DNA of 64,000 nt. Origin: Polyangium spumosum (GTDB lineage Bacteria; Myxococcota_A; Polyangia; Polyangiales; Polyangiaceae). Position numbers and translations under genes: made by a program. The notes under the pieces were generated by a model that did no database searches, had not been told where the DNA came from, and saw nothing but the letters and a program-made list of their open reading frames with translations. Each line of letters begins with the position of its first letter. Positions within the stretch are counted from its first letter, which is position 1. Positions 1 to 64,000 of this stretch are shown here, piece by piece. The stretch spans positions 744,001-808,000 of the forward strand of contig NZ_WJIE01000003.1 in assembly GCF_009649845.1 (NCBI RefSeq), in the 5' to 3' direction.

Positions 1-843
1 ATGCTCACGCAGGAGGGCATGGTGTTCGGGACGCCCGAGTTCATGTCGCCCGAGCAAGCCCAGGGCAAACCGCTCGACGCGCGCAGCGACATCTACTCGC
101 TCGCGGTGATCCTCTACGAGATGCTCACCGGCAAGCTGCCCTTCGACGCGCGCACGCCGATGGAGTTCATCCAGCACCACGTGACGAAGCCGCCGCTCGC
201 GCTCGAGACGCGCGTGGCGGGAAAGACGTTCCCGCCGGGGCTCGGCGCGGTGATCGCGAAGGCGCTCGAGAAGCGGCCCGAGGATCGCTACACGACCGCC
301 GCAGACTTCGCCGACGCGCTGAAGCCGTACGCGCCGGGCGGAGGGAAGGGCTTCTCCGGGCTCTTCCCCGCGAGCAGCCTCGAGGTGCTCGAGAAGGCGT
401 CGCGCTCGCACGCCGAGGTCGCGCACATGCCGGAGCAGAAGCCGGAGTCGCAGCGCTCGCCCGCGGCGCCGCCCGCGTCGTCACGCAGGGGAGGAAGCGC
501 GCCGGTCGCGATGGACGGCGCGCCCTCGAACCGCAAGCCAAACGGCGCGAACCCGATGACGAGCACGGGCAACCGCGCGAACCCGATGACGAGCACGGGC
601 AACCCGGCGTCGTCGCCGCGCCCGATGCCGTCGCCGCACTCGGTCCGCCCGCAGCTCAAGTCGGGGAGCAACGAGGGCCCGTCGTCGCTGCGCATCCAGG
701 CGCCGCCGTCGAGGTCCGCGCCCGCGCCCGCGCCCGTCGCCACGAAGGGCGCGCCGTCGACGCTCATGCTCGTCGGCGTGGCCGTGGGCTTCTTGATCGT
801 CGGCGTCCTGCTCGCCGTCGTCGTCCTCAAGCTGCTCCGGTAG
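1..843 (+). CDS. Serine/threonine protein kinase, C-terminal part (5' end outside window)
   Basis: This is the end of a Hanks-type Ser/Thr kinase gene. The frame opens at the window edge, and the N-lobe, HRD and DFG motifs must lie upstream. What remains is the activation-loop end (GTPEFMSPEQ, the APE-equivalent, residues 10-19), the subdomain IX Asp (DARSDIYSLAVILYEMLTG) and the subdomain XI Arg region. A Pro/Ser/Ala-rich linker of about 130 residues follows, then a single C-terminal membrane segment (about residues 253-278) with a short Leu-Lys-Leu-Leu-Arg tail. The kinase domain would therefore be cytoplasmic and tail-anchored. The linker holds a ten-residue duplication (NGANPMTSTG/NRANPMTSTG). 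A class A PBP gene follows 43 bases downstream on the same strand, but a functional link to cell-wall synthesis is only inference. Confidence 0.9.
   Translation: MLTQEGMVFGTPEFMSPEQAQGKPLDARSDIYSLAVILYEMLTGKLPFDARTPMEFIQHHVTKPPLALETRVAGKTFPPGLGAVIAKALEKRPEDRYTTAADFADALKPYAPGGGKGFSGLFPASSLEVLEKASRSHAEVAHMPEQKPESQRSPAAPPASSRRGGSAPVAMDGAPSNRKPNGANPMTSTGNRANPMTSTGNPASSPRPMPSPHSVRPQLKSGSNEGPSSLRIQAPPSRSAPAPAPVATKGAPSTLMLVGVAVGFLIVGVLLAVVVLKLLR
541..600 (+). repeat. Two tandem 30-bp units inside the kinase linker
   Basis: Bases 541-570 and 571-600 are the same 30-base unit, differing at one position (AACGG versus AACCG near the start). Each encodes a ten-residue block ending in NPMTSTG. The period is a multiple of three, so the frame is kept. 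It lies in the low-complexity linker between the kinase domain and the membrane segment and looks like a recent slippage duplication. Confidence 0.9.
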
Positions 844-886
844 CGGACGATGGCGCGCGCGCTCGGCGTTCTCTAGACCTGAAGCC

Positions 887-3430
887 ATGCCGGCCGATCG
901 CCCCTCCGAAGAGCAGAACGGCGAAGGCGCTCGGAAGAGCTCGCCCGCGCCCGCGAACGAAGCGAAGAGCGAGACCCCCGAGGAGCGCGAGAAGCGCCGC
1001 GCGGCGCGCAGGCGCAAGCGAGCGATCAAGCGCTGGGCGCGGGGCCTCGGCATCGCGGTCGTCTTGCTCGCGGCGGCGGCGATGCTCGGCGTCGCGCTGA
1101 CGATCCGGCACTACGAGTCGGACCTGCCGTCGACGGCGGAGCTGAAGAGCTACCGGCCGCCGCAGGTGACGCGGGTGATGGCGAGGGACGGTCAGGTGGT
1201 GCTCGGCGAGCTCTTCGTCGAGCGGCGCACGATCGTCGACGTCGAGTCCTTGCCCGCGCACGTGCGTCACGCGGCGCTCGCCGCGGAGGACGCGTCCTTC
1301 TACGAGCACCAGGGCCTCGACTATCCGGGCATGCTGCGCGCGCTCTACAAGAACCTGCGCAACGCGAAGGCGAGGCAGGGCGCGAGCACGATCACGCAGC
1401 AGGTCGTGAAGAACGTGCTGCTCACCTCGGCGCGCACGTTCGATCGGAAGATGAAGGAGGTCATCCTCGCGCGCCGCATCGAGCAGGAGCTCACGAAGAA
1501 CGAGATCCTCGGGCTCTACCTGAACCACATCTACTTCGGGCACGGGCGCTACGGGATCGAGGAGGCTTGCCGTTACTACTTCGGCAAGTCGATCCGCGAC
1601 GCGAGCCTCGCGCAGGCGGCGCTGCTCGCGGGGATCGTGAAGGGGCCGAGCATCTACTCGCCACGCGTGAGCCTCGAGCGCGCGAAGAAGCGGCGCGAGT
1701 ACGTCCTCGGGCAGATGCTCGCGAAGGGCTTCGCGACGGCCGAAGAGGTGGAGGCCGCGCGGGCCGAGGAGGTGAACCTCGCCCCCGCGCAGGAGGAGAT
1801 GCGCGAGCTCGCGCCCGAGGTCGTCGAGGAGGCGAAGCGCACGCTGCGCGCGCTCGTCGGGCAAGACGCGGACCGCGGCGGCTACACGATCACGACGACG
1901 ATCGATCCGACGCTGCAGTCGAAGGCGCGCGGCGCGGTGCGCGCGAGCCTCGACGGGTACTTGAAGCGGCACAAGCTGGTCGCGCCGCTCGCGCCGGGGA
2001 AGAAGGAGCCGCCTGCGTTCGAGGGCGCGCCGAAGACGAGCGGGCATCGCGTGTACGCGGGCGTGGTGACGGGGCACGACGACGCGGCGGGCCTGCTCTT
2101 CGTGCGGATCGGCTCGCTCGCCGGCGCGGTCGATCTGCGCGGAAAGAGCCGGTACAACCCGAAGGATCTCCGGCCGAGCCAGTTCGCCAAGGTCGGCAAG
2201 GTGCTGCGCGTGAGCCTCGTCGATCCGAAGGAGGCCGCCGCGCACGCCGCAGATCCACGCCAGGGACCCGAGACGCACGACGAGCCGGTCCCCGAGCCGA
2301 CGCCGAAGGAGAAGGCGCAGCCGGCGGGCCTGCGGCTGGAGCTCGGGCCGCAGTCCTCGCTCGTGGCGATCGACGTCGCGACGCGCGAGATCGTGGCGCT
2401 CGTCGGCGGCTACGAGGGCGTGCGCGGCGGGCTCGATCGGAGCCTCTCGAGGAGGCAGCCGGGCTCGACGTTCAAGCCGTTCGTCTACGCGTACGGGCTG
2501 CACACGCGCAGGCTCACGCCGGCCACGTTGCTCGAGACGAACCCGCTCGCGCTCTCGGGCTACCAGCCGAACAACTACGACGAGAGCGAAGGAAAGAGCC
2601 CGGCGCGCCTGCGCGAGGCGCTCGCGCACAGCGTGAACGTGGCCGCGGTGTGGTCGATCAAGGAGCTCGGCCCCGCGAACGTGATGGCCTTCGCGCAGGA
2701 GCTCGGGATCACGTCGAAGCTCGGCCCGGATCTGTCGCTCGCGCTCGGCGCCTACGAGGTGACGCCCCGCGAGATGGCCGCGGCGTACGCGACGTTCGCC
2801 GCCGGCGGCGAGTACAAAAAGCCGCGGCTGATCATGCGGATCACGGGGCCGAACGGGGTCGACATCCCGCTCGCATCGGAGCCGGATCCGGCGCGCGTGC
2901 TCTCCGAGGAGGAGGCGTTCCTGGTGAACAGCTTGCTCCGGACCGTGGTGGAGCGAGGCACGGCCACGCGCGCGAAGGCGATCGATCGGTGGATCGCCGG
3001 CAAGACCGGGACGAGCAACGCATCGAAGGACGCGTGGTTCGTCGGCTACTCGATGGACATCGCGTGCGCGGTGTGGACGGGCTTCGACGACGCAGCGCCG
3101 CTCGGCGCGGGCGAGACGGGCGCGGTCGCGTCGTTGCCCGCGTTCGTGGAGTTCATGCGCGAGGCGCACGCGGGCAAGCCGAAGCGCGCGCCGACGGAGC
3201 CCGCGGGCATCGAGCACAAGCTGATCGATCCGGAGACGGGCCTGCTCGCCTACGAGGGGCAGGAGAGCGCGCTCGACGAGGTCTTCCTGAAGGACACCGC
3301 GCCCGACGCGGGCGTCGACGCAGCGCCGGACGGCGAGGCGGACGCAGAGACGGGCGAAGCAGAGGACACGCTGCCCGTCATCCCGGTCCCGATCCCGACG
3401 GGCGAGGAGTACCACCCCACCGAGCTCTGA
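887..3430 (+). CDS. Class A penicillin-binding protein (PBP1A type), transglycosylase-transpeptidase
   Basis: A bifunctional peptidoglycan synthase of 847 residues, normal length for PBP1A. It has a charged cytoplasmic N-terminus (residues 1-50, Arg/Lys-rich), one membrane anchor (about 53-73), then a GT51 glycosyltransferase domain with EDASFYEHQG (134-143, catalytic Glu) and QGASTITQQ (164-172). The transpeptidase domain has the three penicilloyl-transferase motifs: STFK (Ser527-Lys530), SVN (582-584) and KTGT (706-709). The C-terminus is an acidic Asp/Glu/Ala tail ending in a Pro-rich segment. It would sit in the inner membrane and polymerise and cross-link peptidoglycan in the periplasm. 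The start ATG at 887 lies 43 bases after the kinase gene. The downstream neighbour is convergent. Confidence 0.96.
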   Translation: MPADRPSEEQNGEGARKSSPAPANEAKSETPEEREKRRAARRRKRAIKRWARGLGIAVVLLAAAAMLGVALTIRHYESDLPSTAELKSYRPPQVTRVMARDGQVVLGELFVERRTIVDVESLPAHVRHAALAAEDASFYEHQGLDYPGMLRALYKNLRNAKARQGASTITQQVVKNVLLTSARTFDRKMKEVILARRIEQELTKNEILGLYLNHIYFGHGRYGIEEACRYYFGKSIRDASLAQAALLAGIVKGPSIYSPRVSLERAKKRREYVLGQMLAKGFATAEEVEAARAEEVNLAPAQEEMRELAPEVVEEAKRTLRALVGQDADRGGYTITTTIDPTLQSKARGAVRASLDGYLKRHKLVAPLAPGKKEPPAFEGAPKTSGHRVYAGVVTGHDDAAGLLFVRIGSLAGAVDLRGKSRYNPKDLRPSQFAKVGKVLRVSLVDPKEAAAHAADPRQGPETHDEPVPEPTPKEKAQPAGLRLELGPQSSLVAIDVATREIVALVGGYEGVRGGLDRSLSRRQPGSTFKPFVYAYGLHTRRLTPATLLETNPLALSGYQPNNYDESEGKSPARLREALAHSVNVAAVWSIKELGPANVMAFAQELGITSKLGPDLSLALGAYEVTPREMAAAYATFAAGGEYKKPRLIMRITGPNGVDIPLASEPDPARVLSEEEAFLVNSLLRTVVERGTATRAKAIDRWIAGKTGTSNASKDAWFVGYSMDIACAVWTGFDDAAPLGAGETGAVASLPAFVEFMREAHAGKPKRAPTEPAGIEHKLIDPETGLLAYEGQESALDEVFLKDTAPDAGVDAAPDGEADAETGEAEDTLPVIPVPIPTGEEYHPTEL

Positions 3431-3441
3431 GGTCTCCGCGA

Positions 3442-3459
3442 TCGTTTGAGCTCAAACGA
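3442..3459. repeat. Perfect 18-bp palindrome TCGTTTGAGCTCAAACGA
   Basis: A perfect self-complementary 18-mer lies between the convergent PBP and TsaC-like genes and covers the TsaC-like stop codon. Almost the same sequence, with one base changed, occurs at 18383-18400 inside a kinase gene. It could fold as a short hairpin and act as a bidirectional terminator, but no T-run follows. The second copy sits in coding sequence, which makes a protein-binding site at least as likely. Confidence 0.6.
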
Positions 3460-4063
3460 GCTCGTCGACGGGACCAGCGCCCTCGCGGAGGATCTTCACG
3501 TCGCCTGCGCTGAGGTCGACGACGGTCGTGGGCAGGCTGCCGCCGCCGCCAGCGTCGAGGATGAGCTCGAGGGCGGGGAAGCGCTCCTTGATCTCCCAGG
3601 GATCGACCATCGGGTCCTCGCCGGGAGGCGCGGCGGTCGTGCTGATGATGGGCCGGCCGAGCTCGCGCACGATCGCTTGCGTGACGGGGTGCGAAGGCAC
3701 GCGGATGCCCACGGTCTTCTTGTTCATCTGCACGATCTTCGGCACCTCGCGCGTCGCCTGGAGCACGAAGCAATACGGGCCGGGCAAGAACCGCTTGAGC
3801 ACGCGGTAGGCCGCGTTCTCGACGATCGCGTAACGCGAGATGTCCGAGAGATCCGGGCAGATGAAGGCGAGGTTCTTGTCTCGCTGCATCCCCTTGATCT
3901 GGTAGAGCGTCTCGATCGCCTGCTTGTTGAAGAGGTCGCAGCCGAGCCCGTAGACGGTGTCCGTCGGGTAGGCGATGACGCCGCCCTTCTCGAGGATCTC
4001 GACGGCGCGCCGGATCTTGCGAGGCTCGGGGTGCTCGGGGTTGATGGGGAGGAGGATGCCCAC
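3452..4063 (-). CDS. Threonylcarbamoyl-AMP synthase family protein (Sua5/YrdC/YciO)
   Basis: A 203-residue single-domain YrdC-fold protein. Family members make L-threonylcarbamoyl-AMP from Thr, bicarbonate and ATP for the t6A37 modification of ANN-decoding tRNAs. Visible signatures are GGVIAYPTDTVYGLGCD near residue 30, IKGMQRDKN, PGPYCFVLQ, IRVPSHP and STTAAPPG. The N-terminal opening (INPEHPEPRKI) and overall pattern resemble the YciO branch more than TsaC. YciO members can lack or only weakly show t6A activity, so the role is less certain than the fold. It lies downstream of the ATP synthase operon on the same strand with a 100-base gap containing a hairpin. Confidence 0.85.
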   Translation of the reverse strand: MGILLPINPEHPEPRKIRRAVEILEKGGVIAYPTDTVYGLGCDLFNKQAIETLYQIKGMQRDKNLAFICPDLSDISRYAIVENAAYRVLKRFLPGPYCFVLQATREVPKIVQMNKKTVGIRVPSHPVTQAIVRELGRPIISTTAAPPGEDPMVDPWEIKERFPALELILDAGGGGSLPTTVVDLSAGDVKILREGAGPVDELV

Positions 4064-4100
4064 GGCAGAGGCTCGGGAGTTCGGGAGGCGTCGGCGTGGG

Positions 4101-4127
4101 GCGCGGCTCGGCTCGTCCGAGCAGCGC
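4101..4127 (-). terminator. Hairpin after the atp genes, possible terminator
   Basis: Arms GCGC-G-GCTCGG and CCGAGC-A-GCGC form a 10-bp stem with one internal mismatch and a CTCGT loop. It lies between the end of atpG and the start of the TsaC/YciO gene. There is no U-tract, so it may only attenuate or stabilise the mRNA 3' end. Confidence 0.4.
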
Positions 4128-4163
4128 GCCCTCTCGCTTACGTAATGGCGGACGAGGAAGGAC

Positions 4164-5090
4164 CTAGTCCTTCAGCGCCTCGCTGCCACCGATGATCTCC
4201 ATGAGCTCCTTGGTGATCGCGGCCTGGCGCGCGCGGTTGTACTGGAGCGTCAGGCGATCGACCATTTCCTTCGCATTTTTCGTGGCCGCGTCCATGGCCG
4301 TGAGCTTCGCGCCGAACTCGCTCGCCATGGACTCGTAGAGCGCGCGCAGGAGCGAGATGTCGACGTACATCGGCGAGAGCACGTCGAGCAGCGCCTCGCG
4401 GGTCGGCTCGAAGATGAACTCGGTCGCGTTCGAAGCCTCGGCCTGCTCGCTCTCGGAGAGCGGACGAACCGGCAAGAGCCGCTCGACCACGACCTGCTGG
4501 CTCACCGCGCTCTTGAACTCGTTGTAGATGACGTAAATGCTGTCGACCTCGCCCTTGAGGAAGGGCGCGAGGATCTCCTTGCCCACGCGCTGCGCCGTCT
4601 CGAGGGCGAGCTTCTCCCAGACGCCCGGGAGATAGCCGAGGTTCGGGGCGTTGCGGCGGCTCATGTAGTCCCGGCCTTTGCGGCCGATGACCTTCATGGT
4701 CACCTCCTGCCCCTGCTCGACGCGGCTCTTCCACTCGCGCTCGGCGCGCTTGTTGATGTTCGTGTTGAACGCGCCGCAGAGGCCACGATCACTCGTGAGG
4801 ATCACGAGCATCACGCGGCGCTCGGGGCGCTCGACGAGCAGCGGGTGGAGCGGACGCTCGAGGACGACCTCGGCCTCCTGAGAGGCGCCGTCCTGCGCGC
4901 TCTGCGCGCGGGCGGACTGCGTGATCGCCGCGAGCACCTCCTGCGTCTTGATGGCGTAGGGGCGCAGCTCGGTGATGCGCTGCTGGGCGCGGTTGAGCCG
5001 CGCGCCGGCGACCATCTTCATCGCGCGCGTGATCTTCTGCGTCGAGCGGACGCTGGTGATGCGCTTGCGGATCGCTTTGAGCGAAGGCAC
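4164..5090 (-). CDS. atpG: ATP synthase F1 gamma subunit
   Basis: The central rotor shaft of F1, 308 residues, slightly longer than the usual 285-295. It starts with the family N-terminus (PSLKAIRKRITSVRSTQKITRAMKMVAGARL), the long helix that lies in the alpha3beta3 core. It has the mid-domain SDRGLCGAFNTNI block and ends with the C-terminal helix (MVDRLTLQYNRARQAAITKELMEIIGGSEAL). The extra length is mainly around residues 65-90 (a Gln/Glu-rich stretch before LLVERPERRVMLVILTSDRG). It begins 3 bases after the alpha stop codon, so the two genes are almost certainly co-transcribed. Unlike common operons, no beta or epsilon gene follows. Confidence 0.97.
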   Translation of the reverse strand: MPSLKAIRKRITSVRSTQKITRAMKMVAGARLNRAQQRITELRPYAIKTQEVLAAITQSARAQSAQDGASQEAEVVLERPLHPLLVERPERRVMLVILTSDRGLCGAFNTNINKRAEREWKSRVEQGQEVTMKVIGRKGRDYMSRRNAPNLGYLPGVWEKLALETAQRVGKEILAPFLKGEVDSIYVIYNEFKSAVSQQVVVERLLPVRPLSESEQAEASNATEFIFEPTREALLDVLSPMYVDISLLRALYESMASEFGAKLTAMDAATKNAKEMVDRLTLQYNRARQAAITKELMEIIGGSEALKD

Positions 5091-5093
5091 GGC

Positions 5094-7484
<2,391 letters not shown>

Positions 7485-7488
<4 letters not shown>

Positions 7489-8477
7489 TGAGCACCTCCC
7501 GCAGTCCCGCCCGACGCGAGCGCTTCACGCACCGAGCCGAGGTAGTCCTCGCTCATCCGATCGAGATCGGCCTGCGCCGCGCGGCTGCGGATCATCTCCT
7601 CGGCCGCCGCCGTCGCGTCCTGCACCGCCTCGCGCATGAGCTCGATGCGCGCCGTGCGGAGCTCCTGCTCGATGCGGAACTCGGCGTCGCGACGCATGCG
7701 CGCCCGGCGCTCCTCGGCCTCGGCGATGATGTGCTTCTTCTCGAGCTCGGCCTGGGCCGCGTACTCGGCCTTCACCGTATCGAGCGTCTCGGCCAGCCGC
7801 TCGAACTTGTCCTCGTACTCGTCGAGCCGCTTCTGCGCCTCGTTCTTCAGCCGCGCGGCGTTGTCGATCTCCGACATGATCGACTGCTTGCGCTTCACGA
7901 GCGCGTCGCCGATCGGCTTCTTGCCGAAGCGGTACAAGATGAACCCGAGCACGCCGAGGTTCAGGATCGACGCCAGGAAGGGCGGCGGCTCGTTCTTCGG
8001 ATCACAAGGATCCGAGTGGTTCTCGTAGCGCCAGAGGAGCTTGTTGACGAAGCCCGGCTGGATCGCCTTCTCGTTGTTCACGGCGATCATGCCGTGCCAC
8101 CAGTTGATCTGGTCGAAGTGCGGGGCGTCGTGCGGACCGTGGCCGGGGCAATGCCCGCCGTGCCCGCCGCCGTGCGCGGCCTCCTCGACATGAGCGACGT
8201 GCGCCGGCACCGGCGCGCGTTGCGGCTGCCGCTGCATGCCCGGAAAACCGGGGCGGCCCGGCATACCCTGGCCCGGCTGGCCCGCCATCGGACGGCCCAT
8301 CTGGCCAGGCGCCGGACGCGCCTGCCCCGGCAGCGGACGCGCCTGCCCGGGCGGGACGTCGAGCGGCGGATGCCCCGCCGGCAGTCCCTGGTTGGGGTTC
8401 GTCTGGGCGAACGCCGACGCGCCCGCGAGCCCCACCGCGAGCGGGAAGAAGACCTTCGCAAACGTGCGCGACGTCAT
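7485..8477 (-). CDS. atpF: ATP synthase F0 b subunit with signal peptide and His-rich N-terminal extension
   Basis: A 330-residue protein, about twice the usual 155-170 for b. Residues about 166-330 are a normal b subunit: one membrane segment ([19 protein letters not shown]), then [15 protein letters not shown] and a long coiled coil. In front lies an unusual extension. It has a Sec-type signal peptide (1-25, ending ASAFA-Q), a Gly/Pro/Gln-rich segment (about 30-90) and a His cluster (eight His between residues 93 and 120, plus Cys110). This puts about 140 residues in the periplasm ahead of the stator membrane helix. The start overlaps the b' stop by four bases and the end overlaps atpH, so the gene is tightly coupled and the extension is in frame. 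No internal start is needed. Confidence 0.93.
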
Positions 8478-8947
8478 CGACCGACCTCCCGACCGAGCAC
8501 CCGGGACGCGATGTCGGCGGCGAGCGCCGGCTGCGCGTCCTTCAGCTCCTTCCTCATCTGCTCGACCTCCGCGGCGATCCGCGTCTTGCCCGTCTCGAGG
8601 ATACGCGCCGCCTCGTCACGCGCCTCGTTCATGATCTTGGTCTCGAGCTCCTTGGCCTCGCGGCGGAGCTTCTCGCGCTCGAGGCCCGCCTCGCGCCGGA
8701 TCTTGTCGAGCTCCGCCTCGTACCGCGTGAGCAGCTCGCCGGCCTTCTCGTCCATCGAGCGAGCCTCGTGCTTCGCGCCCTCGGTGCGCTTCTCGCGCTC
8801 CTCGAAGACACGGAGCAGCGGATCGAAGAGGAGCGGCCGCAGCACCACGACGAACGCGGTGAAGAGGATGAACTGGGCGATGAACGTCGGGTCGAAATCG
8901 ACGTTGATCGCCGCTGCGAAGAGCTTGGCTGAGGCGAGGTGGTTCAC
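8474..8947 (-). CDS. ATP synthase F0 second b-type (b') subunit
   Basis: With a GTG start at 8947 this is a 157-residue b-type stator subunit. It has a short N-terminus ([20 protein letters not shown]), a single membrane segment ([20 protein letters not shown]) and a Lys/Glu/Arg-rich coiled coil ending [13 protein letters not shown]. An open frame runs upstream to 9106, but those extra 53 residues are Arg/Pro-rich and look untranslated, and the shorter product matches family length. Two different b genes in tandem imply a b-b' heterodimeric peripheral stalk, as in photosynthetic and many delta-proteobacterial enzymes. It is the first gene of the visible atp cluster. Confidence 0.9.
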
Positions 8948-9287
8948 GGGATCCGGCGGTCTCCGGAGGGCCTCGATGTCTCGATCGGCTCGGGAGGCGG
9001 GGAGGCCTGGGGTCAGGACCCTCGGTTGATCCCGAGGAGAGAGCCTCCGAACGTCACGGGCCGCGCGAGAGGCAAAAAGGCACCCTCTCGATGGGCGCGG
9101 GGGCAACTAGCACGTGGCGAAGGGAACGGGAAGGGGCCTTTTGCTCGCCGCGGGCACGCCCACAGGCCCGCGGCTCCCGGGCCGTCGTTTCCCGAAAAAA
9201 GTGCGTCCCGTCCAGGGTCGGATCCGACGGTTCACCCGACGAACGTAGGGGTCCAGCGGACGAACCCGCCCGGCCGTCGAGGCAAGG
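8948..9287. other. Region upstream of the atp cluster
   Basis: About 340 bases between the b' start and the PIN-toxin stop. It should contain the atp promoter on the minus strand. I see no convincing -35/-10 pair and no RNA gene. Open frames across it are Arg/Pro-rich and have no recognisable product. It contains short A-runs (CAAAAAGG near 9073, GAAAAAAG near 9195). Confidence 0.5.
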
Positions 9288-9680
9288 TCACAACGTCCAG
9301 TCTTCCACGCGCAGGTGCGGGTAGATGCGGAAGGCGTTTGGCCTGCGCGTCACGAGCGTGAAGTCGTGCGTGACGGCGATCGCCGCGATCATCACGTCGT
9401 CGGTGTCCGCCTCCGGCGCCACGGTCGTGCGCAGCTTGGCGAAGGACTGCGCCGCGAGCGTGTCGAAGGGCGCGACCTTCACCGCTGCGACGAGCCGGAT
9501 CACGTCCTGCATGAGCTTCGGGTGCCTCGTGCGGCGCGCGGCGATCAGGATCTGGCTGACCGTGATCGACGTCGTCCAGCGCTCCGACGTCGGCACGCCC
9601 GCGAGGCGCTTGACGAGCAGGCGTGAAGGGACAGCGCGCAGAACCTCGGCCAGCGTGGCCGTATCGAACAGGTAACCCAC
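9288..9680 (-). CDS. PIN-domain (VapC-like) toxin
   Basis: A 130-residue PIN-fold protein with a GTG start at 9680, five bases after the antitoxin stop. The N-terminus GYLFDTATLAEVLR gives the first acidic residue (Asp6) and the FitB/VapC-style Glu12. The C-terminal block DTDDVMIAAIAVTHDFTLVTRRPNAF gives Asp94/Asp95 and the usual VTRR/N-F ending. The mid-domain Glu expected in the S-x-IT-x-x-E-L motif is Gln43 (SITVSQIL), so metal binding may be altered. Family members cleave RNA and are inhibited by the cognate antitoxin. Placed directly behind a Phd/YefM-like gene, this is a type II toxin-antitoxin pair. Confidence 0.88.
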   Translation of the reverse strand: MGYLFDTATLAEVLRAVPSRLLVKRLAGVPTSERWTTSITVSQILIAARRTRHPKLMQDVIRLVAAVKVAPFDTLAAQSFAKLRTTVAPEADTDDVMIAAIAVTHDFTLVTRRPNAFRIYPHLRVEDWTL

Positions 9681-9685
9681 GCGCG

Positions 9686-9967
9686 TCAGCCCCGATGCCA
9701 GAGACCGGTCCGCGAGAGATCGGTGAGCAGCGAGTCGACGAACTCGTCGTGGCGGCACGTGCCACACAAGGCGAGCAGCGGATCGACGCCGTCGGCCGCA
9801 GGATCGGGCGGGTCGATCTTGTCGAGGTCGCTCATCGGGACGATGGCCGCGATGGGGTGCCCCTCGCGCGTGACGAGGGTGCGGGCGCGGACGCGTTCGG
9901 CCGCATCCACGGCGTCGAGGCAATGACCCGGCAGGTCGACGATCGGGATCCCGTACTTCTGCACCAC
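9686..9967 (-). CDS. Phd/YefM-like antitoxin
   Basis: A small protein (93 residues from GTG 9967; 105 from GTG 10003). It carries the Phd/YefM signature RARTLVTREGHPIAAIVPMSDLDKI, followed by an acidic-proline hinge (DPPDPAADGVDP) and a C-terminal segment likely to bind the toxin. GTG 9967 is preferred because a GGTAGG stretch lies about 10 bases upstream. The product would bind the operon promoter and neutralise the PIN toxin encoded immediately downstream. Confidence 0.8.
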   Translation of the reverse strand: MVQKYGIPIVDLPGHCLDAVDAAERVRARTLVTREGHPIAAIVPMSDLDKIDPPDPAADGVDPLLALCGTCRHDEFVDSLLTDLSRTGLWHRG

Positions 9968-10012
9968 GGCACGATACCTACCGGATCGAGCGTCCGGAGT
10001 CACGAGCGCGCG

Positions 10013-11353
10013 TCAGCGGAGGAGCTCGGCGAGCGAGCGCGAGAGATCGTGGGCGCCCGCCTCGATCGCAACCTCGGAGCCCTTCGGCTCGCGCGGCAGG
10101 GCGGCGTGCTCCTCCCGCAAGGCGAGCGCGGCGCGCGGGTTCTCGAACCAGTCCTCGTCGAAGCGCTCGATGAGGGCGCGTCGATCGGACATCGCGAGGA
10201 GCGCGCCCGCGAGGCGGGTCGGATCGCGCGGCTCCGCGGCGGGGACGACGAAGGCGAGCACGCCGGGGATCGAGGCGCCGAGGGCCCGGAACGTGAGCTC
10301 CTCGAAGCGCTCGCGCCGCGCGCGATGCGGCAGCGTGACGCTGCCACGAAAGAGGACACGAGCGGCGAGGAGGCGAAGCGAGAGGAGGAGCGCGCGCGCC
10401 ACCTGCTCGGCTTGCGCGCGTGCACGTGAGCGGCCGAGGCCGAGCGCGCGCACGCCGAACGTCGGGTCGGCGGGCAAGGCGCCGAAGAGCGCGGCCCTGC
10501 GCGCGGCGCGGAGATCGAAGGGCGGGCGCGCGAGCACGAAGGGCGCCGCGCGTGGGACGTCGGCCTCGGCGAAGGCCGCGCCGAAGCGAGCGAGCGCGCG
10601 CGCGAAGGAGGTCGCGCCGACGAGGCGCGGCAACTCGAACGGCGGGATCGTGAGGCCGTCGAAGAGGCCCGTCTTGCCGAAGAGCTCCTGGAACCAGCGC
10701 GGCGAGAGGCGCGCAGGCCAGCCCTCGCCCGCGTCCCGCGCGAGGCTCGCGGCGAGCGCGTCGTTCCAGCGCGAAGTGCGCTTCGGCAGGAGCTCGTCCG
10801 TCACGTCGAGCACGCGCTCGGCGATCCGCGCGAGCGAGGTCGCCGGCTGCACGGGGACTTCGAACGCATCGACGTCTTCGATCCCGAGGCGGCGAAACGC
10901 CTCGGCGCGGCGCTCCTCGTGGACGAGCGCGGCGTCCGAGAGCTCCGACGCGCCTCGCGTGAGCGCGTCGGCGAGCACGCGCCTCTGCTCGGGTACGGCC
11001 TCGTCGAGCAGCCGGGCGAGCGTCATGCGGGGGCTCACGCGCTCGGGCACGGGACCTTCGATCTCGATCGTCTTCGCGCGCCACGCGTCGGCGAGGCGCA
11101 AGCGCTCGGGCCACGTGACCCGCGTGATCGTCAACGCCGCGACGTGCGAGCGGGCGGCCGCGAGGATCGGATCCTTCGCACCTCGCTCGCCGAGCTCGAT
11201 CCACATCGAGCGTGTGCTCACCGCGCGGAAGGCTTCGAGCACGCTACTCCGATCGGCGGGCCCTTCGGCGCGGAGCGCGCGCTCCCGCTTGCGGAGCTCG
11301 TCCGTGGCGCGCGCGATCAGACGATCGATCTCGTGCGGAGGCAGATCCATCAC
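10013..11353 (-). CDS. Conserved-looking protein of unknown function
   Basis: A 446-residue, Arg/Ala/Leu-rich, mainly helical soluble protein with no signal peptide and no membrane segment. I do not recognise a family. Features are an N-terminal helix (PHEIDRLIARATDELRKRERALR), a central aromatic patch (LSPRWFQELFGKTGLFDGLTIPPFELPRLVG) and a C-terminal part with PGVLAFVVPAAEPRD and a DEDWFENPR motif. Its start lies one base after the miaE stop, so it is almost certainly in an operon with that tRNA hydroxylase. Codon use is like its neighbours. Confidence 0.75.
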   Translation of the reverse strand: MMDLPPHEIDRLIARATDELRKRERALRAEGPADRSSVLEAFRAVSTRSMWIELGERGAKDPILAAARSHVAALTITRVTWPERLRLADAWRAKTIEIEGPVPERVSPRMTLARLLDEAVPEQRRVLADALTRGASELSDAALVHEERRAEAFRRLGIEDVDAFEVPVQPATSLARIAERVLDVTDELLPKRTSRWNDALAASLARDAGEGWPARLSPRWFQELFGKTGLFDGLTIPPFELPRLVGATSFARALARFGAAFAEADVPRAAPFVLARPPFDLRAARRAALFGALPADPTFGVRALGLGRSRARAQAEQVARALLLSLRLLAARVLFRGSVTLPHRARRERFEELTFRALGASIPGVLAFVVPAAEPRDPTRLAGALLAMSDRRALIERFDEDWFENPRAALALREEHAALPREPKGSEVAIEAGAHDLSRSLAELLR

Positions 11354-11354
11354 A

Positions 11355-11957
11355 TCACCCGTGCACCGTGGGCTCTTTGCCGAGCACCTCGACGAGCCTA
11401 CCCTCGGCTCGCGCGATCTCCTCGAGGCGCGCGCGCACCGCGTCCGCGTCCGCCTTCACGCTCGTCGCGAGCTCGACGAACGTGCGGTAGTGCCGCGCCT
11501 CGCAAGCGAAGAGCTCCTCGTAGAACGCGAGCAGCGAGGGTTCGTCGCCGCGCGCGCGGAGCGCCTCGCAGAGCAGGCGGAACCGCTCGCACGAGCGCGC
11601 CTCGATCACCGCGCCGACGAGCAGTCGATCGACCAAGGGATCCTCGGGCGCGCCTCTGCGACCGACGCCGATCGCCTTGCGCAGCTCGTGCGCGTAGACG
11701 TCGACCTCGGGCTTGCCGAGCGTCAAGCCGCGCCGGGTGAGCTCGTCGAGCACGCCCCGGAAATGACGTAGCTCCTCTTCGGCGAGCTCCACGAGCGCGC
11801 GCGCGACCTCCGTCCGCTCGGGCCAGCGCGCCGCGAGCGACAGAGCGTTCGACGCCGCCTTCATCTCGCAGTGCGCGTGATCCCGCAGCAGGGTGGGCAG
11901 GTCGGCGAGGGCGACTTCGGCCCAGGTGGGATCGGTCGGTCGGGTCAGGCAGAGCAC
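11355..11957 (-). CDS. miaE: tRNA-(ms2io6A37) hydroxylase MiaE
   Basis: A ferritin-fold diiron monooxygenase that hydroxylates the isopentenyl group of ms2i6A37 in tRNAs reading UNN codons. Diiron ligands are visible as DHAHCEMKAAS (Glu with His upstream), EEELRHF (ExxH), a second helix pair with IEARSCERF and ACEARHY (ExxH). The C-terminus is a short helical end. GTG 11957 gives 200 residues, the usual family length. An upstream start at 11993 would add 12 residues that do not look conserved. The next gene downstream is one base away. Confidence 0.9.
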   Translation of the reverse strand: MLCLTRPTDPTWAEVALADLPTLLRDHAHCEMKAASNALSLAARWPERTEVARALVELAEEELRHFRGVLDELTRRGLTLGKPEVDVYAHELRKAIGVGRRGAPEDPLVDRLLVGAVIEARSCERFRLLCEALRARGDEPSLLAFYEELFACEARHYRTFVELATSVKADADAVRARLEEIARAEGRLVEVLGKEPTVHG

Positions 11958-12021
11958 GACGCCCGAACTATGGCACGACGTCTCGCGCCGCAAGGCGCGC
12001 GGCGCGCGTGGGCGCTTCGGC

Positions 12022-13065
12022 TCACTTCTCCGCGTCGCCGCCGCTCGACTCCTCGCCGCTCACCCGCGTGCGCGTGAGGCCGCTCGACTCGAGGTGATAG
12101 GTGAGGCCGATCGAGATCATGGTGGCGTTGATCGTGGTCGAGAGCGTCCGGCGGATGGAGATCTCGGCGCCGATCTCCTGGCCGATGTAGCCGAAGCCGC
12201 CGGAGAGCTGATGGACGTCGGCGCCTTGATCGTAGCGGTAGCCGAGGCGGAGCGGGTAGCGGTCGGCCGCGAGGTACGTGCCGCCCGCCATGAGGCGCGC
12301 CGTCACCCGGCTCCACGAGTCGAAGTCGGCGACGCCGTCGACCTCGATCGCGATGTCCTCGGTCCCGTAGCCGAGCGCGGCGCCGACGGTGGTGGGCAGG
12401 AGGCCGTGGCCCGGGTGCGTCAGGTTCTGTCCTGCGACGCCGAGGTGAACCTTGTCGGTGATCTTGATGGTGAGGCCTGCGTCGAACGTGAACGTGTCGA
12501 CGGAGGGCAGGCGCTGGCCGGCGTCGTCGACGAGGCCACCCGACACCGCGCTGTAACGTGCGCCGGCCGCGTCATCGAGCGGGCCGAAGCCGTCCTGGAT
12601 CAAGCGCAGGTAGCGACCGCCGAGCCCGATGAAGACGCGGTCGCCGAGGGGGTAGGCGGCGGCGGCGCGCGCGTCGATGAAGCCGCGATCGACGCCGTCG
12701 GGATCGAGGATGCCGCCCGTGAACGCGAGCCCGCCGGCGACGCGGGTCGATGACGTGATCGAGTCGACGATGGCGCCACCGCCGAGGGCGCGGACGGCCT
12801 CGGGCGTGAACTGCCCCATCGCCTCGATGTGATAGAGGCGCGCGAGCGCCATGTTCGCCGGGTTCGAGAAGATCGCGGTCGTGCCGTTGCCGAGGGCGCG
12901 CGTCGCGCCGGCCATGCCGAGGCTGCGCGCCGTCTCGTTCTCTCCGTAGGCGTACGCGAGCTGCGGAGCGAGGGCGGATTCCTGCGCGCCTGCACGCGAC
13001 GCGAACGATGAGGCCACGAACGCGGACAAGAACGCGGCGGCGGCGGCTCTCTTCGGCGAACGCAT
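12022..13065 (-). CDS. Outer-membrane beta-barrel protein, PorV/FadL-like N-terminus
   Basis: A 347-residue exported protein. Residues 1-27 form a Sec signal peptide (FLSAFVASSFASRAGA-QE). The mature N-terminus holds ARSLGMAGATRALGNGTTAIFSNPANMA, the 'Gly-x-Ala-xx-A-x-Asn-Pro-A' start shared by PorV/PorQ-like and FadL-like barrels. The rest is alternating polar/hydrophobic strands rich in Gly, Tyr and Asn, ending in TMISIGLTYHLESS plus a short charged tail. Substrate or partner is unknown. It lies alone on the minus strand, divergent from the dnaA region. Confidence 0.75.
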   Translation of the reverse strand: MRSPKRAAAAAFLSAFVASSFASRAGAQESALAPQLAYAYGENETARSLGMAGATRALGNGTTAIFSNPANMALARLYHIEAMGQFTPEAVRALGGGAIVDSITSSTRVAGGLAFTGGILDPDGVDRGFIDARAAAAYPLGDRVFIGLGGRYLRLIQDGFGPLDDAAGARYSAVSGGLVDDAGQRLPSVDTFTFDAGLTIKITDKVHLGVAGQNLTHPGHGLLPTTVGAALGYGTEDIAIEVDGVADFDSWSRVTARLMAGGTYLAADRYPLRLGYRYDQGADVHQLSGGFGYIGQEIGAEISIRRTLSTTINATMISIGLTYHLESSGLTRTRVSGEESSGGDAEK

Positions 13066-13747
13066 GGGGGGGCCTTAGCCACATGTCGAGGCGCAGGGCA
13101 ACTTCTCGGGCCGGCGCTCTCGCGAGGGCCGAACCGGCGGCAACCGCCTCGGGCAAACGTCGGAAATCATGGACAATCTTCCCTCTTGACGGACGGACGC
13201 GTCTGCCAATGCCCGAGGCTCTCGGCTGTCCTGACGCCGCGCATCCTCCGGACGCTTTGGTTTCGGCCCTCGCCGCGACGTGACGCCCGCGAGAGCGCGA
13301 AGGGCCCTACGCGTCGTTCGGCACAACTCGGAAAAACTGCCGTGAAATCGAGTGGTTGGGGCATTTGTTTTTGTTGGGGATGGACTCCCGCCCATCCCCG
13401 GTGCTACCTCCGGTTCGTCTTCGGCGGCGCCTCTGGCGGGGCCCGTCGGGGCTCGGATTTTTCCTGACGATCGTGAAGGAACCTCCCCGAGGCCTTACGC
13501 GGGGGAGGGTTGATCCTGTATTGTCGTTTTCGCGTTCCGTGATGAACCATTGCGCGAAGCTCGAACAGCCCTCCAGGAAATGGGCCGGACGACCCCGCGG
13601 GTCGACCCCCTTCCCCGCGTCGGGCGAGCCCCGAGGTGTCGCCGGGCCCCCTGCGGAGCCTGGCCACGCGCGAAAGCAGGCTCCTGATCGTGCCCTTCGT
13701 ACCCGCAGCGTGTCTCCCCCTCGGCATTCTCGGCACCCTTGGCGCGC

Positions 13748-13767
13748 TGTGGATATCTTGTGGACGA
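13748..13767 (-). promoter_or_regulatory. Pair of DnaA-box-like sites
   Basis: TGTGGATAT at 13748-13756 is one mismatch from the inverse consensus TGTGGATAA. TGTGGACGA at 13759-13767 has two mismatches. They are spaced 11 bases start to start, about one helical turn, which suits cooperative DnaA binding. A further site, TGTGGAAAA at 13844-13852, fits the relaxed TTWTNCACA consensus. Confidence 0.5.
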
Positions 13768-13782
13768 ATCTGGGGGTTTCTC

Positions 13783-13802
13783 ACGGGAAGCGAACTTCCC
13801 GT
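13783..13802. repeat. Perfect inverted repeat before dnaA (ACGGGAAG/CTTCCCGT)
   Basis: Arms of 8 bp with a CGAA spacer lie between the two groups of DnaA-box-like sites. As RNA it would be a stable hairpin with a tetraloop; as DNA it is a candidate binding site for an origin or dnaA regulator. Confidence 0.5.
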
Positions 13803-13858
13803 ATCGATTCCGCACGATAGCGAGACGAAGCGCTGATGCGGGTTGTGGAAAAACTGGG

Positions 13859-13881
13859 GGCGATCCTGCGAGAGGATCGCC
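13859..13881 (+). promoter_or_regulatory. Perfect inverted repeat in the dnaA leader (GGCGATCCT/AGGATCGCC)
   Basis: Nine-bp arms with a five-base spacer GCGAG end 34 bases before the dnaA ATG, just after the TGTGGAAAA site. It could be an operator or an mRNA hairpin controlling DnaA synthesis. Each arm contains a GATC. Confidence 0.55.
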
Positions 13882-13915
13882 GCGGCACCGTATTCGCAGC
13901 GATTTCCGGGCAGAA

Positions 13916-15376
13916 ATGACCACTTCGAGAGACGAATCGCGAGCGATTTTCGACCGGGCGATCGACCATACGCGCGGGCTCTCCCCTGCGACGTTCGATC
14001 AGTGGTTCGGCGGCGTGCAGTTCGACGATCTCACCGACGGGGTCCTCTCGCTCCGGGCGCAGAACGAGTTCGTGCTCGAGTGGGTCAAGACGAATTTTTT
14101 GCCCACGATCACCGACAAAATCCGAGAGCTCACCGGCTGGAGCGTCCAGGTCGCCTGGACCATCGACCAGCACCTCGAGGCCCCCATCGCCAACGTCCCG
14201 CAGATGCCGCCCGTGCGCCCGCGCTCGCTCGTCGTGCGCCCCTCGACGACGCCGCCGACGCCGCCGCCGCCCGCGCCCCCGAGCGGGCCCCTCGCGGCAG
14301 AACCACGCGCCCCGGTGGCCGTCCCTGCCCCCGCGCGACGGCCCGCCCTGCCCGATGATTTGAACCCGAAGCATACCTTCGCGACGTTCGTCGTCGGCCC
14401 CTCGAACCAGCTCGCCCACGCCGCCGCGATCGCGGCCGCCGGCGGTGGCGGCAGGCGTTACAACCCGCTCTTCATCTGCGGCGGGACCGGCCTCGGCAAG
14501 ACCCACCTCGTCCACGCGATCGCGCACCGCGTCCTCGACGAGCGCCCCGGCGCCCGCATCATCTATGTCTCCGCCGAGCGCTTCACGAACGATTTCATCA
14601 CGGCGATCCAGCACCACCGGATGGACGACTTCCGCGCGAAGTACCGCGTCCACTGCGATCTCTTGCTCGTCGACGACATCCAGTTCCTCGCCGGACGCGA
14701 GCAGACGCAGGAAGAGTTCTTTCACACGTTCAACGCGCTCCACGGCCTCGATCGGCAGATCGTGGTCACGAGCGACAAGTACCCGCAGAACCTCGAGCGC
14801 ATGGAGGAGCGGCTCGTCTCGCGCTTCTCGTGGGGCCTCGTCGCCGACATCCAGGCGCCCGAGCTCGAGACGCGCGTGGCCATCGTGCGCAACAAGGCCG
14901 CGCTCGAGGGCATCATCCTCCCCGACGACGTCGCGCTCTACCTCGCCCAGGTGATCCGCTCGAACGTGCGCGAGCTCGAAGGCACGCTGATCCGCCTCGC
15001 CGCGAAGTCCTCGCTCACCGGCAGGCCCGTGGACCTCGCCTTCGCCCGCGCCGAGATCACGGCCGCGGCGCCGCGCGCGCAGATCATGAGCGTGGAGGAC
15101 ATCCAGCGCGCGGTCTGCCACCATTTCCATCTGCGCTCGATCGATTTGACCTCCAAGGATCGCCACAAGAGCATCGCCTTCGCGCGACACGTGGCGATGT
15201 ACCTGTGCAAGCAGCGGCTGAAGGTCTCGTTCCCCGAGATCGGCCGCGCCTTCGGCAACCGCGACCACACGACCGTGATGAGCGCCGTCCGGAAGATCGA
15301 GGCCCAGCGCGACACGGACCCCCAGGTCCGCGCCCACCTCGAGGCCCTGGAGCGCAAGCTCGCCGGCGACTCCTGA
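13916..15376 (+). CDS. dnaA: Chromosomal replication initiator protein DnaA
   Basis: A 486-residue initiator starting at ATG 13916 (MTTSRDESRAIFDRAIDHTRG). Domain I covers about residues 1-90, with the W-x-F interaction surface (SPATFDQWFGG). A Pro/Ala-rich domain II linker follows (about 95-145). The AAA+ domain III has Walker A GGTGLGKT, Walker B LLLVDDIQFLAG and the sensor/arginine-finger block RFSWGLVADIQAPELETR. Domain IV has the DNA-binding signature FPEIGRAFGNRDHTTVMSAVRKIE. Frames upstream of 13916 lack similarity to domain I. Its stop codon directly abuts the stop of the convergent kinase gene with no bases between. Confidence 0.97.
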   Translation: MTTSRDESRAIFDRAIDHTRGLSPATFDQWFGGVQFDDLTDGVLSLRAQNEFVLEWVKTNFLPTITDKIRELTGWSVQVAWTIDQHLEAPIANVPQMPPVRPRSLVVRPSTTPPTPPPPAPPSGPLAAEPRAPVAVPAPARRPALPDDLNPKHTFATFVVGPSNQLAHAAAIAAAGGGGRRYNPLFICGGTGLGKTHLVHAIAHRVLDERPGARIIYVSAERFTNDFITAIQHHRMDDFRAKYRVHCDLLLVDDIQFLAGREQTQEEFFHTFNALHGLDRQIVVTSDKYPQNLERMEERLVSRFSWGLVADIQAPELETRVAIVRNKAALEGIILPDDVALYLAQVIRSNVRELEGTLIRLAAKSSLTGRPVDLAFARAEITAAAPRAQIMSVEDIQRAVCHHFHLRSIDLTSKDRHKSIAFARHVAMYLCKQRLKVSFPEIGRAFGNRDHTTVMSAVRKIEAQRDTDPQVRAHLEALERKLAGDS

Positions 15377-18300
15377 CTAGCCGAGCTTCGCGAGCGCCTC
15401 GCGCGCATCGTCGGCGATGAAGCCGTTGCCGTAGGCGTCGGCCATGCGGAGGACGAGCTCGAGCTCGGCCCTCGCCTCGTCCCGCGCGCCGCGCTCGACG
15501 AGCAGGGCCGCGAGCAGCGAGCGGCCCTCGAGCGCGTCGGCGTGGTAGCCGCGCGCCTCCGCGTACTTCACGAGGTCGCGGATCCGCGCCTCGGCGCCCG
15601 GCTTGCCGCTCCGTCCGTCGAGGTAGGCGAGGTGGACGCGGTTCAACGACGCGATGCGCTCGTAGCCCGCCTCCACGGCGATCTGCAGCGACTCGGTGAG
15701 CGTGGCGTAGGCGCGGGGGAAGTCGCCGAGGCGCCGCGTGGTGTCGCCGAGGTTGTGCAGCGACGCCGCCATCTCGGCGCGTAGCCCCGCGGCACGAGCG
15801 AGCTCGACCGCGCGGGCCGAGGCCTCCGACGCAGCCCGGAAATCACGCATGAAGGCGTAGACGAGCACGCGCTCCTTCTCGCGCTCGCTCGCGAGCGTGA
15901 GGTCGCCGATGGGGCTCTTCGCCTCGGCGCGATCGATGGCGAGCAGGGCCGCCGCAGCGACGCCGGTCGCGGCGCGCACGTGGGCGATCGCCAGGAGGAC
16001 ACGCGGATCCTCGGCCGGCCCCATCGCTTCGAGCCGATCGGCGGCACGCGCCGCGCGGGCAAAGTCTCCGCTGCGCGCCCCGAGGTCGATCTCGGCGACG
16101 AGGGCGCGACGCTGGAGCACCTCGTCCTCCGCGGCGAGCTTGAACGCGACGTCGATCTCGGCATAAGCCCGATCGAAGCGGTTCACGGCGCCGAGCGCGC
16201 GGGCGACGTCGACGCGCGCCGCGACGCGCTGCTCGAGGGTGCCGGCGGCATCGATACGACGGAGCGCACGCGCGGAAAGATCCTCCAGCGAGGGCGCGGC
16301 GCGCACGGGCAGGACCGCGGCGCGGAGCTCACGCAGCCATGTCGCGAGCTCGGTCGCTTCGCGGCGATCGAGGTCGGCGAGGTCGATCGCGCGGAGCATG
16401 AGGCGGATGGCGGGCTCGAGCTGGCAGAGGCGCACGCGGTGCAAGGCCGCGCGGGCGTAATAGGTCGCGGCGCGGTCGCGATGACCCGCGTGGTAGAGGT
16501 GGCTGCCCACGCGCTCGCCGTGCGCCTCGGAGGCCTCGTCGCCGAAGACGGCGCGGTAGCCCTCGGCGGCCTTGCCGTGCAGATCGCGACGCGCCTCGTG
16601 CGGGATCGTGTCGAGGACGATCTCGCCGTGCATGGGCGAGGGAAAGCTCACCTCGGCGGGGCCGGCCGCGCGCAAAAAACCTCGAGCGACGAGCTCGCCG
16701 ATCCCTCGATCGACAGAGGAAAAACTCTCGCCGAGCAGCGCCGCGAGCACCTCCGTGTGCACCGGATCGCCGAGGATCGCCGCGGCGTTCAGCATGGCGC
16801 GCTCGCGCTGCGGCAGGCGACTCACGCGCGCCTCCATGAGCGCGCGCAGCGCTCGTGGCACCGCCCTCGCGCCCTCGAGGCGCAGGCGGACGCGGCCGTC
16901 CTCGACCTCCACGGCGCGCGCGTCGAGGAGCTCCTTCAGGAGCTCCTCGATGAAGAGCGGGTGCCCCGCGGCGCGCTCGCGGCAAAACGCGGTGAGCTCC
17001 TTCGGCGCCGCGCGTACGCCGATCCGCTCGGCCACGAGCCGCTCGCTCTCCTCGTCACCGAGCGGCCCGAGCGCGACCACGTGGTGACGCGCGAGCGGCA
17101 AGAGCACGCCCGGCGGCGCCGCGCGCGTCGAGAGGAGGAACACCGCGCGGATGTTCGACGCCGCGCCCTCGTTGCGGCTCGCCACGCTGGCGATCACCTC
17201 CGCCGTCGCGGCATCCATCGCCTGCGCGTCGTCCCACGCAAAGCAGTGGATCCGATCCTCGCAGAGCTTGTGCACCATGCGCGTGAACGCCGCGCGCAGC
17301 GCCGTCCCCATCCCGCCCACGGGACGCGACGGCCTGTCGCCGAGCCGCGCGCCGAGCTGACGCAACACCGCCGACGACTCCTCTTCCTGCAGCCCGAGCG
17401 CGCGCAGGCGCGGCAAGGTCGCGAGGATCGCCTGCTCGCCGTCGCCCTCCTGCACGCCGCAGAGCACTTGCAGCATCGCCGTGAGCCCGCTCCAGGAGAG
17501 CTCCGCCCCGCTCGGCGGGCAGCTCGCGGCGTAAAAACCGACCGACCAGTTGCCGCGCCCGAGCCGCCGCTCAATCTCGGCGAGCAGGCGCGACTTGCCG
17601 ATCCCCTTCTCGCCGAGGATCGTGATCACCTGCGCGCGCTTGCGGGTCGCGGCCGCGAGGATCTCGCCGATACGACGCAGCTCCTCCTGCCGGCCGACGA
17701 ACTTGCCGCTCGCCGAGGCCGGAGGGCGCGCCGAGGTGATCACGCGCCCGCCCTCCGGCACCGGGCCCGCCCCGTCGGGCAGCTCGTCGAAGCCGAACGC
17801 CGCGCGCACGATCCGCGCCGCCGGATGGGACACCGCGACCTGCTCCGCGACCGCGCGCGCGAGCCCCTGCGCCAGCGCGACGAGCGACCCGAGGCGCGCA
17901 TCCACGATCGGCACGCCGCGCGCGTCCACGAGGATGCGGCCCACGTGCACGCCCGCCGACGCGCCGCGACCTTTTTGCGCGCGCGCGATCACCAGCGCCG
18001 CCCGCACGGCCGCCTCCGTGTCGCGACCGTCGGCGTCCTCGAGCCCGAAGAGCGCCACGACCTGCGACGGCTCCTGCTCCAGGATCACCCCGCCGTACCG
18101 CGTGATCACCTCGCGCGCGCCCTCGACGTCGAACGGCAGCGCCGGCACGCGGCTCGTCCCCGCGACGACGAGCACCGTCCCCTCGCGCCGCTCCCCCACG
18201 GGCTCCGACAGGTTCGGCGTCGAGGTCCTCTCTGCCGAGACCTTCAGCGACGCCGAGGTCTTCGGCACCTCGACCGGCGTCCGCTCCTGCTCCGCGCCTT

Positions 18301-19294
18301 GCGGCTCTCCGAGCACCGCGCCCGCCTCGATCTCGGGCACCCGCCTCGCCTCGTCCTGGAAGGTCGCGACGAGCTCCGCGAGATCGTTTGAGCTAAAACG
18401 ATCTCCGGTTGCATAGAAGTACCCGAGGAGCAGCTCGTGCAGGCGCCCCGCGTCCGGCACGCGCTCCTCGGGCCTGCGCGCGAGCAGCTTGCGCACGATC
18501 GCGGCGAGCTCTCGCGGCACGTCCGGCCGGGCGATCTCGAGCGGCGGAGCCTCGGCCGCGCGCACGCGCCGGAGCGTCTCGGCGTCCCCCGCACCGGCGA
18601 ACGGGTTCGTCCCGGCGACGAGCTCGTAGAGCACCGTGCCGAGCGAGAAGAGATCACTGCGCCCGTCGAGCGGCCCCGCGAGCGACTGCTCGGGGCTCAT
18701 GTACGAGAGTTTGCCGCGGACGCGCAGCACCGACGCGCCTGCTTGATCGTCTTCCCCCCGGAAGCCCTTGGCCTTCGCGATGCCGAAGTCCGTGACCTTC
18801 ACCTCGCCTTCCCACGAGACGAGGATGTTCTGCGGCGAGACGTCGCGGTGCACGATGCCGAGCGGCTTGCCTTGCTCGTCGCGCCTGCGATGCGCGTGGT
18901 CGAGGGCCTTCGCCACCTCGGCCGCGACGAACACCGCCATCCCGAAAGGAACGGGCATCTTCGCGCGGCGGAAGCGCGCGAGCAGCGTCGCGAGGTCGAG
19001 CCCCGCGACGTACTCCATCGCGATGTAGTAGCCCGGCGGCTCGCCCTCCTGCTCGACGCGACCGAGGTCGAAGACCTGCACGATGTTCGCGTGCGAGAGC
19101 CGCACCGAGAGCTTCGCCTCGTGCACGAACATCTCGAGCAGCTCGGGCTCGCGCGCGAGCTCCGGCAGGATGCGCTTCAGCGCGAGCGTCTTCTCGAAGC
19201 CCAAGGCGCCGAAGCTCTTCGCCTTCCAGACCTCGGCCATCCCCCCGGCCCCGAGCCGCTCGAGGAGCACGTAACGCCCGAACTGTCTCTCCAA
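15377..19294 (-). CDS. Ser/Thr protein kinase fused to degenerate cyclase-like domain, AAA ATPase and TPR region
   Basis: A 1305-residue signalling protein. The N-terminal Hanks-type kinase is intact: glycine loop GAGGMAEV (15-22), Lys40, alpha-C Glu59, HRDVSPQN (149-156), DFG (169-171) and SPEQ (200-203). After a linker, a segment at about 375-520 resembles a class III cyclase homology domain (GGVILEQEPSQVVALFG, TEAAVRAALVIARA, AGVHVGRI) but lacks obvious catalytic Asp residues. A STAND-like ATPase follows: FVGRQEELRRI, Walker A GEKGIGKS (561-568) and Walker B HCFAWDDAQ. The C-terminal 500 residues are helical TPR-like repeats. This is the PknK/predicted-ATPase architecture common in myxobacteria. 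It is cytoplasmic, with no membrane segment. Targets are unknown. Confidence 0.93.
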   Translation of the reverse strand: MERQFGRYVLLERLGAGGMAEVWKAKSFGALGFEKTLALKRILPELAREPELLEMFVHEAKLSVRLSHANIVQVFDLGRVEQEGEPPGYYIAMEYVAGLDLATLLARFRRAKMPVPFGMAVFVAAEVAKALDHAHRRRDEQGKPLGIVHRDVSPQNILVSWEGEVKVTDFGIAKAKGFRGEDDQAGASVLRVRGKLSYMSPEQSLAGPLDGRSDLFSLGTVLYELVAGTNPFAGAGDAETLRRVRAAEAPPLEIARPDVPRELAAIVRKLLARRPEERVPDAGRLHELLLGYFYATGDRFSSNDLAELVATFQDEARRVPEIEAGAVLGEPQGAEQERTPVEVPKTSASLKVSAERTSTPNLSEPVGERREGTVLVVAGTSRVPALPFDVEGAREVITRYGGVILEQEPSQVVALFGLEDADGRDTEAAVRAALVIARAQKGRGASAGVHVGRILVDARGVPIVDARLGSLVALAQGLARAVAEQVAVSHPAARIVRAAFGFDELPDGAGPVPEGGRVITSARPPASASGKFVGRQEELRRIGEILAAATRKRAQVITILGEKGIGKSRLLAEIERRLGRGNWSVGFYAASCPPSGAELSWSGLTAMLQVLCGVQEGDGEQAILATLPRLRALGLQEEESSAVLRQLGARLGDRPSRPVGGMGTALRAAFTRMVHKLCEDRIHCFAWDDAQAMDAATAEVIASVASRNEGAASNIRAVFLLSTRAAPPGVLLPLARHHVVALGPLGDEESERLVAERIGVRAAPKELTAFCRERAAGHPLFIEELLKELLDARAVEVEDGRVRLRLEGARAVPRALRALMEARVSRLPQRERAMLNAAAILGDPVHTEVLAALLGESFSSVDRGIGELVARGFLRAAGPAEVSFPSPMHGEIVLDTIPHEARRDLHGKAAEGYRAVFGDEASEAHGERVGSHLYHAGHRDRAATYYARAALHRVRLCQLEPAIRLMLRAIDLADLDRREATELATWLRELRAAVLPVRAAPSLEDLSARALRRIDAAGTLEQRVAARVDVARALGAVNRFDRAYAEIDVAFKLAAEDEVLQRRALVAEIDLGARSGDFARAARAADRLEAMGPAEDPRVLLAIAHVRAATGVAAAALLAIDRAEAKSPIGDLTLASEREKERVLVYAFMRDFRAASEASARAVELARAAGLRAEMAASLHNLGDTTRRLGDFPRAYATLTESLQIAVEAGYERIASLNRVHLAYLDGRSGKPGAEARIRDLVKYAEARGYHADALEGRSLLAALLVERGARDEARAELELVLRMADAYGNGFIADDAREALAKLG
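18381..18404. repeat. Inverted repeat AGATCGTTT-N6-AAACGATCT, second copy of the 3442 palindrome
   Basis: Nine-bp arms surround GAGCTA. The core TCGTTTGAGCTAAAACGA (18383-18400) differs at one base from the perfect palindrome at 3442-3459. It lies in the kinase coding region (encoding a Phe-Ser-Ser-Asn-Asp stretch) and is unusually AT-rich for its surroundings. Together the two copies bracket dnaA. Confidence 0.6.
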
Positions 19295-19365
19295 GATCGC
19301 CCCCCGAGCATGCCCGCGGCGAGGACGGATCCTACCACCTCGCTCGTGCTCGGGGACCCCGATGT

Positions 19366-21207
19366 TCAGGCGGAGCCGCCGCCGTAGATCACCTCCGAGA
19401 GACGGAAGGCCGCGGCCTCGAGCTTGCCGTAGGCGCCCCGCAGATCGCCGCTCGGCGCGTCCTCGTCGAGCAGCTTGCGCAGGATCACGCAGCCCTCGCG
19501 CACGCCGGAGAGCGTCGCCTCGTCGACGAGCTCGGCGTACGCCTCGATCGCCTGCTCCGTCGTGTAGAGCAGCGTCTCGGACTGGTTCTCGAGCTCGGCC
19601 CGATCACGCCTCTGCGCGTCTTCCTCGCGGAATTTTTCCGCCTCACCGACGAGCCGCTCGACCTCCGACGGAGCGAGCCCGCTCGTCGGCGTGACGCGCA
19701 CCTTGTGCGCGCGCCCCGTGCCGAGATCCGTGGCCTCGACGTGGACGATTCCATCCTCGTCGATGTTGAAGACGACCTGGATCTTCGGCACGCCTCGCGG
19801 CGCGGGCGGGATGCCCGAGAGCTCGAAGCGCGCGAGGCTCTGGTTGTCGGCCGCCATCTCGCGCTCGCCTTGCAGGACGTGGATCGGCACGAACGTCTGT
19901 CGATCGAGGCTCGTCGTGAAGATCTCGCCGCGCGAGGTGGGGATCGTGGTGTTGCGCGGGATGAGCCTGGTCATCACGCCGCCGCCCGTCTCCACGCCGA
20001 GCGAGAGCGGCGTGACGTCGAGCAGGAGGATCTCGTCGGCCTGCCCGGAGAGCGCCGCGGCCTGGAGCGCCGCGCCCACGGCCACGACCTCGTCCGGGTT
20101 CACGCCCTTGCACGGGTCCTTGCCGAAGAGCTCCTTCACGGCCGCCTGCACCGCGGGCATCCGCGTCATGCCGCCGACGAGCACCACGGTCTCGATCGCG
20201 CTCGGCGAGAGCCGCGCGTCCCCGAGCACGTCGCGGCACACCTCGATCGTCCGATCGACGAGGTCCTGCGTGAGCATCTCGAGCTCGTTGCGCTGCATGG
20301 ATCGTTCGAGGTGCAAGGGCGCGCCGTCCGACCCGACCGCGATGAAGGGCAGGTTGATCTGCGTGTCGAGCGAGGAGCTGAGCTCGTGCTTCGCCTTCTC
20401 CGCGGCCTCCTTCAGCCGCTGCATCGCCATCCGATCGCCGCGCAGATCCACGCCGAACTCGAGCTGGAACTCGCCGACGAGCATGTCCATCAGGCGCCCG
20501 TCGAAGTCCTCGCCGCCGAGGTGCGTGTCGCCGCCCGTCGCCTTCACGTTGAAGACGCCGCCGCTGATCTCGAGGATCGAGATGTCGAACGTGCCGCCGC
20601 CGAGGTCGTAGACCGCGATCGTCTCTGCGGCCTTGGCCTTCTTGTCGAGCCCGTACGCGAGCGCCGCCGCCGTGGGCTCGTTGATGATGCGGCGCACCTC
20701 GAGGCCGGCGATCTTGCCCGCGTCCTTCGTCGCTTGCCGCTGCGCGTCGTCGAAGTACGCGGGGACCGTGATCACCGCCTCGGTGACCGGCTCGCCGAGG
20801 AATCGCTCGGCGGTCTCCTTCATCTGCGCGAGGATCATCGCGCTGACCTCGGGCGGCGAGTGCGCCTTGCCGCGAAGCTCGACCCACGCGTCGCCGTTCT
20901 TCGCGGCGAGGATCGGGTACGGCACGAGCGAGGCGGCGCGCATCACGTCGGGCGAATCGAGCTTGCGCCCCATCAGGCGTTTGACCGCGTAGACCGTGCT
21001 CTGCGGGTTCGTCACGGCCTGCCTGCGGGCCACCTGCCCGACGAGCCGCTCGCCGCTCGCGACGATCGCGACGACCGAGGGCGTCGTCCGCGCGCCCTCG
21101 GCGTTGGGGATCACCTTGACGTCGTTCGCCGACGACGCCGCCGCCACGTCGACGACGGCCACGCACGAGTTGGTGGTCCCGAGGTCGATGCCGACGATCC
21201 TTCCCAT
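19366..21207 (-). CDS. dnaK: Hsp70 chaperone DnaK
   Basis: A 613-residue Hsp70. The ATPase domain holds [17 protein letters not shown] (phosphate 1), [59 protein letters not shown] (phosphate 2) and [14 protein letters not shown] (adenosine). The substrate domain starts after [30 protein letters not shown]. The helical lid is shorter than in E. coli DnaK, and the C-terminus ends YGGGSA instead of the EEVKDKK-type tail. This suggests a house variant or second-copy DnaK rather than the sole cellular one. It follows grpE by 87 bases on the same strand, so the two probably form an operon. Confidence 0.95.
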
Positions 21208-21294
21208 GGCGGGAGCGAGGATATCAAAGGCGCGCGAAGACGACGGCCCTCGAAGAGGGTTTCACGCGCCTTTCCTCGGACGTCCGCGAAAATC

Positions 21295-21900
21295 TCAGCT
21301 CGCGGCCGCCGCGCCGCCGCCGGGCGGGCCCTTGGACACCACGACCATCGCCGGACGGACGAGGTAGTCGCCCATGCGATAACCGGACTGCACCTCGTGC
21401 ATCACCACGCCGGCCGGATGCTCGGGCGACTCGATGTGCTGGATGGCCTCGTGCTGCGCGGGATCGAAGGGCTGGCCGACCGCGACGACGCGCTGGATCC
21501 CCATCTTCTCCAGCGTATCGAGGAACTGCTTCAGCACCATCCGCAGGCCCTCGGCCACGGCCTTCGCGTCGGCGGTGCCCTCGGCGTGCACGATCGCGCG
21601 CTCGAAATTATCGAAGACGGGCAGGAGATCCTTCACCGTGGTCTCCTTGCCCCGCCGGTGCGCGTCGTCGATCTCGCGCCGCGAGCGCTTGCGGAAATTG
21701 TCGAAATCGGCCGCCGTGCGCAGGAGCTGATCACGCGTGCGGGCGGACTCGGCCAGCGCATCCGCGAGGCGCTGCTCCACGCTGGGCGGCGGCGGAGCCT
21801 GGGGCTCGGCGGCGGCAGACGGCTGCTCGCCGCTCGTCGCCTCGCCGTTCTGACCGTTTGGATCCTGGGCAGACTTCGTCGTGGTCTCGGGCTCGGACAT
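21295..21900 (-). CDS. grpE: Nucleotide exchange factor GrpE
   Basis: A 201-residue co-chaperone that releases ADP from DnaK. A disordered acidic/Pro N-terminus (1-40) precedes the long dimerising helix ([46 protein letters not shown]). The beta domain then has the family signature [26 protein letters not shown]. The likely promoter (TTGCCA-N16-TATAGT) would start transcription only about 5 bases before the ATG at 21900. No Shine-Dalgarno sequence is visible, so the mRNA may be leaderless. No CIRCE element is seen although hrcA is in the window. It is divergent from argD. Confidence 0.94.
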
Positions 21901-21911
21901 GGGTGCGGGCC

Positions 21912-21939
21912 ACTATAACCTCCCAAGATCGACTGGCAA
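21912..21939 (-). promoter_or_regulatory. Sigma-70-type promoter of grpE-dnaK
   Basis: On the minus strand TTGCCA (21939-21934) and TATAGT (21917-21912) are separated by 16 bases. The -10 ends 11 bases before the grpE ATG, which predicts an almost leaderless transcript. It shares a 104-base spacer with the divergent argD gene. Confidence 0.6.
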
Positions 21940-22004
21940 CGCCCCCCCCACAACGGGACGCGTGGCATTTGCCCCGGCGGGGCGGCCGGCGTAGATCGCC
22001 TCGC

Positions 22005-23258
22005 ATGACCCTCGCCCCCGCGTACGGAGCCGAGAGCCCCATCGCCGAGCTGCTCGAGCCCGAAGACCTCCTCCCCATCGCCGAGCGACGGCTCGTGGGC
22101 AACTACCGCCAGGCCTCGTTCGTCCTCGAGCGCGGCAAGGGATGCGAGCTCTGGGACACCGAGGGGCGTCGCTACCTCGACTTCTGCGCCGGCGTCGCGG
22201 TCTGCTCGCTCGGCCACGCCCACCCGCGCCTCGTCGCCGCGATCGCCGAGCAAGCCGCGCGGCTGATGCACGTCTCGAACTACTTCTACAACGCGGAGAA
22301 CGCGCGCCTCGCCGACGAGCTCTGCAAAAAGAGCGGCATGGACCGCGCCTTCTTCTGCAACTCGGGCGCCGAGGCGAACGAGGCGATGCTCAAGCTCGCG
22401 CGGCGCTTCTTCTTCACGAGAGGCGAGCCCGACCGCTACCGCGTCATCGCCTTCGACAACGCCTTCCACGGCCGCACCCTGGGCGCGGTCGCGCTCACCG
22501 GCACCCCGAAATACCGCGAAGGGTTCGGCCCTCCGCTCGCCGGCGTCACGCACGTGCCCTACGGCGATCTCGACGCCGTCAAGGCCGCCATGGGGCCGGA
22601 CGTCGCCGCGATCTTCGTCGAGCCCGTCCAGGGCGAGGGCGGCGTGATCCCGCCGCCGAAGGGCTTCCTCCCCGGCCTCCGCAGCCTCTGCGACGCGCAC
22701 GGCGCGCTCCTCTGCCTCGACGAGGTGCAGACGGGCATCGGCCGCACGGGCACCTTCCTCGGCTCCGAGCACGACGGCGTCGAGGGCGACGCGATCGCCC
22801 TCGCCAAGGGCCTCGGCGGCGGCTTCCCGATCGGCGCGCTCCTCATCAAGGAGCGCTTGAACAGCGCCCTCACGCCAGGCACCCACGGCTCGACCTTCGG
22901 CGGCAACCCGCTCGCCTCGCGGGCCGCGCGCACCGTGCTCGCCGTCCTCGACGAGGAGAAGCTCATGGAAGGCGCCGTCACGAAGGGCCAGCGCCTCGCC
23001 GAGGGCCTCGCCGCGCTCGCGAAGGAGCACCCCGCCCTCTGCGTCGGACAACGCGGCCGCGGCCTCTTGCAAGGCCTCACGCTCGCGCAAGGCGTCGACA
23101 CGCGCGCCGTCCTCGGCCGCGCCCGCGCCCACGGCCTGCTCCTCACGGTCGCCGGCGCGACCACGTTGCGCTACACGCCGCCGCTCGTCGTGAGCGAGGC
23201 CGAGATCGACGAAGCCATCGCCATCACGGGCCGCGTGCTCGCGGAGATGAAGCCGTGA
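22005..23258 (+). CDS. argD: Acetylornithine aminotransferase
   Basis: A class III PLP-dependent aminotransferase of 417 residues that converts N-acetylglutamate semialdehyde to N-acetylornithine in arginine synthesis. It may also act in lysine (succinyl-DAP) synthesis. Signatures are YLDFCAGVAVCSLGHAHPRL, FFCNSGAEANEAMLKLARRF (PLP phosphate binding), FDNAFHGRTLGAVALTG, LLCLDEVQTGIGRTG (Asp contacting the PLP pyridine) and DAIALAKGLGGGFPIGALL with the Schiff-base Lys. Start ATG 22005 is chosen because upstream codons in frame look non-coding. Its stop overlaps the argF start (GTGA). Confidence 0.95.
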   Translation: MTLAPAYGAESPIAELLEPEDLLPIAERRLVGNYRQASFVLERGKGCELWDTEGRRYLDFCAGVAVCSLGHAHPRLVAAIAEQAARLMHVSNYFYNAENARLADELCKKSGMDRAFFCNSGAEANEAMLKLARRFFFTRGEPDRYRVIAFDNAFHGRTLGAVALTGTPKYREGFGPPLAGVTHVPYGDLDAVKAAMGPDVAAIFVEPVQGEGGVIPPPKGFLPGLRSLCDAHGALLCLDEVQTGIGRTGTFLGSEHDGVEGDAIALAKGLGGGFPIGALLIKERLNSALTPGTHGSTFGGNPLASRAARTVLAVLDEEKLMEGAVTKGQRLAEGLAALAKEHPALCVGQRGRGLLQGLTLAQGVDTRAVLGRARAHGLLLTVAGATTLRYTPPLVVSEAEIDEAIAITGRVLAEMKP

Positions 23259-24220
23259 AGCGTGATCTCCTGCGCCTCGCGGACCTCGGGGACGGCGGCA
23301 TCGTCGCCATGCTGGATCGTTCGGCATTTTTTGCCCGCGTGCGTGGCAAGCTCGACGAGCACCCGCGGCCGCTCGCCGGCCACGCCGTCGCCCTCCTCTT
23401 CGACAAGCCCTCGACCCGCACGCGCCTCTCGCTCGAGGTCGCCACCTACGAGCTCGGCGGTCACCCGATCATCGTCACGCCCGAGTCGACGCAGATGAGC
23501 CGCGGCGAGCCCACCGAGGACACGGCCCGCGTGCTCGGCCGCATGGTCTCCGCCGTCACGTACCGCACGAGCACCACGGCGCGCTTCGAGGCCATGGCCC
23601 GCGCCTGCCGCGCCCCCGTGCTGAACGCGCTCACCGACGACGCCCACCCCATGCAGGTCCTCGCCGATCTGCACACGACCCGCGAGGCCCGAGGCCGGCT
23701 CGACGGCCTGCGCATCTGCTGGGTCGGCGACGCGAGCAACGTGGCTCGCTCGTGGATCGAGGCCGCGGGCCTGCTGAAGCTCGACGTGACGCTCGCGACG
23801 CCGCCCGCCTTCGCCCCGCCCTTGCCCGAGGTCGAGGAGGCGCGCGCCCGCGGCGGTCAGATCACCATCACCGACGACGCGCGCGCGGCGGCCAAGGACG
23901 CCGACGTCCTGATCACGGACGTGTGGGTGAGCATGGGGCAGGAGACCGAACGCGACTACCGCATCAGCGCCCTCTCGCCCTACCGCATCACGCAGGAGCT
24001 CGTCTCGCTCGCCTCGCCCGAGGTCGTCGTGCTGCACTGCTTGCCCGCGCATCGCGGCGAGGAGATCGACGCCGACGTGCTCGAAGGCCCACGCAGCTTC
24101 GTGTGGGACGCGGTCGAGTCGCGGCTGCATACGAGCAAGGCCCTGCTCGAGTGGGCCGCGCTCGGGCCTGGCTTCGGCCCGCCGCCCTTCGCTGTCGGCC
24201 GCGGCGGCGCGGCAGGCTGA
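23255..24220 (+). CDS. argF: Ornithine carbamoyltransferase
   Basis: A 321-residue carbamoyltransferase making citrulline from ornithine and carbamoyl phosphate. The carbamoyl-phosphate loop DKPSTRTRLSLE, HPMQVLADLHT (HPxQ), WVGDASNVARSW and the ornithine-binding HCLPAHRGEEI are all present. Translation starts at a GTG that overlaps the argD stop by four bases, so the two are coupled. The C-terminus has a Gly/Pro/Ala-rich extension after LLEWAALG. A metal-pump-like gene follows 9 bases later. Confidence 0.95.
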   Translation: MKRDLLRLADLGDGGIVAMLDRSAFFARVRGKLDEHPRPLAGHAVALLFDKPSTRTRLSLEVATYELGGHPIIVTPESTQMSRGEPTEDTARVLGRMVSAVTYRTSTTARFEAMARACRAPVLNALTDDAHPMQVLADLHTTREARGRLDGLRICWVGDASNVARSWIEAAGLLKLDVTLATPPAFAPPLPEVEEARARGGQITITDDARAAAKDADVLITDVWVSMGQETERDYRISALSPYRITQELVSLASPEVVVLHCLPAHRGEEIDADVLEGPRSFVWDAVESRLHTSKALLEWAALGPGFGPPPFAVGRGGAAG

Positions 24221-24229
24221 GGCTCGACG

Positions 24230-26572
24230 TTGCGAGCGCTCGGACCCGTCGCCGATCCCGTGCCCTGCTCGGGGTGCGGCAAGCTGCTCGATCCGCTCCG
24301 CGCCGGCCACGTCGCGATCTTCGACAGCAAGTTCCACTTCTTCTGCGATCGCCACGCCTGCCGCGCGTGTTTCCTCGGCGAGCCTCCCGGCGAAGCGGAC
24401 GGCGCGCGCCCCGCGCGTGTCCCGCTCTCGCTCTTCGCGCCCCGCAGGTCCGAGCCCGAGCCCGCGCGCGGCCAGCTCGACGCGCCCATCGTCCCTTTCC
24501 ACGCGCCTGCTTCGAGCGACGCCGCGCTCCCCGAGCCGCCCGCGCCCTTCGACGACAGGACCCTCGTCGAGCCCATCGCGCACTCCATCCTCACCGAGGC
24601 GCCCTCCCGCATCGACGTGCCCGAGCCGCGTGACATCGGCGCGCTCCTGCTCGTCATCGCCACCATCGCGGGCACGCTCGCCGTCGCGCTCGGCCTCGCG
24701 GGCGACGCGGTCCTCGTCATCGGCGCTCGTATCGTCCTCGCCTCCGTCGGCGCGGGCATGCTCGTCGGCCGCGCCGCCACGACCCCGCGCGAGCCCTCCG
24801 ATCCGCACCCCGCGCCGATCCTCGCGCCCTCGATCCTCTCGCTCGTCCTCGCCACCTTCGCCGCGCTCCGCGCGCATCCGTCCCTCGGCTCCGAGGCCGC
24901 GTCGCTCGCCGGCCTCATCGTCACGGCGACGGCCGTCGGCGCATGGCTGCTCGAAGGCGCGCGGCACGCCTCCCTCGCCGAGCGCGCCTTCGTCGCGCAG
25001 TCGCTCGCCGTGCCTGGCAGGCGCGCGCCCGACGACGGCTCGGCCGGCGAGATCGCCAAGAAAAAGGTCTTCGACATCTGCCCTGGCGAGCAGGTCCTCG
25101 TCGAGCCGGGCGAGGTCGTCCCCGTTGATCTCGTCGTCGGCTCGGGCGAGGTCTTCGTCCTGCCCTGGCTCGGCGCGACCACGCCCGTGCGCAGGCGCGC
25201 GGGTGAGCCCGTCGTCGCGGGCGCGAAGGTCGTGCGCGGCAGGCTGCGCGGCACCTGCACCTTCGCCGGCAACGACCGCGCCTTCGCGCGCGTCCTGCTC
25301 GATCCGCGCAGGCGCGCCGACGCCCTCGCGCCCATCGCGCGGGCCTCGCGTGCCCTCGCCGAGCGCTGGTCGCTCGCGGCGCTCGTGACCGGCGCGCTCT
25401 CGGCCTTCATCGCCGGCGGACGCTCCGCCGTCGAGATCACGATGACCGCCGTCGCCTCCCACGCCGCGCTCGCCACCACGCTCGTCGCGGGTGTCGCCGG
25501 CGTGCACGTCGCGCGTGGCATCCTGCACGCCCAGCGCCGCGGCATCGCCTACAAGAGCGAGGGCGCCTGGGATCGCGCCGCGCGCGTCAACGTCGCCGTC
25601 TTCTGCGCGCGTGGCACGCTCCTCCTCGGCGAGCCCGAGCTCGCGGAGCTCGAAGCCACGGGCGGCAAGCTCGAGCCGCTCGACGTCCTCTCGCTCGCGG
25701 CAGGCGCCGAGCGCGGCGAAGAGCACCCGATCGCGACGGCGATCGTCCGCGCCGCCGTGACGCGCTCGGTGCGCCCCGACGGCGTGCGCAACGCGCATCA
25801 TGTCCCTGGCCTCGGCGTCACCGCCGTGACGAGCTCCGGCGAGGACCTCTGCGTCGGCAGCCGCGCCCTCCTCCTCGCGAACCGCATCTCCATCGCCGCG
25901 GCCGAGCAACGCATCGCCGAGCTCGAGGCCCTCGGCCGCACCGTCGTCCTCGTCGCCGTCGGCGCGCGCCTCGTCGGCATCCTTGGCCTGCAGGACGGCT
26001 TGCGCCCTGGCGCGCGCGCGGCCGTGCAGCACCTGCTCGACGCGCAGATCGAGCCTGTGATCATGTCGGGCGACGCGCGCGAGACGTGCGAGGCCATCGG
26101 CCACTCGCTCGACGTCGATCACATCCGCCCCGAGGTCCTGCCGACCGAGCGCGCGGCCGAGGTCCGCAGGCTCATCGACGCGGGCATGTCCGTCGCGGTC
26201 CTGGGTCATCCTGGCGTCGACGAAGGCGCGCTCGGCGCGGCGGACGTCGCGGTCGCGCTCGGCGCGGCGGGCTCTTCGCCGGGAGACCTCTCCGTCGCGC
26301 TCGCCTCGGATGACGTGCGTGACGCGGCGCTCGCGCTCGCCATCGCGCACCGGGCCCGCCTCGAGGCGCGCGTTGGCCTCCTCATCGCCGTCATCCCTGC
26401 GCTCGTCGGGGCGATCGCCGTGGCGTTTGGCGTGCTTCCGCCTGCGTATGCGCCGCTCGCCTCGCTCCTCGGCGGGGCGATGGCGGTTTTGCATGTGCGA
26501 GCGCTCGACCGCGTGCGGGAGTCGGGGAGCACGCGAGGACATACGTGGGAAAACGGTCCAAGCGACACTTGA
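24230..26572 (+). CDS. Catalytically degenerate P1B-type (metal) ATPase-like protein with N-terminal Cys domain
   Basis: A 780-residue protein starting at TTG 24230, 9 bases after argF with a GAGG RBS. The N-terminus (about 10-50) is a small Cys/His domain (PCSGCGKLLDPLRAGHVAIFDSKFHFFCD...CRACF) resembling YHS/TRASH metal-binding domains. The remainder follows the P1B ATPase layout with about 6-8 membrane helices, but the catalytic residues are gone. The phospho-Asp motif DKTGT reads C459-A-R-G-T. The membrane CPC position reads VASHAAL (408-414). The TGE-like loop reads AGEPVVAG, and the hinge GDGxND reads GHPGVDEG from 659. EEHPIATAI (the P1B HP motif) and MSGDARETCEAIG remain. It probably cannot pump by phosphorylation; a sensor or scaffold role is conceivable. 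Confidence 0.82.
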   Translation: MRALGPVADPVPCSGCGKLLDPLRAGHVAIFDSKFHFFCDRHACRACFLGEPPGEADGARPARVPLSLFAPRRSEPEPARGQLDAPIVPFHAPASSDAALPEPPAPFDDRTLVEPIAHSILTEAPSRIDVPEPRDIGALLLVIATIAGTLAVALGLAGDAVLVIGARIVLASVGAGMLVGRAATTPREPSDPHPAPILAPSILSLVLATFAALRAHPSLGSEAASLAGLIVTATAVGAWLLEGARHASLAERAFVAQSLAVPGRRAPDDGSAGEIAKKKVFDICPGEQVLVEPGEVVPVDLVVGSGEVFVLPWLGATTPVRRRAGEPVVAGAKVVRGRLRGTCTFAGNDRAFARVLLDPRRRADALAPIARASRALAERWSLAALVTGALSAFIAGGRSAVEITMTAVASHAALATTLVAGVAGVHVARGILHAQRRGIAYKSEGAWDRAARVNVAVFCARGTLLLGEPELAELEATGGKLEPLDVLSLAAGAERGEEHPIATAIVRAAVTRSVRPDGVRNAHHVPGLGVTAVTSSGEDLCVGSRALLLANRISIAAAEQRIAELEALGRTVVLVAVGARLVGILGLQDGLRPGARAAVQHLLDAQIEPVIMSGDARETCEAIGHSLDVDHIRPEVLPTERAAEVRRLIDAGMSVAVLGHPGVDEGALGAADVAVALGAAGSSPGDLSVALASDDVRDAALALAIAHRARLEARVGLLIAVIPALVGAIAVAFGVLPPAYAPLASLLGGAMAVLHVRALDRVRESGSTRGHTWENGPSDT

Positions 26573-26604
26573 CGCCCGGAAACGTGGACGGGATAAATGA
26601 GGCC

Positions 26605-27093
26605 ATGGTCGCGAGCGTGAGGGAGGAAGCCGTGACCCTGGACCGAGCCGCCGTGGATCGCTTGCGGGCTCGACTCCAGGCGTACATGGCCAAGAAGGGG
26701 TTGCGCTCGACCGCGCAGCGGCGGCTCATCGTCGACACCTTCTTCGAGGGCGCGTCGCACATGACGATCGAAGACCTGCTCACCGAGGTCCGCGTGCGCG
26801 ACAAGGGCATCGGTTACGCCACGGTCTACCGCACGCTCAAGCTGCTCGCCGAGTGCGGCGTGGCCTCCGAGCGCCGCTTCGGCGACGGCCTCAGTCGTTA
26901 CGAGCTCGCCGACGACGCCAAGTCGCACCACGACCACCTGATCTGCGTCGCTTGCGGCACCATCGTCGAGTTCGAGGAGCCGAAGATCGAGGCGCTGCAG
27001 GACGAGATCGCGAGCCGCTACGGCTTCCACGTCACCTCGCACAAGCACGAGATGTACGGCACCTGCGGCGACTGTCAGAAGAAGGTCTCTTGA
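26605..27093 (+). CDS. Fur-family metal-responsive transcriptional repressor
   Basis: A 162-residue Fur-family regulator (182 if GTG 26545, preceded by GAGG, is used). The winged-helix domain reads MAKKGLRSTAQRRLIVDTFFEGASHMTIEDLLTEVRVRDKGIGYATVYRTLKLLAECGVAS. The metal-binding region has SHHDHLICVACGTIVEFEEPKIE (His ligands and a first CxxC) and the C-terminal structural-zinc pair YGTCGDC. It could be Fur, Zur or PerR; I cannot separate these by eye. The upstream pseudo-P-type ATPase either overlaps it by 28 bases (GTG start) or ends 32 bases before it. Co-regulation in metal homeostasis is likely. Confidence 0.9.
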   Translation: MVASVREEAVTLDRAAVDRLRARLQAYMAKKGLRSTAQRRLIVDTFFEGASHMTIEDLLTEVRVRDKGIGYATVYRTLKLLAECGVASERRFGDGLSRYELADDAKSHHDHLICVACGTIVEFEEPKIEALQDEIASRYGFHVTSHKHEMYGTCGDCQKKVS

Positions 27094-27097
27094 ACGG

Positions 27098-27137
27098 CGC
27101 GCCCCTCCGCCGCGACGAACGCGGGCAGAGGGGCGCG
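27098..27137. terminator. Bidirectional terminator between fur and the minus-strand lipoprotein gene
   Basis: CGCGCCCCTC (27098-27107) and GAGGGGCGCG (27128-27137) form a perfect 10-bp stem with a 20-base loop that can pair further. On the plus strand TTTT follows after about 14 bases. It fits the 58-base gap between two convergent genes. Confidence 0.65.
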
Positions 27138-27151
27138 AGATCCGAGCGGTT

Positions 27152-28228
27152 TTACTCGCCGACCTGCGCGACGTAACTCACGCGCGCGACCGGATCGTAG
27201 AGCGGGTTCAAGACCTGCACCGGCGGGGCCACGAGCCCTGCGTACTGCGTGTTGTCGAGCACCACGTAGTAGAGCCCCGGCGCGAGGTTGAACTTCTTCG
27301 TCTGCGCCGGCCCTGGCGCGAGCGGCGCGCCGCCGAGCACCGGACCCGGCGCCGGCCCGAGCGGCTTGCCCGTCTGGTACGACTCGCGCCACATGTCGCC
27401 GACCGGCTTGGCGACGATCATCACGTCGACCGTCGGCCCCTGCACGCTCATCGTCAGGTAGAGCGATTGCCCCGATCCGACCTCGAAGGGCCCGAGGTAG
27501 TCGCGCGCGTTGCCGTGGATGTCCAAGCTCTCGTTCGCGAACGTGAACCTCTCGTCGTCCTGCACCTTGAACGGCTTGATGGGCTTGTTCGGCGGCGTGA
27601 GGATCCCGAGCGTGAACTCGTTGCCGCGGTCCTCGTTGGCCACGACCGTGAACCCACGCGTCAGCTCGCCCGTCATCACCTGGTTGCCGAAGAAGTTCGT
27701 CAACGTGCCGAAGGGCGGGATGTTCGAGGCGATGTTGAACGCGGGGTTCTCGATGTACCCGAGCCGGAAATCCGGCCCCGAGATGATGCGGTTGAGCCGT
27801 CCCCAGACGTAGATGTCGTCGTCGGCGATCGCGAAGTCGGGCCGCAGCTCGATCGTCGTCGACGCCGAGAACCCGACACGCTTGGCCGGGTTCATGTAGC
27901 CGTAGCCCGTGCCCGAGAAGCTCACCGCCACGGTTTGTCGTGCGTCGTCGACGGTGTAGTTACACGTCATCGGGAAGAAGCGGCCGATGGCGGGCGAGGC
28001 CGAGTCGGTCTTCAGCGAGACGCCTATCTTCAGCATCTCCGGACAGATCCGGCTCGCGCCGAAGTTCGAGAACAGCCACCACCGGAGCTGCGGGTTCGCG
28101 TTCACCACGCCGCCGGCACAAGGGCATCCGGCCACGGCGAAGGAGAGCGCGAGCACGAGCACGACCAGGAATGCGCCCGCCGGTCGGGCGGACGACTTGC
28201 GACGGGAGGCAAGCACGCGGATTACCAT
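27152..28228 (-). CDS. Putative lipoprotein of unknown function
   Basis: A 358-residue secreted protein. A signal peptide with long hydrophobic core (AGAFLVVLVLALSFAVAGC) ends in a lipobox VAGC, so Cys34 is likely lipidated. The mature part starts with a Cys-Pro-Cys motif and is beta-rich, with no family I recognise. It contains FSGTGYGYMNPAKRVGFSAST, a region describing folded strands (DFAIADDDIYVWGRLNR), and a Pro/Gly-rich stretch (GPAPGPVLGGAPLAPGPAQ) before a last strand pair LYYVVLDNTQYAGLV. Position after the lipobox does not show an Asp at +2. It is divergent from hrcA. Confidence 0.75.
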   Translation of the reverse strand: MVIRVLASRRKSSARPAGAFLVVLVLALSFAVAGCPCAGGVVNANPQLRWWLFSNFGASRICPEMLKIGVSLKTDSASPAIGRFFPMTCNYTVDDARQTVAVSFSGTGYGYMNPAKRVGFSASTTIELRPDFAIADDDIYVWGRLNRIISGPDFRLGYIENPAFNIASNIPPFGTLTNFFGNQVMTGELTRGFTVVANEDRGNEFTLGILTPPNKPIKPFKVQDDERFTFANESLDIHGNARDYLGPFEVGSGQSLYLTMSVQGPTVDVMIVAKPVGDMWRESYQTGKPLGPAPGPVLGGAPLAPGPAQTKKFNLAPGLYYVVLDNTQYAGLVAPPVQVLNPLYDPVARVSYVAQVGE

Positions 28229-28424
28229 AGCGACAGAGCGGGCGAGCGTGTCCGGGAACCTGCACCAAAGAGCCAGGATCCAGGGCGCGCTCCGTTGGAG
28301 GTGGAAACGACGCCGAAGGAAGGCCCTCCTTGGACGCGTTCTCCGGCCCTCCCCTGAAAACCGGGCACGAATCCGGCACTTCGGAGGCCGCTGGAGGAAT
28401 TTGCCCTGGATTCGTCGGTCGGAT

Positions 28425-28453
28425 TTGACCTCTCCATCCAGCAGGCCTACAAA
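28425..28453 (+). promoter_or_regulatory. Sigma-70-type promoter of hrcA
   Basis: TTGACC (28425-28430) and TACAAA (28448-28453) are separated by 17 bases, giving a start near 28460 and a leader of about 60 bases. No CIRCE inverted repeat (TTAGCACTC-N9-GAGTGCTAA) is visible around it, so autoregulation by HrcA is not supported here. The 28229-28424 stretch upstream holds nothing else I can name. Confidence 0.6.
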
Positions 28454-28521
28454 AAGCGAAGCAAGCTAGCGCAGGGGAGAGAGACGACGACCCCGGGTGG
28501 CTCGTAGGGACGGACGCGATC

Positions 28522-29571
28522 ATGAGTGACCTGACGAACCGCTCTCGAAAGATCCTTCTCGCCGTCGTCACCGAGTTCATCTCGACCGGCGCCGCGGTGG
28601 GAAGTCGCACGCTCGCGCGCAAGTATGGCCTCGACCTCTCGGCGGCCTCCGTTCGCAACGTGCTCGCCGATCTCGAGGAGGCCGGCTACCTCAAGCAGCC
28701 GCATACGTCCGCGGGCCGCGTCCCTACCGATCGCGCGTTGCGCCTCTTCATCGACACGCTCGTGCAGGCGCGCGCCTACAGCCCCGAAGAGCAGGCCAAG
28801 CTCGGCCAACGTTTCGCCGAGATCTACGCGCTCGCGACAGACCCGATGCGCGAGGCCGGGCGGTACCTCTCCGAGCTCTCCGGCACGGCGGCGGTCATCG
28901 CCTCGCCGCGCACCGAGCTCCGCGCGCTCTCGCAGCTCCGCTTCATCCCCACGCGCCCCGGCCAGCTCCTCGCCGTGCTCGTCTTCTCCGACGGCTCCGT
29001 CGAGAACCGCTTCATCCAGATCGAAGAGGTCCCCGCCGAGCCGGAGCTCACGCGTATCCACAACCTGCTCGCCGACGTCATCGAAGGCCGCTCGCTCGGC
29101 GAAGCCCGCGACCTCTTCGCGCGCCGCCTCGCCGACGAACGTATCGCCCTCGACGCCTTGCGTCGCCGCGCCTTCGAGCTCGGTCGCCGCGCGACCGCCG
29201 ACGTGAACCGCCGCGGCGGCGACGTCGTCATCGAGGGCCAGGGCAAGCTCATCGACCTGCCCGAGTACACCGACGCGTCGCGCTTGAAGAAGCTGCTCCG
29301 CGCCCTCACCGAGCGCGAGGATCTGCTCAAGCTGCTCGACAAGGTCATCGCCGCGGGCGCGGTCACGGTGTTCGTCGGCAGCGAGGCCGGCGAGCTCGGC
29401 GAAGGTGATCTCAGCCTCGTCGTCGCGCCGTACACCGAGCACGGCCGCGTCGCCGGCACCATCGGCGTCCTCGGCCCGACGCGTATGGACTACGCGAAGG
29501 TCATGCCCCTCGTCGACGCGACGGCCACCGCGATGAGCGAAGCGCTCGGCGGTCGGCGTGGCTCATCCTGA
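28522..29571 (+). CDS. hrcA: Heat-inducible transcription repressor HrcA
   Basis: A 349-residue repressor of chaperone operons that binds CIRCE and is kept active by GroEL in well-studied bacteria. The N-terminal winged-helix domain reads LTNRSRKILLAVVTEFISTGAAVGSRTLARKYGLDLSAASVRNVLADLEEAGYLKQPHTSAGRVPTDRALRLFID, the family hallmark. The GAF-like and dimerisation domains follow, ending with SLVVAPYTEHGRVAGTIGVLGPTRMDYAKVMPLVD. Its 3' end overlaps the convergent pseudouridine synthase gene by 9 bases. grpE-dnaK lies about 7 kb away rather than adjacent. Confidence 0.95.
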   Translation: MSDLTNRSRKILLAVVTEFISTGAAVGSRTLARKYGLDLSAASVRNVLADLEEAGYLKQPHTSAGRVPTDRALRLFIDTLVQARAYSPEEQAKLGQRFAEIYALATDPMREAGRYLSELSGTAAVIASPRTELRALSQLRFIPTRPGQLLAVLVFSDGSVENRFIQIEEVPAEPELTRIHNLLADVIEGRSLGEARDLFARRLADERIALDALRRRAFELGRRATADVNRRGGDVVIEGQGKLIDLPEYTDASRLKKLLRALTEREDLLKLLDKVIAAGAVTVFVGSEAGELGEGDLSLVVAPYTEHGRVAGTIGVLGPTRMDYAKVMPLVDATATAMSEALGGRRGSS

Positions 29572-30606
29572 GGCGCGCAACCTCTCGAGCACGCCCTCGA
29601 AATCCTTGGGCGGAGGTTCCTCGAAGAGCACCTCCTCGCCCGTCTGCGGGTGCTCGAAGCCGAGCTCCGTCGCGTGCAACATGAGACGCGGCGCGTCGAT
29701 ACGCGGGCCCGCGTAGTCGCGCACGTACACGTTCTCCCCGACGATCGGATGTCCCGCCTCGGAGAGGTGGATGCGGATCTGATGCGTTCGTCCCGTCTCC
29801 AGCCGGCACGCGACGAGCGTCGCGCCGCGCAGCCGTTCGAGCGGCTCGACGTGCGTCACCGCGAGTTGCCCCTCTCCGCGTCGTTGTCCCTCGTCGAGCG
29901 AGCCACGCAGGCCATCTCCGCGATCGGCGATGAGCCGCGATCGGAACGTCCTCTTGCCGAGGTCGCCGTGCACGATCGCGAGGTAGACGCGGCGCACCGA
30001 GTGCACGCGGAACTGCTGGGACAAACTCTTCTTCGCGGCGAGCGTCCGCGTGAAGACGAGCAGCCCGCTCGTCGCCTTGTCGAGCCTGTGCACCACGCCG
30101 AGCGGCGCGCGTCCGCGGATCTTGTCGCGGCGCGCGAGCAGGTCCCGCACGAGCGCGTCGAGCGTCTTCTCTCGCTCCTCGGGTGACTCGTCTCCGAACG
30201 GGATCGTCGAGATCCCCGCGGGCTTTCGCACCACGACGAGGGCGGGATCCACGTGCACCACGAGCTCCTCGCCGAGCTCGGCGAGCCGCGCGGCCTTGCG
30301 CGAAGGCGCCCGCGGGTGCCGCGTGATCTCGGCGCCGGCCCGTGTTTTTCGGGTCGAATCGAGCATCTGCGTCCCGTCGACGGCGATCTTGCCCGTCTCG
30401 ATGAGCCTTCGCGCGTCGGACCACGAGAGCGCGCCGAGCGTCCGGACCACCCCGTCGAGCGGGCGACCTCCGAGCTCCGGCGGGACGATCCAGGTCGCGT
30501 CGGGCGAACCGAGCGAGCTCGCCGGCTGACCGGCGGGGGGCGGGGTGCGAGGTGCGCCACGCGAGGCGGCGCGGGAGCGGGAGCGGGTCGGGTTGCGCGA
30601 GGACAT
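29563..30606 (-). CDS. RluA-family RNA pseudouridine synthase
   Basis: A 347-residue enzyme with an N-terminal basic Arg/Ser/Pro tail (1-40), an S4-like RNA-binding segment (GGRPLDGVVRTLGALSWSDARRLIETGKIAVDG) and the RluA/RluC/RluD catalytic block. The active Asp is in PLGVVHRLDKATSGLLVFTRT. Further family motifs are LAIVHG and TGRTHQIRIHLSEAGHPIVGE. It isomerises uridines in rRNA or tRNA; the exact target cannot be assigned from sequence alone. The last 9 bases overlap the convergent hrcA. Confidence 0.92.
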   Translation of the reverse strand: MSSRNPTRSRSRAASRGAPRTPPPAGQPASSLGSPDATWIVPPELGGRPLDGVVRTLGALSWSDARRLIETGKIAVDGTQMLDSTRKTRAGAEITRHPRAPSRKAARLAELGEELVVHVDPALVVVRKPAGISTIPFGDESPEEREKTLDALVRDLLARRDKIRGRAPLGVVHRLDKATSGLLVFTRTLAAKKSLSQQFRVHSVRRVYLAIVHGDLGKRTFRSRLIADRGDGLRGSLDEGQRRGEGQLAVTHVEPLERLRGATLVACRLETGRTHQIRIHLSEAGHPIVGENVYVRDYAGPRIDAPRLMLHATELGFEHPQTGEEVLFEEPPPKDFEGVLERLRASG

Positions 30607-30877
30607 GCGGGAAAACGGCGGGCAGGCAGACCAACGATCGCGCTCACGATGACGTGCCGCGCATGAATATGCCGCTCGATTTTTCCTCGTGGGCCTCGCT
30701 TGCGCTATGCTCGCGTCGCTCTTCGGAGCAACGTTCGATCGTGGGCGCTCGACACTTCACGCCGCATGGGCGCCCGCGGCGAAAAATCATCCGGCTTGTT
30801 GACACGCCGCGCGCGCGAGACCGAAGATAGCGCGAAAGACAGCCCCAGCGGCGCTTTACCCCAGAGGAGACCGTTCC
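30607..30877. promoter_or_regulatory. Divergent control region between the pseudouridine synthase and receiver genes
   Basis: About 270 bases. A perfect TTGACA lies at 30799-30804 on the plus strand, with only poorly placed -10 candidates (GAAGAT at 18 or AAGATA at 19 bases). The right end carries a strong ribosome-binding site AGAGGAGA (30863-30870) for the receiver gene. Short open frames in the region have no recognisable product. Confidence 0.45.
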
Positions 30878-31666
30878 GTGGCCAGCACCATCCTCGCCGT
30901 CGACGACAGCGTGACCATGCGCAAGGTCCTCGAGATCACGTTTGCGGGTCCCGAGTTTCGCTGCGTGACGGCCAATGGGCCCGACGCCGCCCTGGAGAAG
31001 CTCAAGACCGAGAAACCTGCCCTCGTGATCACGGACGGCACGCTCTCGCCCCTGAACGGTTACGAACTCTGCAAGGCGATCAAGGCGGCCTCGCCCGGGA
31101 CCCAGGTCCTCTTCCTGTCGTCCAAGCAAAACCCCTACGATCCGGCCAAGGGCACGGCGGCCCAGGCCGACGACCACATCGACAAGCCGTACGACAGCAC
31201 GGCGATGATCGACAAGGTCAAGAAGATGCTGGCGTCGCCCGGCAAGCCGGCCGAGGCCCCGAAGGCCGCCGCCGCGCCGATCGCCGCGCCGACCCCGGCC
31301 GCCGCCGCCAAACCGACGCCCGTCGCTGCCGCTGCGGCTCCGCCCCAGCGCGCCAAGACGATGCTCTACAACCCGGGCGGCGTGAACGCGGGCCTGCCGG
31401 GCATGCCCGGCGCCGCGCAGAAGCCCGAGCCCGCGCTCGCGAAGACGGACGTCTCGGCCAAACCCGGCAGCCCCGCCGCTGCCGTCGCGGGCGCGGTGAA
31501 CGGCGGTCAGATGGCGGCGCGCCTCGAAGAGATGGGCCTGACGCCCGCGCAGATCGAAGGCGTACTCGCGCTCTCGCGCGAGGTCGTCGAGCGTGTCGTG
31601 TGGGAGGTCGTCCCCGTCCTCGCCGAGACGCTGATCAAGGAAGAGATCGCGCGGCTGACGAAGTGA
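30878..31666 (+). CDS. Response regulator: receiver domain plus long Ala/Pro linker and C-terminal helix
   Basis: A 262-residue protein starting at GTG 30878 behind a strong AGAGGAGA RBS. Residues 1-120 form a CheY-like receiver with Asp9/Asp10, phospho-acceptor Asp53 (ITDGTLSPLNG), Ser81 and Lys103 (DKPYD). A low-complexity Ala/Pro/Lys linker (about 122-215) follows. A conserved-looking amphipathic C-terminus comes last (MGLTPAQIEGVLALSREVVERVVWEVVPVLAETLIKEEIARL), the WEVVP-LAE-I-EEI signature seen on many myxobacterial receiver proteins. No DNA-binding domain is present, so it acts by protein contacts. No cognate kinase is adjacent. Confidence 0.88.
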   Translation: MASTILAVDDSVTMRKVLEITFAGPEFRCVTANGPDAALEKLKTEKPALVITDGTLSPLNGYELCKAIKAASPGTQVLFLSSKQNPYDPAKGTAAQADDHIDKPYDSTAMIDKVKKMLASPGKPAEAPKAAAAPIAAPTPAAAAKPTPVAAAAAPPQRAKTMLYNPGGVNAGLPGMPGAAQKPEPALAKTDVSAKPGSPAAAVAGAVNGGQMAARLEEMGLTPAQIEGVLALSREVVERVVWEVVPVLAETLIKEEIARLTK

Positions 31667-31670
31667 CGAT

Positions 31671-31715
31671 GGGGGGGTCCGGGAACCCCCCCAAACCCCC
31701 CTGAGTTTTCCTCAG
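31671..31715 (+). terminator. Tandem hairpins after the receiver gene
   Basis: G7 (31671-31677) pairs with C7 (31686-31692), and CTGAG/CTCAG (31701-31715, TTTTC loop) follows. The pair begins 4 bases after the receiver stop and precedes valS. There is no clear U-tract. Confidence 0.5.
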
Positions 31716-31815
31716 CGACCGCATTCTAGGCGGCTGTCTTCGACATTTTCTCGCGACCTCTCGTTCGTCGGGGCCTCGTGCATGTTGCCGCGGTGTGGCA
31801 ATGTGCCTGCCCCCG

Positions 31816-34617
31816 ATGAGCACTGCCGAACTCGCGAAAGCTTACGAGCCGAAGGACGTCGAACCCCGCTGGTACGCCTACTGGGTCGAGCACGACGTCT
31901 TCGCCGCGACCCCCGATCCGGCGGACACGCGCCCCGTCTACGTCCTGCCCATGCCGCCCCCGAACGTCACGGGGTCGCTCCACATGGGCCACGCGCTCTT
32001 CGTCACGCTCGAGGACGTCCTCACCCGCTGGCATCGCATGCGCGGGTTCAACACGCTCTGGCAACCCGGCATCGATCACGCGGGCATCGCCACGCAGACC
32101 GTCGTCGAGCGTCAGCTCAAGCGTGAAGGCAAGAGCCGCCACGACCTCGGGCGCGAGGCCTTCATCGAGCGCGTCTGGCAGTGGAAAAACGAGAGCGGCG
32201 GGCGTATCGCCCTCCAGCAGCGCGAGCTCGGCGCGAGCCCCGACTGGCCGCGCAGCAAGTTCACGATGGACGCCGACATGTCACGCGCCGTGCGCGAGGC
32301 GTTCGTGCGTCTCTACGAGCAGGAGCTCATCTACCGCGACACGCGCCTCGTGCACTGGGACTGCGAAGCGCAGACCGTGCTCTCGAACCTCGAGGTCGAG
32401 AACGAAGAGGCGAACGGCGAGCTCTTCGAGTTCGCGTATCCGATCGCTGGTGGAGAAGGCGAGCTCGTCGTCGCCACGACGCGCCCTGAGACGATGCTCG
32501 GCGACACCGCCGTCGCGGTTCATCCCGACGATCCTCGCTACAAGCACCTGCACGGCAAGTTCCTGCAGCACCCGTTCCTCGATCGAAGAGTCCCGATCAT
32601 CACGGACGCGATCCTCGTGGATCCCAAGTTCGGCACGGGCGCCGTGAAGGTCACGCCCGCGCACGACTTCAACGATCACGAGACGGGCAAGCGCCACAAG
32701 CTGGAGATGATCTCCATCATGAACAAGGACGGCACGCTCAACGAGAACGCCGGCCCGTTCAAGGGCCTGGAGCGCTTCGCCGCGCGCAAGGCCGTCAAGA
32801 AGGCGCTCGAGGAGAAGGGCCTCGTGCGGGGCTCGAAGAACCACACGCTCGTCTTGCCGCGCAGCGAGCGCAACGGATCGATCGTCGAGCCGATGATCTC
32901 CACGCAGTGGTTCGTCAAAACGAAACCCCTCGCCGGCCCTGCGCTCGCCGCCGTTCGTCACGGGCACGTGAAGATCATCCCCGAGGACTGGACGAAGACC
33001 TACGAGCACTGGATGACGAACATCCTCGACTGGTGCATCTCGCGCCAGCTCTGGTGGGGCCACCGCATCCCGGCGTTTTACTGCGACGCCTGCGGTCACG
33101 TGATGGTCACGCGCGAGGACCCGACGGCGTGCGAGAAGTGCGGCGAAGGCAAACTGCGCCAGGACGAGGACGTGCTCGACACGTGGTTCTCGAGCGGCCT
33201 CTGGCCCTTCTCCACGCTCGGATGGCCGAACGACACGGAGATGCTCCGCAAGTTCTACCCGGCGAGTGACCTCGAGACCGGCTACGACATCCTCTTCTTC
33301 TGGGTCGCCCGCATGATGATGATGGGCATCCACTTCATGGGCGTGCCGCCCTTCAAGCGCATCCTCTTGCACGGCATGGTCGTCGACGAGACCGGCGACA
33401 AGATGAGCAAGGTGAAGGGCAACGTGATCGACCCGCTCGACCTCGTGCACGGCTCGACGTTCGACGCGGTCGTCGAGAAGACGCTGCCCGGCGCGCCACG
33501 CGAGGAGTCGCTGAAGAAGTTCAAGAAGGCGTATCCGTCGGCCTCGCAGATGGGCGCGGGCTTCTCCGCGTACGGCGCCGACGCGCTGCGCTTCACGCTG
33601 AGCACGTACTCGCCGCAGGCGCGCCGCATCCCGCTCTCGCCGAAGAAGATCGAGGGCTACCGGCACTTCTGCAACAAGATCTGGAACGCGGTGCGCTACG
33701 CGCTGCCGTACCTCGAAGGCGCGCGTGTCAGGCGCGAGCCGCCCAAGGCGACGACGCTGACGAACCGGTGGATCCTCTCGCGCCTCGGCGCCGCGCTCGA
33801 GACGACGAAGAGCGGGCTCGACGAGTTCCGCCTCGATGAGGCCGCGCTCGCGCTCTACCACTTCTTCTGGGGCGAGCTCTGCGACTGGTACCTCGAGCTC
33901 ACGAAGCCCGTGCTCAACCCGAGCGCGGGCGCGAAGCCGGGGCCGGAGCAAGACGAGACGAAGGACGTGCTCGCGTACGTGATCGAGGCGTCGATCCGCG
34001 CGCTGCACCCGTTCATCCCGTACATCACGGAGGAGCTCTGGCAGCGGCTGCCGCGGCCCGAGGGCTCGCCGAAATCCGTCGCGCTCGCGACCTACCCCGC
34101 GCCGGGATCGGTCGCGCGTGACGCGGACGCCGAGCGCGAGATGGGCGTGGTGATGGCCGTGATCAGCGCCGCGCGGACGATCCGCAGCGAGCACGAGGTG
34201 CACCCGGGCGCCGAGGTCCCGCTCCTGCTCCGCGCGGAGGGGAATGCCGCGGTCGCGCTCCTGCAGAGCGAGGCGCGCGCGATCAAGACGCTCGTGAAGA
34301 CCGCGGCGGAGCCGGGCATCGAGGCGCGCGGCGCGGCGCGTCCGAAGGGCTACGTGATGAGCGTGGCGTCGGGCGTCGAGGTGCTCGTCGACCTGCGCGG
34401 CCTCGTCGAGGGCGCGAAAGAAGCGGCGCGGATCGAGCGCGAGATCAAGAAGACGGAGAAGGACATCGCCGCGCTGGAGAAGAAGCTCTCCTTGCCGAGC
34501 TTCGCGGAGAAGGCGCCGGCCGAGGTCGTCGCGGAGTCGCGCCATCAGCTCGAGGAGCTGAAGAAGAAGCGGGCGGGGCTCGACGAGGCGAAGGGCCTCG
34601 CGGCCGAGCTTGGTTGA
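31816..34617 (+). CDS. valS: Valyl-tRNA synthetase
   Basis: A class I aminoacyl-tRNA synthetase that charges tRNA-Val and edits Thr. The HIGH motif appears as HMGH (56-59, in PNVTGSLHMGHAL) and KMSKS as KMSKV (529-533). The CP1 editing insertion lies at about 200-340 (TTRPETMLGDTAVAVHPDD), and the catalytic zinc-like Cys set is YCDACGH...CEKCG. The C-terminal anticodon-binding domain is followed by the valyl-specific antiparallel coiled coil (EAARIEREIKKTEKDIAALEKKL). Three in-frame starts lie close together (GTG 31795, ATG 31801, ATG 31816); ATG 31816 gives the usual N-terminus (STAELAKAYEPKDVEPRWY). Length (933) fits the family. Confidence 0.97.
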   Translation: MSTAELAKAYEPKDVEPRWYAYWVEHDVFAATPDPADTRPVYVLPMPPPNVTGSLHMGHALFVTLEDVLTRWHRMRGFNTLWQPGIDHAGIATQTVVERQLKREGKSRHDLGREAFIERVWQWKNESGGRIALQQRELGASPDWPRSKFTMDADMSRAVREAFVRLYEQELIYRDTRLVHWDCEAQTVLSNLEVENEEANGELFEFAYPIAGGEGELVVATTRPETMLGDTAVAVHPDDPRYKHLHGKFLQHPFLDRRVPIITDAILVDPKFGTGAVKVTPAHDFNDHETGKRHKLEMISIMNKDGTLNENAGPFKGLERFAARKAVKKALEEKGLVRGSKNHTLVLPRSERNGSIVEPMISTQWFVKTKPLAGPALAAVRHGHVKIIPEDWTKTYEHWMTNILDWCISRQLWWGHRIPAFYCDACGHVMVTREDPTACEKCGEGKLRQDEDVLDTWFSSGLWPFSTLGWPNDTEMLRKFYPASDLETGYDILFFWVARMMMMGIHFMGVPPFKRILLHGMVVDETGDKMSKVKGNVIDPLDLVHGSTFDAVVEKTLPGAPREESLKKFKKAYPSASQMGAGFSAYGADALRFTLSTYSPQARRIPLSPKKIEGYRHFCNKIWNAVRYALPYLEGARVRREPPKATTLTNRWILSRLGAALETTKSGLDEFRLDEAALALYHFFWGELCDWYLELTKPVLNPSAGAKPGPEQDETKDVLAYVIEASIRALHPFIPYITEELWQRLPRPEGSPKSVALATYPAPGSVARDADAEREMGVVMAVISAARTIRSEHEVHPGAEVPLLLRAEGNAAVALLQSEARAIKTLVKTAAEPGIEARGAARPKGYVMSVASGVEVLVDLRGLVEGAKEAARIEREIKKTEKDIAALEKKLSLPSFAEKAPAEVVAESRHQLEELKKKRAGLDEAKGLAAELG

Positions 34618-34628
34618 TCTGCCTGGAA

Positions 34629-34650
34629 GGGGCGCCTCTTCAGGCGCCCC
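34629..34650. terminator. Perfect hairpin between convergent valS and the next gene
   Basis: GGGGCGCCT (34629-34637) and AGGCGCCCC (34642-34650) form a 9-bp stem with a CTTC loop. It starts 12 bases after the valS stop, and the loop carries the stop codon of the convergent minus-strand gene, so one hairpin can serve both transcripts. Confidence 0.6.
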
Positions 34651-35584
34651 ACCAGAGCATCTCGTGCACCCGCATCTCGCCCCCGATGCTCACGATCACC
34701 CGTAGTTTGTCCCCGTCCGTCTCCACGACGTGCGCGGGGAACGAGTCCGCCGGGTAAAACGCGCTCTTCACGAACCCCTTCGCGTCGAGCCAGAACAGGT
34801 GCACGCCCTCGGGCGTCGGACCGTGCAAGAGGAGCATCCGCCCGCCACCGAGCCAGACGAAGTCGAGCCACTTGAAGCCGAGCTCGGCGAAGCGCTCCGC
34901 CGACGGGAAGTCCTCGCCCACGTCACGCAGCTCCGGCAGGTGCGCGCGCAGGTGCTTGTAGAGAAGGTCGTACCGCACCTTCACGAGCCGCGGCATCCGC
35001 CGATCCGGCGGCGCGATCACGGGCAGCGCGTCCGCGTCGAACGTCGGCACCTCCACGTGCGTGCGGTAACGATCGACGAGGCGCGGATGATCGATCTCGT
35101 CATCGGAGAGCGCCTTCAGCCACCACCCGAAGACCGACAGATCCCCCGTGCCCGCCCGTGACTCGAGCCGCACGAGCGACTCCCACAGCGGCCGCCGCAC
35201 CTGCCAGATGCCCCCGTGGTTCTTCACGACACACGCGCCCACGTAGAGCGCGCCATGCGTGACGAACTGCACGAGGAACGGCGGTTCGCCCTTCGCTTGT
35301 GGTTCGAGCCAAGCGTCCCGCTTCTCCCGCGTGAGCTTCGCGCCGAGCCGGTGCACCGACGCGTCCGAGAAGTCGAGCGCGAGCTCCGGCGCGCCGAGGG
35401 CCTTCGGCGCGAGGTGGGCGAACGTCGCGGCGATCGCCTCGATCTGCCCCAAAATCGTGGGATTTCCCGCGGGATTCGCGTCCTCGGTTCGAGCCCTCGC
35501 GAGGTCGAACCGGACGTCCTTCGGGTAGTGCGGCTGGAAGAACCGAGCGAAGAGCAGCTCGGCGGTGCGTTTGTCGGCGCTCAT
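34640..35584 (-). CDS. Protein of unknown function
   Basis: A 314-residue soluble protein with no signal peptide or membrane segment. I do not recognise the family. It is rich in Trp and aromatic residues (VVKNHGGIWQVRRPLWESLVRLES, GWWLKALSDDEIDHPRL, FKWLDFVWLGGGRMLLLHGPTPEGVHLFWLDAKG). The C-terminal 90 residues look like a small beta domain. It begins 13 bases after the rpoN stop on the same strand, so it is likely in the rpoN transcription unit; any link to sigma-54 function is unproven. Confidence 0.72.
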   Translation of the reverse strand: MSADKRTAELLFARFFQPHYPKDVRFDLARARTEDANPAGNPTILGQIEAIAATFAHLAPKALGAPELALDFSDASVHRLGAKLTREKRDAWLEPQAKGEPPFLVQFVTHGALYVGACVVKNHGGIWQVRRPLWESLVRLESRAGTGDLSVFGWWLKALSDDEIDHPRLVDRYRTHVEVPTFDADALPVIAPPDRRMPRLVKVRYDLLYKHLRAHLPELRDVGEDFPSAERFAELGFKWLDFVWLGGGRMLLLHGPTPEGVHLFWLDAKGFVKSAFYPADSFPAHVVETDGDKLRVIVSIGGEMRVHEMLWWGA

Positions 35585-35597
35585 GGACAGGGGGCGC

Positions 35598-37127
35598 TCA
35601 GAACATCTTCTTGCGCTTCGACGACGACAGGATCCCGAGCATCTCTCGATACTTGGCCACGGTCCTCCGCGCGATGCGGATGCCGTCCTGGTCCTCGAGG
35701 ATCTTCACGATCGCCTGATCACTCAGCGGGTTCGACTTGTCCTCCGCCGCGATGATCTTCTTGATCCCCTGCTTCACGCTCTCCGAGGCGATGTCCTCGT
35801 CGGCGACGCGGTGGATCGACGAGTTGAAGAAGTACTTCAGCTCGAACAGCCCCTGCGGCGTGTGCACGTACTTGTTCGACGTCACGCGCGAGATCGTCGA
35901 CTCGTGCATCCCCACGCTCTCGGCCACGTCGCGCAGGATCATCGGCTTCAGGTAGGCCACGCCTCGCTCGAGGAAGTCCTTCTGCTTCTCGACGATGCAC
36001 TCCGTGACCTTGATGATCGTCCGGCGCCGCTGCTCGATCGCACGGATGAGCCACTGCGCGCTGCGGAGCTTCTCGCTGATGAACTCCTTCGCCTTCGGGT
36101 CCTTCAGCATCCGCTGCGCCAGACCCTCGTTGATGAAGAGCCGCTGCAGACCCTTGTCGTTGTCGGTCACGACCCACAGGTCGCCGTCCTTGATGACGTA
36201 GACGTCGGGCGTGATGGCGATCGTCTTGTCGTCGACCTCGGCGAAGTTCCGCGCCGGGACGCTCTCGAGCTTCTGGATCTCCTGGACCGACTCGTAGACC
36301 TCCTCGAGCGAGATCTTCAGCGCCTTGGCGATCGCCGGGAAGTTCCGCCGCTCGACGTTGTGCAGGTGGTCCTTGATGATGGCCATCTCGACCGCGTCGT
36401 AGCCGAGCACCTCGGCCTGGATACGCAGGCACTCCGAGAGGTCACGCGCCGCCACGCCCACCGGGTCGAAGCGCTGGATCATCGCGAGCACCTCGGGCGC
36501 GTCCTCCGGGTCGAGCCCCGACTCGTGGGCGAGGTCGTCGAGCGTCAGGTCCGGCTGCTTCGTCCCGTCCGGCGTCTCCCCGCCCGACAGGTCGAGGTAG
36601 CCGCGCTCGTCGAGGTTGCCGATCACGAGCTCGGCGAAGCGACACTCGTTCTCCACGAAGTCGCTCATCTGGAGCTGCCAGAGCAGGTGCTCCTGCAGGC
36701 TCAGGTTCCGGGTCAGGTTCTGCTCGATCGGCGGCAGCTCCTCGAAGCCGCCCCGCTGGTTGGGCATGGCCTGCTGGAGCTGGCGGTTCTCGAGGAACTG
36801 CTCCCAGTCGACCTCCTTGACCCGTTTTTCGGTGTCGCGCATGGCGAGGTCGGTGTCGGAGTGCTCCGAACCCGACCGCTCGAGGTTCAGGTTCCGGCCG
36901 TCGGCGTCCTGCGAGTCCCGGTTGTTGGTCCCGGAGGTATCCCGGGACTTCGAGGACACCGATTCGCCCGAGTCGTCGGCGAGCAGCGGGTTGCCGTCGA
37001 GCTCCTTGCGGATTTCCTCTACCAGTTCGAGCCGCGACAGCTGGAGCAGCCGGATCGCCTGCACCAGTTGTGGCGTCATCACAAGCTGCTGGGACAGCTT
37101 GAACTGGAGCTTCATCTCCATGCCCAT
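35598..37127 (-). CDS. rpoN: RNA polymerase sigma-54 factor
   Basis: A 509-residue sigma-54. Region I at the N-terminus is Gln/Leu-rich (MKLQFKLSQQLVMTPQLVQAIRLLQLSRLELVEEIRKELDGNPLL). Acidic region II runs to about residue 110. The core-binding and DNA-binding region III includes the helix-turn-helix MILRDVAESVGMHESTISRVTSNKYVHTP. The C-terminus has the RpoN box ARRTVAKYREML (from residue 486) plus a Lys-rich tail. It recognises -24/-12 promoters and needs AAA+ activators such as the GAFTGA regulator at 59752. Start ATG 37127; a second in-frame ATG (37121) is possible. Confidence 0.97.
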   Translation of the reverse strand: MGMEMKLQFKLSQQLVMTPQLVQAIRLLQLSRLELVEEIRKELDGNPLLADDSGESVSSKSRDTSGTNNRDSQDADGRNLNLERSGSEHSDTDLAMRDTEKRVKEVDWEQFLENRQLQQAMPNQRGGFEELPPIEQNLTRNLSLQEHLLWQLQMSDFVENECRFAELVIGNLDERGYLDLSGGETPDGTKQPDLTLDDLAHESGLDPEDAPEVLAMIQRFDPVGVAARDLSECLRIQAEVLGYDAVEMAIIKDHLHNVERRNFPAIAKALKISLEEVYESVQEIQKLESVPARNFAEVDDKTIAITPDVYVIKDGDLWVVTDNDKGLQRLFINEGLAQRMLKDPKAKEFISEKLRSAQWLIRAIEQRRRTIIKVTECIVEKQKDFLERGVAYLKPMILRDVAESVGMHESTISRVTSNKYVHTPQGLFELKYFFNSSIHRVADEDIASESVKQGIKKIIAAEDKSNPLSDQAIVKILEDQDGIRIARRTVAKYREMLGILSSSKRKKMF

Positions 37128-37478
37128 CGAGAGCTCCTACCTGGTCGAACACCCTGGGACCCCCACGCCATGGCGGCGTGGAGGCTCGGCCCAGACCAAC
37201 TTCGGTCCCGGTACCGCATCCCACCCTAGCACCGAAACCGGTCTCGGCCCGAGTCTTGCTTTACCTCGTCCTCAATCTCTTGGTTCAAAAATTGCGCATC
37301 CTCGGGACCGAGACAAGCCTTGCCATGGAGTGTTCTGAAACACAATAACTGGAGAAGCTCCCTCAGGGCTCCGGAAGATCCTGATGAGACCCTCAGTCAG
37401 GGATGGACGTGAGGTCCATCCCATGATGTTGTATGAGAAGCCCAGCTCACTCGCTCGGCGGTCATACAGGGGGTTACC
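37128..37478. promoter_or_regulatory. Divergent control region between rpoN and a Crp/Fnr gene
   Basis: About 350 bases. The right half carries the 9-bp inverted repeat at 37400-37422 and a strong RBS (CAGGGGG) before the Crp/Fnr ATG. No clean sigma-70 pair is seen for rpoN; a TTGAAC/TAAAGC pair on the minus strand has a 19-base spacer. Nothing suggests a gene. Confidence 0.45.
37400..37422. promoter_or_regulatory. Perfect inverted repeat GGGATGGAC-N5-GTCCATCCC upstream of the Crp/Fnr gene
   Basis: Nine-bp arms separated by GTGAG, ending 56 bases before the ATG at 37479. As DNA it has the arm length and spacing of a dimeric regulator operator. As RNA it would form a stable hairpin in the leader. 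The other Crp/Fnr gene in this window also has a perfect palindrome at its start. Confidence 0.6.
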
Positions 37479-38204
37479 ATGGGTTTGCAGGATGGCGAGG
37501 TACAGTCCACGGCAACCAAGACGCGCGCCCGCGCTCAGGAGATCCTCGAGCGCTCCGGGCTCCGAGGCTTGCCCGAGCCCGTCCGGCGCGCCTTGCTCGA
37601 CGGCGGGAGCCTCGAACGCCTCCCCCGCCGCCAGCGAATCACCCAGCAAGGCCAGCCGGCCCACGCCCTCTACCTCCTCGGCAAGGGCCGCGTGAAGCTC
37701 GAGCGCGCGAGAAGCGGGCACGTGTTCCCGGTCGCTCATCGAGGGCCCGGCGACCTCGTCGGGGAGGCGGCGCTCACGGGCGATGTCGCACCGGAGCACG
37801 CCATCGTCGCCGACGAGGCCGAGGCGCTCGTGATCCCGGCCACGTTCGTGCGCCGTCTCACGACCACGGACACCACCCTGCAAGCGGTCGTGGCGCGGGC
37901 GCTGCTCGAAGGCCAGCGCGCCGCCGAGGACCGACTCGCCTCGCTCCTCTTGCGCAGCGTGCGCGCGCGGCTCGTCGAGATCCTGCTCGACGGGCTCGAT
38001 CGCTGGGGCGAACCCCACGCGAGCGGTACGGCCCTCGCCGCGCCCTTCACCCACGCCGATCTCGCGAGCCTCATCGGCTCGACGCGCGAGACCGTCACGC
38101 TCGAGCTCGGCAAATTGCGCCGCGCCAAGCTCATCGAGCTCGACAGGCGCCGGATCGTCATACCCGACCGCGACGCGCTTGCGCGGTCCGCCGATTCGCC
38201 GTGA
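37479..38204 (+). CDS. Crp/Fnr-family transcriptional regulator
   Basis: A 241-residue regulator. Residues about 30-145 are a cNMP-type beta-roll (ITQQGQPAHALYLLGKGRVKLERARSGHVFPVAHRGPGDLVGEAALTGD). The glycine-rich turn and GE pair are present, but the Arg-Ser/Thr pair that binds the cAMP phosphate is not clear. A long dimerisation helix follows, then a C-terminal winged helix (FTHADLASLIGSTRETVTLELGKLRRAKLIELDRRRIVI). No Cys cluster for a [4Fe-4S] centre is present, so it is not a classic oxygen-sensing Fnr. It has the same length and the same IGSTRETVT recognition helix as the regulator at 50872. The end overlaps the convergent receiver gene by 47 bases. Confidence 0.92.
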   Translation: MGLQDGEVQSTATKTRARAQEILERSGLRGLPEPVRRALLDGGSLERLPRRQRITQQGQPAHALYLLGKGRVKLERARSGHVFPVAHRGPGDLVGEAALTGDVAPEHAIVADEAEALVIPATFVRRLTTTDTTLQAVVARALLEGQRAAEDRLASLLLRSVRARLVEILLDGLDRWGEPHASGTALAAPFTHADLASLIGSTRETVTLELGKLRRAKLIELDRRRIVIPDRDALARSADSP

Positions 38205-38607
38205 TGCGACGGACGAGCGGGAAGACGCCGGAGCGAGGCGCCGCACGCCGCGTGGCGCGCGCGCCGAACACGGCGTCGAGCAGCCGCTCGAACGGGTACG
38301 GCTTGACGATCACGTCCGCGATCTCCGCCGACTCGTGCCGGGGCAAGGGCTGGTTCGTCGTGACGATCACCCGCTGCGGCGCGTTGCCGTGCGCGCGCAT
38401 CTTCTGAAGGATCTCCGCACACCTCGCCGAGGAGCTCGAGAGGTCGATGACCGCGACGTCGAACGTGCGACTGCCGAGCTCCACGAGCGCCTCGTCGAGC
38501 GTCGCCGTCTTCGTCACCTTCGCGCCACGATTCGTGAGCAAGAGCGCGGTGGCCTCGCGCATCAGTTGTTCTTCATCCAAGAGCAGAATCGTCGGTACGT
38601 TGAGCAT
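38158..38607 (-). CDS. Single-domain response regulator (receiver only)
   Basis: A 149-residue protein with ATG 38607. The CheY-like receiver has Asp11 (LLLDEEQ, with Glu12), phospho-acceptor Asp55 (AVIDLSSSS), Thr84 and Lys102 (VKPYPF). The C-terminal 35 residues are Arg-rich (RRAAPRSGVFPLVRRITANRRTAQARR) and might bind nucleic acid or membranes. The open frame extends upstream to 38919, but that part has no receiver similarity. It overlaps the convergent Crp/Fnr gene by 47 bases. Confidence 0.87.
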   Translation of the reverse strand: MLNVPTILLLDEEQLMREATALLLTNRGAKVTKTATLDEALVELGSRTFDVAVIDLSSSSARCAEILQKMRAHGNAPQRVIVTTNQPLPRHESAEIADVIVKPYPFERLLDAVFGARATRRAAPRSGVFPLVRRITANRRTAQARRGRV

Positions 38608-39067
38608 GGCGCCGCGGCACCTTGCAGCGCGCGTGCCGCCTGGCGCCGGTATCGACGAGTTGGTTTCTGAGCTTACCAGCCTTCGTCGCCGCCCCCGGAG
38701 ATCCCGGGTCGAAACCGAGGCCCCCGCGGCCGCCTGGCCTCTTTCCGTGTGATGGCGCTCTGTGCCCGAAAGAGGCTCGCGTGAGGCGCCTTGCGCGCAA
38801 ATCGGTGACCGGAAGCGAGGGTTCGTCGTCCGAGGACATTTCGAGGTCCAGGCCGTGCGCGGATTCTTCCCATCCACGAGCGGTCCGGACGTGGAAAGGC
38901 CCTCGACCAGAGCGAGCAACCAGAGTCGCCCCGCACGTCCTCCCAGAGCTCCAGGATCAGCCCGATTTCAAGCACTTGCCCGTCCTCGACGTGATGGTTC
39001 GGTTCGTGCAGTACGCGTGTCCGCCGGGCCGGTCCTCGCCGGCTCAGGGTTCCTTGGAGGCACGACG
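38608..39067. promoter_or_regulatory. Divergent intergenic region
   Basis: About 460 bases between the receiver gene and the lipoprotein gene at 39068. Reading frames here lack a recognisable product. The only clear element is the strong GGAGG ribosome-binding site at 39055-39059 for the downstream gene. I could not place a confident promoter. Confidence 0.4.
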
Positions 39068-40459
39068 ATGCATGCTCTTCGCGTACTGACGATTGCCACG
39101 CTTTCCTTCGCCACGGCCGCGCTCGCCGGCTGCGGGGACGACGAACCTCGAAACGAGAACAAAAGCTGCTCCGTCCAGGCCCAGACGGGCTGCGAGTCCG
39201 GCCAGGTGTGCGAGGAGGTCGAAGGCGCAGAGCCGGCCTGCTTTGCGCCCGTGTCGTTCAAAGGAATCGTCACGAACGCCCTCGACGACAAACCCATCCA
39301 GGGCGCGCGGATCGTGGCCCGCGACGCGAACGACGCGGCCGTCTCGCCGGTCGCGATCTCGGCCGCGGACGGGACGTACACCCTCGCCGTGCCGGCCAGA
39401 CGCGACAGCGCGGGCAAGCCGGTCGCCGCGAAGCTGACGTTGCGCGCGGACGCGTCGGGCTACCAGACGTTCCCGCTGGCGCCGCGTATCGCGCTGCCGA
39501 TCGACGTGGACACGGCCGCAGGCAGCCCGCCCGTGGTGCAAACCGCGGCGACGGACATCGCGCTCGTGCCGCTGCCGAACGCCTCGGGCCTCGGGTCGAT
39601 CGCCGGCACGGTGGTGGCCGACGCAGGCCTGGATCTCGTGCCGGCGGGCGCGCTGGTCATCGCCGGCGGCTCGACGGGCATCGTCGACTTCAAGGGCAAC
39701 TTCGTGGTGTTCAACGTGCCGGCGAACGCGAGCGTGGACGTGCAGGCCTACGCCGCCGGCCTGCAGATCACGCCGAAGACGGTGGCGGTCGAGGCGGGCA
39801 AGCAGACGGAGAACGTGGAGCTCCGTATCTCGAGCGCGGCGACGGCGGACGTCTCGGGCAAGCTCTCCATCGTGAACGGCAACGGCAACAGCGTGACGAG
39901 CGTGGTGCTGGCGCTGGAGGACACGTTCGTCGAGAACGCGGCGCGCGGCGAGGTGCCGAAGGGGCTGCGCGTGGGCAACGTGACCGGCGACTTCGTGTTC
40001 AACGACGTGCCCGACGGCAAGTACGTCGTCCTCGCGGCCTTCGAAAACGACGGCCTCGTGCGTGATCCCGACACCTCCATCGGCGGCACGCAGATCGTCC
40101 ACATCGAGGTCGCCGGCCAGAACATCACGCTCGCGGAGGGCTTCAAGGTGACGGGCTCGCTCGCGACGGTCTCGCCCGGCAAGGACGCGATCGAAGAGGT
40201 GACGGGCACGCCCACGTTCGTCTGGGCCGACGACTCGAGCGAGGACATGTACGAGCTGCGCGTGTTCGACGCGTTCGGCGTGCTGGTCTGGGAAGACCTG
40301 GCCGTGCCGAGCGTGAGCGGCTCGAAGGACGTGACCGTGCAATACGGCGGCGAAGCGCTGACCCCGGGCATGATCTACCAGTTCCGCGCGACGTCGATGA
40401 AGGACGGCGTGCCGATCTCGCAGACCGAGGACCTGCGCGGCGTGTTCGTCGCCCGCTGA
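39068..40459 (+). CDS. Lipoprotein with carboxypeptidase-regulatory-like domain
   Basis: A 463-residue exported protein. The signal peptide MHALRVLTIATLSFATAALAGC has a LAGC lipobox (Cys22), followed by Gly-Asp-Asp, which may favour inner-membrane retention if Asp+3 matters. The mature protein starts with a Cys-containing segment (CSVQAQTGCESGQVCEE). A carboxypeptidase-regulatory-like Ig domain follows (FKGIVTNALDDKPIQGARIVARDANDAAV...SAADGTYTLAVPA), then two or three further Ig-like repeats (GSIAGTVVADAG..., VSGKLSIVNGNGNSV...), ending with a fibronectin-like segment (PTFVWADDSSEDMYELRVFDAFG). Start ATG 39068 is preceded by GGAGG. No enzyme domain is present; it is probably a surface or periplasmic structural protein. 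Confidence 0.88.
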   Translation: MHALRVLTIATLSFATAALAGCGDDEPRNENKSCSVQAQTGCESGQVCEEVEGAEPACFAPVSFKGIVTNALDDKPIQGARIVARDANDAAVSPVAISAADGTYTLAVPARRDSAGKPVAAKLTLRADASGYQTFPLAPRIALPIDVDTAAGSPPVVQTAATDIALVPLPNASGLGSIAGTVVADAGLDLVPAGALVIAGGSTGIVDFKGNFVVFNVPANASVDVQAYAAGLQITPKTVAVEAGKQTENVELRISSAATADVSGKLSIVNGNGNSVTSVVLALEDTFVENAARGEVPKGLRVGNVTGDFVFNDVPDGKYVVLAAFENDGLVRDPDTSIGGTQIVHIEVAGQNITLAEGFKVTGSLATVSPGKDAIEEVTGTPTFVWADDSSEDMYELRVFDAFGVLVWEDLAVPSVSGSKDVTVQYGGEALTPGMIYQFRATSMKDGVPISQTEDLRGVFVAR

Positions 40460-40532
40460 TCCGTCTTTCCCCGACTTCCCCGATCCCCGTAAAACCTAGG
40501 CTTTCTTTCGAGCCTCCCCCCGAGAGGTGACC

Positions 40533-41471
40533 ATGATGAACTTGCGTCTTTGGAAATCCTGGCTCGCAGCGAGCGTGACGCTCGCCGCCACGGCCGTGCT
40601 CGCCGCCGCCTGCGGCTCGGACGGCGACGGCACGTCCGGCAGCAGCAACAACAACGACACCTGCTCGTTCGGCGGCGAGAAGTGCGCCGCCGGCTGCAGC
40701 CCGGCGTACGGCTGCATCGAGTGCGCGAGCAACGCAGATTGCCCCTCGAACGAGCCGCTCTGCGTGCTCGGTCGCTGCGAGGAGTGCGCGACGACGGAGC
40801 ACTGCGCCGTCGCCGAGGCGTGTTTCCCGCGCGATTTCAAGTGCGAGCCGAAGTGCGCCACGAACGGCGACTGCCCCGGCGACTCGCCGATCTGCGACGT
40901 GGCCACGGGCGCGTGCCTCGGATGCGTGACGAACGCCGACTGCAAGGACAACAAGAAGCCGATCTGCGATCCGGTGCGCAAGCAGTGCGGCGCCTGCGCG
41001 ACGAACGCGGACTGCGCCGTCGTCTCGCCGATCTGCGACCAGCAAAAAGGCGAATGCAAGGAGTGCCTGGTCGACGCCCACTGCCCGTCCGGCTCGCTCT
41101 GCGGGACCGACGCGAAGTGCCACTCGGCCTGCACGTCGGACGCGAACTGCGAGGACCCGGGCAAACCCGTCTGCGACCTGTCCGACAACTCCTGCGTGGA
41201 GTGCCTGACGAACACGCACTGCGGCGCCGCCGAGCCGATCTGCGACGGGAGAAACTGTCAGGTCTGCCTGACGAACGCCGACTGCACGAACCCACAAACC
41301 CCGGTCTGCAAAGACAAAAACGAGTGCGTGGTCTGCCTGGCGAACGCCGACTGCAAGGACCCGCTCTTGCCGATCTGCAAAGGTGAGCTCTGCGTGCAGT
41401 GCGACAAGGACGAGCACTGCCTCGATCCGCTGAAGCCGAAGTGCGAAAACCAGGTCTGCGTGGCCCCCTGA
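40533..41471 (+). CDS. Cys-rich repeat lipoprotein
   Basis: A 312-residue lipoprotein from ATG 40533 (RBS GAGAGG). The signal peptide ends in the lipobox LAAAC. A Ser/Asn/Gly spacer is followed by about nine repeats of about 28 residues, each of the form C-x2-C-x4-N/D-x-DC-x7-P-I-C-D-x5-C (for example CLGCVTNADCKDNKKPICD). About 50 Cys residues suggest many disulfide bonds outside the cytoplasm. Such repeats are frequent in myxobacterial surface proteins; the function is not known. It lies 73 bases after the previous lipoprotein gene and may share its transcript. Confidence 0.88.
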   Translation: MMNLRLWKSWLAASVTLAATAVLAAACGSDGDGTSGSSNNNDTCSFGGEKCAAGCSPAYGCIECASNADCPSNEPLCVLGRCEECATTEHCAVAEACFPRDFKCEPKCATNGDCPGDSPICDVATGACLGCVTNADCKDNKKPICDPVRKQCGACATNADCAVVSPICDQQKGECKECLVDAHCPSGSLCGTDAKCHSACTSDANCEDPGKPVCDLSDNSCVECLTNTHCGAAEPICDGRNCQVCLTNADCTNPQTPVCKDKNECVVCLANADCKDPLLPICKGELCVQCDKDEHCLDPLKPKCENQVCVAP

Positions 41472-41552
41472 GCCGCCCGAACCCTGGAGATCCCGCCGTT
41501 CGCTGGAAGGATGCGCAGCTCCGCGACATGCTGCTAGAGTGCCGGCCCCCGA

Positions 41553-41634
41553 GCACGAGTGGCGGAACTGGCATACGCACCGGGTTTAGGTTCCGGCGCC
41601 GAAAGGATTGAGGGTTCGACTCCCTCCTCGTGCA
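41553..41634 (+). tRNA. tRNA-Leu (anticodon UAG)
   Basis: An 82-base class II tRNA. The acceptor stem GCACGAG (41553-41559) pairs with CTCGTGC (41627-41633), with discriminator A. The anticodon stem CCGGG/TCCGG encloses the loop TTTAGGT, giving anticodon TAG, which reads CUA (and CUN by wobble). A long variable arm (CGCCGAAAGGAT) and a T-arm GAGGG-TTCGACT-CCCTC are present. CCA is not encoded. Confidence 0.95.
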
Positions 41635-41644
41635 CTCGTCTTCC

Positions 41645-41671
41645 CGACGTGGGGGGCTCCCCTCCACGTCG
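41645..41671 (+). terminator. Hairpin after tRNA-Leu, likely terminator
   Basis: CGACGTGG and CCACGTCG arms with inner GGGG/CCCC pairing and one bulged T form a strong stem 11 bases after the tRNA. No T-run follows. It separates the tRNA from secA. Confidence 0.5.
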
Positions 41672-41809
41672 CTCCGCTCCGTTGCGGGAAGCGCTCCGAA
41701 TCGTTACCAGTTGCGGACCGCAGGATTTGCGCCCGCTTGCTGTACGGACTACGTTCGGCAGGCTCCGCGCCATCCCCCCGACACCTCGATCCGACCAAGG
41801 CGAAAGACG

Positions 41810-44838
<3,029 letters not shown>

Positions 44839-44842
<4 letters not shown>

Positions 44843-46926
44843 GCGCCGCCACGTCGAACAGGCCAGTCCACCCGTCGATGGTGCTCGGGGCTTACCTCGA
44901 GCGCTTCGTCCGCGCGCGTCGCGTCGCCGTGCTCGGAGACGCGACCCTGGAGCTCGCCGAGCGGCTCGTCGAGCGCGGCGCGCGGCTCGTCCACGCCTAC
45001 GATCCCGACGCAGCACGCGCGGCCGAGGCCTTCACGCGCACCTCGCAGGACCGCGAGCGGCACGTGACGCACGCGGTGCTCGCAGGAGACCTCGGCGTGC
45101 GCGACGGGGCCTTCGACGTGGTCGTGGTGCCCGATCTCTCGATCTTCGCCGACCCGTCCGAGGTGCTGCGCAGGGCGCGCAAGCTCGCCGGCTCGGCCGG
45201 CATCGCGGTGATCGCCTCGCCGAACCCCGACGCGTCCCGCCGGCTGCTCGCGCTCTCCGCGCAGCGCAACAAAGAAGCGTCGCCGCCCGGGTATTACGCG
45301 CTCTACGACCTCGTCTCGCTCCAGTTCCCGGTCGTGCGCATGCTCGGGCAAGCGCCGTTCGTCGGGTACACGGTGGCGGACTTCGCCGCGGGCCCGGATC
45401 TCGAGGTCAGCGTCGACACGTCGCTCCTCCAGGCGACCGAGGAGCCCGAGCACTTCATCGCCATCGCCAGCGAGCGCAAGGTCTCCGTCGACGCGTTCGT
45501 CGTCGTGGAGCTCTCGCTCGCCGAGGTGCGCGACGCGATCGGGGCGACGGGCGCGAAGGCCGCGGACGCCGGGCGCGTGAAGGAGCTCGAGACCGCGCTC
45601 GCCGCGCACGACGAGCGCAGGCGCACGGACGAGAAATCCGCCGAGGAGCGCGCAGCCGCAGCCGTGGCGACCGCGGCCCGCGTGGTCGAGCTCGAAGCGA
45701 AGCTCGAACGGCTGCGCGAGGTGGACACGCGCGCCGGCGACGCGCACGTGCGCGCCGAGCGGCTGACCCACCAGATCCGCGACCTCGAAGAGGAGCTGCG
45801 CCGCCAGCGCGACCGCGCGACCAAGCTCGCCAAGCAGCTCGACGACGAGAAGAAGCTGCGCACGAAGGCCGAGGTGGAGCTCGGGCTCGCCCGCGGGACC
45901 CCGCAGATCCCAGGCGCCAAGGAGCGCATCGAGCAGCTCACGGCCGACCTCTCCGCCACGCGAGCCCGCGCCCTGGAGCTCGAAGGCGAGCTCAGCGCGG
46001 CAGGCGTGGGCATCGAGGAGCTCTCGAACGACAGGGCCGCGCTGCGCGCCCGCGTCGCCGAGCTCGAGCTGCGGCTCGCCGCCCAGGAGGCCGCCGCCGC
46101 CACGAAGGAGCCGGACCCGAGCCTGCTCTCGCGTGTCGCCCAGCTCGAAGCCGCGCTCGAGCGATCGGAGGCCGGACGTCTTGCCGCCGTGCGCCGCGCC
46201 GACGAGCTCGCCGAGACGCTCGCCGCCACCACGGCCGAAAGGCTCCACCTCGCCGAGAAGACGCAGGCGCTCGAGAAGCAGGTCGCCACGTTGCTCGCCG
46301 AGCGCGCCGCGGCCGAGTCGATGGCGCCGGAGATCGACGCGCTCGAAGCGCAGCTCCGGGAGCGAGGTCATCACATCGTGGTGCTCGAAGCGGAGCTCCG
46401 CGAAGGTCTGCGGGTGGGCAAGGAGCTCGTCGAGGAGCTCGAAGAGCTCCGCGCGGCCGCCGCGACCCCCGCGGGCGAGGCCACGCCGCCCGCGGCCGCG
46501 CCGCAAAACGGCGCCGCCGTGCCGCCGTCGACGGTGGGAGGATTCGCCGCCACGGCGACCGAAGCCGCGCCCCTCGCGACGACCGAGGACGTCACGCTCC
46601 CGAGCGCGACCCTCGACGTCACCGAGGCCATGAAGACGCAGCTCGACACGCTCGCCGCGCGCGCGGCCCGCTCCGAGGCCGATCTCAAGGCGGCGGAGTG
46701 GCGCATCGCGCAGCTCGAGCTCTCCCTCGCGGCCGCCGAGCGCGGCGAGGGAGAGCCGACGGCCGTGGCGGTCGAGCTCGAGCAAGCCCTGCTCGCGGCC
46801 CACCAGGAGCTCGCCACGTTGCGACGAGCGGTCGGCCCCGAGGGCGCGCACGTCGCGCCGGGCGTGGTCGAGCAGGCGGTCCTCCTCCATCAAGTGCAGG
46901 ACCAGATCGACGGCGCCGCCCCCTGA
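44839..46926 (+). CDS. Methyltransferase-fold N-terminus fused to a long coiled coil
   Basis: A 695-residue protein whose ATG (44839) overlaps the secA stop (ATGA). Residues about 20-140 look like a Rossmann-type methyltransferase domain: VAVLGDATLELAERLVERGARLVHAYDPD (glycine-loop strand, but GDATLE replaces the usual GxGxG) and FDVVVVPDLSIFADPSEVLRRARKLAGSAGIAVIASPNPD. A further domain runs to about 220, then about 350 residues of heptad-rich coiled coil (240-560), an Ala/Pro linker (about 545-590) and a last coiled coil. There is no membrane segment or signal peptide. Enzyme activity is doubtful because the SAM loop is atypical. Coupling with secA suggests a role near export or cell-envelope organisation, but that is inference. 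Confidence 0.82.
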
Positions 46927-46966
46927 CGGCTCGCCCCCCTTGCCTGGCCGCGCTAACACGTCGGCC

Positions 46967-49900
46967 ATGCGTCCTCGCCTGATCGCCGCGATCGCTCGCA
47001 TCGCATCCGCCGCCACGCTCGTCGCGGCCCTCGGCGCCTGCGGATCGGCCCTTCCCAAGGCGGCCGCCGATCCGATCGACGCCATGCGCGCCGAAGCGAG
47101 CGCCTCGCAGGACGGCGAGGTCCTCGGCCGCTGGCTGCTCGGCGAGCTGCTCGTCCCCGGCGGCGACGCGGCGCGGGCCAAGCAGGCGCGCGCGAAGCTC
47201 GACAAGGCCGCGAACAAGGGCCTCTACGGCTCGCTCGCGCGCGCGGTCGACGACGAGCTCCACGGACGCTTCCGCGCCGCCGCCCTCGCCCACCTCGACG
47301 CCGTCACCGCGGCCCGCACCACCGATCACCCCGACGCGCCGCTCGTCGGCTGGTACGCGGCGAGCCACCTCCTCCGCCTGCGATCGAGCGTCCCCGGGAT
47401 CTGGAAGCTCGCCGAGGACACCGTCCTGCGCACGATCGATCAGCCCGGCTTCATCGGCTGGCGCGCGCGCAGCGACCTCGCCGAGTGGTGGAGCGTCGAG
47501 GGCCTGCGCAAGGAGGCGACCACGAAGGACAAGAGCTCGCTCGAGCTCGCGGCCGAGCGCTTCGGCTGCGCCAAGAAGGCGCGCCTCGCCGGCCCCTTCG
47601 GCCACCTCGCGGCCGGCGATCACCGCGTGCACTACGAGGCCGAGCGCGCCGGCCCCTGGCCTCGCCTCTTCCCGGCCGATCCGCGCCGCTCGGATCGACC
47701 CCGCGTCCTCGCCACCGAGCGGCGCGGCTGCCAGATTCGCTCGGCCGAGCCCGTCGCGGGTGGCGTCTTCTACGCCGAGACCTTCCTCGACCTCCCGGCC
47801 GAGCGTGAGGTCCTCGTCGCCGTGCAGGGCGCGTTCTCCCTCCGCGTCGACGACGTCGAGGTCCTCACGCGTGACCCGCGCGACTGGGGCATCTGGCCGC
47901 GCTTCGGCGCGCGCCTCCGCCTCTCCGCGGGCCGCCACCGCATCCTCGCGCGAGTCGGCAGCGCCGAGACCGGCATCCGCGTCCTCGCGCCGAACGGCCT
48001 TCCTCTCGGCGCCGAGACCTCCGACGATCCTACGGCGCCGTACGTCCTCGAGCCGCCGACGATCCTCCCCGATCCCAATGCCCTCGAGCCCTTCCTCCTC
48101 GCGCTCGGCGTCCCCGCGGCGCCGCGCACCCCGCGCCCTTCGCCGCGTGACACGAAGGATCCCATCGCGCGTTACCTCGCCGCGTGGCTCTCGCACATCG
48201 AGGGGCAGGACGACCTCGCCTCCGTGCTGCTCGAGCCTCTCGTGAAGGATCCCTCTCGCGCCACGGGCCCCGCGCTCTCCACGCAGGCCCTCTTCATCGA
48301 GAAGGACCCGATCTTCCCGCAGAACGACGCGCGTGACCTCGTGAAGGACGTCCGCGCGCGCGCCGTCCAGAAGGACCCCGACCTCTGGCTCTCGCTGTTC
48401 TGGCTCGCGCTCGACGAGGCTGACAAGGTCGGCGCGCCCGAGGCCGCCTCCAAGGTCGCCAAGCTCGCCGATCGCTTCCGCGAGGTCCCCGATATCTTGA
48501 AGGGCCTCGGCCGCATGTACGCGCAGATCGGCTGGAGCGTCGAACATGCGCGCACCGTCAAGGACACGGCCGCGCGCTTCTCCGAGGACACCGAGGCCCT
48601 CTTCGCGCTCCTGCGCCTCCACGACGAGCGCGGCGACGTCGCCGAGGCCGACAAGATCGCCAAGCGCATCGAGGCCCTCGACCCCGACGCCGAGGTCGCC
48701 CTCCAGCGCGCCCTCGAGCGGCGCGACTGGGGCGCCGCCATCCGCGAGCTCGAGCGGATCGGCAAGACCCGCCGCGATCGCCAGGACATCACCGGCAAGA
48801 TCGCCGACCTCCTCACGCGCGCCGGCGCGCAGCGCGAGTCGATCGAGGCCCTCGAGCGGGCCGTCCGCCAGAACCCCGAGGACGCCGCGGCGCGCCTCGC
48901 GCTCGCCGACGCTCGCCTCGCCCTTGGTGATCGCGCGGCCCTGCGCAGCGCGCTCGTCGAGGCCATCCAGACCGGCGCCGACCCTGCCGCGCTGCGCGAG
49001 GCGATCGAGCTCGTCGAGGGCACGACCGAGCTCACGCCCTACCGGATCGACGGCAAGAAGGCGATCGCGCAGTTCGAGGCCGCGGGCGTGAAGATGCCCG
49101 GCACGGCGGCGCGCGTGCTCGACTACGCCACGCTCTGGGTCCACGCCGACGGCTCGGCGCGCATGCTCGAGCACGAGATCATCGGCATCCAGTCGCGCGA
49201 GGCCATCGAGGAGCTCGCCGAGCAACGTGTCCCGCGTGGCCTCGTCCTCAAGCTCCGCACCGTCAAGAAAGACGGCCGCGTCCTCGAGCCCGAGTTCGTC
49301 GACGGCAAGCCCACCGTCACCATGCCTCACCTCGAGGTGGGTGATTACATCGAGACCGAGACCCTCTACACGCTGCGCGGCGACGGCCGCGGCGGCCGCA
49401 GCTTCGAGGGCCCGCGCTGGTTCTTCCGCGAGGAGAAGATCCCGTACTTCATCAGCGAGTACGTCGTCGTCTCGCCCAAGAACCGGCCGCTCGACGTCGA
49501 GATCGGCGGCGAGGTCCCCGCCCCGACCGTCAAGGAGAACGGCGCCTTCGTCGAGCGTCGCTTCCGCGTCGATCGCAGCCCCGCCCTGCCCGAGGAGCCC
49601 GGCAGCGCGCCCACGCAGGAGTTCTTGCCCAACGTGCGCATCGGCTGGGGCATCAACCTGCAGGACCGCATCGATCGCCTCGTCGACGCCACGAGCGACG
49701 AGACCCCGCGCGACCCGCGCCTCGTGCGCATCGCCCAGGGCATCGTCACCGGCGCCGCGCCCGACGACGAGGACAAACCTGCCGCTCGACCGACCTCCAT
49801 CGACGAGCAGGCGCGGCGTATCTATCGCTGGGTCCTCGCGAACGTCGAGCAGGGCCGCGAGGAAGACGGCCGGCGCGCCGTCATCGGCAAGAGCGGCAAC

Positions 49901-50827
49901 CGCACCGAGGCCTTCCTCTACCTCTGCCGCCTCGTCGGCATCGACGCCTCGCTCGGCGCCGTGCGTGATCGCCTCACCCCGCCTGCGCGTGGGCCCCTCA
50001 GCGACGCCGAGTCCTTCAACGCGCTCGCCGTCCGCCTCGCCACCGAGCGTGGCGTGCGCTGGATGGTCGTCCGCGACAAGTTCGCGCCGTACGGCTACCT
50101 CCCGAGCTCCTTGCGGGGCCAGCCTGCCGTCGTGCTCGCGAAGGGCGCGCCGCGCGAGACCACGCCGCTCACCGGCTCGCGCGACGGCGTCACCTACGAG
50201 GGCACGGTCGAGCTGCGCGCCGATGGATCGGCCGCGCTCAAGCTCGAGCAACGCTTCGAGGGCAAGTTCGCCATCATGCTCCGCAGCGCGCTCGAGAGCC
50301 TGCCCGACGCTCAGCGTGACGAGGCCATCGAGACCAAGCTCATCGGCCAGGCCCTCCCGGGCGCGCGCCTGCGCTCGCTCGACATCAAGAACGCGAGTGA
50401 CCTCGACGCGCCGCTCGTCCTCGTCATGGACCTCGAGATGAACGACTTCGCGCGTGTCCGCACGGGCGACATGGTCGTCTCGCCGCCCTTCGCGCTCCGC
50501 CTCTCGCCCTTCGCGGCCCTCCCGTCACGTGAGACGCCGCTCTACATCTCCGAACAATCGTCGGTTTTTTCGAATGTTCGCCTGCGCGTGAAGCTCCCCG
50601 AGGGCGCGCGGGTCACGAGCCAGCTCGCGGCTGCCTCCACCCAGGACGGAGGCCGCACGGCGACCGTCAGCGATCGCGTGGATCGCGACACCCTCGTCTT
50701 CGAGCGGGCGATCAACATCCCTGCGGGCCGGGTGCAGCCCGATGCGTATGGCACCTTCCAGAGCTTCGTCCGCGAGGCCGAGGCGGCGCTCCACCGCGAC
50801 ATCGTAATTTCAGTGGGTTCACGTTAG
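46967..50827 (+). CDS. Large lipoprotein with TPR-like repeats, DUF3857 and a transglutaminase-like domain lacking its triad
   Basis: A 1286-residue exported protein from ATG 46967. The signal peptide MRPRLIAAIARIASAATLVAALGAC ends in the lipobox LGAC. A long helical TPR-like region follows (about 60-650, e.g. ESIEALERAVRQNPEDAAARLALADARLALGD). A DUF3857-like beta domain comes next (YATLWVHADGSARMLEHEIIGIQSREAIEEL...KDGRVLEPEF...VGDYIETETLY). Then a transglutaminase-like segment reads GNRTEAFLYLCRLVGIDA (Gly977 on), FNALAVRL and GYLPSSLRG. The Cys, His and Asp expected at these three places are absent, so it is probably not a peptidase or cross-linker. A beta domain ends the protein. It lies 40 bases after the coiled-coil gene, probably in one unit. 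Confidence 0.85.
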   Translation: MRPRLIAAIARIASAATLVAALGACGSALPKAAADPIDAMRAEASASQDGEVLGRWLLGELLVPGGDAARAKQARAKLDKAANKGLYGSLARAVDDELHGRFRAAALAHLDAVTAARTTDHPDAPLVGWYAASHLLRLRSSVPGIWKLAEDTVLRTIDQPGFIGWRARSDLAEWWSVEGLRKEATTKDKSSLELAAERFGCAKKARLAGPFGHLAAGDHRVHYEAERAGPWPRLFPADPRRSDRPRVLATERRGCQIRSAEPVAGGVFYAETFLDLPAEREVLVAVQGAFSLRVDDVEVLTRDPRDWGIWPRFGARLRLSAGRHRILARVGSAETGIRVLAPNGLPLGAETSDDPTAPYVLEPPTILPDPNALEPFLLALGVPAAPRTPRPSPRDTKDPIARYLAAWLSHIEGQDDLASVLLEPLVKDPSRATGPALSTQALFIEKDPIFPQNDARDLVKDVRARAVQKDPDLWLSLFWLALDEADKVGAPEAASKVAKLADRFREVPDILKGLGRMYAQIGWSVEHARTVKDTAARFSEDTEALFALLRLHDERGDVAEADKIAKRIEALDPDAEVALQRALERRDWGAAIRELERIGKTRRDRQDITGKIADLLTRAGAQRESIEALERAVRQNPEDAAARLALADARLALGDRAALRSALVEAIQTGADPAALREAIELVEGTTELTPYRIDGKKAIAQFEAAGVKMPGTAARVLDYATLWVHADGSARMLEHEIIGIQSREAIEELAEQRVPRGLVLKLRTVKKDGRVLEPEFVDGKPTVTMPHLEVGDYIETETLYTLRGDGRGGRSFEGPRWFFREEKIPYFISEYVVVSPKNRPLDVEIGGEVPAPTVKENGAFVERRFRVDRSPALPEEPGSAPTQEFLPNVRIGWGINLQDRIDRLVDATSDETPRDPRLVRIAQGIVTGAAPDDEDKPAARPTSIDEQARRIYRWVLANVEQGREEDGRRAVIGKSGNRTEAFLYLCRLVGIDASLGAVRDRLTPPARGPLSDAESFNALAVRLATERGVRWMVVRDKFAPYGYLPSSLRGQPAVVLAKGAPRETTPLTGSRDGVTYEGTVELRADGSAALKLEQRFEGKFAIMLRSALESLPDAQRDEAIETKLIGQALPGARLRSLDIKNASDLDAPLVLVMDLEMNDFARVRTGDMVVSPPFALRLSPFAALPSRETPLYISEQSSVFSNVRLRVKLPEGARVTSQLAAASTQDGGRTATVSDRVDRDTLVFERAINIPAGRVQPDAYGTFQSFVREAEAALHRDIVISVGSR

Positions 50828-50850
50828 CGATCTCGCGATACCGCCAACCC

Positions 50851-50877
50851 TGGTAATATGGACCATGAATCATGGTC
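50851..50877 (+). promoter_or_regulatory. Extended -10 promoter and 17-bp palindrome over the start of a Crp/Fnr gene
   Basis: TGGTAATAT (50851-50859) is an extended -10 with TG two bases upstream and no matching -35. The perfect palindrome GACCATGAATCATGGTC (50861-50877, 8-bp arms around one A) covers the predicted start point near 50866 and the ATG at 50872. A protein bound here would block transcription and translation together, which suits autorepression. Confidence 0.62.
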
Positions 50878-51597
50878 ACGATCCAGGATAACCGCCGCCC
50901 CGCCGTGGATGCGCCGAAGGTGCGCATCAACCGTGCGCTGAAGCTCTGCCCTCTCTTCGAGAAGGTGTCTCGTGCGACGTTCGACAACGCGCTCGACGTC
51001 GGCGAGCTCGACGTCGTCCGCGCTGGGATGTCCATCCAGAAGCAACACGACGACGTCACCTCGCTCGCGCTCCTCGGGCACGGTCGTGCTCGACTCGAGC
51101 GCAAACTGCCCTCGGGACAGACGGTCCCGCTTGGTTACCGCGGCAGCGGTGATCTGCTCGGCGAGGCTGCGCTCGCGGGCGCCAGGACCTACGTCGAGAG
51201 CGCCATCGCCATCGACGAGAGTGAGGTCGTCCGCTTCCCGATCGCCGCGATGCACGCTTGGCTCCGCGAGGATCCGGCGCTCGGCTTGGGGCTGCTCTGC
51301 CTCCTCGTCGATCGCCAGCGCGCCGCCGAGGATCGTATCGAGTCGCTCCTCTTCCGCAACGTCGAGGGGCGCCTCGTCGAGTTCCTCCTCGGGGCCGTCG
51401 ATCGCTGGGGCGTGCCCGACACGCGTGGCACGTTGATCTCCGCGCCGATCACCCACCTCGAGATCGCGCAGTCGATCGGCTCGACGCGCGAGACCGTCAC
51501 CATCACGCTCGGCGCGCTCCGCAAGGACGGCTTGCTCGCCGTGTCGGGCCGACGGCTGATCGTGGTCGACCGCGACGCGCTCTCGAAGCGGCGGTGA
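50872..51597 (+). CDS. Crp/Fnr-family transcriptional regulator
   Basis: A 241-residue regulator with a cNMP-type beta-roll (FEKVSRATFDNALDVGELDVVRAGMSIQKQHDDVTSLALLGHGRARLERKLPSGQTVPLGYRGSGDLLGEAALAG) and a C-terminal winged helix (ITHLEIAQSIGSTRETVTITLGALRKDGLLAVSGRRLIVVDRDAL). It is the same length as the protein at 37479 and shares the DR-G..-VEGRLVEFLL.. and IGSTRETVT blocks, so the two are paralogues. No Cys ligands for an iron-sulfur cluster are seen. The ATG at 50872 is inside a perfect palindrome, and the mRNA would have a leader of only about six bases. Confidence 0.92.
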   Translation: MVTIQDNRRPAVDAPKVRINRALKLCPLFEKVSRATFDNALDVGELDVVRAGMSIQKQHDDVTSLALLGHGRARLERKLPSGQTVPLGYRGSGDLLGEAALAGARTYVESAIAIDESEVVRFPIAAMHAWLREDPALGLGLLCLLVDRQRAAEDRIESLLFRNVEGRLVEFLLGAVDRWGVPDTRGTLISAPITHLEIAQSIGSTRETVTITLGALRKDGLLAVSGRRLIVVDRDALSKRR

Positions 51598-51681
51598 CAC
51601 GAGCGTCCAGCGGGCGACCGACCACGCGTGTTTCCTTTTCGCGTGTTCGGTCGCCGCTCGGCGTGCTATCGCCCGACCGCG

Positions 51682-52059
51682 ATGTCGATCGCCCAGAGCT
51701 ACCGGATTCGGCTCGAAGGGATCCGGTTCCGCGCGCGCCATGGTGTCTCGCGGGCCGAGCGAGGCTTGCCGCAGGACTTCGTGGTGAACGTCGAGGTCTC
51801 GCTCCCCGTCTCGGCTCTGCCTCGGACGGACGCGCTCGCCAAGGTCTTCGACTACGACGGCCTCGCGAACCTGGTCGTCGACGAGGGCACGCGTGCCTCC
51901 TACAAGCTGCTCGAGATCCTCGCCGAGCGCCTCATCACGCGCATCCTCGCCGACACGCCCGCGGTCGCCGTGACCGTGCAGGTGAAGAAGTTCGGCCCTC
52001 CGACCTCGGTCTCGGTCGACGCGGTCTCCGTCGAGCTCACGGCGAACCGACCTGCGTAA
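51682..52059 (+). CDS. folB: Dihydroneopterin aldolase FolB
   Basis: A 125-residue enzyme of folate synthesis that cleaves dihydroneopterin to hydroxymethyl-dihydropterin. The fold signature starts SYRIRLEGIRFRARHGVSRAERGLPQDFVVNVEVSLP, with the Glu of the pterin site, and continues with VFDYDGLANLVVDEGTRASYKLLEILAERLI and VQVKKFGPP. Start ATG 51682; length is typical (115-125). It is preceded by the Crp/Fnr gene and followed by a lipoprotein gene on the same strand. No other folate gene is nearby. Confidence 0.93.
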   Translation: MSIAQSYRIRLEGIRFRARHGVSRAERGLPQDFVVNVEVSLPVSALPRTDALAKVFDYDGLANLVVDEGTRASYKLLEILAERLITRILADTPAVAVTVQVKKFGPPTSVSVDAVSVELTANRPA

Positions 52060-52089
52060 CGCGGACGAGCGAGCGGCCTATGATGGGCC

Positions 52090-53487
52090 ATGCTTCGTGC
52101 TTCGCTCCTCGCGCCCCTCGTGCTCCTCGCGCTCGGTTGCTCCGGCGAGGACACGAAGACCGTCACGCCCAAGCCCACGCCTCGCGCCTGGGACAAACGC
52201 GCCACGCCGAGCGACGTCGCCCTCGGCTCGGTGCGTGGTCACGTGCAGGCGCGCGGCATCCTCCACAGCCACTCGCCCTACTCGCACGACGCTTGTGACG
52301 GCGAGGGCCTCGACGAGAGCGGCGTCCCCAGGCCCGACTGCGTCGCGAACCTCCGCCGCGGCATGTGCGACGCCGCGGAGGACTTCGTCTTCCTCACCGA
52401 CCACGCCGCGCACATGGCCGACGCGGATTTCCCGTCGCTCCTCTTCATCCAGCCTGGCGACGAGCCCGTCCTCGGCGCGGACGGCGCGCCCATCGGCAAC
52501 TACGTCGCGTGTGGCGACGGCCGCCGCGTGCTCGTCGCCGCGGGCAACGAGAACAGCCTCATGTCCGTTGGCCTCGAGCGCCACCTCCCCGGCGACCCCG
52601 AGGCGCGCCTCGCCGCCTACCAGGGCGAAGACGCGGCCACCGTCGCGGCCATGCACGAGGCCGGCGCCCTCGTCATCGTCCCGCACACCGAGTCCCGCGA
52701 CCCCGCCTGGCTCGCCTCCCTGCCTGTCGACGGCATCGAGGTCTACAACGTCCACGCGGCCATCGACCCTGACATCCGCCGCGACTTCTTTGGCCTCGAC
52801 GCCTTCGCCGCCGGCGTTTCCATCCTCCCCTTCACCCGCCAGGACGAGGACGGCCCTCAGCCCGACCTCGCGCTCCTCGGCTTCTTCGAGGACCTTCCCG
52901 TCTACGGCGAGCGCTGGGACGCCTTGCTCGCCACCCGCCACGTGACCGGCGTCGCGGGCACCGACGTCCACGAGAACACCTTCCCGGGTGTCCTGCGCGA
53001 CGGCGAGCGTGGCGACAGCTACCGCCGCCTCATGCGCTGGTTCTCCAACATCGCGCTCGTCGACGGCCCGATCACCCCCTCCTCCGTCAAGGCTGCCCTC
53101 GCTGCGGGCCGCAGCTACGTCGCCTTCGAGATCCTCGGCGCGCCCTCCGGCTTCGATTTCCACGCCGAGGCCGGCGGTTCGGTCATCGAAATGGGTGGGC
53201 AAGCGCCCGAAGGTGCGACGATCGTGGCCCACGCGCCCAAGGTCCACGACCTCGACCCCGCCGTCGAGCCGCCGACCGTCTCCATGCGCCTGCTGCACAT
53301 CGACGCGTCCGGCACCCGGATCGTGGCCGAGGGTGGCGCGATCCGCCTCGAAAACGCCTCCCCTGGCGCGTACCGCGTCGAGGTCCGCATCCACCCGACC
53401 CACCTCCGCCCCCACGTCGGCGACTCCGGCGAGGGGTACATCCGCGAACGTTTGTGGGTCCTTGCCAATCCGATTCGGATTTTATGA
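52090..53487 (+). CDS. CehA/McbA-like PHP-domain lipoprotein, putative metallohydrolase
   Basis: A 465-residue exported protein. The signal peptide MLRASLLAPLVLLALGC has the lipobox LALGC. The mature part is a PHP-type domain with His/Asp metal ligands: ILHSHSPYSHD (HSHS), FLTDHAAHM, LVIVPHTES and GTDVHEN. This is the CehA/McbA arrangement of phosphodiester or carbamate hydrolases. The C-terminal 120 residues are an Ig-like beta domain. It should act in the periplasm or at the outer membrane. The substrate is not predictable. Confidence 0.85.
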   Translation: MLRASLLAPLVLLALGCSGEDTKTVTPKPTPRAWDKRATPSDVALGSVRGHVQARGILHSHSPYSHDACDGEGLDESGVPRPDCVANLRRGMCDAAEDFVFLTDHAAHMADADFPSLLFIQPGDEPVLGADGAPIGNYVACGDGRRVLVAAGNENSLMSVGLERHLPGDPEARLAAYQGEDAATVAAMHEAGALVIVPHTESRDPAWLASLPVDGIEVYNVHAAIDPDIRRDFFGLDAFAAGVSILPFTRQDEDGPQPDLALLGFFEDLPVYGERWDALLATRHVTGVAGTDVHENTFPGVLRDGERGDSYRRLMRWFSNIALVDGPITPSSVKAALAAGRSYVAFEILGAPSGFDFHAEAGGSVIEMGGQAPEGATIVAHAPKVHDLDPAVEPPTVSMRLLHIDASGTRIVAEGGAIRLENASPGAYRVEVRIHPTHLRPHVGDSGEGYIRERLWVLANPIRIL

Positions 53488-53532
53488 CGCCGAAGCGAGA
53501 TCAGTTGCCCGAAAAACCGATGGATCAGACGC

Positions 53533-53560
53533 GAGACATCGGGATTCACGATGGTATGCT
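53533..53560 (+). promoter_or_regulatory. Possible promoter of the LysR gene
   Basis: GAGACA (53533-53538) and TATGCT (53555-53560) are 16 bases apart. Transcription from here would begin close to the GTG at 53570, again giving a nearly leaderless mRNA. The -35 match is only four of six. Confidence 0.35.
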
Positions 53561-53569
53561 CCGTCCATC

Positions 53570-54469
53570 GTGGAGTGGCTGAACTACCATCACCTCCTTT
53601 ATTTCTGGGTTGTTGCGCGTGAAGGCAGCATCGCTCGGGCGAGCCAGGAGCTCAGGCTCGCGCAGCCCACGATCAGCGGACAGATCCGCGCCCTCGAGGA
53701 GGCGCTCGGCGAGAAGCTCTTCGTCCGCAGCGGCCGTCACCTCGTCCTGACCGAGGTGGGGCGTGTCGTCTTTCGGTACGCGGACGACATCTTCTCGCTT
53801 GGCCGCGAGCTGCTCGACACGGTGAAGGGCCGGCCGACGGGCAGGCCGCTCCGGTTCGTGGTGGGCATCGCCGACGTCGTGCCCAAGCACATCGCGCATC
53901 GCCTGCTCGAGCCTGCGCTCGCGCTCGAGGAGCCCGTGCGTATGGTGTGCCGCGAGGACAAGGCCGATCGGCTGCTCGCCGAGCTCGCGCTCCACAACCT
54001 CGACATGGTGATCACCGACGCGCCGCTCGGCGCCGGCATGAAGATCAAGGCGTACAGCCATTTGCTCGGCGAATGCGGGGTCAGCTTCCTCGCCGCGCCC
54101 TCGGTCTCGCTCGACCCGCGGCGGCCCTTCCCTGCCTGCCTCGACGGCGCGCCGTTCCTCTTGCCGGCCGAGGGCACGATGCTCCGCCGCTCGCTCGAGC
54201 AATGGTTCGAATCCGAGCGTATCCGGCCGCGCGTCGTGGGCGAGTTCGACGACAGCGCGCTGATCAAGGTCTTCGGCCAGGCCGGCGCGGGCGTGGTGGT
54301 CGCGCCCTCCGTCATCGAAAAGGAGGTCGAGGGCCAGTACGACCTCCGGATCGTCGGCTCCACGGACGCGGTCAAGGAGCGTTTTTACGCGATCACGGGC
54401 GAACGCAAGATCAAGAACCCCGCCACGAATGCGGTCGCCAGCGTCGCGCGAAAGCAGATCTTCGGCTGA
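53570..54469 (+). CDS. LysR-family transcriptional regulator, NhaR-like
   Basis: A 299-residue LysR protein from GTG 53570. The N-terminal HTH reads EWLNYHHLLYFWVVAREGSIARASQELRLAQPTISGQIRALEEALGEKLFVRSGRHLVLTEVG. The opening 'WLNYHHLLYFW' is characteristic of the NhaR group, regulators of Na+/H+ antiporter or osmotic response genes. The effector domain follows (PLRFVVGIADVVPKHIAHRLLEPALAL, ..NLDMVITDAPLGAGMKIKAYSHLLGECGVSFLAAP). No Na+/H+ antiporter is in the window. No RBS is visible before the GTG. Confidence 0.9.
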   Translation: MEWLNYHHLLYFWVVAREGSIARASQELRLAQPTISGQIRALEEALGEKLFVRSGRHLVLTEVGRVVFRYADDIFSLGRELLDTVKGRPTGRPLRFVVGIADVVPKHIAHRLLEPALALEEPVRMVCREDKADRLLAELALHNLDMVITDAPLGAGMKIKAYSHLLGECGVSFLAAPSVSLDPRRPFPACLDGAPFLLPAEGTMLRRSLEQWFESERIRPRVVGEFDDSALIKVFGQAGAGVVVAPSVIEKEVEGQYDLRIVGSTDAVKERFYAITGERKIKNPATNAVASVARKQIFG

Positions 54470-54490
54470 ACCCGCCCGTCCCTCCGCGCT

Positions 54491-56107
54491 TCATTGTTTC
54501 TGCACGAAATACCTCTCCACCGCCGCGACGAGCCCCTCCATCGTGCTCGTCTCCGCCGTCACGGCCACCTCGATCCCCCGCGCCCGCGCGCTCTCCGTCG
54601 TGATCTCTCCGATACTCGCGACCGTCACGCCCGCGAGCAGCTCGCCCGCGCGCGCCCCGAGCGCCCCGACGAGCCCCTCGACCGTGCTCGTCGCCGACAG
54701 CAGCACCACGTCGATCGACCTCTCCGACAGCCGCGTCACGAGCTCCGCCACGAGCGAAGGCCCGGCTTTGCGCGTCTCGTACACCGGCACGACCCGCACC
54801 TCGCAGCCCGCCGCGCGCAGCGTCTCGGGCAGCACCTCCCGCGCCACCAGCGCGCGCGGGATCACCACCCGCACAATCTCCTTTTTGGACAAACGATTCT
54901 CGATCTCCGCGTCCTCCAGGATGGCGCGCGCCAATCCTTCCCCGCGGAAATCACTCGTCGGCACGATGTCCGCGCGAATCCCCCTCGAGAGCAGCGCCGC
55001 CGCCGTGCCCGTCCCGATCGCGGCCACCTTCGCGCGGCCGAACGCCCGCGCGTCGAGGCCCTCGGCCGCGAGCGCCGAAAACAGCCGCTCCACGCCATTT
55101 TCGCTCGTGAACGCCACCACGTCCCAGGCCCCGAGCTCACGCGCGAGCGCGGAGACCGCCGCCGGATCGGGCGGCGGCGCGATCTCGATCGCCGGCCACA
55201 CGAAGGGCTCGGCCCCTCGTTGCCGCAGGAGCTTCGCCACCGATTGCGCTTGCCCCTTCGGCCGGAGCACCGCCACGTGCCTCCCGAACAGCGGCCGCGT
55301 ATCGAACCAGCGCAGCGCCTCCCGCCGCGCGGCCACCGCCCCCACGAGCACGATTCCCGGGCTCCCGAGCCCTTCTGCCCGCGCGATCGCGGCGATCTCC
55401 GCGAGTGACCCCGTCACGACCCGCTGCTCGGCCCGCGTCCCCCACTGGATCACCGCCGCCGGCGTCTCCGGCGCGCGCCGCGCCGGGCCGAGAAGGCCTG
55501 CCGCCACCTCTTCGAGGTTGTGCATCCCCATCAGCACGCAAATCGTGCCCTTCACGCTGGCGAGCTCCGACCAGTCGTATCCCACGCCCGACCGCATCGT
55601 CCCGCTCACGAGCGTCACGCTCGACGCGAGGTCCCGGTGCGTCAGGGAAAACCCCGCATACGCCGTCGCGCCGAGCGGCGAGCACACGCCGGGCACCACC
55701 TCGAACGGGATGCCGGCCCGCGCGAGCGCCTCCGCCTCCTCCGAGCCTCGCCCGAACAGGTACGGATCGCCGCCTTTCAGCCGCACCACGCTCTTTCCTT
55801 CGCGCCCGAGCCGCACGAGCTCCGCCTCGATCGCCTCCTGCTTCGCCTGCTTCGAGGCGCGGTCCGAGCCACGCTTGCCCACGGACATCACGATCGCGTC
55901 GGGCCGCACGCGGGACAGCAACGCGGGGTGAATGAGCTCGTCGTGCAGCACCACCTCCGCGCTCGATAGAAGCTCGGCGCCACGTTCGGTCAATAATCCA
56001 GGATCTCCCGGGCCCCCGCCCACCAGGTACACCGTCCCGGTCGCGGCGGCGCGTGCCGCAGAGCGCGTCAATTCCCCGCCTTCATCGCCTTCCGCCCGAT
56101 TTTTCAT
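54491..56107 (-). CDS. Fused uroporphyrinogen-III C-methyltransferase and uroporphyrinogen-III synthase (CobA-HemD)
   Basis: A 538-residue tetrapyrrole enzyme. The N-terminal part (about 20-265) is a SUMT/CobA-type methyltransferase: VYLVGGGPGDPGLLTERG, VLHDELIHPALL, VRLKGGDPYLFGRGSEEAEAL, GIPFEVVPGVCSPLGATAYAG, TLVSGT and ICVLMGMHNLEEV. The C-terminal part (about 290-538) is HemD, with FTSENGVERLF, VAAIGTGTAAALLSRGI and VVLLSATSTVEGLV. The fusion closes uroporphyrinogen III and directs it to siroheme or cobamide synthesis. ATG 56107 is preferred because a start at 56158 would fall in the promoter of the divergent gene. No hemC or hemB is close. Confidence 0.93.
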   Translation of the reverse strand: MKNRAEGDEGGELTRSAARAAATGTVYLVGGGPGDPGLLTERGAELLSSAEVVLHDELIHPALLSRVRPDAIVMSVGKRGSDRASKQAKQEAIEAELVRLGREGKSVVRLKGGDPYLFGRGSEEAEALARAGIPFEVVPGVCSPLGATAYAGFSLTHRDLASSVTLVSGTMRSGVGYDWSELASVKGTICVLMGMHNLEEVAAGLLGPARRAPETPAAVIQWGTRAEQRVVTGSLAEIAAIARAEGLGSPGIVLVGAVAARREALRWFDTRPLFGRHVAVLRPKGQAQSVAKLLRQRGAEPFVWPAIEIAPPPDPAAVSALARELGAWDVVAFTSENGVERLFSALAAEGLDARAFGRAKVAAIGTGTAAALLSRGIRADIVPTSDFRGEGLARAILEDAEIENRLSKKEIVRVVIPRALVAREVLPETLRAAGCEVRVVPVYETRKAGPSLVAELVTRLSERSIDVVLLSATSTVEGLVGALGARAGELLAGVTVASIGEITTESARARGIEVAVTAETSTMEGLVAAVERYFVQKQ

Positions 56108-56149
56108 GATCCCCGCGCGTATTTTCCTCGTCACCCGATTGCCATATCC

Positions 56150-56177
56150 TTGACACAATGCGTAATCCGCCTAGATT
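56150..56177 (+). promoter_or_regulatory. Sigma-70-type promoter of the GYF-GAF gene
   Basis: TTGACA (56150-56155) and TAGATT (56172-56177) are spaced 16 bases. The predicted start near 56184 lies about 34 bases before ATG 56218, which rules out the in-frame ATG at 56158 as the start. Confidence 0.7.
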
Positions 56178-56217
56178 CCGCCCGCCACGTCTCTTCCTCG
56201 CTCGGGAATCTTGCCGC

Positions 56218-57000
56218 ATGCGATCCATCAAGTTGCTCACCGATGCCGTCGGGCCCGCTTCGTGCGCCGTTGATCGATGGTACGTCTCCGATGGGGCGAC
56301 GGCGGTGGGACCTGTGGGCATCGAGCTCATCGCGCGTGGCCTCGAGGCGGGGAAGGTGCCGCTCGAGAGTTACGTCCGCCACGAGGCGTGGAAGGTGTGG
56401 CGGCCTTTGTCGGAGCTCGCGGTGGTCTCGGTCGACTCCGCGGCTCCCACGCCGCCCTATCATCCTCGCCCCGCGGAGACCATCCCGGGCAGCGTGATGG
56501 ACGACATCACCCTGCCGGGCCGGCCTGTGTTCCCGGACGAGGTGATGCCGCAGGACGTGCTCGCGGGCGCCGCGGATCTCGACGACGCGCTCCTCTTGCT
56601 CTTCAACGCGTCGGTCCTGCGCACGGGCGCGGACGCGGGGCTCGTGCACGTCGTGCGCCCCGGCGGCGCGGTCGTGCTCTACGCGCACGGCCCCTTCTCG
56701 CGGGACATGGTGGGAGAGCGCACGAGCCTCGTCGATCCGGTGCTCGCGGCGGCGGTGGAGGGCAACACGGTCGTGGCCGAGCCTGCGCCGGGCCCGGCGG
56801 GCCAGGCGCTCAAGGATCGGCTGCTCCACCTCGGCGTCGCGTGTGAAGCTGCGTGGATGGTGCCCGTGCTCGCCGGCGGCCGCCTCGTGGCGGCCATCGA
56901 GCTCGGCCGCAAGGCGCCGCGTGTGCGAGCGAGCGAGCTCGCCATCGTCGAGGCTCTCGTGGATGCCCTCGCGAACCGCGCCGATCACGACGCCTGGTAG
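56218..57000 (+). CDS. Protein with GYF-like and GAF-like domains
   Basis: A 260-residue protein from ATG 56218. The N-terminal 50 residues (DRWYVSDGATAVGPVGIELIARGLEAGKVPLESYVRHEAWKVWRPLSELAV) match the GYF_2 type domain ('WYV...G.. GP....L...L..G.....S.V....W..W.pl.el'), a peptide-binding unit. After a Pro-rich linker, residues about 110-255 look like a GAF domain (LDDALLLLFNASVLRTGADAGLVHVVRPGGAVVLYAHG...VPVLAGGRLVAAIELGRK). The pairing is a known myxobacterial signalling architecture; the ligand is unknown. A convincing TTGACA-N16-TAGATT promoter lies upstream, divergent from cobA-hemD. Confidence 0.83.
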   Translation: MRSIKLLTDAVGPASCAVDRWYVSDGATAVGPVGIELIARGLEAGKVPLESYVRHEAWKVWRPLSELAVVSVDSAAPTPPYHPRPAETIPGSVMDDITLPGRPVFPDEVMPQDVLAGAADLDDALLLLFNASVLRTGADAGLVHVVRPGGAVVLYAHGPFSRDMVGERTSLVDPVLAAAVEGNTVVAEPAPGPAGQALKDRLLHLGVACEAAWMVPVLAGGRLVAAIELGRKAPRVRASELAIVEALVDALANRADHDAW

Positions 57001-57018
57001 ACCGAAGGAAGCGACTTC

Positions 57019-57093
57019 TGGAGGTGAGGACGGGATTCGAACCCGCGTGTGACGGTTTTGCAAACCGTTGCCTAACCGCTTGGCTACCTCACC
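57019..57093 (-). tRNA. tRNA-Cys (anticodon GCA)
   Basis: A 75-base tRNA including an encoded CCA (57021-57019). The acceptor stem GGTGAGG pairs with CCTCACC, followed by discriminator T, the identity base of tRNA-Cys. The anticodon stem ACGGT/ACCGT encloses TTGCAAA, giving anticodon GCA. The D-loop has AGCGGTTAGGC and the T-arm GCGGG-TTCGAAT-CCCGT, one mismatch in the stem. It lies 18 bases after the GYF-GAF stop, on the opposite strand. Confidence 0.96.
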
Positions 57094-57228
57094 AGTCGAC
57101 GCTTGGGGCTGCGGGTCGCCTCACGGCGCCCTTCGCCCCAAACCCCAGCTTTGCAGGGCCGCGTTTTTGCACCATCCCGCGCCCTCTGTCAAGTACGATG
57201 ACCGTCGAGGACGAGCGTGAGGACGGGC

Positions 57229-58431
57229 ATGCGTGCGATCGTCGGATGGGTCTGGGCCGCTTGCCTCCTCCTGGCGCCTTCGTTTGCCCGCGGGCAGGGC
57301 ATCACGTCCACGCCCAAGCCCTCGCACCCCACGAGCCCGAAGGACCCGAGCGCGGCCCAGGACCCGGGCGCGGCCAGGGAGCCGAAGGACCCGAAGGCGC
57401 CGAAGGACCCGGCGCCGGCCAAGACGCCGATCAAGATCGAGCTCCACGGCGGCGCCTGGCTCTTCTACTACCACCCGTTCCAGCCTCCGGAGGAGAAAGA
57501 GTTCCTCCGGATGCACGTCGCGCACCTCAACTTCGACGGCTCGATCGGCGATTTCGGCATGTTCTTCAACGCGAGCGTGCGCGACACCCGCATGCGCGAG
57601 TTCTACGAAGGCCCGGCCTGGATCGAGGAGGGGTATTTTTATTACAAGCACCCCCAGGCCACGGTGAAACTCGGCAAATCGTACAGCCGCTTCGGCCTCT
57701 TCTGGGACAACTCCTTCCTCGGCAACATCCATTTCTACGACGGCATCAAGCTCGACCCGAACTACGGCGCCTCGGTCGAGGGCGCCCTGGGCAAGGAGAA
57801 GGGCTTCCGCCTCAACTATTACGGGCAATACTTCCTCGTCGACGGCCGGACGAACGGCTCCTTCCTCCGGCGCGACACGATCAGCATCCCTGACGCCCGC
57901 CGCAGGCACATCGTCGTCCTCCGCGCCGAGCCGGCGTATCACTGGAGCAAGGACACGTCCGTCACGCTGGGTGTGTCGGGGCAATACTTCCAGGCCGACA
58001 TCCCGGCGCCCGTCGGCAAAAAAGACGTCTATCGCGCCGCGGCCGATGTCTGGGTCAACGTCGGCCCCGTGAGCGCGTGGGCCGAGGTCTCACGTCAGCT
58101 CGGCCAGAGCGTCACGGAGTGGCCCGTGCCCCCCGTCCCTGCGACCGCCACGACGCCCGCCGTCCCCGGCCGCGCCTCGGCGCGCAACGACTACCTGCTC
58201 GTCGGCGGCGAGGTCCGCGTCTGGAAGCTCGTCGGCCGCTACAACCTGAGCGGCGTCTGGTACCGCGACCTCGGGATCCGCGAATTCATGCACCAGCCGG
58301 GCCTGGGCTACAACATGAACGACTACCTGCAGTTCCTCGTCGAGTACGGGCACTGGACGCAGCACGACGCCCTGGGCAACGGGAAATTCCTCGACCAGAG
58401 CGTCGCCACCACGATCCACGGATACTTCTAG
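57229..58431 (+). CDS. Porin-like outer-membrane beta-barrel protein
   Basis: A 400-residue exported protein starting at ATG 57229 behind GAGG. The signal peptide is RAIVGWVWAACLLLAPSFARGQG. A low-complexity linker of repeated Lys-Asp-Pro and Ala-Pro units covers about residues 30-68. The rest is a beta-rich domain with many Tyr/Phe/Trp girdle residues (IELHGGAWLFYYHPFQ, MHVAHLNFDGSIGDFGMFFNASVRD, GYFYYKHPQATVKLGKSYSRFGLFWDNSF), ending HGYF with a C-terminal Phe typical of outer-membrane proteins. It resembles phosphate-selective or OprB-like porins, but the family is not certain. Confidence 0.78.
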   Translation: MRAIVGWVWAACLLLAPSFARGQGITSTPKPSHPTSPKDPSAAQDPGAAREPKDPKAPKDPAPAKTPIKIELHGGAWLFYYHPFQPPEEKEFLRMHVAHLNFDGSIGDFGMFFNASVRDTRMREFYEGPAWIEEGYFYYKHPQATVKLGKSYSRFGLFWDNSFLGNIHFYDGIKLDPNYGASVEGALGKEKGFRLNYYGQYFLVDGRTNGSFLRRDTISIPDARRRHIVVLRAEPAYHWSKDTSVTLGVSGQYFQADIPAPVGKKDVYRAAADVWVNVGPVSAWAEVSRQLGQSVTEWPVPPVPATATTPAVPGRASARNDYLLVGGEVRVWKLVGRYNLSGVWYRDLGIREFMHQPGLGYNMNDYLQFLVEYGHWTQHDALGNGKFLDQSVATTIHGYF

Positions 58432-58526
58432 CCTCACCCCAACCCCTCTCCACTCCGTGGAGAGGGGCTCAGAGGCGCTTCTTCTCCCCCTCTCCACGGA
58501 GTGGAGAGGGGGTTGGGGGGTGAGGC
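58431..58526. repeat. REP-like inverted repeat, hairpin arms of about 38-43 bases
   Basis: The left part (58431-58468) and right part (58484-58526) are near-complements (GCCTCACC..., CCACTCCGTGG cores). Each arm is itself a hairpin (CTCTCCAC-TCC-GTGGAGAG). It follows immediately on the porin-like stop and ends before the convergent lipoprotein gene, so it can act as a bidirectional terminator. The C4/G4-rich unit resembles dispersed REP-like repeats of several GC-rich phyla. Confidence 0.8.
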
Positions 58527-58527
58527 C

Positions 58528-59730
58528 TCACTTCACGCAGGCGCCGCTGCTGCCGCAGGCAAAATCGTCGCAATCGACGAACGGGTTCCCGTCGTTGCTC
58601 ACGCCGTCGCTGCAATCCGCGAACGAGAGCTCGTGCCCGCAGACGGTGATGCTCGCCTTGCGGCTGCAGGAGTTGTCCGCGCAATCGACGAACGTGTTGC
58701 CGTTGTTGTCGAGGTTGTCCGAGCACTCCGCGTCGTTCGCCTCGGGGCAGATCGTCACGTCGGGGCTCAGCGAGCAGCCGAAATCCGCGCAATCGATGAA
58801 GTTGTTGCTGTCGTCGGTCGCGCCGTTCGAACACTCCGCGTTCGCCAGCGCCGTCCACTGGTCCGGCGGAGGCATCGGGTTCGCCGGCACGTTGGCGTTG
58901 CACACGACGATGCCCTCGCGCTGACAGCCGGGGTCCTCGCAGTCGGCGAAGCCGTCCTTGTCGTCGTCGAGGCCATTGCCGCAGAAGGCGTTCGAGTCCT
59001 CCCGGACGAGGTTCTTGCACGCCGTCACGTCGGGGTTCACCAGGCAGGCGTTGTCCGCGCAATCGATGAAGTTGTTGCCGTCCTCGTTTTGCCCGTTCGT
59101 GCACGCGTCGTTCGCGAGCGCCTCGAACTCCGAGGCCATCGGCATCGGGTTCGCGGGCTGATCGCCGTCACAGACGATGATGCCCTCGGCCTGGCAATCG
59201 GTGTCCATGCAGTCGACGAACGTGTCGCCGTCGTTGTCCATCCCGTCGGAGCAGCGCCCGTTCGACCACTCGCGCTTGCAGAAGGCGAGCTCCTTGCACG
59301 CCGTCTCCTCGCAGTCGGCCTTGCCGTTCATGTCGTTGTCGAGCCCGTCGGAGCAGAGCGGGTTCGACTTCTCCTGGATCTTCACGCAGGGCGCGACCTG
59401 ATCGCAGTTGAAATCGTTGCAGTCCTTGAAGCCGTCGCAATCGTTGTCGAAGCCGTCGCTGCACGCCTCGGTCGTGTTCTCGTCGCCCGTCGGCGTGCAC
59501 ATCGAGCCGCTCGACGACGAGCCGCCCGCCGCGCCCGTGCTCGACGTCGTCATCCCGCCCGCGCCCATGCCGCCCGACGCGCCCGCGCCGCCGCCGCCCG
59601 ACGCGCCCGCGCCGCCTTCCCCGCCTTCTCCGCCCGCGCCCATCGGGGTCGTCCCCGTCGCGCGACATGCCCCGAGCCCGAGACCCATCAAACCCGAAAG
59701 AACCAAGAATACGTACGTCTTCGACTTCAT
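58528..59730 (-). CDS. Lipoprotein with Asp/Asn/Cys-rich repeats
   Basis: A 400-residue protein from ATG 59730 (GAGGAG upstream). The signal peptide ends in the lipobox GLGAC. A Gly/Ala/Ser-rich spacer (about 25-75) follows, then about nine repeats of the form C-S/N-D/N-G-x-D-N/D-D-x-D/N-G-x-x-D-C-x-D-x-x-C (for example CSDGFDNDCDGFKDCNDFNC). The Asp/Asn pattern looks like calcium-binding loops, akin to the MopE-type putative metal-binding motif of myxobacterial surface proteins. It may be a stabilising or adhesive surface protein; no enzyme is seen. Confidence 0.88.
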   Translation of the reverse strand: MKSKTYVFLVLSGLMGLGLGACRATGTTPMGAGGEGGEGGAGASGGGGAGASGGMGAGGMTTSSTGAAGGSSSSGSMCTPTGDENTTEACSDGFDNDCDGFKDCNDFNCDQVAPCVKIQEKSNPLCSDGLDNDMNGKADCEETACKELAFCKREWSNGRCSDGMDNDGDTFVDCMDTDCQAEGIIVCDGDQPANPMPMASEFEALANDACTNGQNEDGNNFIDCADNACLVNPDVTACKNLVREDSNAFCGNGLDDDKDGFADCEDPGCQREGIVVCNANVPANPMPPPDQWTALANAECSNGATDDSNNFIDCADFGCSLSPDVTICPEANDAECSDNLDNNGNTFVDCADNSCSRKASITVCGHELSFADCSDGVSNDGNPFVDCDDFACGSSGACVK

Positions 59731-59751
59731 GACCCTACTCCTCGCCAAGCT

Positions 59752-61137
59752 CTATCCTTCATCCTCGGCCTCGGCCTTGTCGCCGCGCAGCCCGAGCGCC
59801 TTGCATTTCTTGTACAAATGGCTCCGCTCGAGCCCGAGTCCACGCGCCGTCGACGCCATCGCCCCGCCGTGATGCGCGAGCGCCTCCTCCAGAATGCGCC
59901 GCTCGGCCTCCTCCGCGAGCACCCGGAACGGCGTGCCGGGACGAAAGAGCCCCGTCGGCGTCCCGGCCGACGCGCTCCCCAGACAAACCCGCACGTCCTC
60001 CGCGTCGATCTTCGCGTCCGGCGTCAGGATCACGAGCCGCTCGATCAGATTGCGCAGCTCGCGCACGTTGCCGGGGAAGCCGTAACTCGTGAGCAGCTCG
60101 ATCGCGCCGTCCGTGAGGACCATCCCGGGCCTGTCGTTCGCGACCATCGCGAGGCCCAGGAAATGCCGCGCGAGCACGGGCACGTCCTCGCGGCGCGCAC
60201 GCAGCGGCGGGAGCGCGAGCGGCACGACGTTCAGCCGATCGTAGAGGTCCGCGCGGAACTCGCCCTTCTGACAGGCCGCCTCGAGGTCGCGGTTCGTCGC
60301 GGCCACCACGCGCACGTCCACCTTGATCGTCTCGTGCCCGCCGACGCGCTCGATCTCGCGCTCCTGCAGCACGCGCAAGAGCTTCGCCTGCATCGGCATC
60401 GGCATGTCGCCGACCTCGTCGAGGAAAAGCGTGCCGCCGCTCGCGCGCTCGAACTTGCCGCGCCGCTGCTTCGTCGCGCCCGTGAACGCGCCGGCCTCGT
60501 GGCCGAACATCTCGCTCTCGATGAGCTCGCTCGGGACGGCGGCGCAGTTCATCTTCTCGAGCGGCCCCTTCACGCGTTTGCCGGCGAGGTGGATCGCGCG
60601 CGCCACGAGCTCCTTGCCCGTCCCGCGCTCGCCGGTCACGAGCACCGTCGCGCTCGCCTTCGCGGCGCGGGCGATCTGCTCGCGCAGCGCCACCATGGAC
60701 CGGCTCTCGCCGATGAGCTCCCCGAGCTGCCCGGCCTGCGCGCGCAGCGCCTTCGCCTCGGCCTCGGCCCGCACGAGGCGCAGCGTGTTGTCGAGGACGA
60801 GCAGGAGCCGATCGGTGGAGAGGGGTTTTTCCAGGAAGTCGAGCGCGCCGAGGCGCGTCGCGCGGACGGCCGCGTCGATCGACGCGTGCCCGCTCATCAT
60901 GACGATGGGCAGGTCCGATCCGCCGACGCGGACCTTTTCCAGGAGCGAGACGCCGTCGCCGTCGGGCAAGGCGACGTCGAAGAGCGCGATGTCGTAGCTC
61001 TTTTTGGCGAGCTTCTCCTCGGCGACGCGGACGCCGCCGGCGACATCCACGGTGTATCCCTCGAGGGAGAGGGCCTTCTGGAGCGTGGTGAGGATGGAGG
61101 GCTCGTCATCCAGGACGAGCACGTGACCGCGCGGCAT
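59752..61137 (-). CDS. NtrC-family sigma-54-dependent response regulator
   Basis: A 461-residue enhancer-binding activator. The N-terminal receiver has Asp10/Asp11, phospho-acceptor Asp54 (LFDVALPDGDG) and Lys104 (EKPLS). The AAA+ domain has Walker A GERGTGKE (169-176), the sigma-54-contacting loop GAFTGA (216-221), LFLDEVGDMP (Walker B) and the arginine-finger region. The C-terminal Fis-type HTH reads AMASTARGLGLERSHLYKKCKALGL. It would act with RpoN (encoded at 35598) at -24/-12 promoters. No histidine kinase is adjacent; it is an orphan regulator here. It is divergent from the DUF4388 gene. Confidence 0.95.
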   Translation of the reverse strand: MPRGHVLVLDDEPSILTTLQKALSLEGYTVDVAGGVRVAEEKLAKKSYDIALFDVALPDGDGVSLLEKVRVGGSDLPIVMMSGHASIDAAVRATRLGALDFLEKPLSTDRLLLVLDNTLRLVRAEAEAKALRAQAGQLGELIGESRSMVALREQIARAAKASATVLVTGERGTGKELVARAIHLAGKRVKGPLEKMNCAAVPSELIESEMFGHEAGAFTGATKQRRGKFERASGGTLFLDEVGDMPMPMQAKLLRVLQEREIERVGGHETIKVDVRVVAATNRDLEAACQKGEFRADLYDRLNVVPLALPPLRARREDVPVLARHFLGLAMVANDRPGMVLTDGAIELLTSYGFPGNVRELRNLIERLVILTPDAKIDAEDVRVCLGSASAGTPTGLFRPGTPFRVLAEEAERRILEEALAHHGGAMASTARGLGLERSHLYKKCKALGLRGDKAEAEDEG

Positions 61138-61282
61138 TGGGAGACCCTAGCATCCGTCCGGCCGAGGGGGGACGGCGGCAGCCACGTTGAGAAATCCCAC
61201 CCGCTCCGGATCTTCCCCCACACCACGAGCCCCGGGCAAACGGTGTACGAAGTGTTCGCGCTTCGTGATACGTTCGAGCCCC

Positions 61283-62797
61283 ATGCCTTCCGAGATCCTT
61301 CCGACCGCAGAAGGCGATCTCGGGCGAACGCCCTTCGCACACCTGCTCGTCTACGTGCTCGACAGGGAGCTCACGGGCGCTCTTTTTCTTCGCGAGGCCT
61401 CGGGGGTCACGCACGCGGTCCGCCTCGAAGCGGGCGCGCCGGTGAAGGTGCGTCCGGGGGATGGGCACGCGCTGCTCGGGCAGATGCTCGTCGAGGCGGG
61501 CGCGATCGACGAGGCCACGCTCGAAGGCGCGCTCTCGATGCACGGGCTGCTCGGCGACGCGCTCCTGCTCGCGGGCTGCGTCGAGCGCGAGCTGCTCGAG
61601 CAGACCGCGGCGCGCCAGTTCGCGACGCGGCTGATCCGCCTCTTCAGCCTGCCGCCCGACACCACGTACAGCTACTTCGACGGCCGGACCGACCTCGTCG
61701 ACGACGCGGCGCCCGCGGCGACGATGCACCCGCTCGCGGTCCTCTGGGCCGGCGTGCGCGCGCACGCGACGGCCTCGTCGATGATGGCGGCGACGCTCGA
61801 GCGCGTGCGCGACGTCCCCCTCCGCATCCACCCGGCGGCCGCGATCGAGAGGTTCGCCCCTGCGCCCGAGGAGCGCGAGATCCTCGACCGGATCCGCGCG
61901 AGCGAGCTCTCGCTCGCCGAGCTGCTCGCCGCGGAGATCGCCGCCGAGGAGACGCTCGCGTGGATGGTCTACGCGCTCGTGATCACGCGTAGCCTCGATC
62001 TCGGCCTCGGCACGACGCCGCTTTGCGCCGAGCCCCCGGCCGAGCCTCCGCCGGCCGCGGCGCGCCCCGTGACGCTCGCGCGGATCCGCCTGCGCGCGGC
62101 CTCGCATCGTATGGGCGCGGCGGCGCCGGATCTCGCGGGGGACGGTGAACGAACGCGGGCGCAGCCGCGGCCACGCAAGCGGGGTCGCCCGAGCGCGTTC
62201 ACGCTCGCCGCGCGCCGCATCGAGACACCTCGGCCGATGGAGGCCGCGAGCGAGCCGCCGCCGTCGGCGGTCGTCGAGACGGACCCTTCGCCGCCGAACG
62301 TCCCCCGGCCCGCGGAGCCGCAGCCTCTCGACACGGCCTCCTCGGAGAGCGACAAGGCGCCCGCGGTCCCGATGCCGCCCGAGGGGCAACCGGACGCCGC
62401 GCGGCCTGCGCACGCGCTTTATTGCCTCGCGACGGCGCGGCTCGGCGAGCGTGACCTCGTGGGCGCGCTCGCGGCTTGCCAGCTCGCGCGTGAGGTCGAT
62501 CCCACGCAGCCCGACTATGCGGCGCTCGCCGTGTGGATCCGCTCGCTGCTCGGCGGCGCGGATCTACGCGCCCGGGTGGCGGAGCTCGACGCGCTGCTCG
62601 AGGCGCGCGACGACCACGCGCAGGCCTTGTTCTACCGAGGTTACCTGCGCCGCCGGGTCGGCGACGAGCAAGGCGCGGTGCAGGACCTCCGGCGCGTGCT
62701 CGACCTCGACCCGGGCCACCAGGACGCGGCGCGGGAGCTACATCGGATCGCCCTCGGCAAGCCGGCGAAGAGGCCAAGCGGGCTTTACCGCAGTTAG
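61283..62797 (+). CDS. DUF4388 (PATAN)-like protein with C-terminal TPR repeats
   Basis: A 504-residue protein from ATG 61283. Residues about 5-190 match a DUF4388/PATAN-like signalling domain (GDLGRTPFAHLLVYVLDRELTGALFLREASGVTHAVRLEAGAPVKVRPGD...GQMLVEAGAIDEATLEGAL), common in myxobacteria and linked to two-component outputs. A disordered Pro/Ala/Arg linker (about 260-370) follows. The C-terminal 130 residues are TPR-like (LYCLATARLGERDLVGALAACQLAREVDPTQPDYAALAVWIRSLLG...AQALFYRGYLRRRVGDEQGAVQDLRRVLDLDPGHQDAARELHRIALG). It is divergent from the NtrC-type regulator, 145 bases apart, and precedes the 41-bp repeat array. Confidence 0.88.
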   Translation: MPSEILPTAEGDLGRTPFAHLLVYVLDRELTGALFLREASGVTHAVRLEAGAPVKVRPGDGHALLGQMLVEAGAIDEATLEGALSMHGLLGDALLLAGCVERELLEQTAARQFATRLIRLFSLPPDTTYSYFDGRTDLVDDAAPAATMHPLAVLWAGVRAHATASSMMAATLERVRDVPLRIHPAAAIERFAPAPEEREILDRIRASELSLAELLAAEIAAEETLAWMVYALVITRSLDLGLGTTPLCAEPPAEPPPAAARPVTLARIRLRAASHRMGAAAPDLAGDGERTRAQPRPRKRGRPSAFTLAARRIETPRPMEAASEPPPSAVVETDPSPPNVPRPAEPQPLDTASSESDKAPAVPMPPEGQPDAARPAHALYCLATARLGERDLVGALAACQLAREVDPTQPDYAALAVWIRSLLGGADLRARVAELDALLEARDDHAQALFYRGYLRRRVGDEQGAVQDLRRVLDLDPGHQDAARELHRIALGKPAKRPSGLYRS

Positions 62798-62836
62798 CCG
62801 GCGCGTCACGTCGAACGTATGGGGGTGCACCGCAGA

Positions 62837-63041
62837 GCCGTCTGTCAAACGACGGACGTGTTCGCGGTGAGCGCGAAGCCTTCTGTCAAACGACGGACGT
62901 GTTCGCGGTGCGCCCGAACACGTCCGTCAAACGACGGACGTGATCGCGCCTACCCCGAAGCCGTCCGTCAGATGACGGACGCGTTCGCGGCGCCCCCGAA
63001 GCCGTCCGTCGTTCGACGGACGGGCCAGCGGCGGCCACGAA
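62837..63041. repeat. Five tandem 41-bp units each holding a palindrome (CGTCCGTC-N4-GACGGACG core)
   Basis: Units run 62837-62877, 62878-62918, 62919-62959, 62960-63000 and 63001-63041, all exactly 41 bases. Each holds a palindrome with arms GTCCGTC/GACGGAC (TCTGTC in the first two) around a four-base loop AAAC, AAAC, AAAC, AGAT or GTTC. The first four also share a TTCGCGG-like block (ATCGCGC in unit 3). Spacing of 41 bases is close to four helical turns. The period is not a multiple of three, so the array is not coding. It lies between two convergent genes. Confidence 0.9.
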
Positions 63042-63080
63042 GGCGTTTCCCACGCTCCTTGGCGCTTGCGGCGCGTCAGG

Positions 63081-64000
63081 TCACGGGGAGAGGCGGACGC
63101 CGAAGAGATCGGCGCCGCCGGTGCTCGTCCTGGTGTCGACCGGAGCGCCGACGACGAGCTGGTCGTAGAACCCGCCTCCCACGACGGCATTTCCCTTCGC
63201 GTCGACCGCCAGGCCCCAGCCGAACTGGTTGCCCTGTCCGCCGAGCGCCTTGACCCAGATCGGGGCCAGATCCTCGCCGGCGAGCTTGATGACCAGGGCG
63301 TCGACCCCGTTCGGGTTGGGGATCGCCTGGCCATCCACATCGAGCGCGCCTCCGGTGTAACGCCCCGTCAGAATGATGTCGCCCGCGCCGTCGGCGACGG
63401 CGCCGATGCCGCGCGTCTCCGTATTCATGCTGCCGATACGCTTGACATGGATCGCGGCGCCATTGGTCGCGTCGAGCACGGCGAGATACGTGTCGGTGCT
63501 GCCGATCGAATTGACCGGGCCCGATCCCAGATCGACGGCGTCCACGAAGCGCCCCGTGACGAGGACCTCCCCGTTCGGCGCGACGGACACGTGGTTGGCG
63601 TTCTGGCTGTTGGGCGAGGCGACATACTTGCTCCAGATGTGCGCGCCGGTGTCCTTGTCGTACATGGCGACGATACCATCCTGGCTCGAGCTGTAGGAGG
63701 GGCTCGACGAGCCCCCGAGATCCACGGCTTCGCTCGTCTGGCCCACGATCACCGGGTGGCCCTGCAGCGTGACCGCGACGCTCCAGGCCCGCTGATCCCC
63801 ACCTTCGATGAAGACGCGGTCCCATCGATGCGTGCCATTCGCGGTGAAACTCACCAGGTACATCTCGTCGTTGTTCTCGGGATCGAACGTATCGCCGCCG
63901 AAGCTGAAGGCATCGTTACGGATGTAACCCGTGACGAAGAGGTTGCCCTGCTCGTCGAGCGCCACGCCCTGCGCCGTCTGCACGTTCGTCGTGCCGTACC
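63081..64000 (-). CDS. Beta-propeller (SBBP-type) repeat protein, C-terminal part (5' end outside window)
   Basis: The visible 306 residues run to the window edge, where the frame stays open (YGTTNVQTAQGVALDEQGNLFVTGY), so the start lies beyond 64000. The sequence is built of repeats such as VALDEQGNLFVTGYIRNDAFSFG, VSVAPNGEVLVTGRFVDAVDLG, GAVADGAGDIILTGRYTGG and LAVDAKGNAVVGGGFYDQL: 'DxxGNxxVTGxFxxxxDxG' propeller blades. The stop is at 63081, just after the palindromic array. Such proteins are usually extracellular in this group; a signal peptide would be upstream of the window. Confidence 0.88.
   Translation of the reverse strand, partial: YGTTNVQTAQGVALDEQGNLFVTGYIRNDAFSFGGDTFDPENNDEMYLVSFTANGTHRWDRVFIEGGDQRAWSVAVTLQGHPVIVGQTSEAVDLGGSSSPSYSSSQDGIVAMYDKDTGAHIWSKYVASPNSQNANHVSVAPNGEVLVTGRFVDAVDLGSGPVNSIGSTDTYLAVLDATNGAAIHVKRIGSMNTETRGIGAVADGAGDIILTGRYTGGALDVDGQAIPNPNGVDALVIKLAGEDLAPIWVKALGGQGNQFGWGLAVDAKGNAVVGGGFYDQLVVGAPVDTRTSTGGADLFGVRLSP

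Follow-up and report, generated by a model that had tools for sequence, protein, structure and literature searches.

Among kinases and phosphatases, pseudoenzymes are familiar. For P-type ATPases, no description of an inactive member of the kind presented here appeared among the matches listed by the literature searches, although the family survey of Chan et al. (2010), which lay outside those searches, could already include some of these proteins under a FUPA number. Nowhere in the papers searched were P-type ATPase and pseudoenzyme or pseudo-ATPase named together, and the main text of a 2023 review of open P-type ATPase questions does not use the word "inactive", its sole "pseudo" standing within a species name. 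P-type ATPase families 27 and 32 of M. xanthus are named in a text that gives no sequence to compare (PMC3924187).

The closest described systems are the CopA-like P1B copper ATPases (AfCopA, 3a1c and 7r0g; LpCopA, 4bbj). In the window, by which we mean the whole 64,000-nucleotide stretch of Polyangium spumosum DNA analyzed, one gene encodes a protein predicted to share their fold, domain order, and eight membrane helices. It also resembles them in the HP and GxG of the N domain, in the last Asp of GDGxND, and in an SGD that replaces TGD. However, the phosphorylatable Asp, TGE, CPC, the M5 Tyr-Asn, the M6 Met, and the first Asp of GDGxND are all missing, and the Lys of motif III is an Arg. The protein scores 203.4 bits against the curated NCBIfam model TIGR01525, below the cut-off of 346.25, and passes the general HAD-IC P-type model TIGR01494 (78.5 versus 62.3).

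Two further systems bear on the N terminus. The YHS-domain P1B-ATPases of the order Polyangiales (L002/L153 in the same genome; L150–L152) likewise place a Cys-containing domain of YHS/TRASH type at the N terminus, ahead of the P1B body, but all catalytic motifs are present in them and they form a separate group in the tree. At the first metal position, the pumps of the order have Asp in 15 of 31, Cys in 4, and a gap in 11, whereas 91 of the 97 members of the inactive family have Cys there. An adenylyl cyclase of Mycobacterium phlei is described as a regulatory protein whose input is a YHS-type domain, probably sensing copper (PMC4626032). The effector of that protein is an active cyclase; in the present family its place is taken by a pump body that lacks the catalytic residues.

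Locus and predicted fold

The features of the locus are collected in Table 1. The TTG start of the pseudo-ATPase lies 9 bases after the argF stop, as the sequence-only reading had it, and both the start and the gap are identical in four other Polyangium records. Upstream, argD and argF overlap in GTGA; downstream, the gap to fur is at most 32 bases, and an overlap is possible depending on the fur start. Because the packing behind argF is so tight, a single transcript of argD, argF, the pseudo-ATPase, and fur is likely, as judged from gene spacing. The open frame is intact and its codon use is normal, with a GC3 of 0.91 within the range of the neighbors (0.90–0.95).

Table 1 Features of the pseudo-ATPase locus (window coordinates)
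Feature	Position	Strand	Residues	Basis
argD, acetylornithine aminotransferase (start approximate)	22005..23258	+		Representative of homologue cluster (L075) above TIGR00707 cut-off
argF, ornithine carbamoyltransferase	23255..24220	+		TIGR00658 above cut-off at G000:C3:767261-768154 and orthologue L005
Pseudo-P1B-type ATPase, 780 aa, TTG start	24230..26572	+		ORF, profile matches, alignment, AF2 model
Four-Cys TRASH/YHS-like domain (C13, C16, C39, C44)	24257..24379	+	10-50	Conservation, hhalign
Helices MA, MB, M1, M2 (names by analogy)	24635..25009	+	136-260	AF2
Actuator domain without TGE	25010..25315	+	261-362	PF00122; TGE columns lost
CPC position, Ala-Thr-Thr	25472..25480	+	415-417	Alignment to intact pumps
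DKTGT position, CARGT	25604..25618	+	459-463	Alignment
N (nucleotide-binding) domain; HP 499-500 and G527/G529 kept	25655..25984	+	476-585	
GDGxND position, GHPGVD	26204..26221	+	659-664	Alignment
Fur-family regulator (alternative start 26545)	26605..27093	+		PF01475, 6.1e-35

The AlphaFold2 model of the 780-residue protein (pLDDT 89) predicts a complete P1B-type ATPase fold, in which the A, P, and N domains and all eight membrane helices are retained; the first four helices span residues 136–157, 161–184, 194–214, and 217–259. Its P and N domains match those of nucleotide-bound CopA with a Z score of 27 at 1.8–2.0 Å. The model aligns with 3a1c over 264 residues (Z = 26.9) and with 7r0g_B over 613 residues (Z = 25.1). 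A family member linked to argH gave a similar model (pLDDT 88).

Loss of the catalytic motifs across the clade

We set 97 distinct homologues against 31 related pumps of the order; the homologues come from Polyangiales and one neighboring lineage. The phosphorylated Asp and CPC are each present in 31 of the 31 pumps and in none of the 97 homologues, which argues against local decay. CARGT in place of DKTGT and the loss of the TGE loop, both noticed in the sequence-only reading, hold up: the Thr column of TGE is gapped in all 97 rows, Gly-Glu remains in one row without the Thr, and the family consensus there is PWxGA. The replacement of CPC is equally real, but ASHAA (residues 409–413), where it had been placed, precedes the true columns by six residues. 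Similarly, GDGxND has lost its first Asp (His in the window copy; Asp in 1 of 96 rows) and its Asn (1 of 96), yet the loss is not complete as had been supposed, since the last Asp, D664, is Asp in 89 of 97 homologues. In the columns that we take to be the M5 Tyr-Asn and M6 Met of the pumps, Tyr and Asn occur in 0 of 95 rows and Met in 1 of 95.

In the N domain, GxG is present in 91 of 97 rows, and the HP motif is kept in the window copy as had been noted; H499 itself persists in only 65 of 97 rows, and E494, H499, G527, and G529 occur together in 53. By alignment, the catalytic pocket has gained the basic residues R461, R641, and H/R660. Position 459 is Cys in 69 of 97 rows and elsewhere Ser, Leu, Ala, Gln, Val, Asn, or others; because it varies in this way, Cys459 is unlikely to be a new nucleophile as a general rule. 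Conservation in M3–M4 is 0.41 versus 0.78 in the pumps, and in the N domain it is 0.57 in both.

The N-terminal metal-binding-like domain appears to be kept, with all four Cys residues in place. Cys occupies positions 13, 16, and 39 in 91 of 97 rows and position 44 in 89, the Cys-x2-Cys ... Cys-x3/4-Cys pattern is present, and the four residues are invariant across the 31 rows of alignment A2. Comparing the domain with the YHS domains of 15 intact pumps, hhalign returned a probability of 84.6. The N terminus of the window copy has no Pfam match; other members match weakly to DUF7576 (24 of 58), zf-FCS (10 of 58), and TRASH_HVO_1752_C (8 of 58). With gaps excluded, conservation of the domain does not fall (0.56 versus 0.53 in the pumps). 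An apparent rise (0.53 versus 0.36) was withdrawn because gaps account for one third of the pump alignment in this domain.

A single branch with an SH-aLRT of 100 splits 89 rows of the family from the 31 pumps. The ratio dN/dS is 0.080–0.095 (about 0.08–0.10) in four Polyangium pairs, lower than for argD, argF, fur, grpE, and dnaK in the same records and higher than for hrcA (0.027–0.053), and across 17 of 17 pairs it ranges from 0.06 to 0.29, far below 1. A single copy that had lost every catalytic motif would look just like a decaying pseudogene or a sequencing error, and two other copies do appear broken (L017, with one in-frame stop, and G043, seen as two pieces). For the window copy, however, decay or a frame error is rejected with near certainty: five other Polyangium genomes carry a copy at 96% identity without an internal stop, in 86 of 97 rows a single open frame spans at least 85% of the family model, the same motifs are lost throughout the clade, and dN/dS is low. 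Of the other rows, three are truncated where a contig ends or close to it, and seven are divergent. The homologues examined in other Polyangium and in related genera are not normal ATPases but lack the motifs as well. With catalytic residues lost clade-wide in a gene under purifying selection, the protein is by sequence a genuine pseudoenzyme, as had been suggested, and most simply an ancient pseudo-P1B-ATPase of Polyangiales with a single origin.

In total, 138 matches were found in the order, a subset of which was inspected for motifs. Absence was checked by a profile search in 20 chosen genomes, which gave 35 matches; at the 20 loci inspected, DKTGT was present in 17 and missing from three (L185, L198, and L201). 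Outside the order, the loci inspected from a four-Cys search were HEAT-repeat-like proteins and two degenerate relatives in lineage f14. Lineages f9 and f14 have lost most of the remaining signatures.

Gene neighborhood and candidate functions

The gene had been described as coupled to both arg genes and Fur, and the two links fared differently. An arginine gene (argD/argF or argH) neighbors the pseudo-ATPase in 68 of 88 genomes, whereas fur, although a real gene in the window, is the next gene downstream in only 23 of the 88, and in four of those 23 it is on the opposite strand. The steadier neighbors of the pseudo-ATPase are thus the arginine genes, and Fur as a constant partner is rejected as the main link. 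No arginine genes were found at 34 loci of intact pumps (32 distinct places), and 43 of 50 pseudo-ATPase loci with mostly similar short flanks carry them. Twenty of the 88 loci lack an arg neighbor, four of them ending at a contig edge, and family f4 has none at six of six loci. Arginine linkage changes only six times on the gene tree; therefore, the 68 linked loci represent few independent events. Co-loss with arginine synthesis is unsupported: four near-complete genomes (G012, G054, G123, and G169) have argF above the cut-off, and neither the four-Cys search nor the profile search found a family member in them, so arginine synthesis in these genomes does not depend on the pseudo-ATPase, which speaks against a tight arginine role.

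With its pumping parts replaced, the protein probably now senses or organizes something instead. With about even confidence, we read it as a membrane-bound regulator or scaffold that would bind a nucleotide or anion and a metal and be co-expressed with arginine synthesis, its ligand and partner being our inference. Such a protein would neither pump nor hydrolyze ATP through the known cycle, and its membrane part would serve as an anchor. The cytosolic N/P headpiece may still close around a ligand, either a nucleotide or some other metabolite that is phosphorylated or anionic. The retained pair of glycines would hold this ligand, together with a pocket in which, judging from the alignment, acidic residues have been lost and the basic ones gained. 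The four-Cys domain would hold a transition metal (Zn2+ or Cu), either structurally or as a second input. Ligand binding could then shift the conformation, and partners expressed along with the protein would receive this change through direct contact; the likeliest such partners are enzymes or regulators of arginine synthesis.

The sequence-only reading had raised the idea of a metal sensor or regulator near Fur. In the form weighed here, the four-Cys domain would sense Cu, Zn, or Fe and signal to the neighboring Fur-family protein. The metal-binding-like domain fits this, its Cys residues being among the most constant of the family, and so do the M. phlei precedent and the closeness of fur in the window. 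The membrane path for a metal is gone, however, and since fur follows at so few loci compared with the arginine genes, this is not the best reading and we consider it rather unlikely. A structural membrane anchor or chaperone without any small-molecule ligand, the dead pump body holding partner proteins at the membrane, is unlikely too. It would explain why the helices are predicted to persist while the membrane sequence drifts, and why the most divergent rows (L133 and L145) retain the four-Cys domain with little P-domain signature, but the retained N-domain glycines and the N and P domains, the slowest-evolving among Polyangium (pN 0.00–0.01), exceed what an anchor needs. The confident prediction of all eight helices might instead suggest that the protein still works as a transporter or channel, though by a new chemistry, for example by letting an amino-acid intermediate through passively; yet no single residue substitutes in the lost CPC, M5, and M6 columns, and conservation drops most in the membrane, which makes this very improbable.

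Returning to the regulator or scaffold reading, a more specific and rather doubtful version of it is that a P-type ATPase was converted once, in a Polyangiales ancestor, to a membrane regulator that no longer pumps and instead controls amino-acid synthesis. In this version, the Mg2+/phospho-Asp site would have become a basic pocket reading a phosphorylated metabolite (candidates are carbamoyl phosphate and ATP/ADP), the four-Cys domain would read a metal, and domain motion would act as a switch on arginine enzymes. An inactive P-type ATPase kept under selection across the order would mean that the pump scaffold is capable of another job, and the linkage to arginine genes offers a concrete place for testing which job it took on.

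Motif losses and retained features of the pseudo-P1B protein

The 780-residue product of the study gene, present at 96% identity in four named Polyangium records, contains E1-E2 ATPase and HAD hydrolase domains that each exceed their Pfam cut-offs, and scores 203 bits against the NCBIfam heavy-metal P-type ATPase model TIGR01525, under the curated 346. Its AlphaFold2 model, built on a 58-row family alignment (pLDDT 89, pTM 0.82), has eight membrane-length helices together with A, P, and N domains. LpCopA (4bbj) is the top Foldseek match (8.2e-33), followed by AfCopA (7r0g; TM 0.71 by target). With VIA-align, chain 7r0g_B gave Z = 25.1 across 613 residues, and the P and N domains matched those of nucleotide-bound CopA (3a1c, 3a1d, and 3a1e) with Z = 26.9–27.2. 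In the model of L131, a homologue linked to argH, the elements follow a similar order (pLDDT 88, pTM 0.81).

The alignment comprised 97 distinct homologues and, from the same order, 31 intact P1B pumps. The pumps retain DKTGT and CPC in 31/31, TGE or SGE in 31/31, and GDGxND in 30/31, the remaining row being gapped at the motif. In the homologues, the phosphorylated Asp (Cys in 69, Ser in 12), the Lys of DKTGT, and CPC are missing from all 97, and Gly-Glu of TGE is left in a single row. The sequence-only reading had placed ASHAA at the CPC site, which is wrong, as alignment to the intact pumps puts this position at A415-T416-T417. Its claim that GDGxND is replaced holds for the first Asp, left in 1/96 homologues (His in 45, Arg in 33), and fails for the last Asp, which is retained. 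Moreover, Arg substitutes for the motif-III Lys in 84/97 homologues and for the first Thr of DKTGT in 81/97. The charge summed over eight pocket positions is −2 in 30/31 pumps (0 in the gapped row), whereas it is at least 0 in 86/97 homologues. Since the residues for phosphorylation and dephosphorylation and the metal path are lost, the protein should, judging from its sequence, have no way left to pump via the known cycle.

Of 142 columns that nearly all pumps share (30 or 31 of 31), 27 persist in at least 80% of homologues, including D664 and the N-domain glycines G527 (92/97) and G529 (94/97). E494, H499, G527, and G529, the positions that contact ATP in CopA, are all intact in 53/97 homologues, and both glycines in 91/97. 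The four cysteines of the TRASH/YHS-like N-terminal domain (the four-Cys domain; C13, C16, C39, and C44) are Cys in 91, 91, 91, and 89 of 97, respectively. Conservation was taken as the commonest-residue fraction, and because the two sets differ in sampling depth, patterns rather than rates were compared. Homologues fall below pumps in MA-M2 (0.38 versus 0.64), the A domain (0.48 versus 0.70), M3-M4 (0.41 versus 0.78), M5-M6 (0.47 versus 0.74), and the two P parts (0.61 and 0.64 versus 0.75 and 0.72), whereas they are level in the N domain (0.57 versus 0.57) and, with gaps omitted, in the four-Cys domain (0.56 versus 0.53).

Distribution, descent, and selection

At E 1e-60, the study protein matched 79/98 family genomes and 45/377 genomes of a phylum sample, all within the order; at 1e-50, it matched 138/183 order genomes, part of which were covered by the motif check. 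In a tree built from 89 homologue and 31 pump sequences by a quick method without bootstrap, a single branch (SH-aLRT 100) divides the two sets. Long branches were flagged by the program, including L128 and L147, whose placement is unsure, as is that of L133 and L134, a pair set beside the pumps where long branches meet. A single open frame spans 85% or more of the family model in 86/97 rows. The other rows comprise three truncated at or close to the end of a contig, seven divergent ones, and L017, which one in-frame stop interrupts. A copy in genome G043, which is not among the 97, is likewise split. Family-wide dN/dS lay within 0.06–0.29 in 17/17 pairs, and within Polyangium change is least in the P and N domains. 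The homologues form one long-retained group.

A four-Cys-domain search recovered two degenerate relatives from the same class (L133 and L134) and additional divergent ones in the order. In L133, L134, L145, and L146, P-domain signatures are mostly gone and the four-Cys domain remains, a pattern that would fit the N-terminal domain being the last to stay under selection. The same Cys-x2-Cys...Cys-x3-Cys domain also lies N-terminally on proteins from other families of the class that, by eye, resemble HEAT-repeat membrane proteins (L135–L139 and L140), and at their loci arg queries gave no match.

Gene neighbourhood and the arginine link

Upstream of the study gene, argD and argF share four bases (GTGA), and a 9-base gap follows argF; fur starts within the study gene or at most 32 bases 3' of its end. 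Such spacing looks like the packing of one transcript. The argH of the source genome is on a different contig. The flanking heat-shock genes dnaK, grpE, and hrcA are kept in part of the family only.

Features around the study gene, with dN/dS between the window and Polyangium records (four records for the study gene)
Feature	Start	End	Orientation or position	dN/dS
dnaK and grpE	19366	21900	divergent, upstream of argD-argF	dnaK 0.21–0.25; grpE 0.16–0.29
argD, argF, fur				0.12–0.19
Study gene	24230	26572	+	0.080–0.095
Lipoprotein-like ORF at 27152				0.15–0.19
hrcA	28522	29571	just past fur	0.03–0.05

Of 88 genomes (one locus each, window left out), 68 carry an arg gene no more than 1.3 kb from the homologue. 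Neighbours were labelled from the NCBIfam match of one representative each (argD TIGR00707, argF TIGR00658, argH TIGR00838, lysA TIGR01048). In the Polyangiaceae-level group f1, argD and/or argF stand upstream on the same strand at 52/58 loci; in the family-level groups f2, f3, f7, and f8, argH follows downstream on the same strand at 14/14, with lysA next in 12; and f5 has a divergent argH at 2/4. No arg neighbour was found at 20/88 loci, four of them running up to a contig edge. In f4, frr (ribosome recycling factor, TIGR00496) replaces the arg gene at 3/6 loci, directly following the homologue (L069, L125, and L132). A fur gene lies 3' of the homologue in 23/88 genomes, on the opposite strand in four. 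Outside Polyangiaceae, a conserved uncharacterised protein of about 450–700 residues (cluster 14) is repeatedly found close to the homologue, often immediately 5' of it (L060, L062, L064, L066, L071, L073, L110, L130, and L131).

As a control, queries for arg, lysA, fur, frr, and cluster 14 gave no match at any of 34 loci of intact pumps, which represent 32 distinct places because two occur twice, whereas an arg gene was present at 43/50 homologue loci with mostly similar flanks, the two sets being unpaired by genome. Mapped onto the tree, linkage to arg genes requires 6 changes among 85 rows and linkage to fur 7 among 89. With so few changes, the arg linkage dates far back and has mostly been inherited, in two arrangements.

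A possible role in the membrane

In the literature searched, which included parts of a review on P-type ATPases (PMC10654040) and of papers on an M. phlei YHS-domain cyclase (PMC4626032) and M. xanthus P-type families (PMC3924187), we found no case of an inactive P-type ATPase, whether described as a pseudoenzyme or pseudo-ATPase or, among the matches listed, in other terms; a 2010 family survey lay outside this search, and an earlier mention is possible.

Ornithine carbamoyltransferase scored over its cut-off in G012, G054, G123, and G169, genomes 97–100% complete in which no member of the pseudo-P1B family was found, although a very divergent copy could escape the search. As the enzyme persists there, the pseudo-P1B protein is probably dispensable for the arginine pathway; a regulatory or conditional role in it is possible.

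The headpiece (cytosolic N and P domains) and the four-Cys domain appear still to do something, because both are under selection. The most economical idea is that the protein is a membrane-bound sensor or scaffold. The analysis shows the predicted fold, the motif losses, the grouping, the selection, and the linkage, whereas the ligand, partners, and output are what we infer: the headpiece would bind nucleotide or another anion, the four-Cys domain would bind metal, and the partners may lie among the co-expressed products, the arginine enzymes first.
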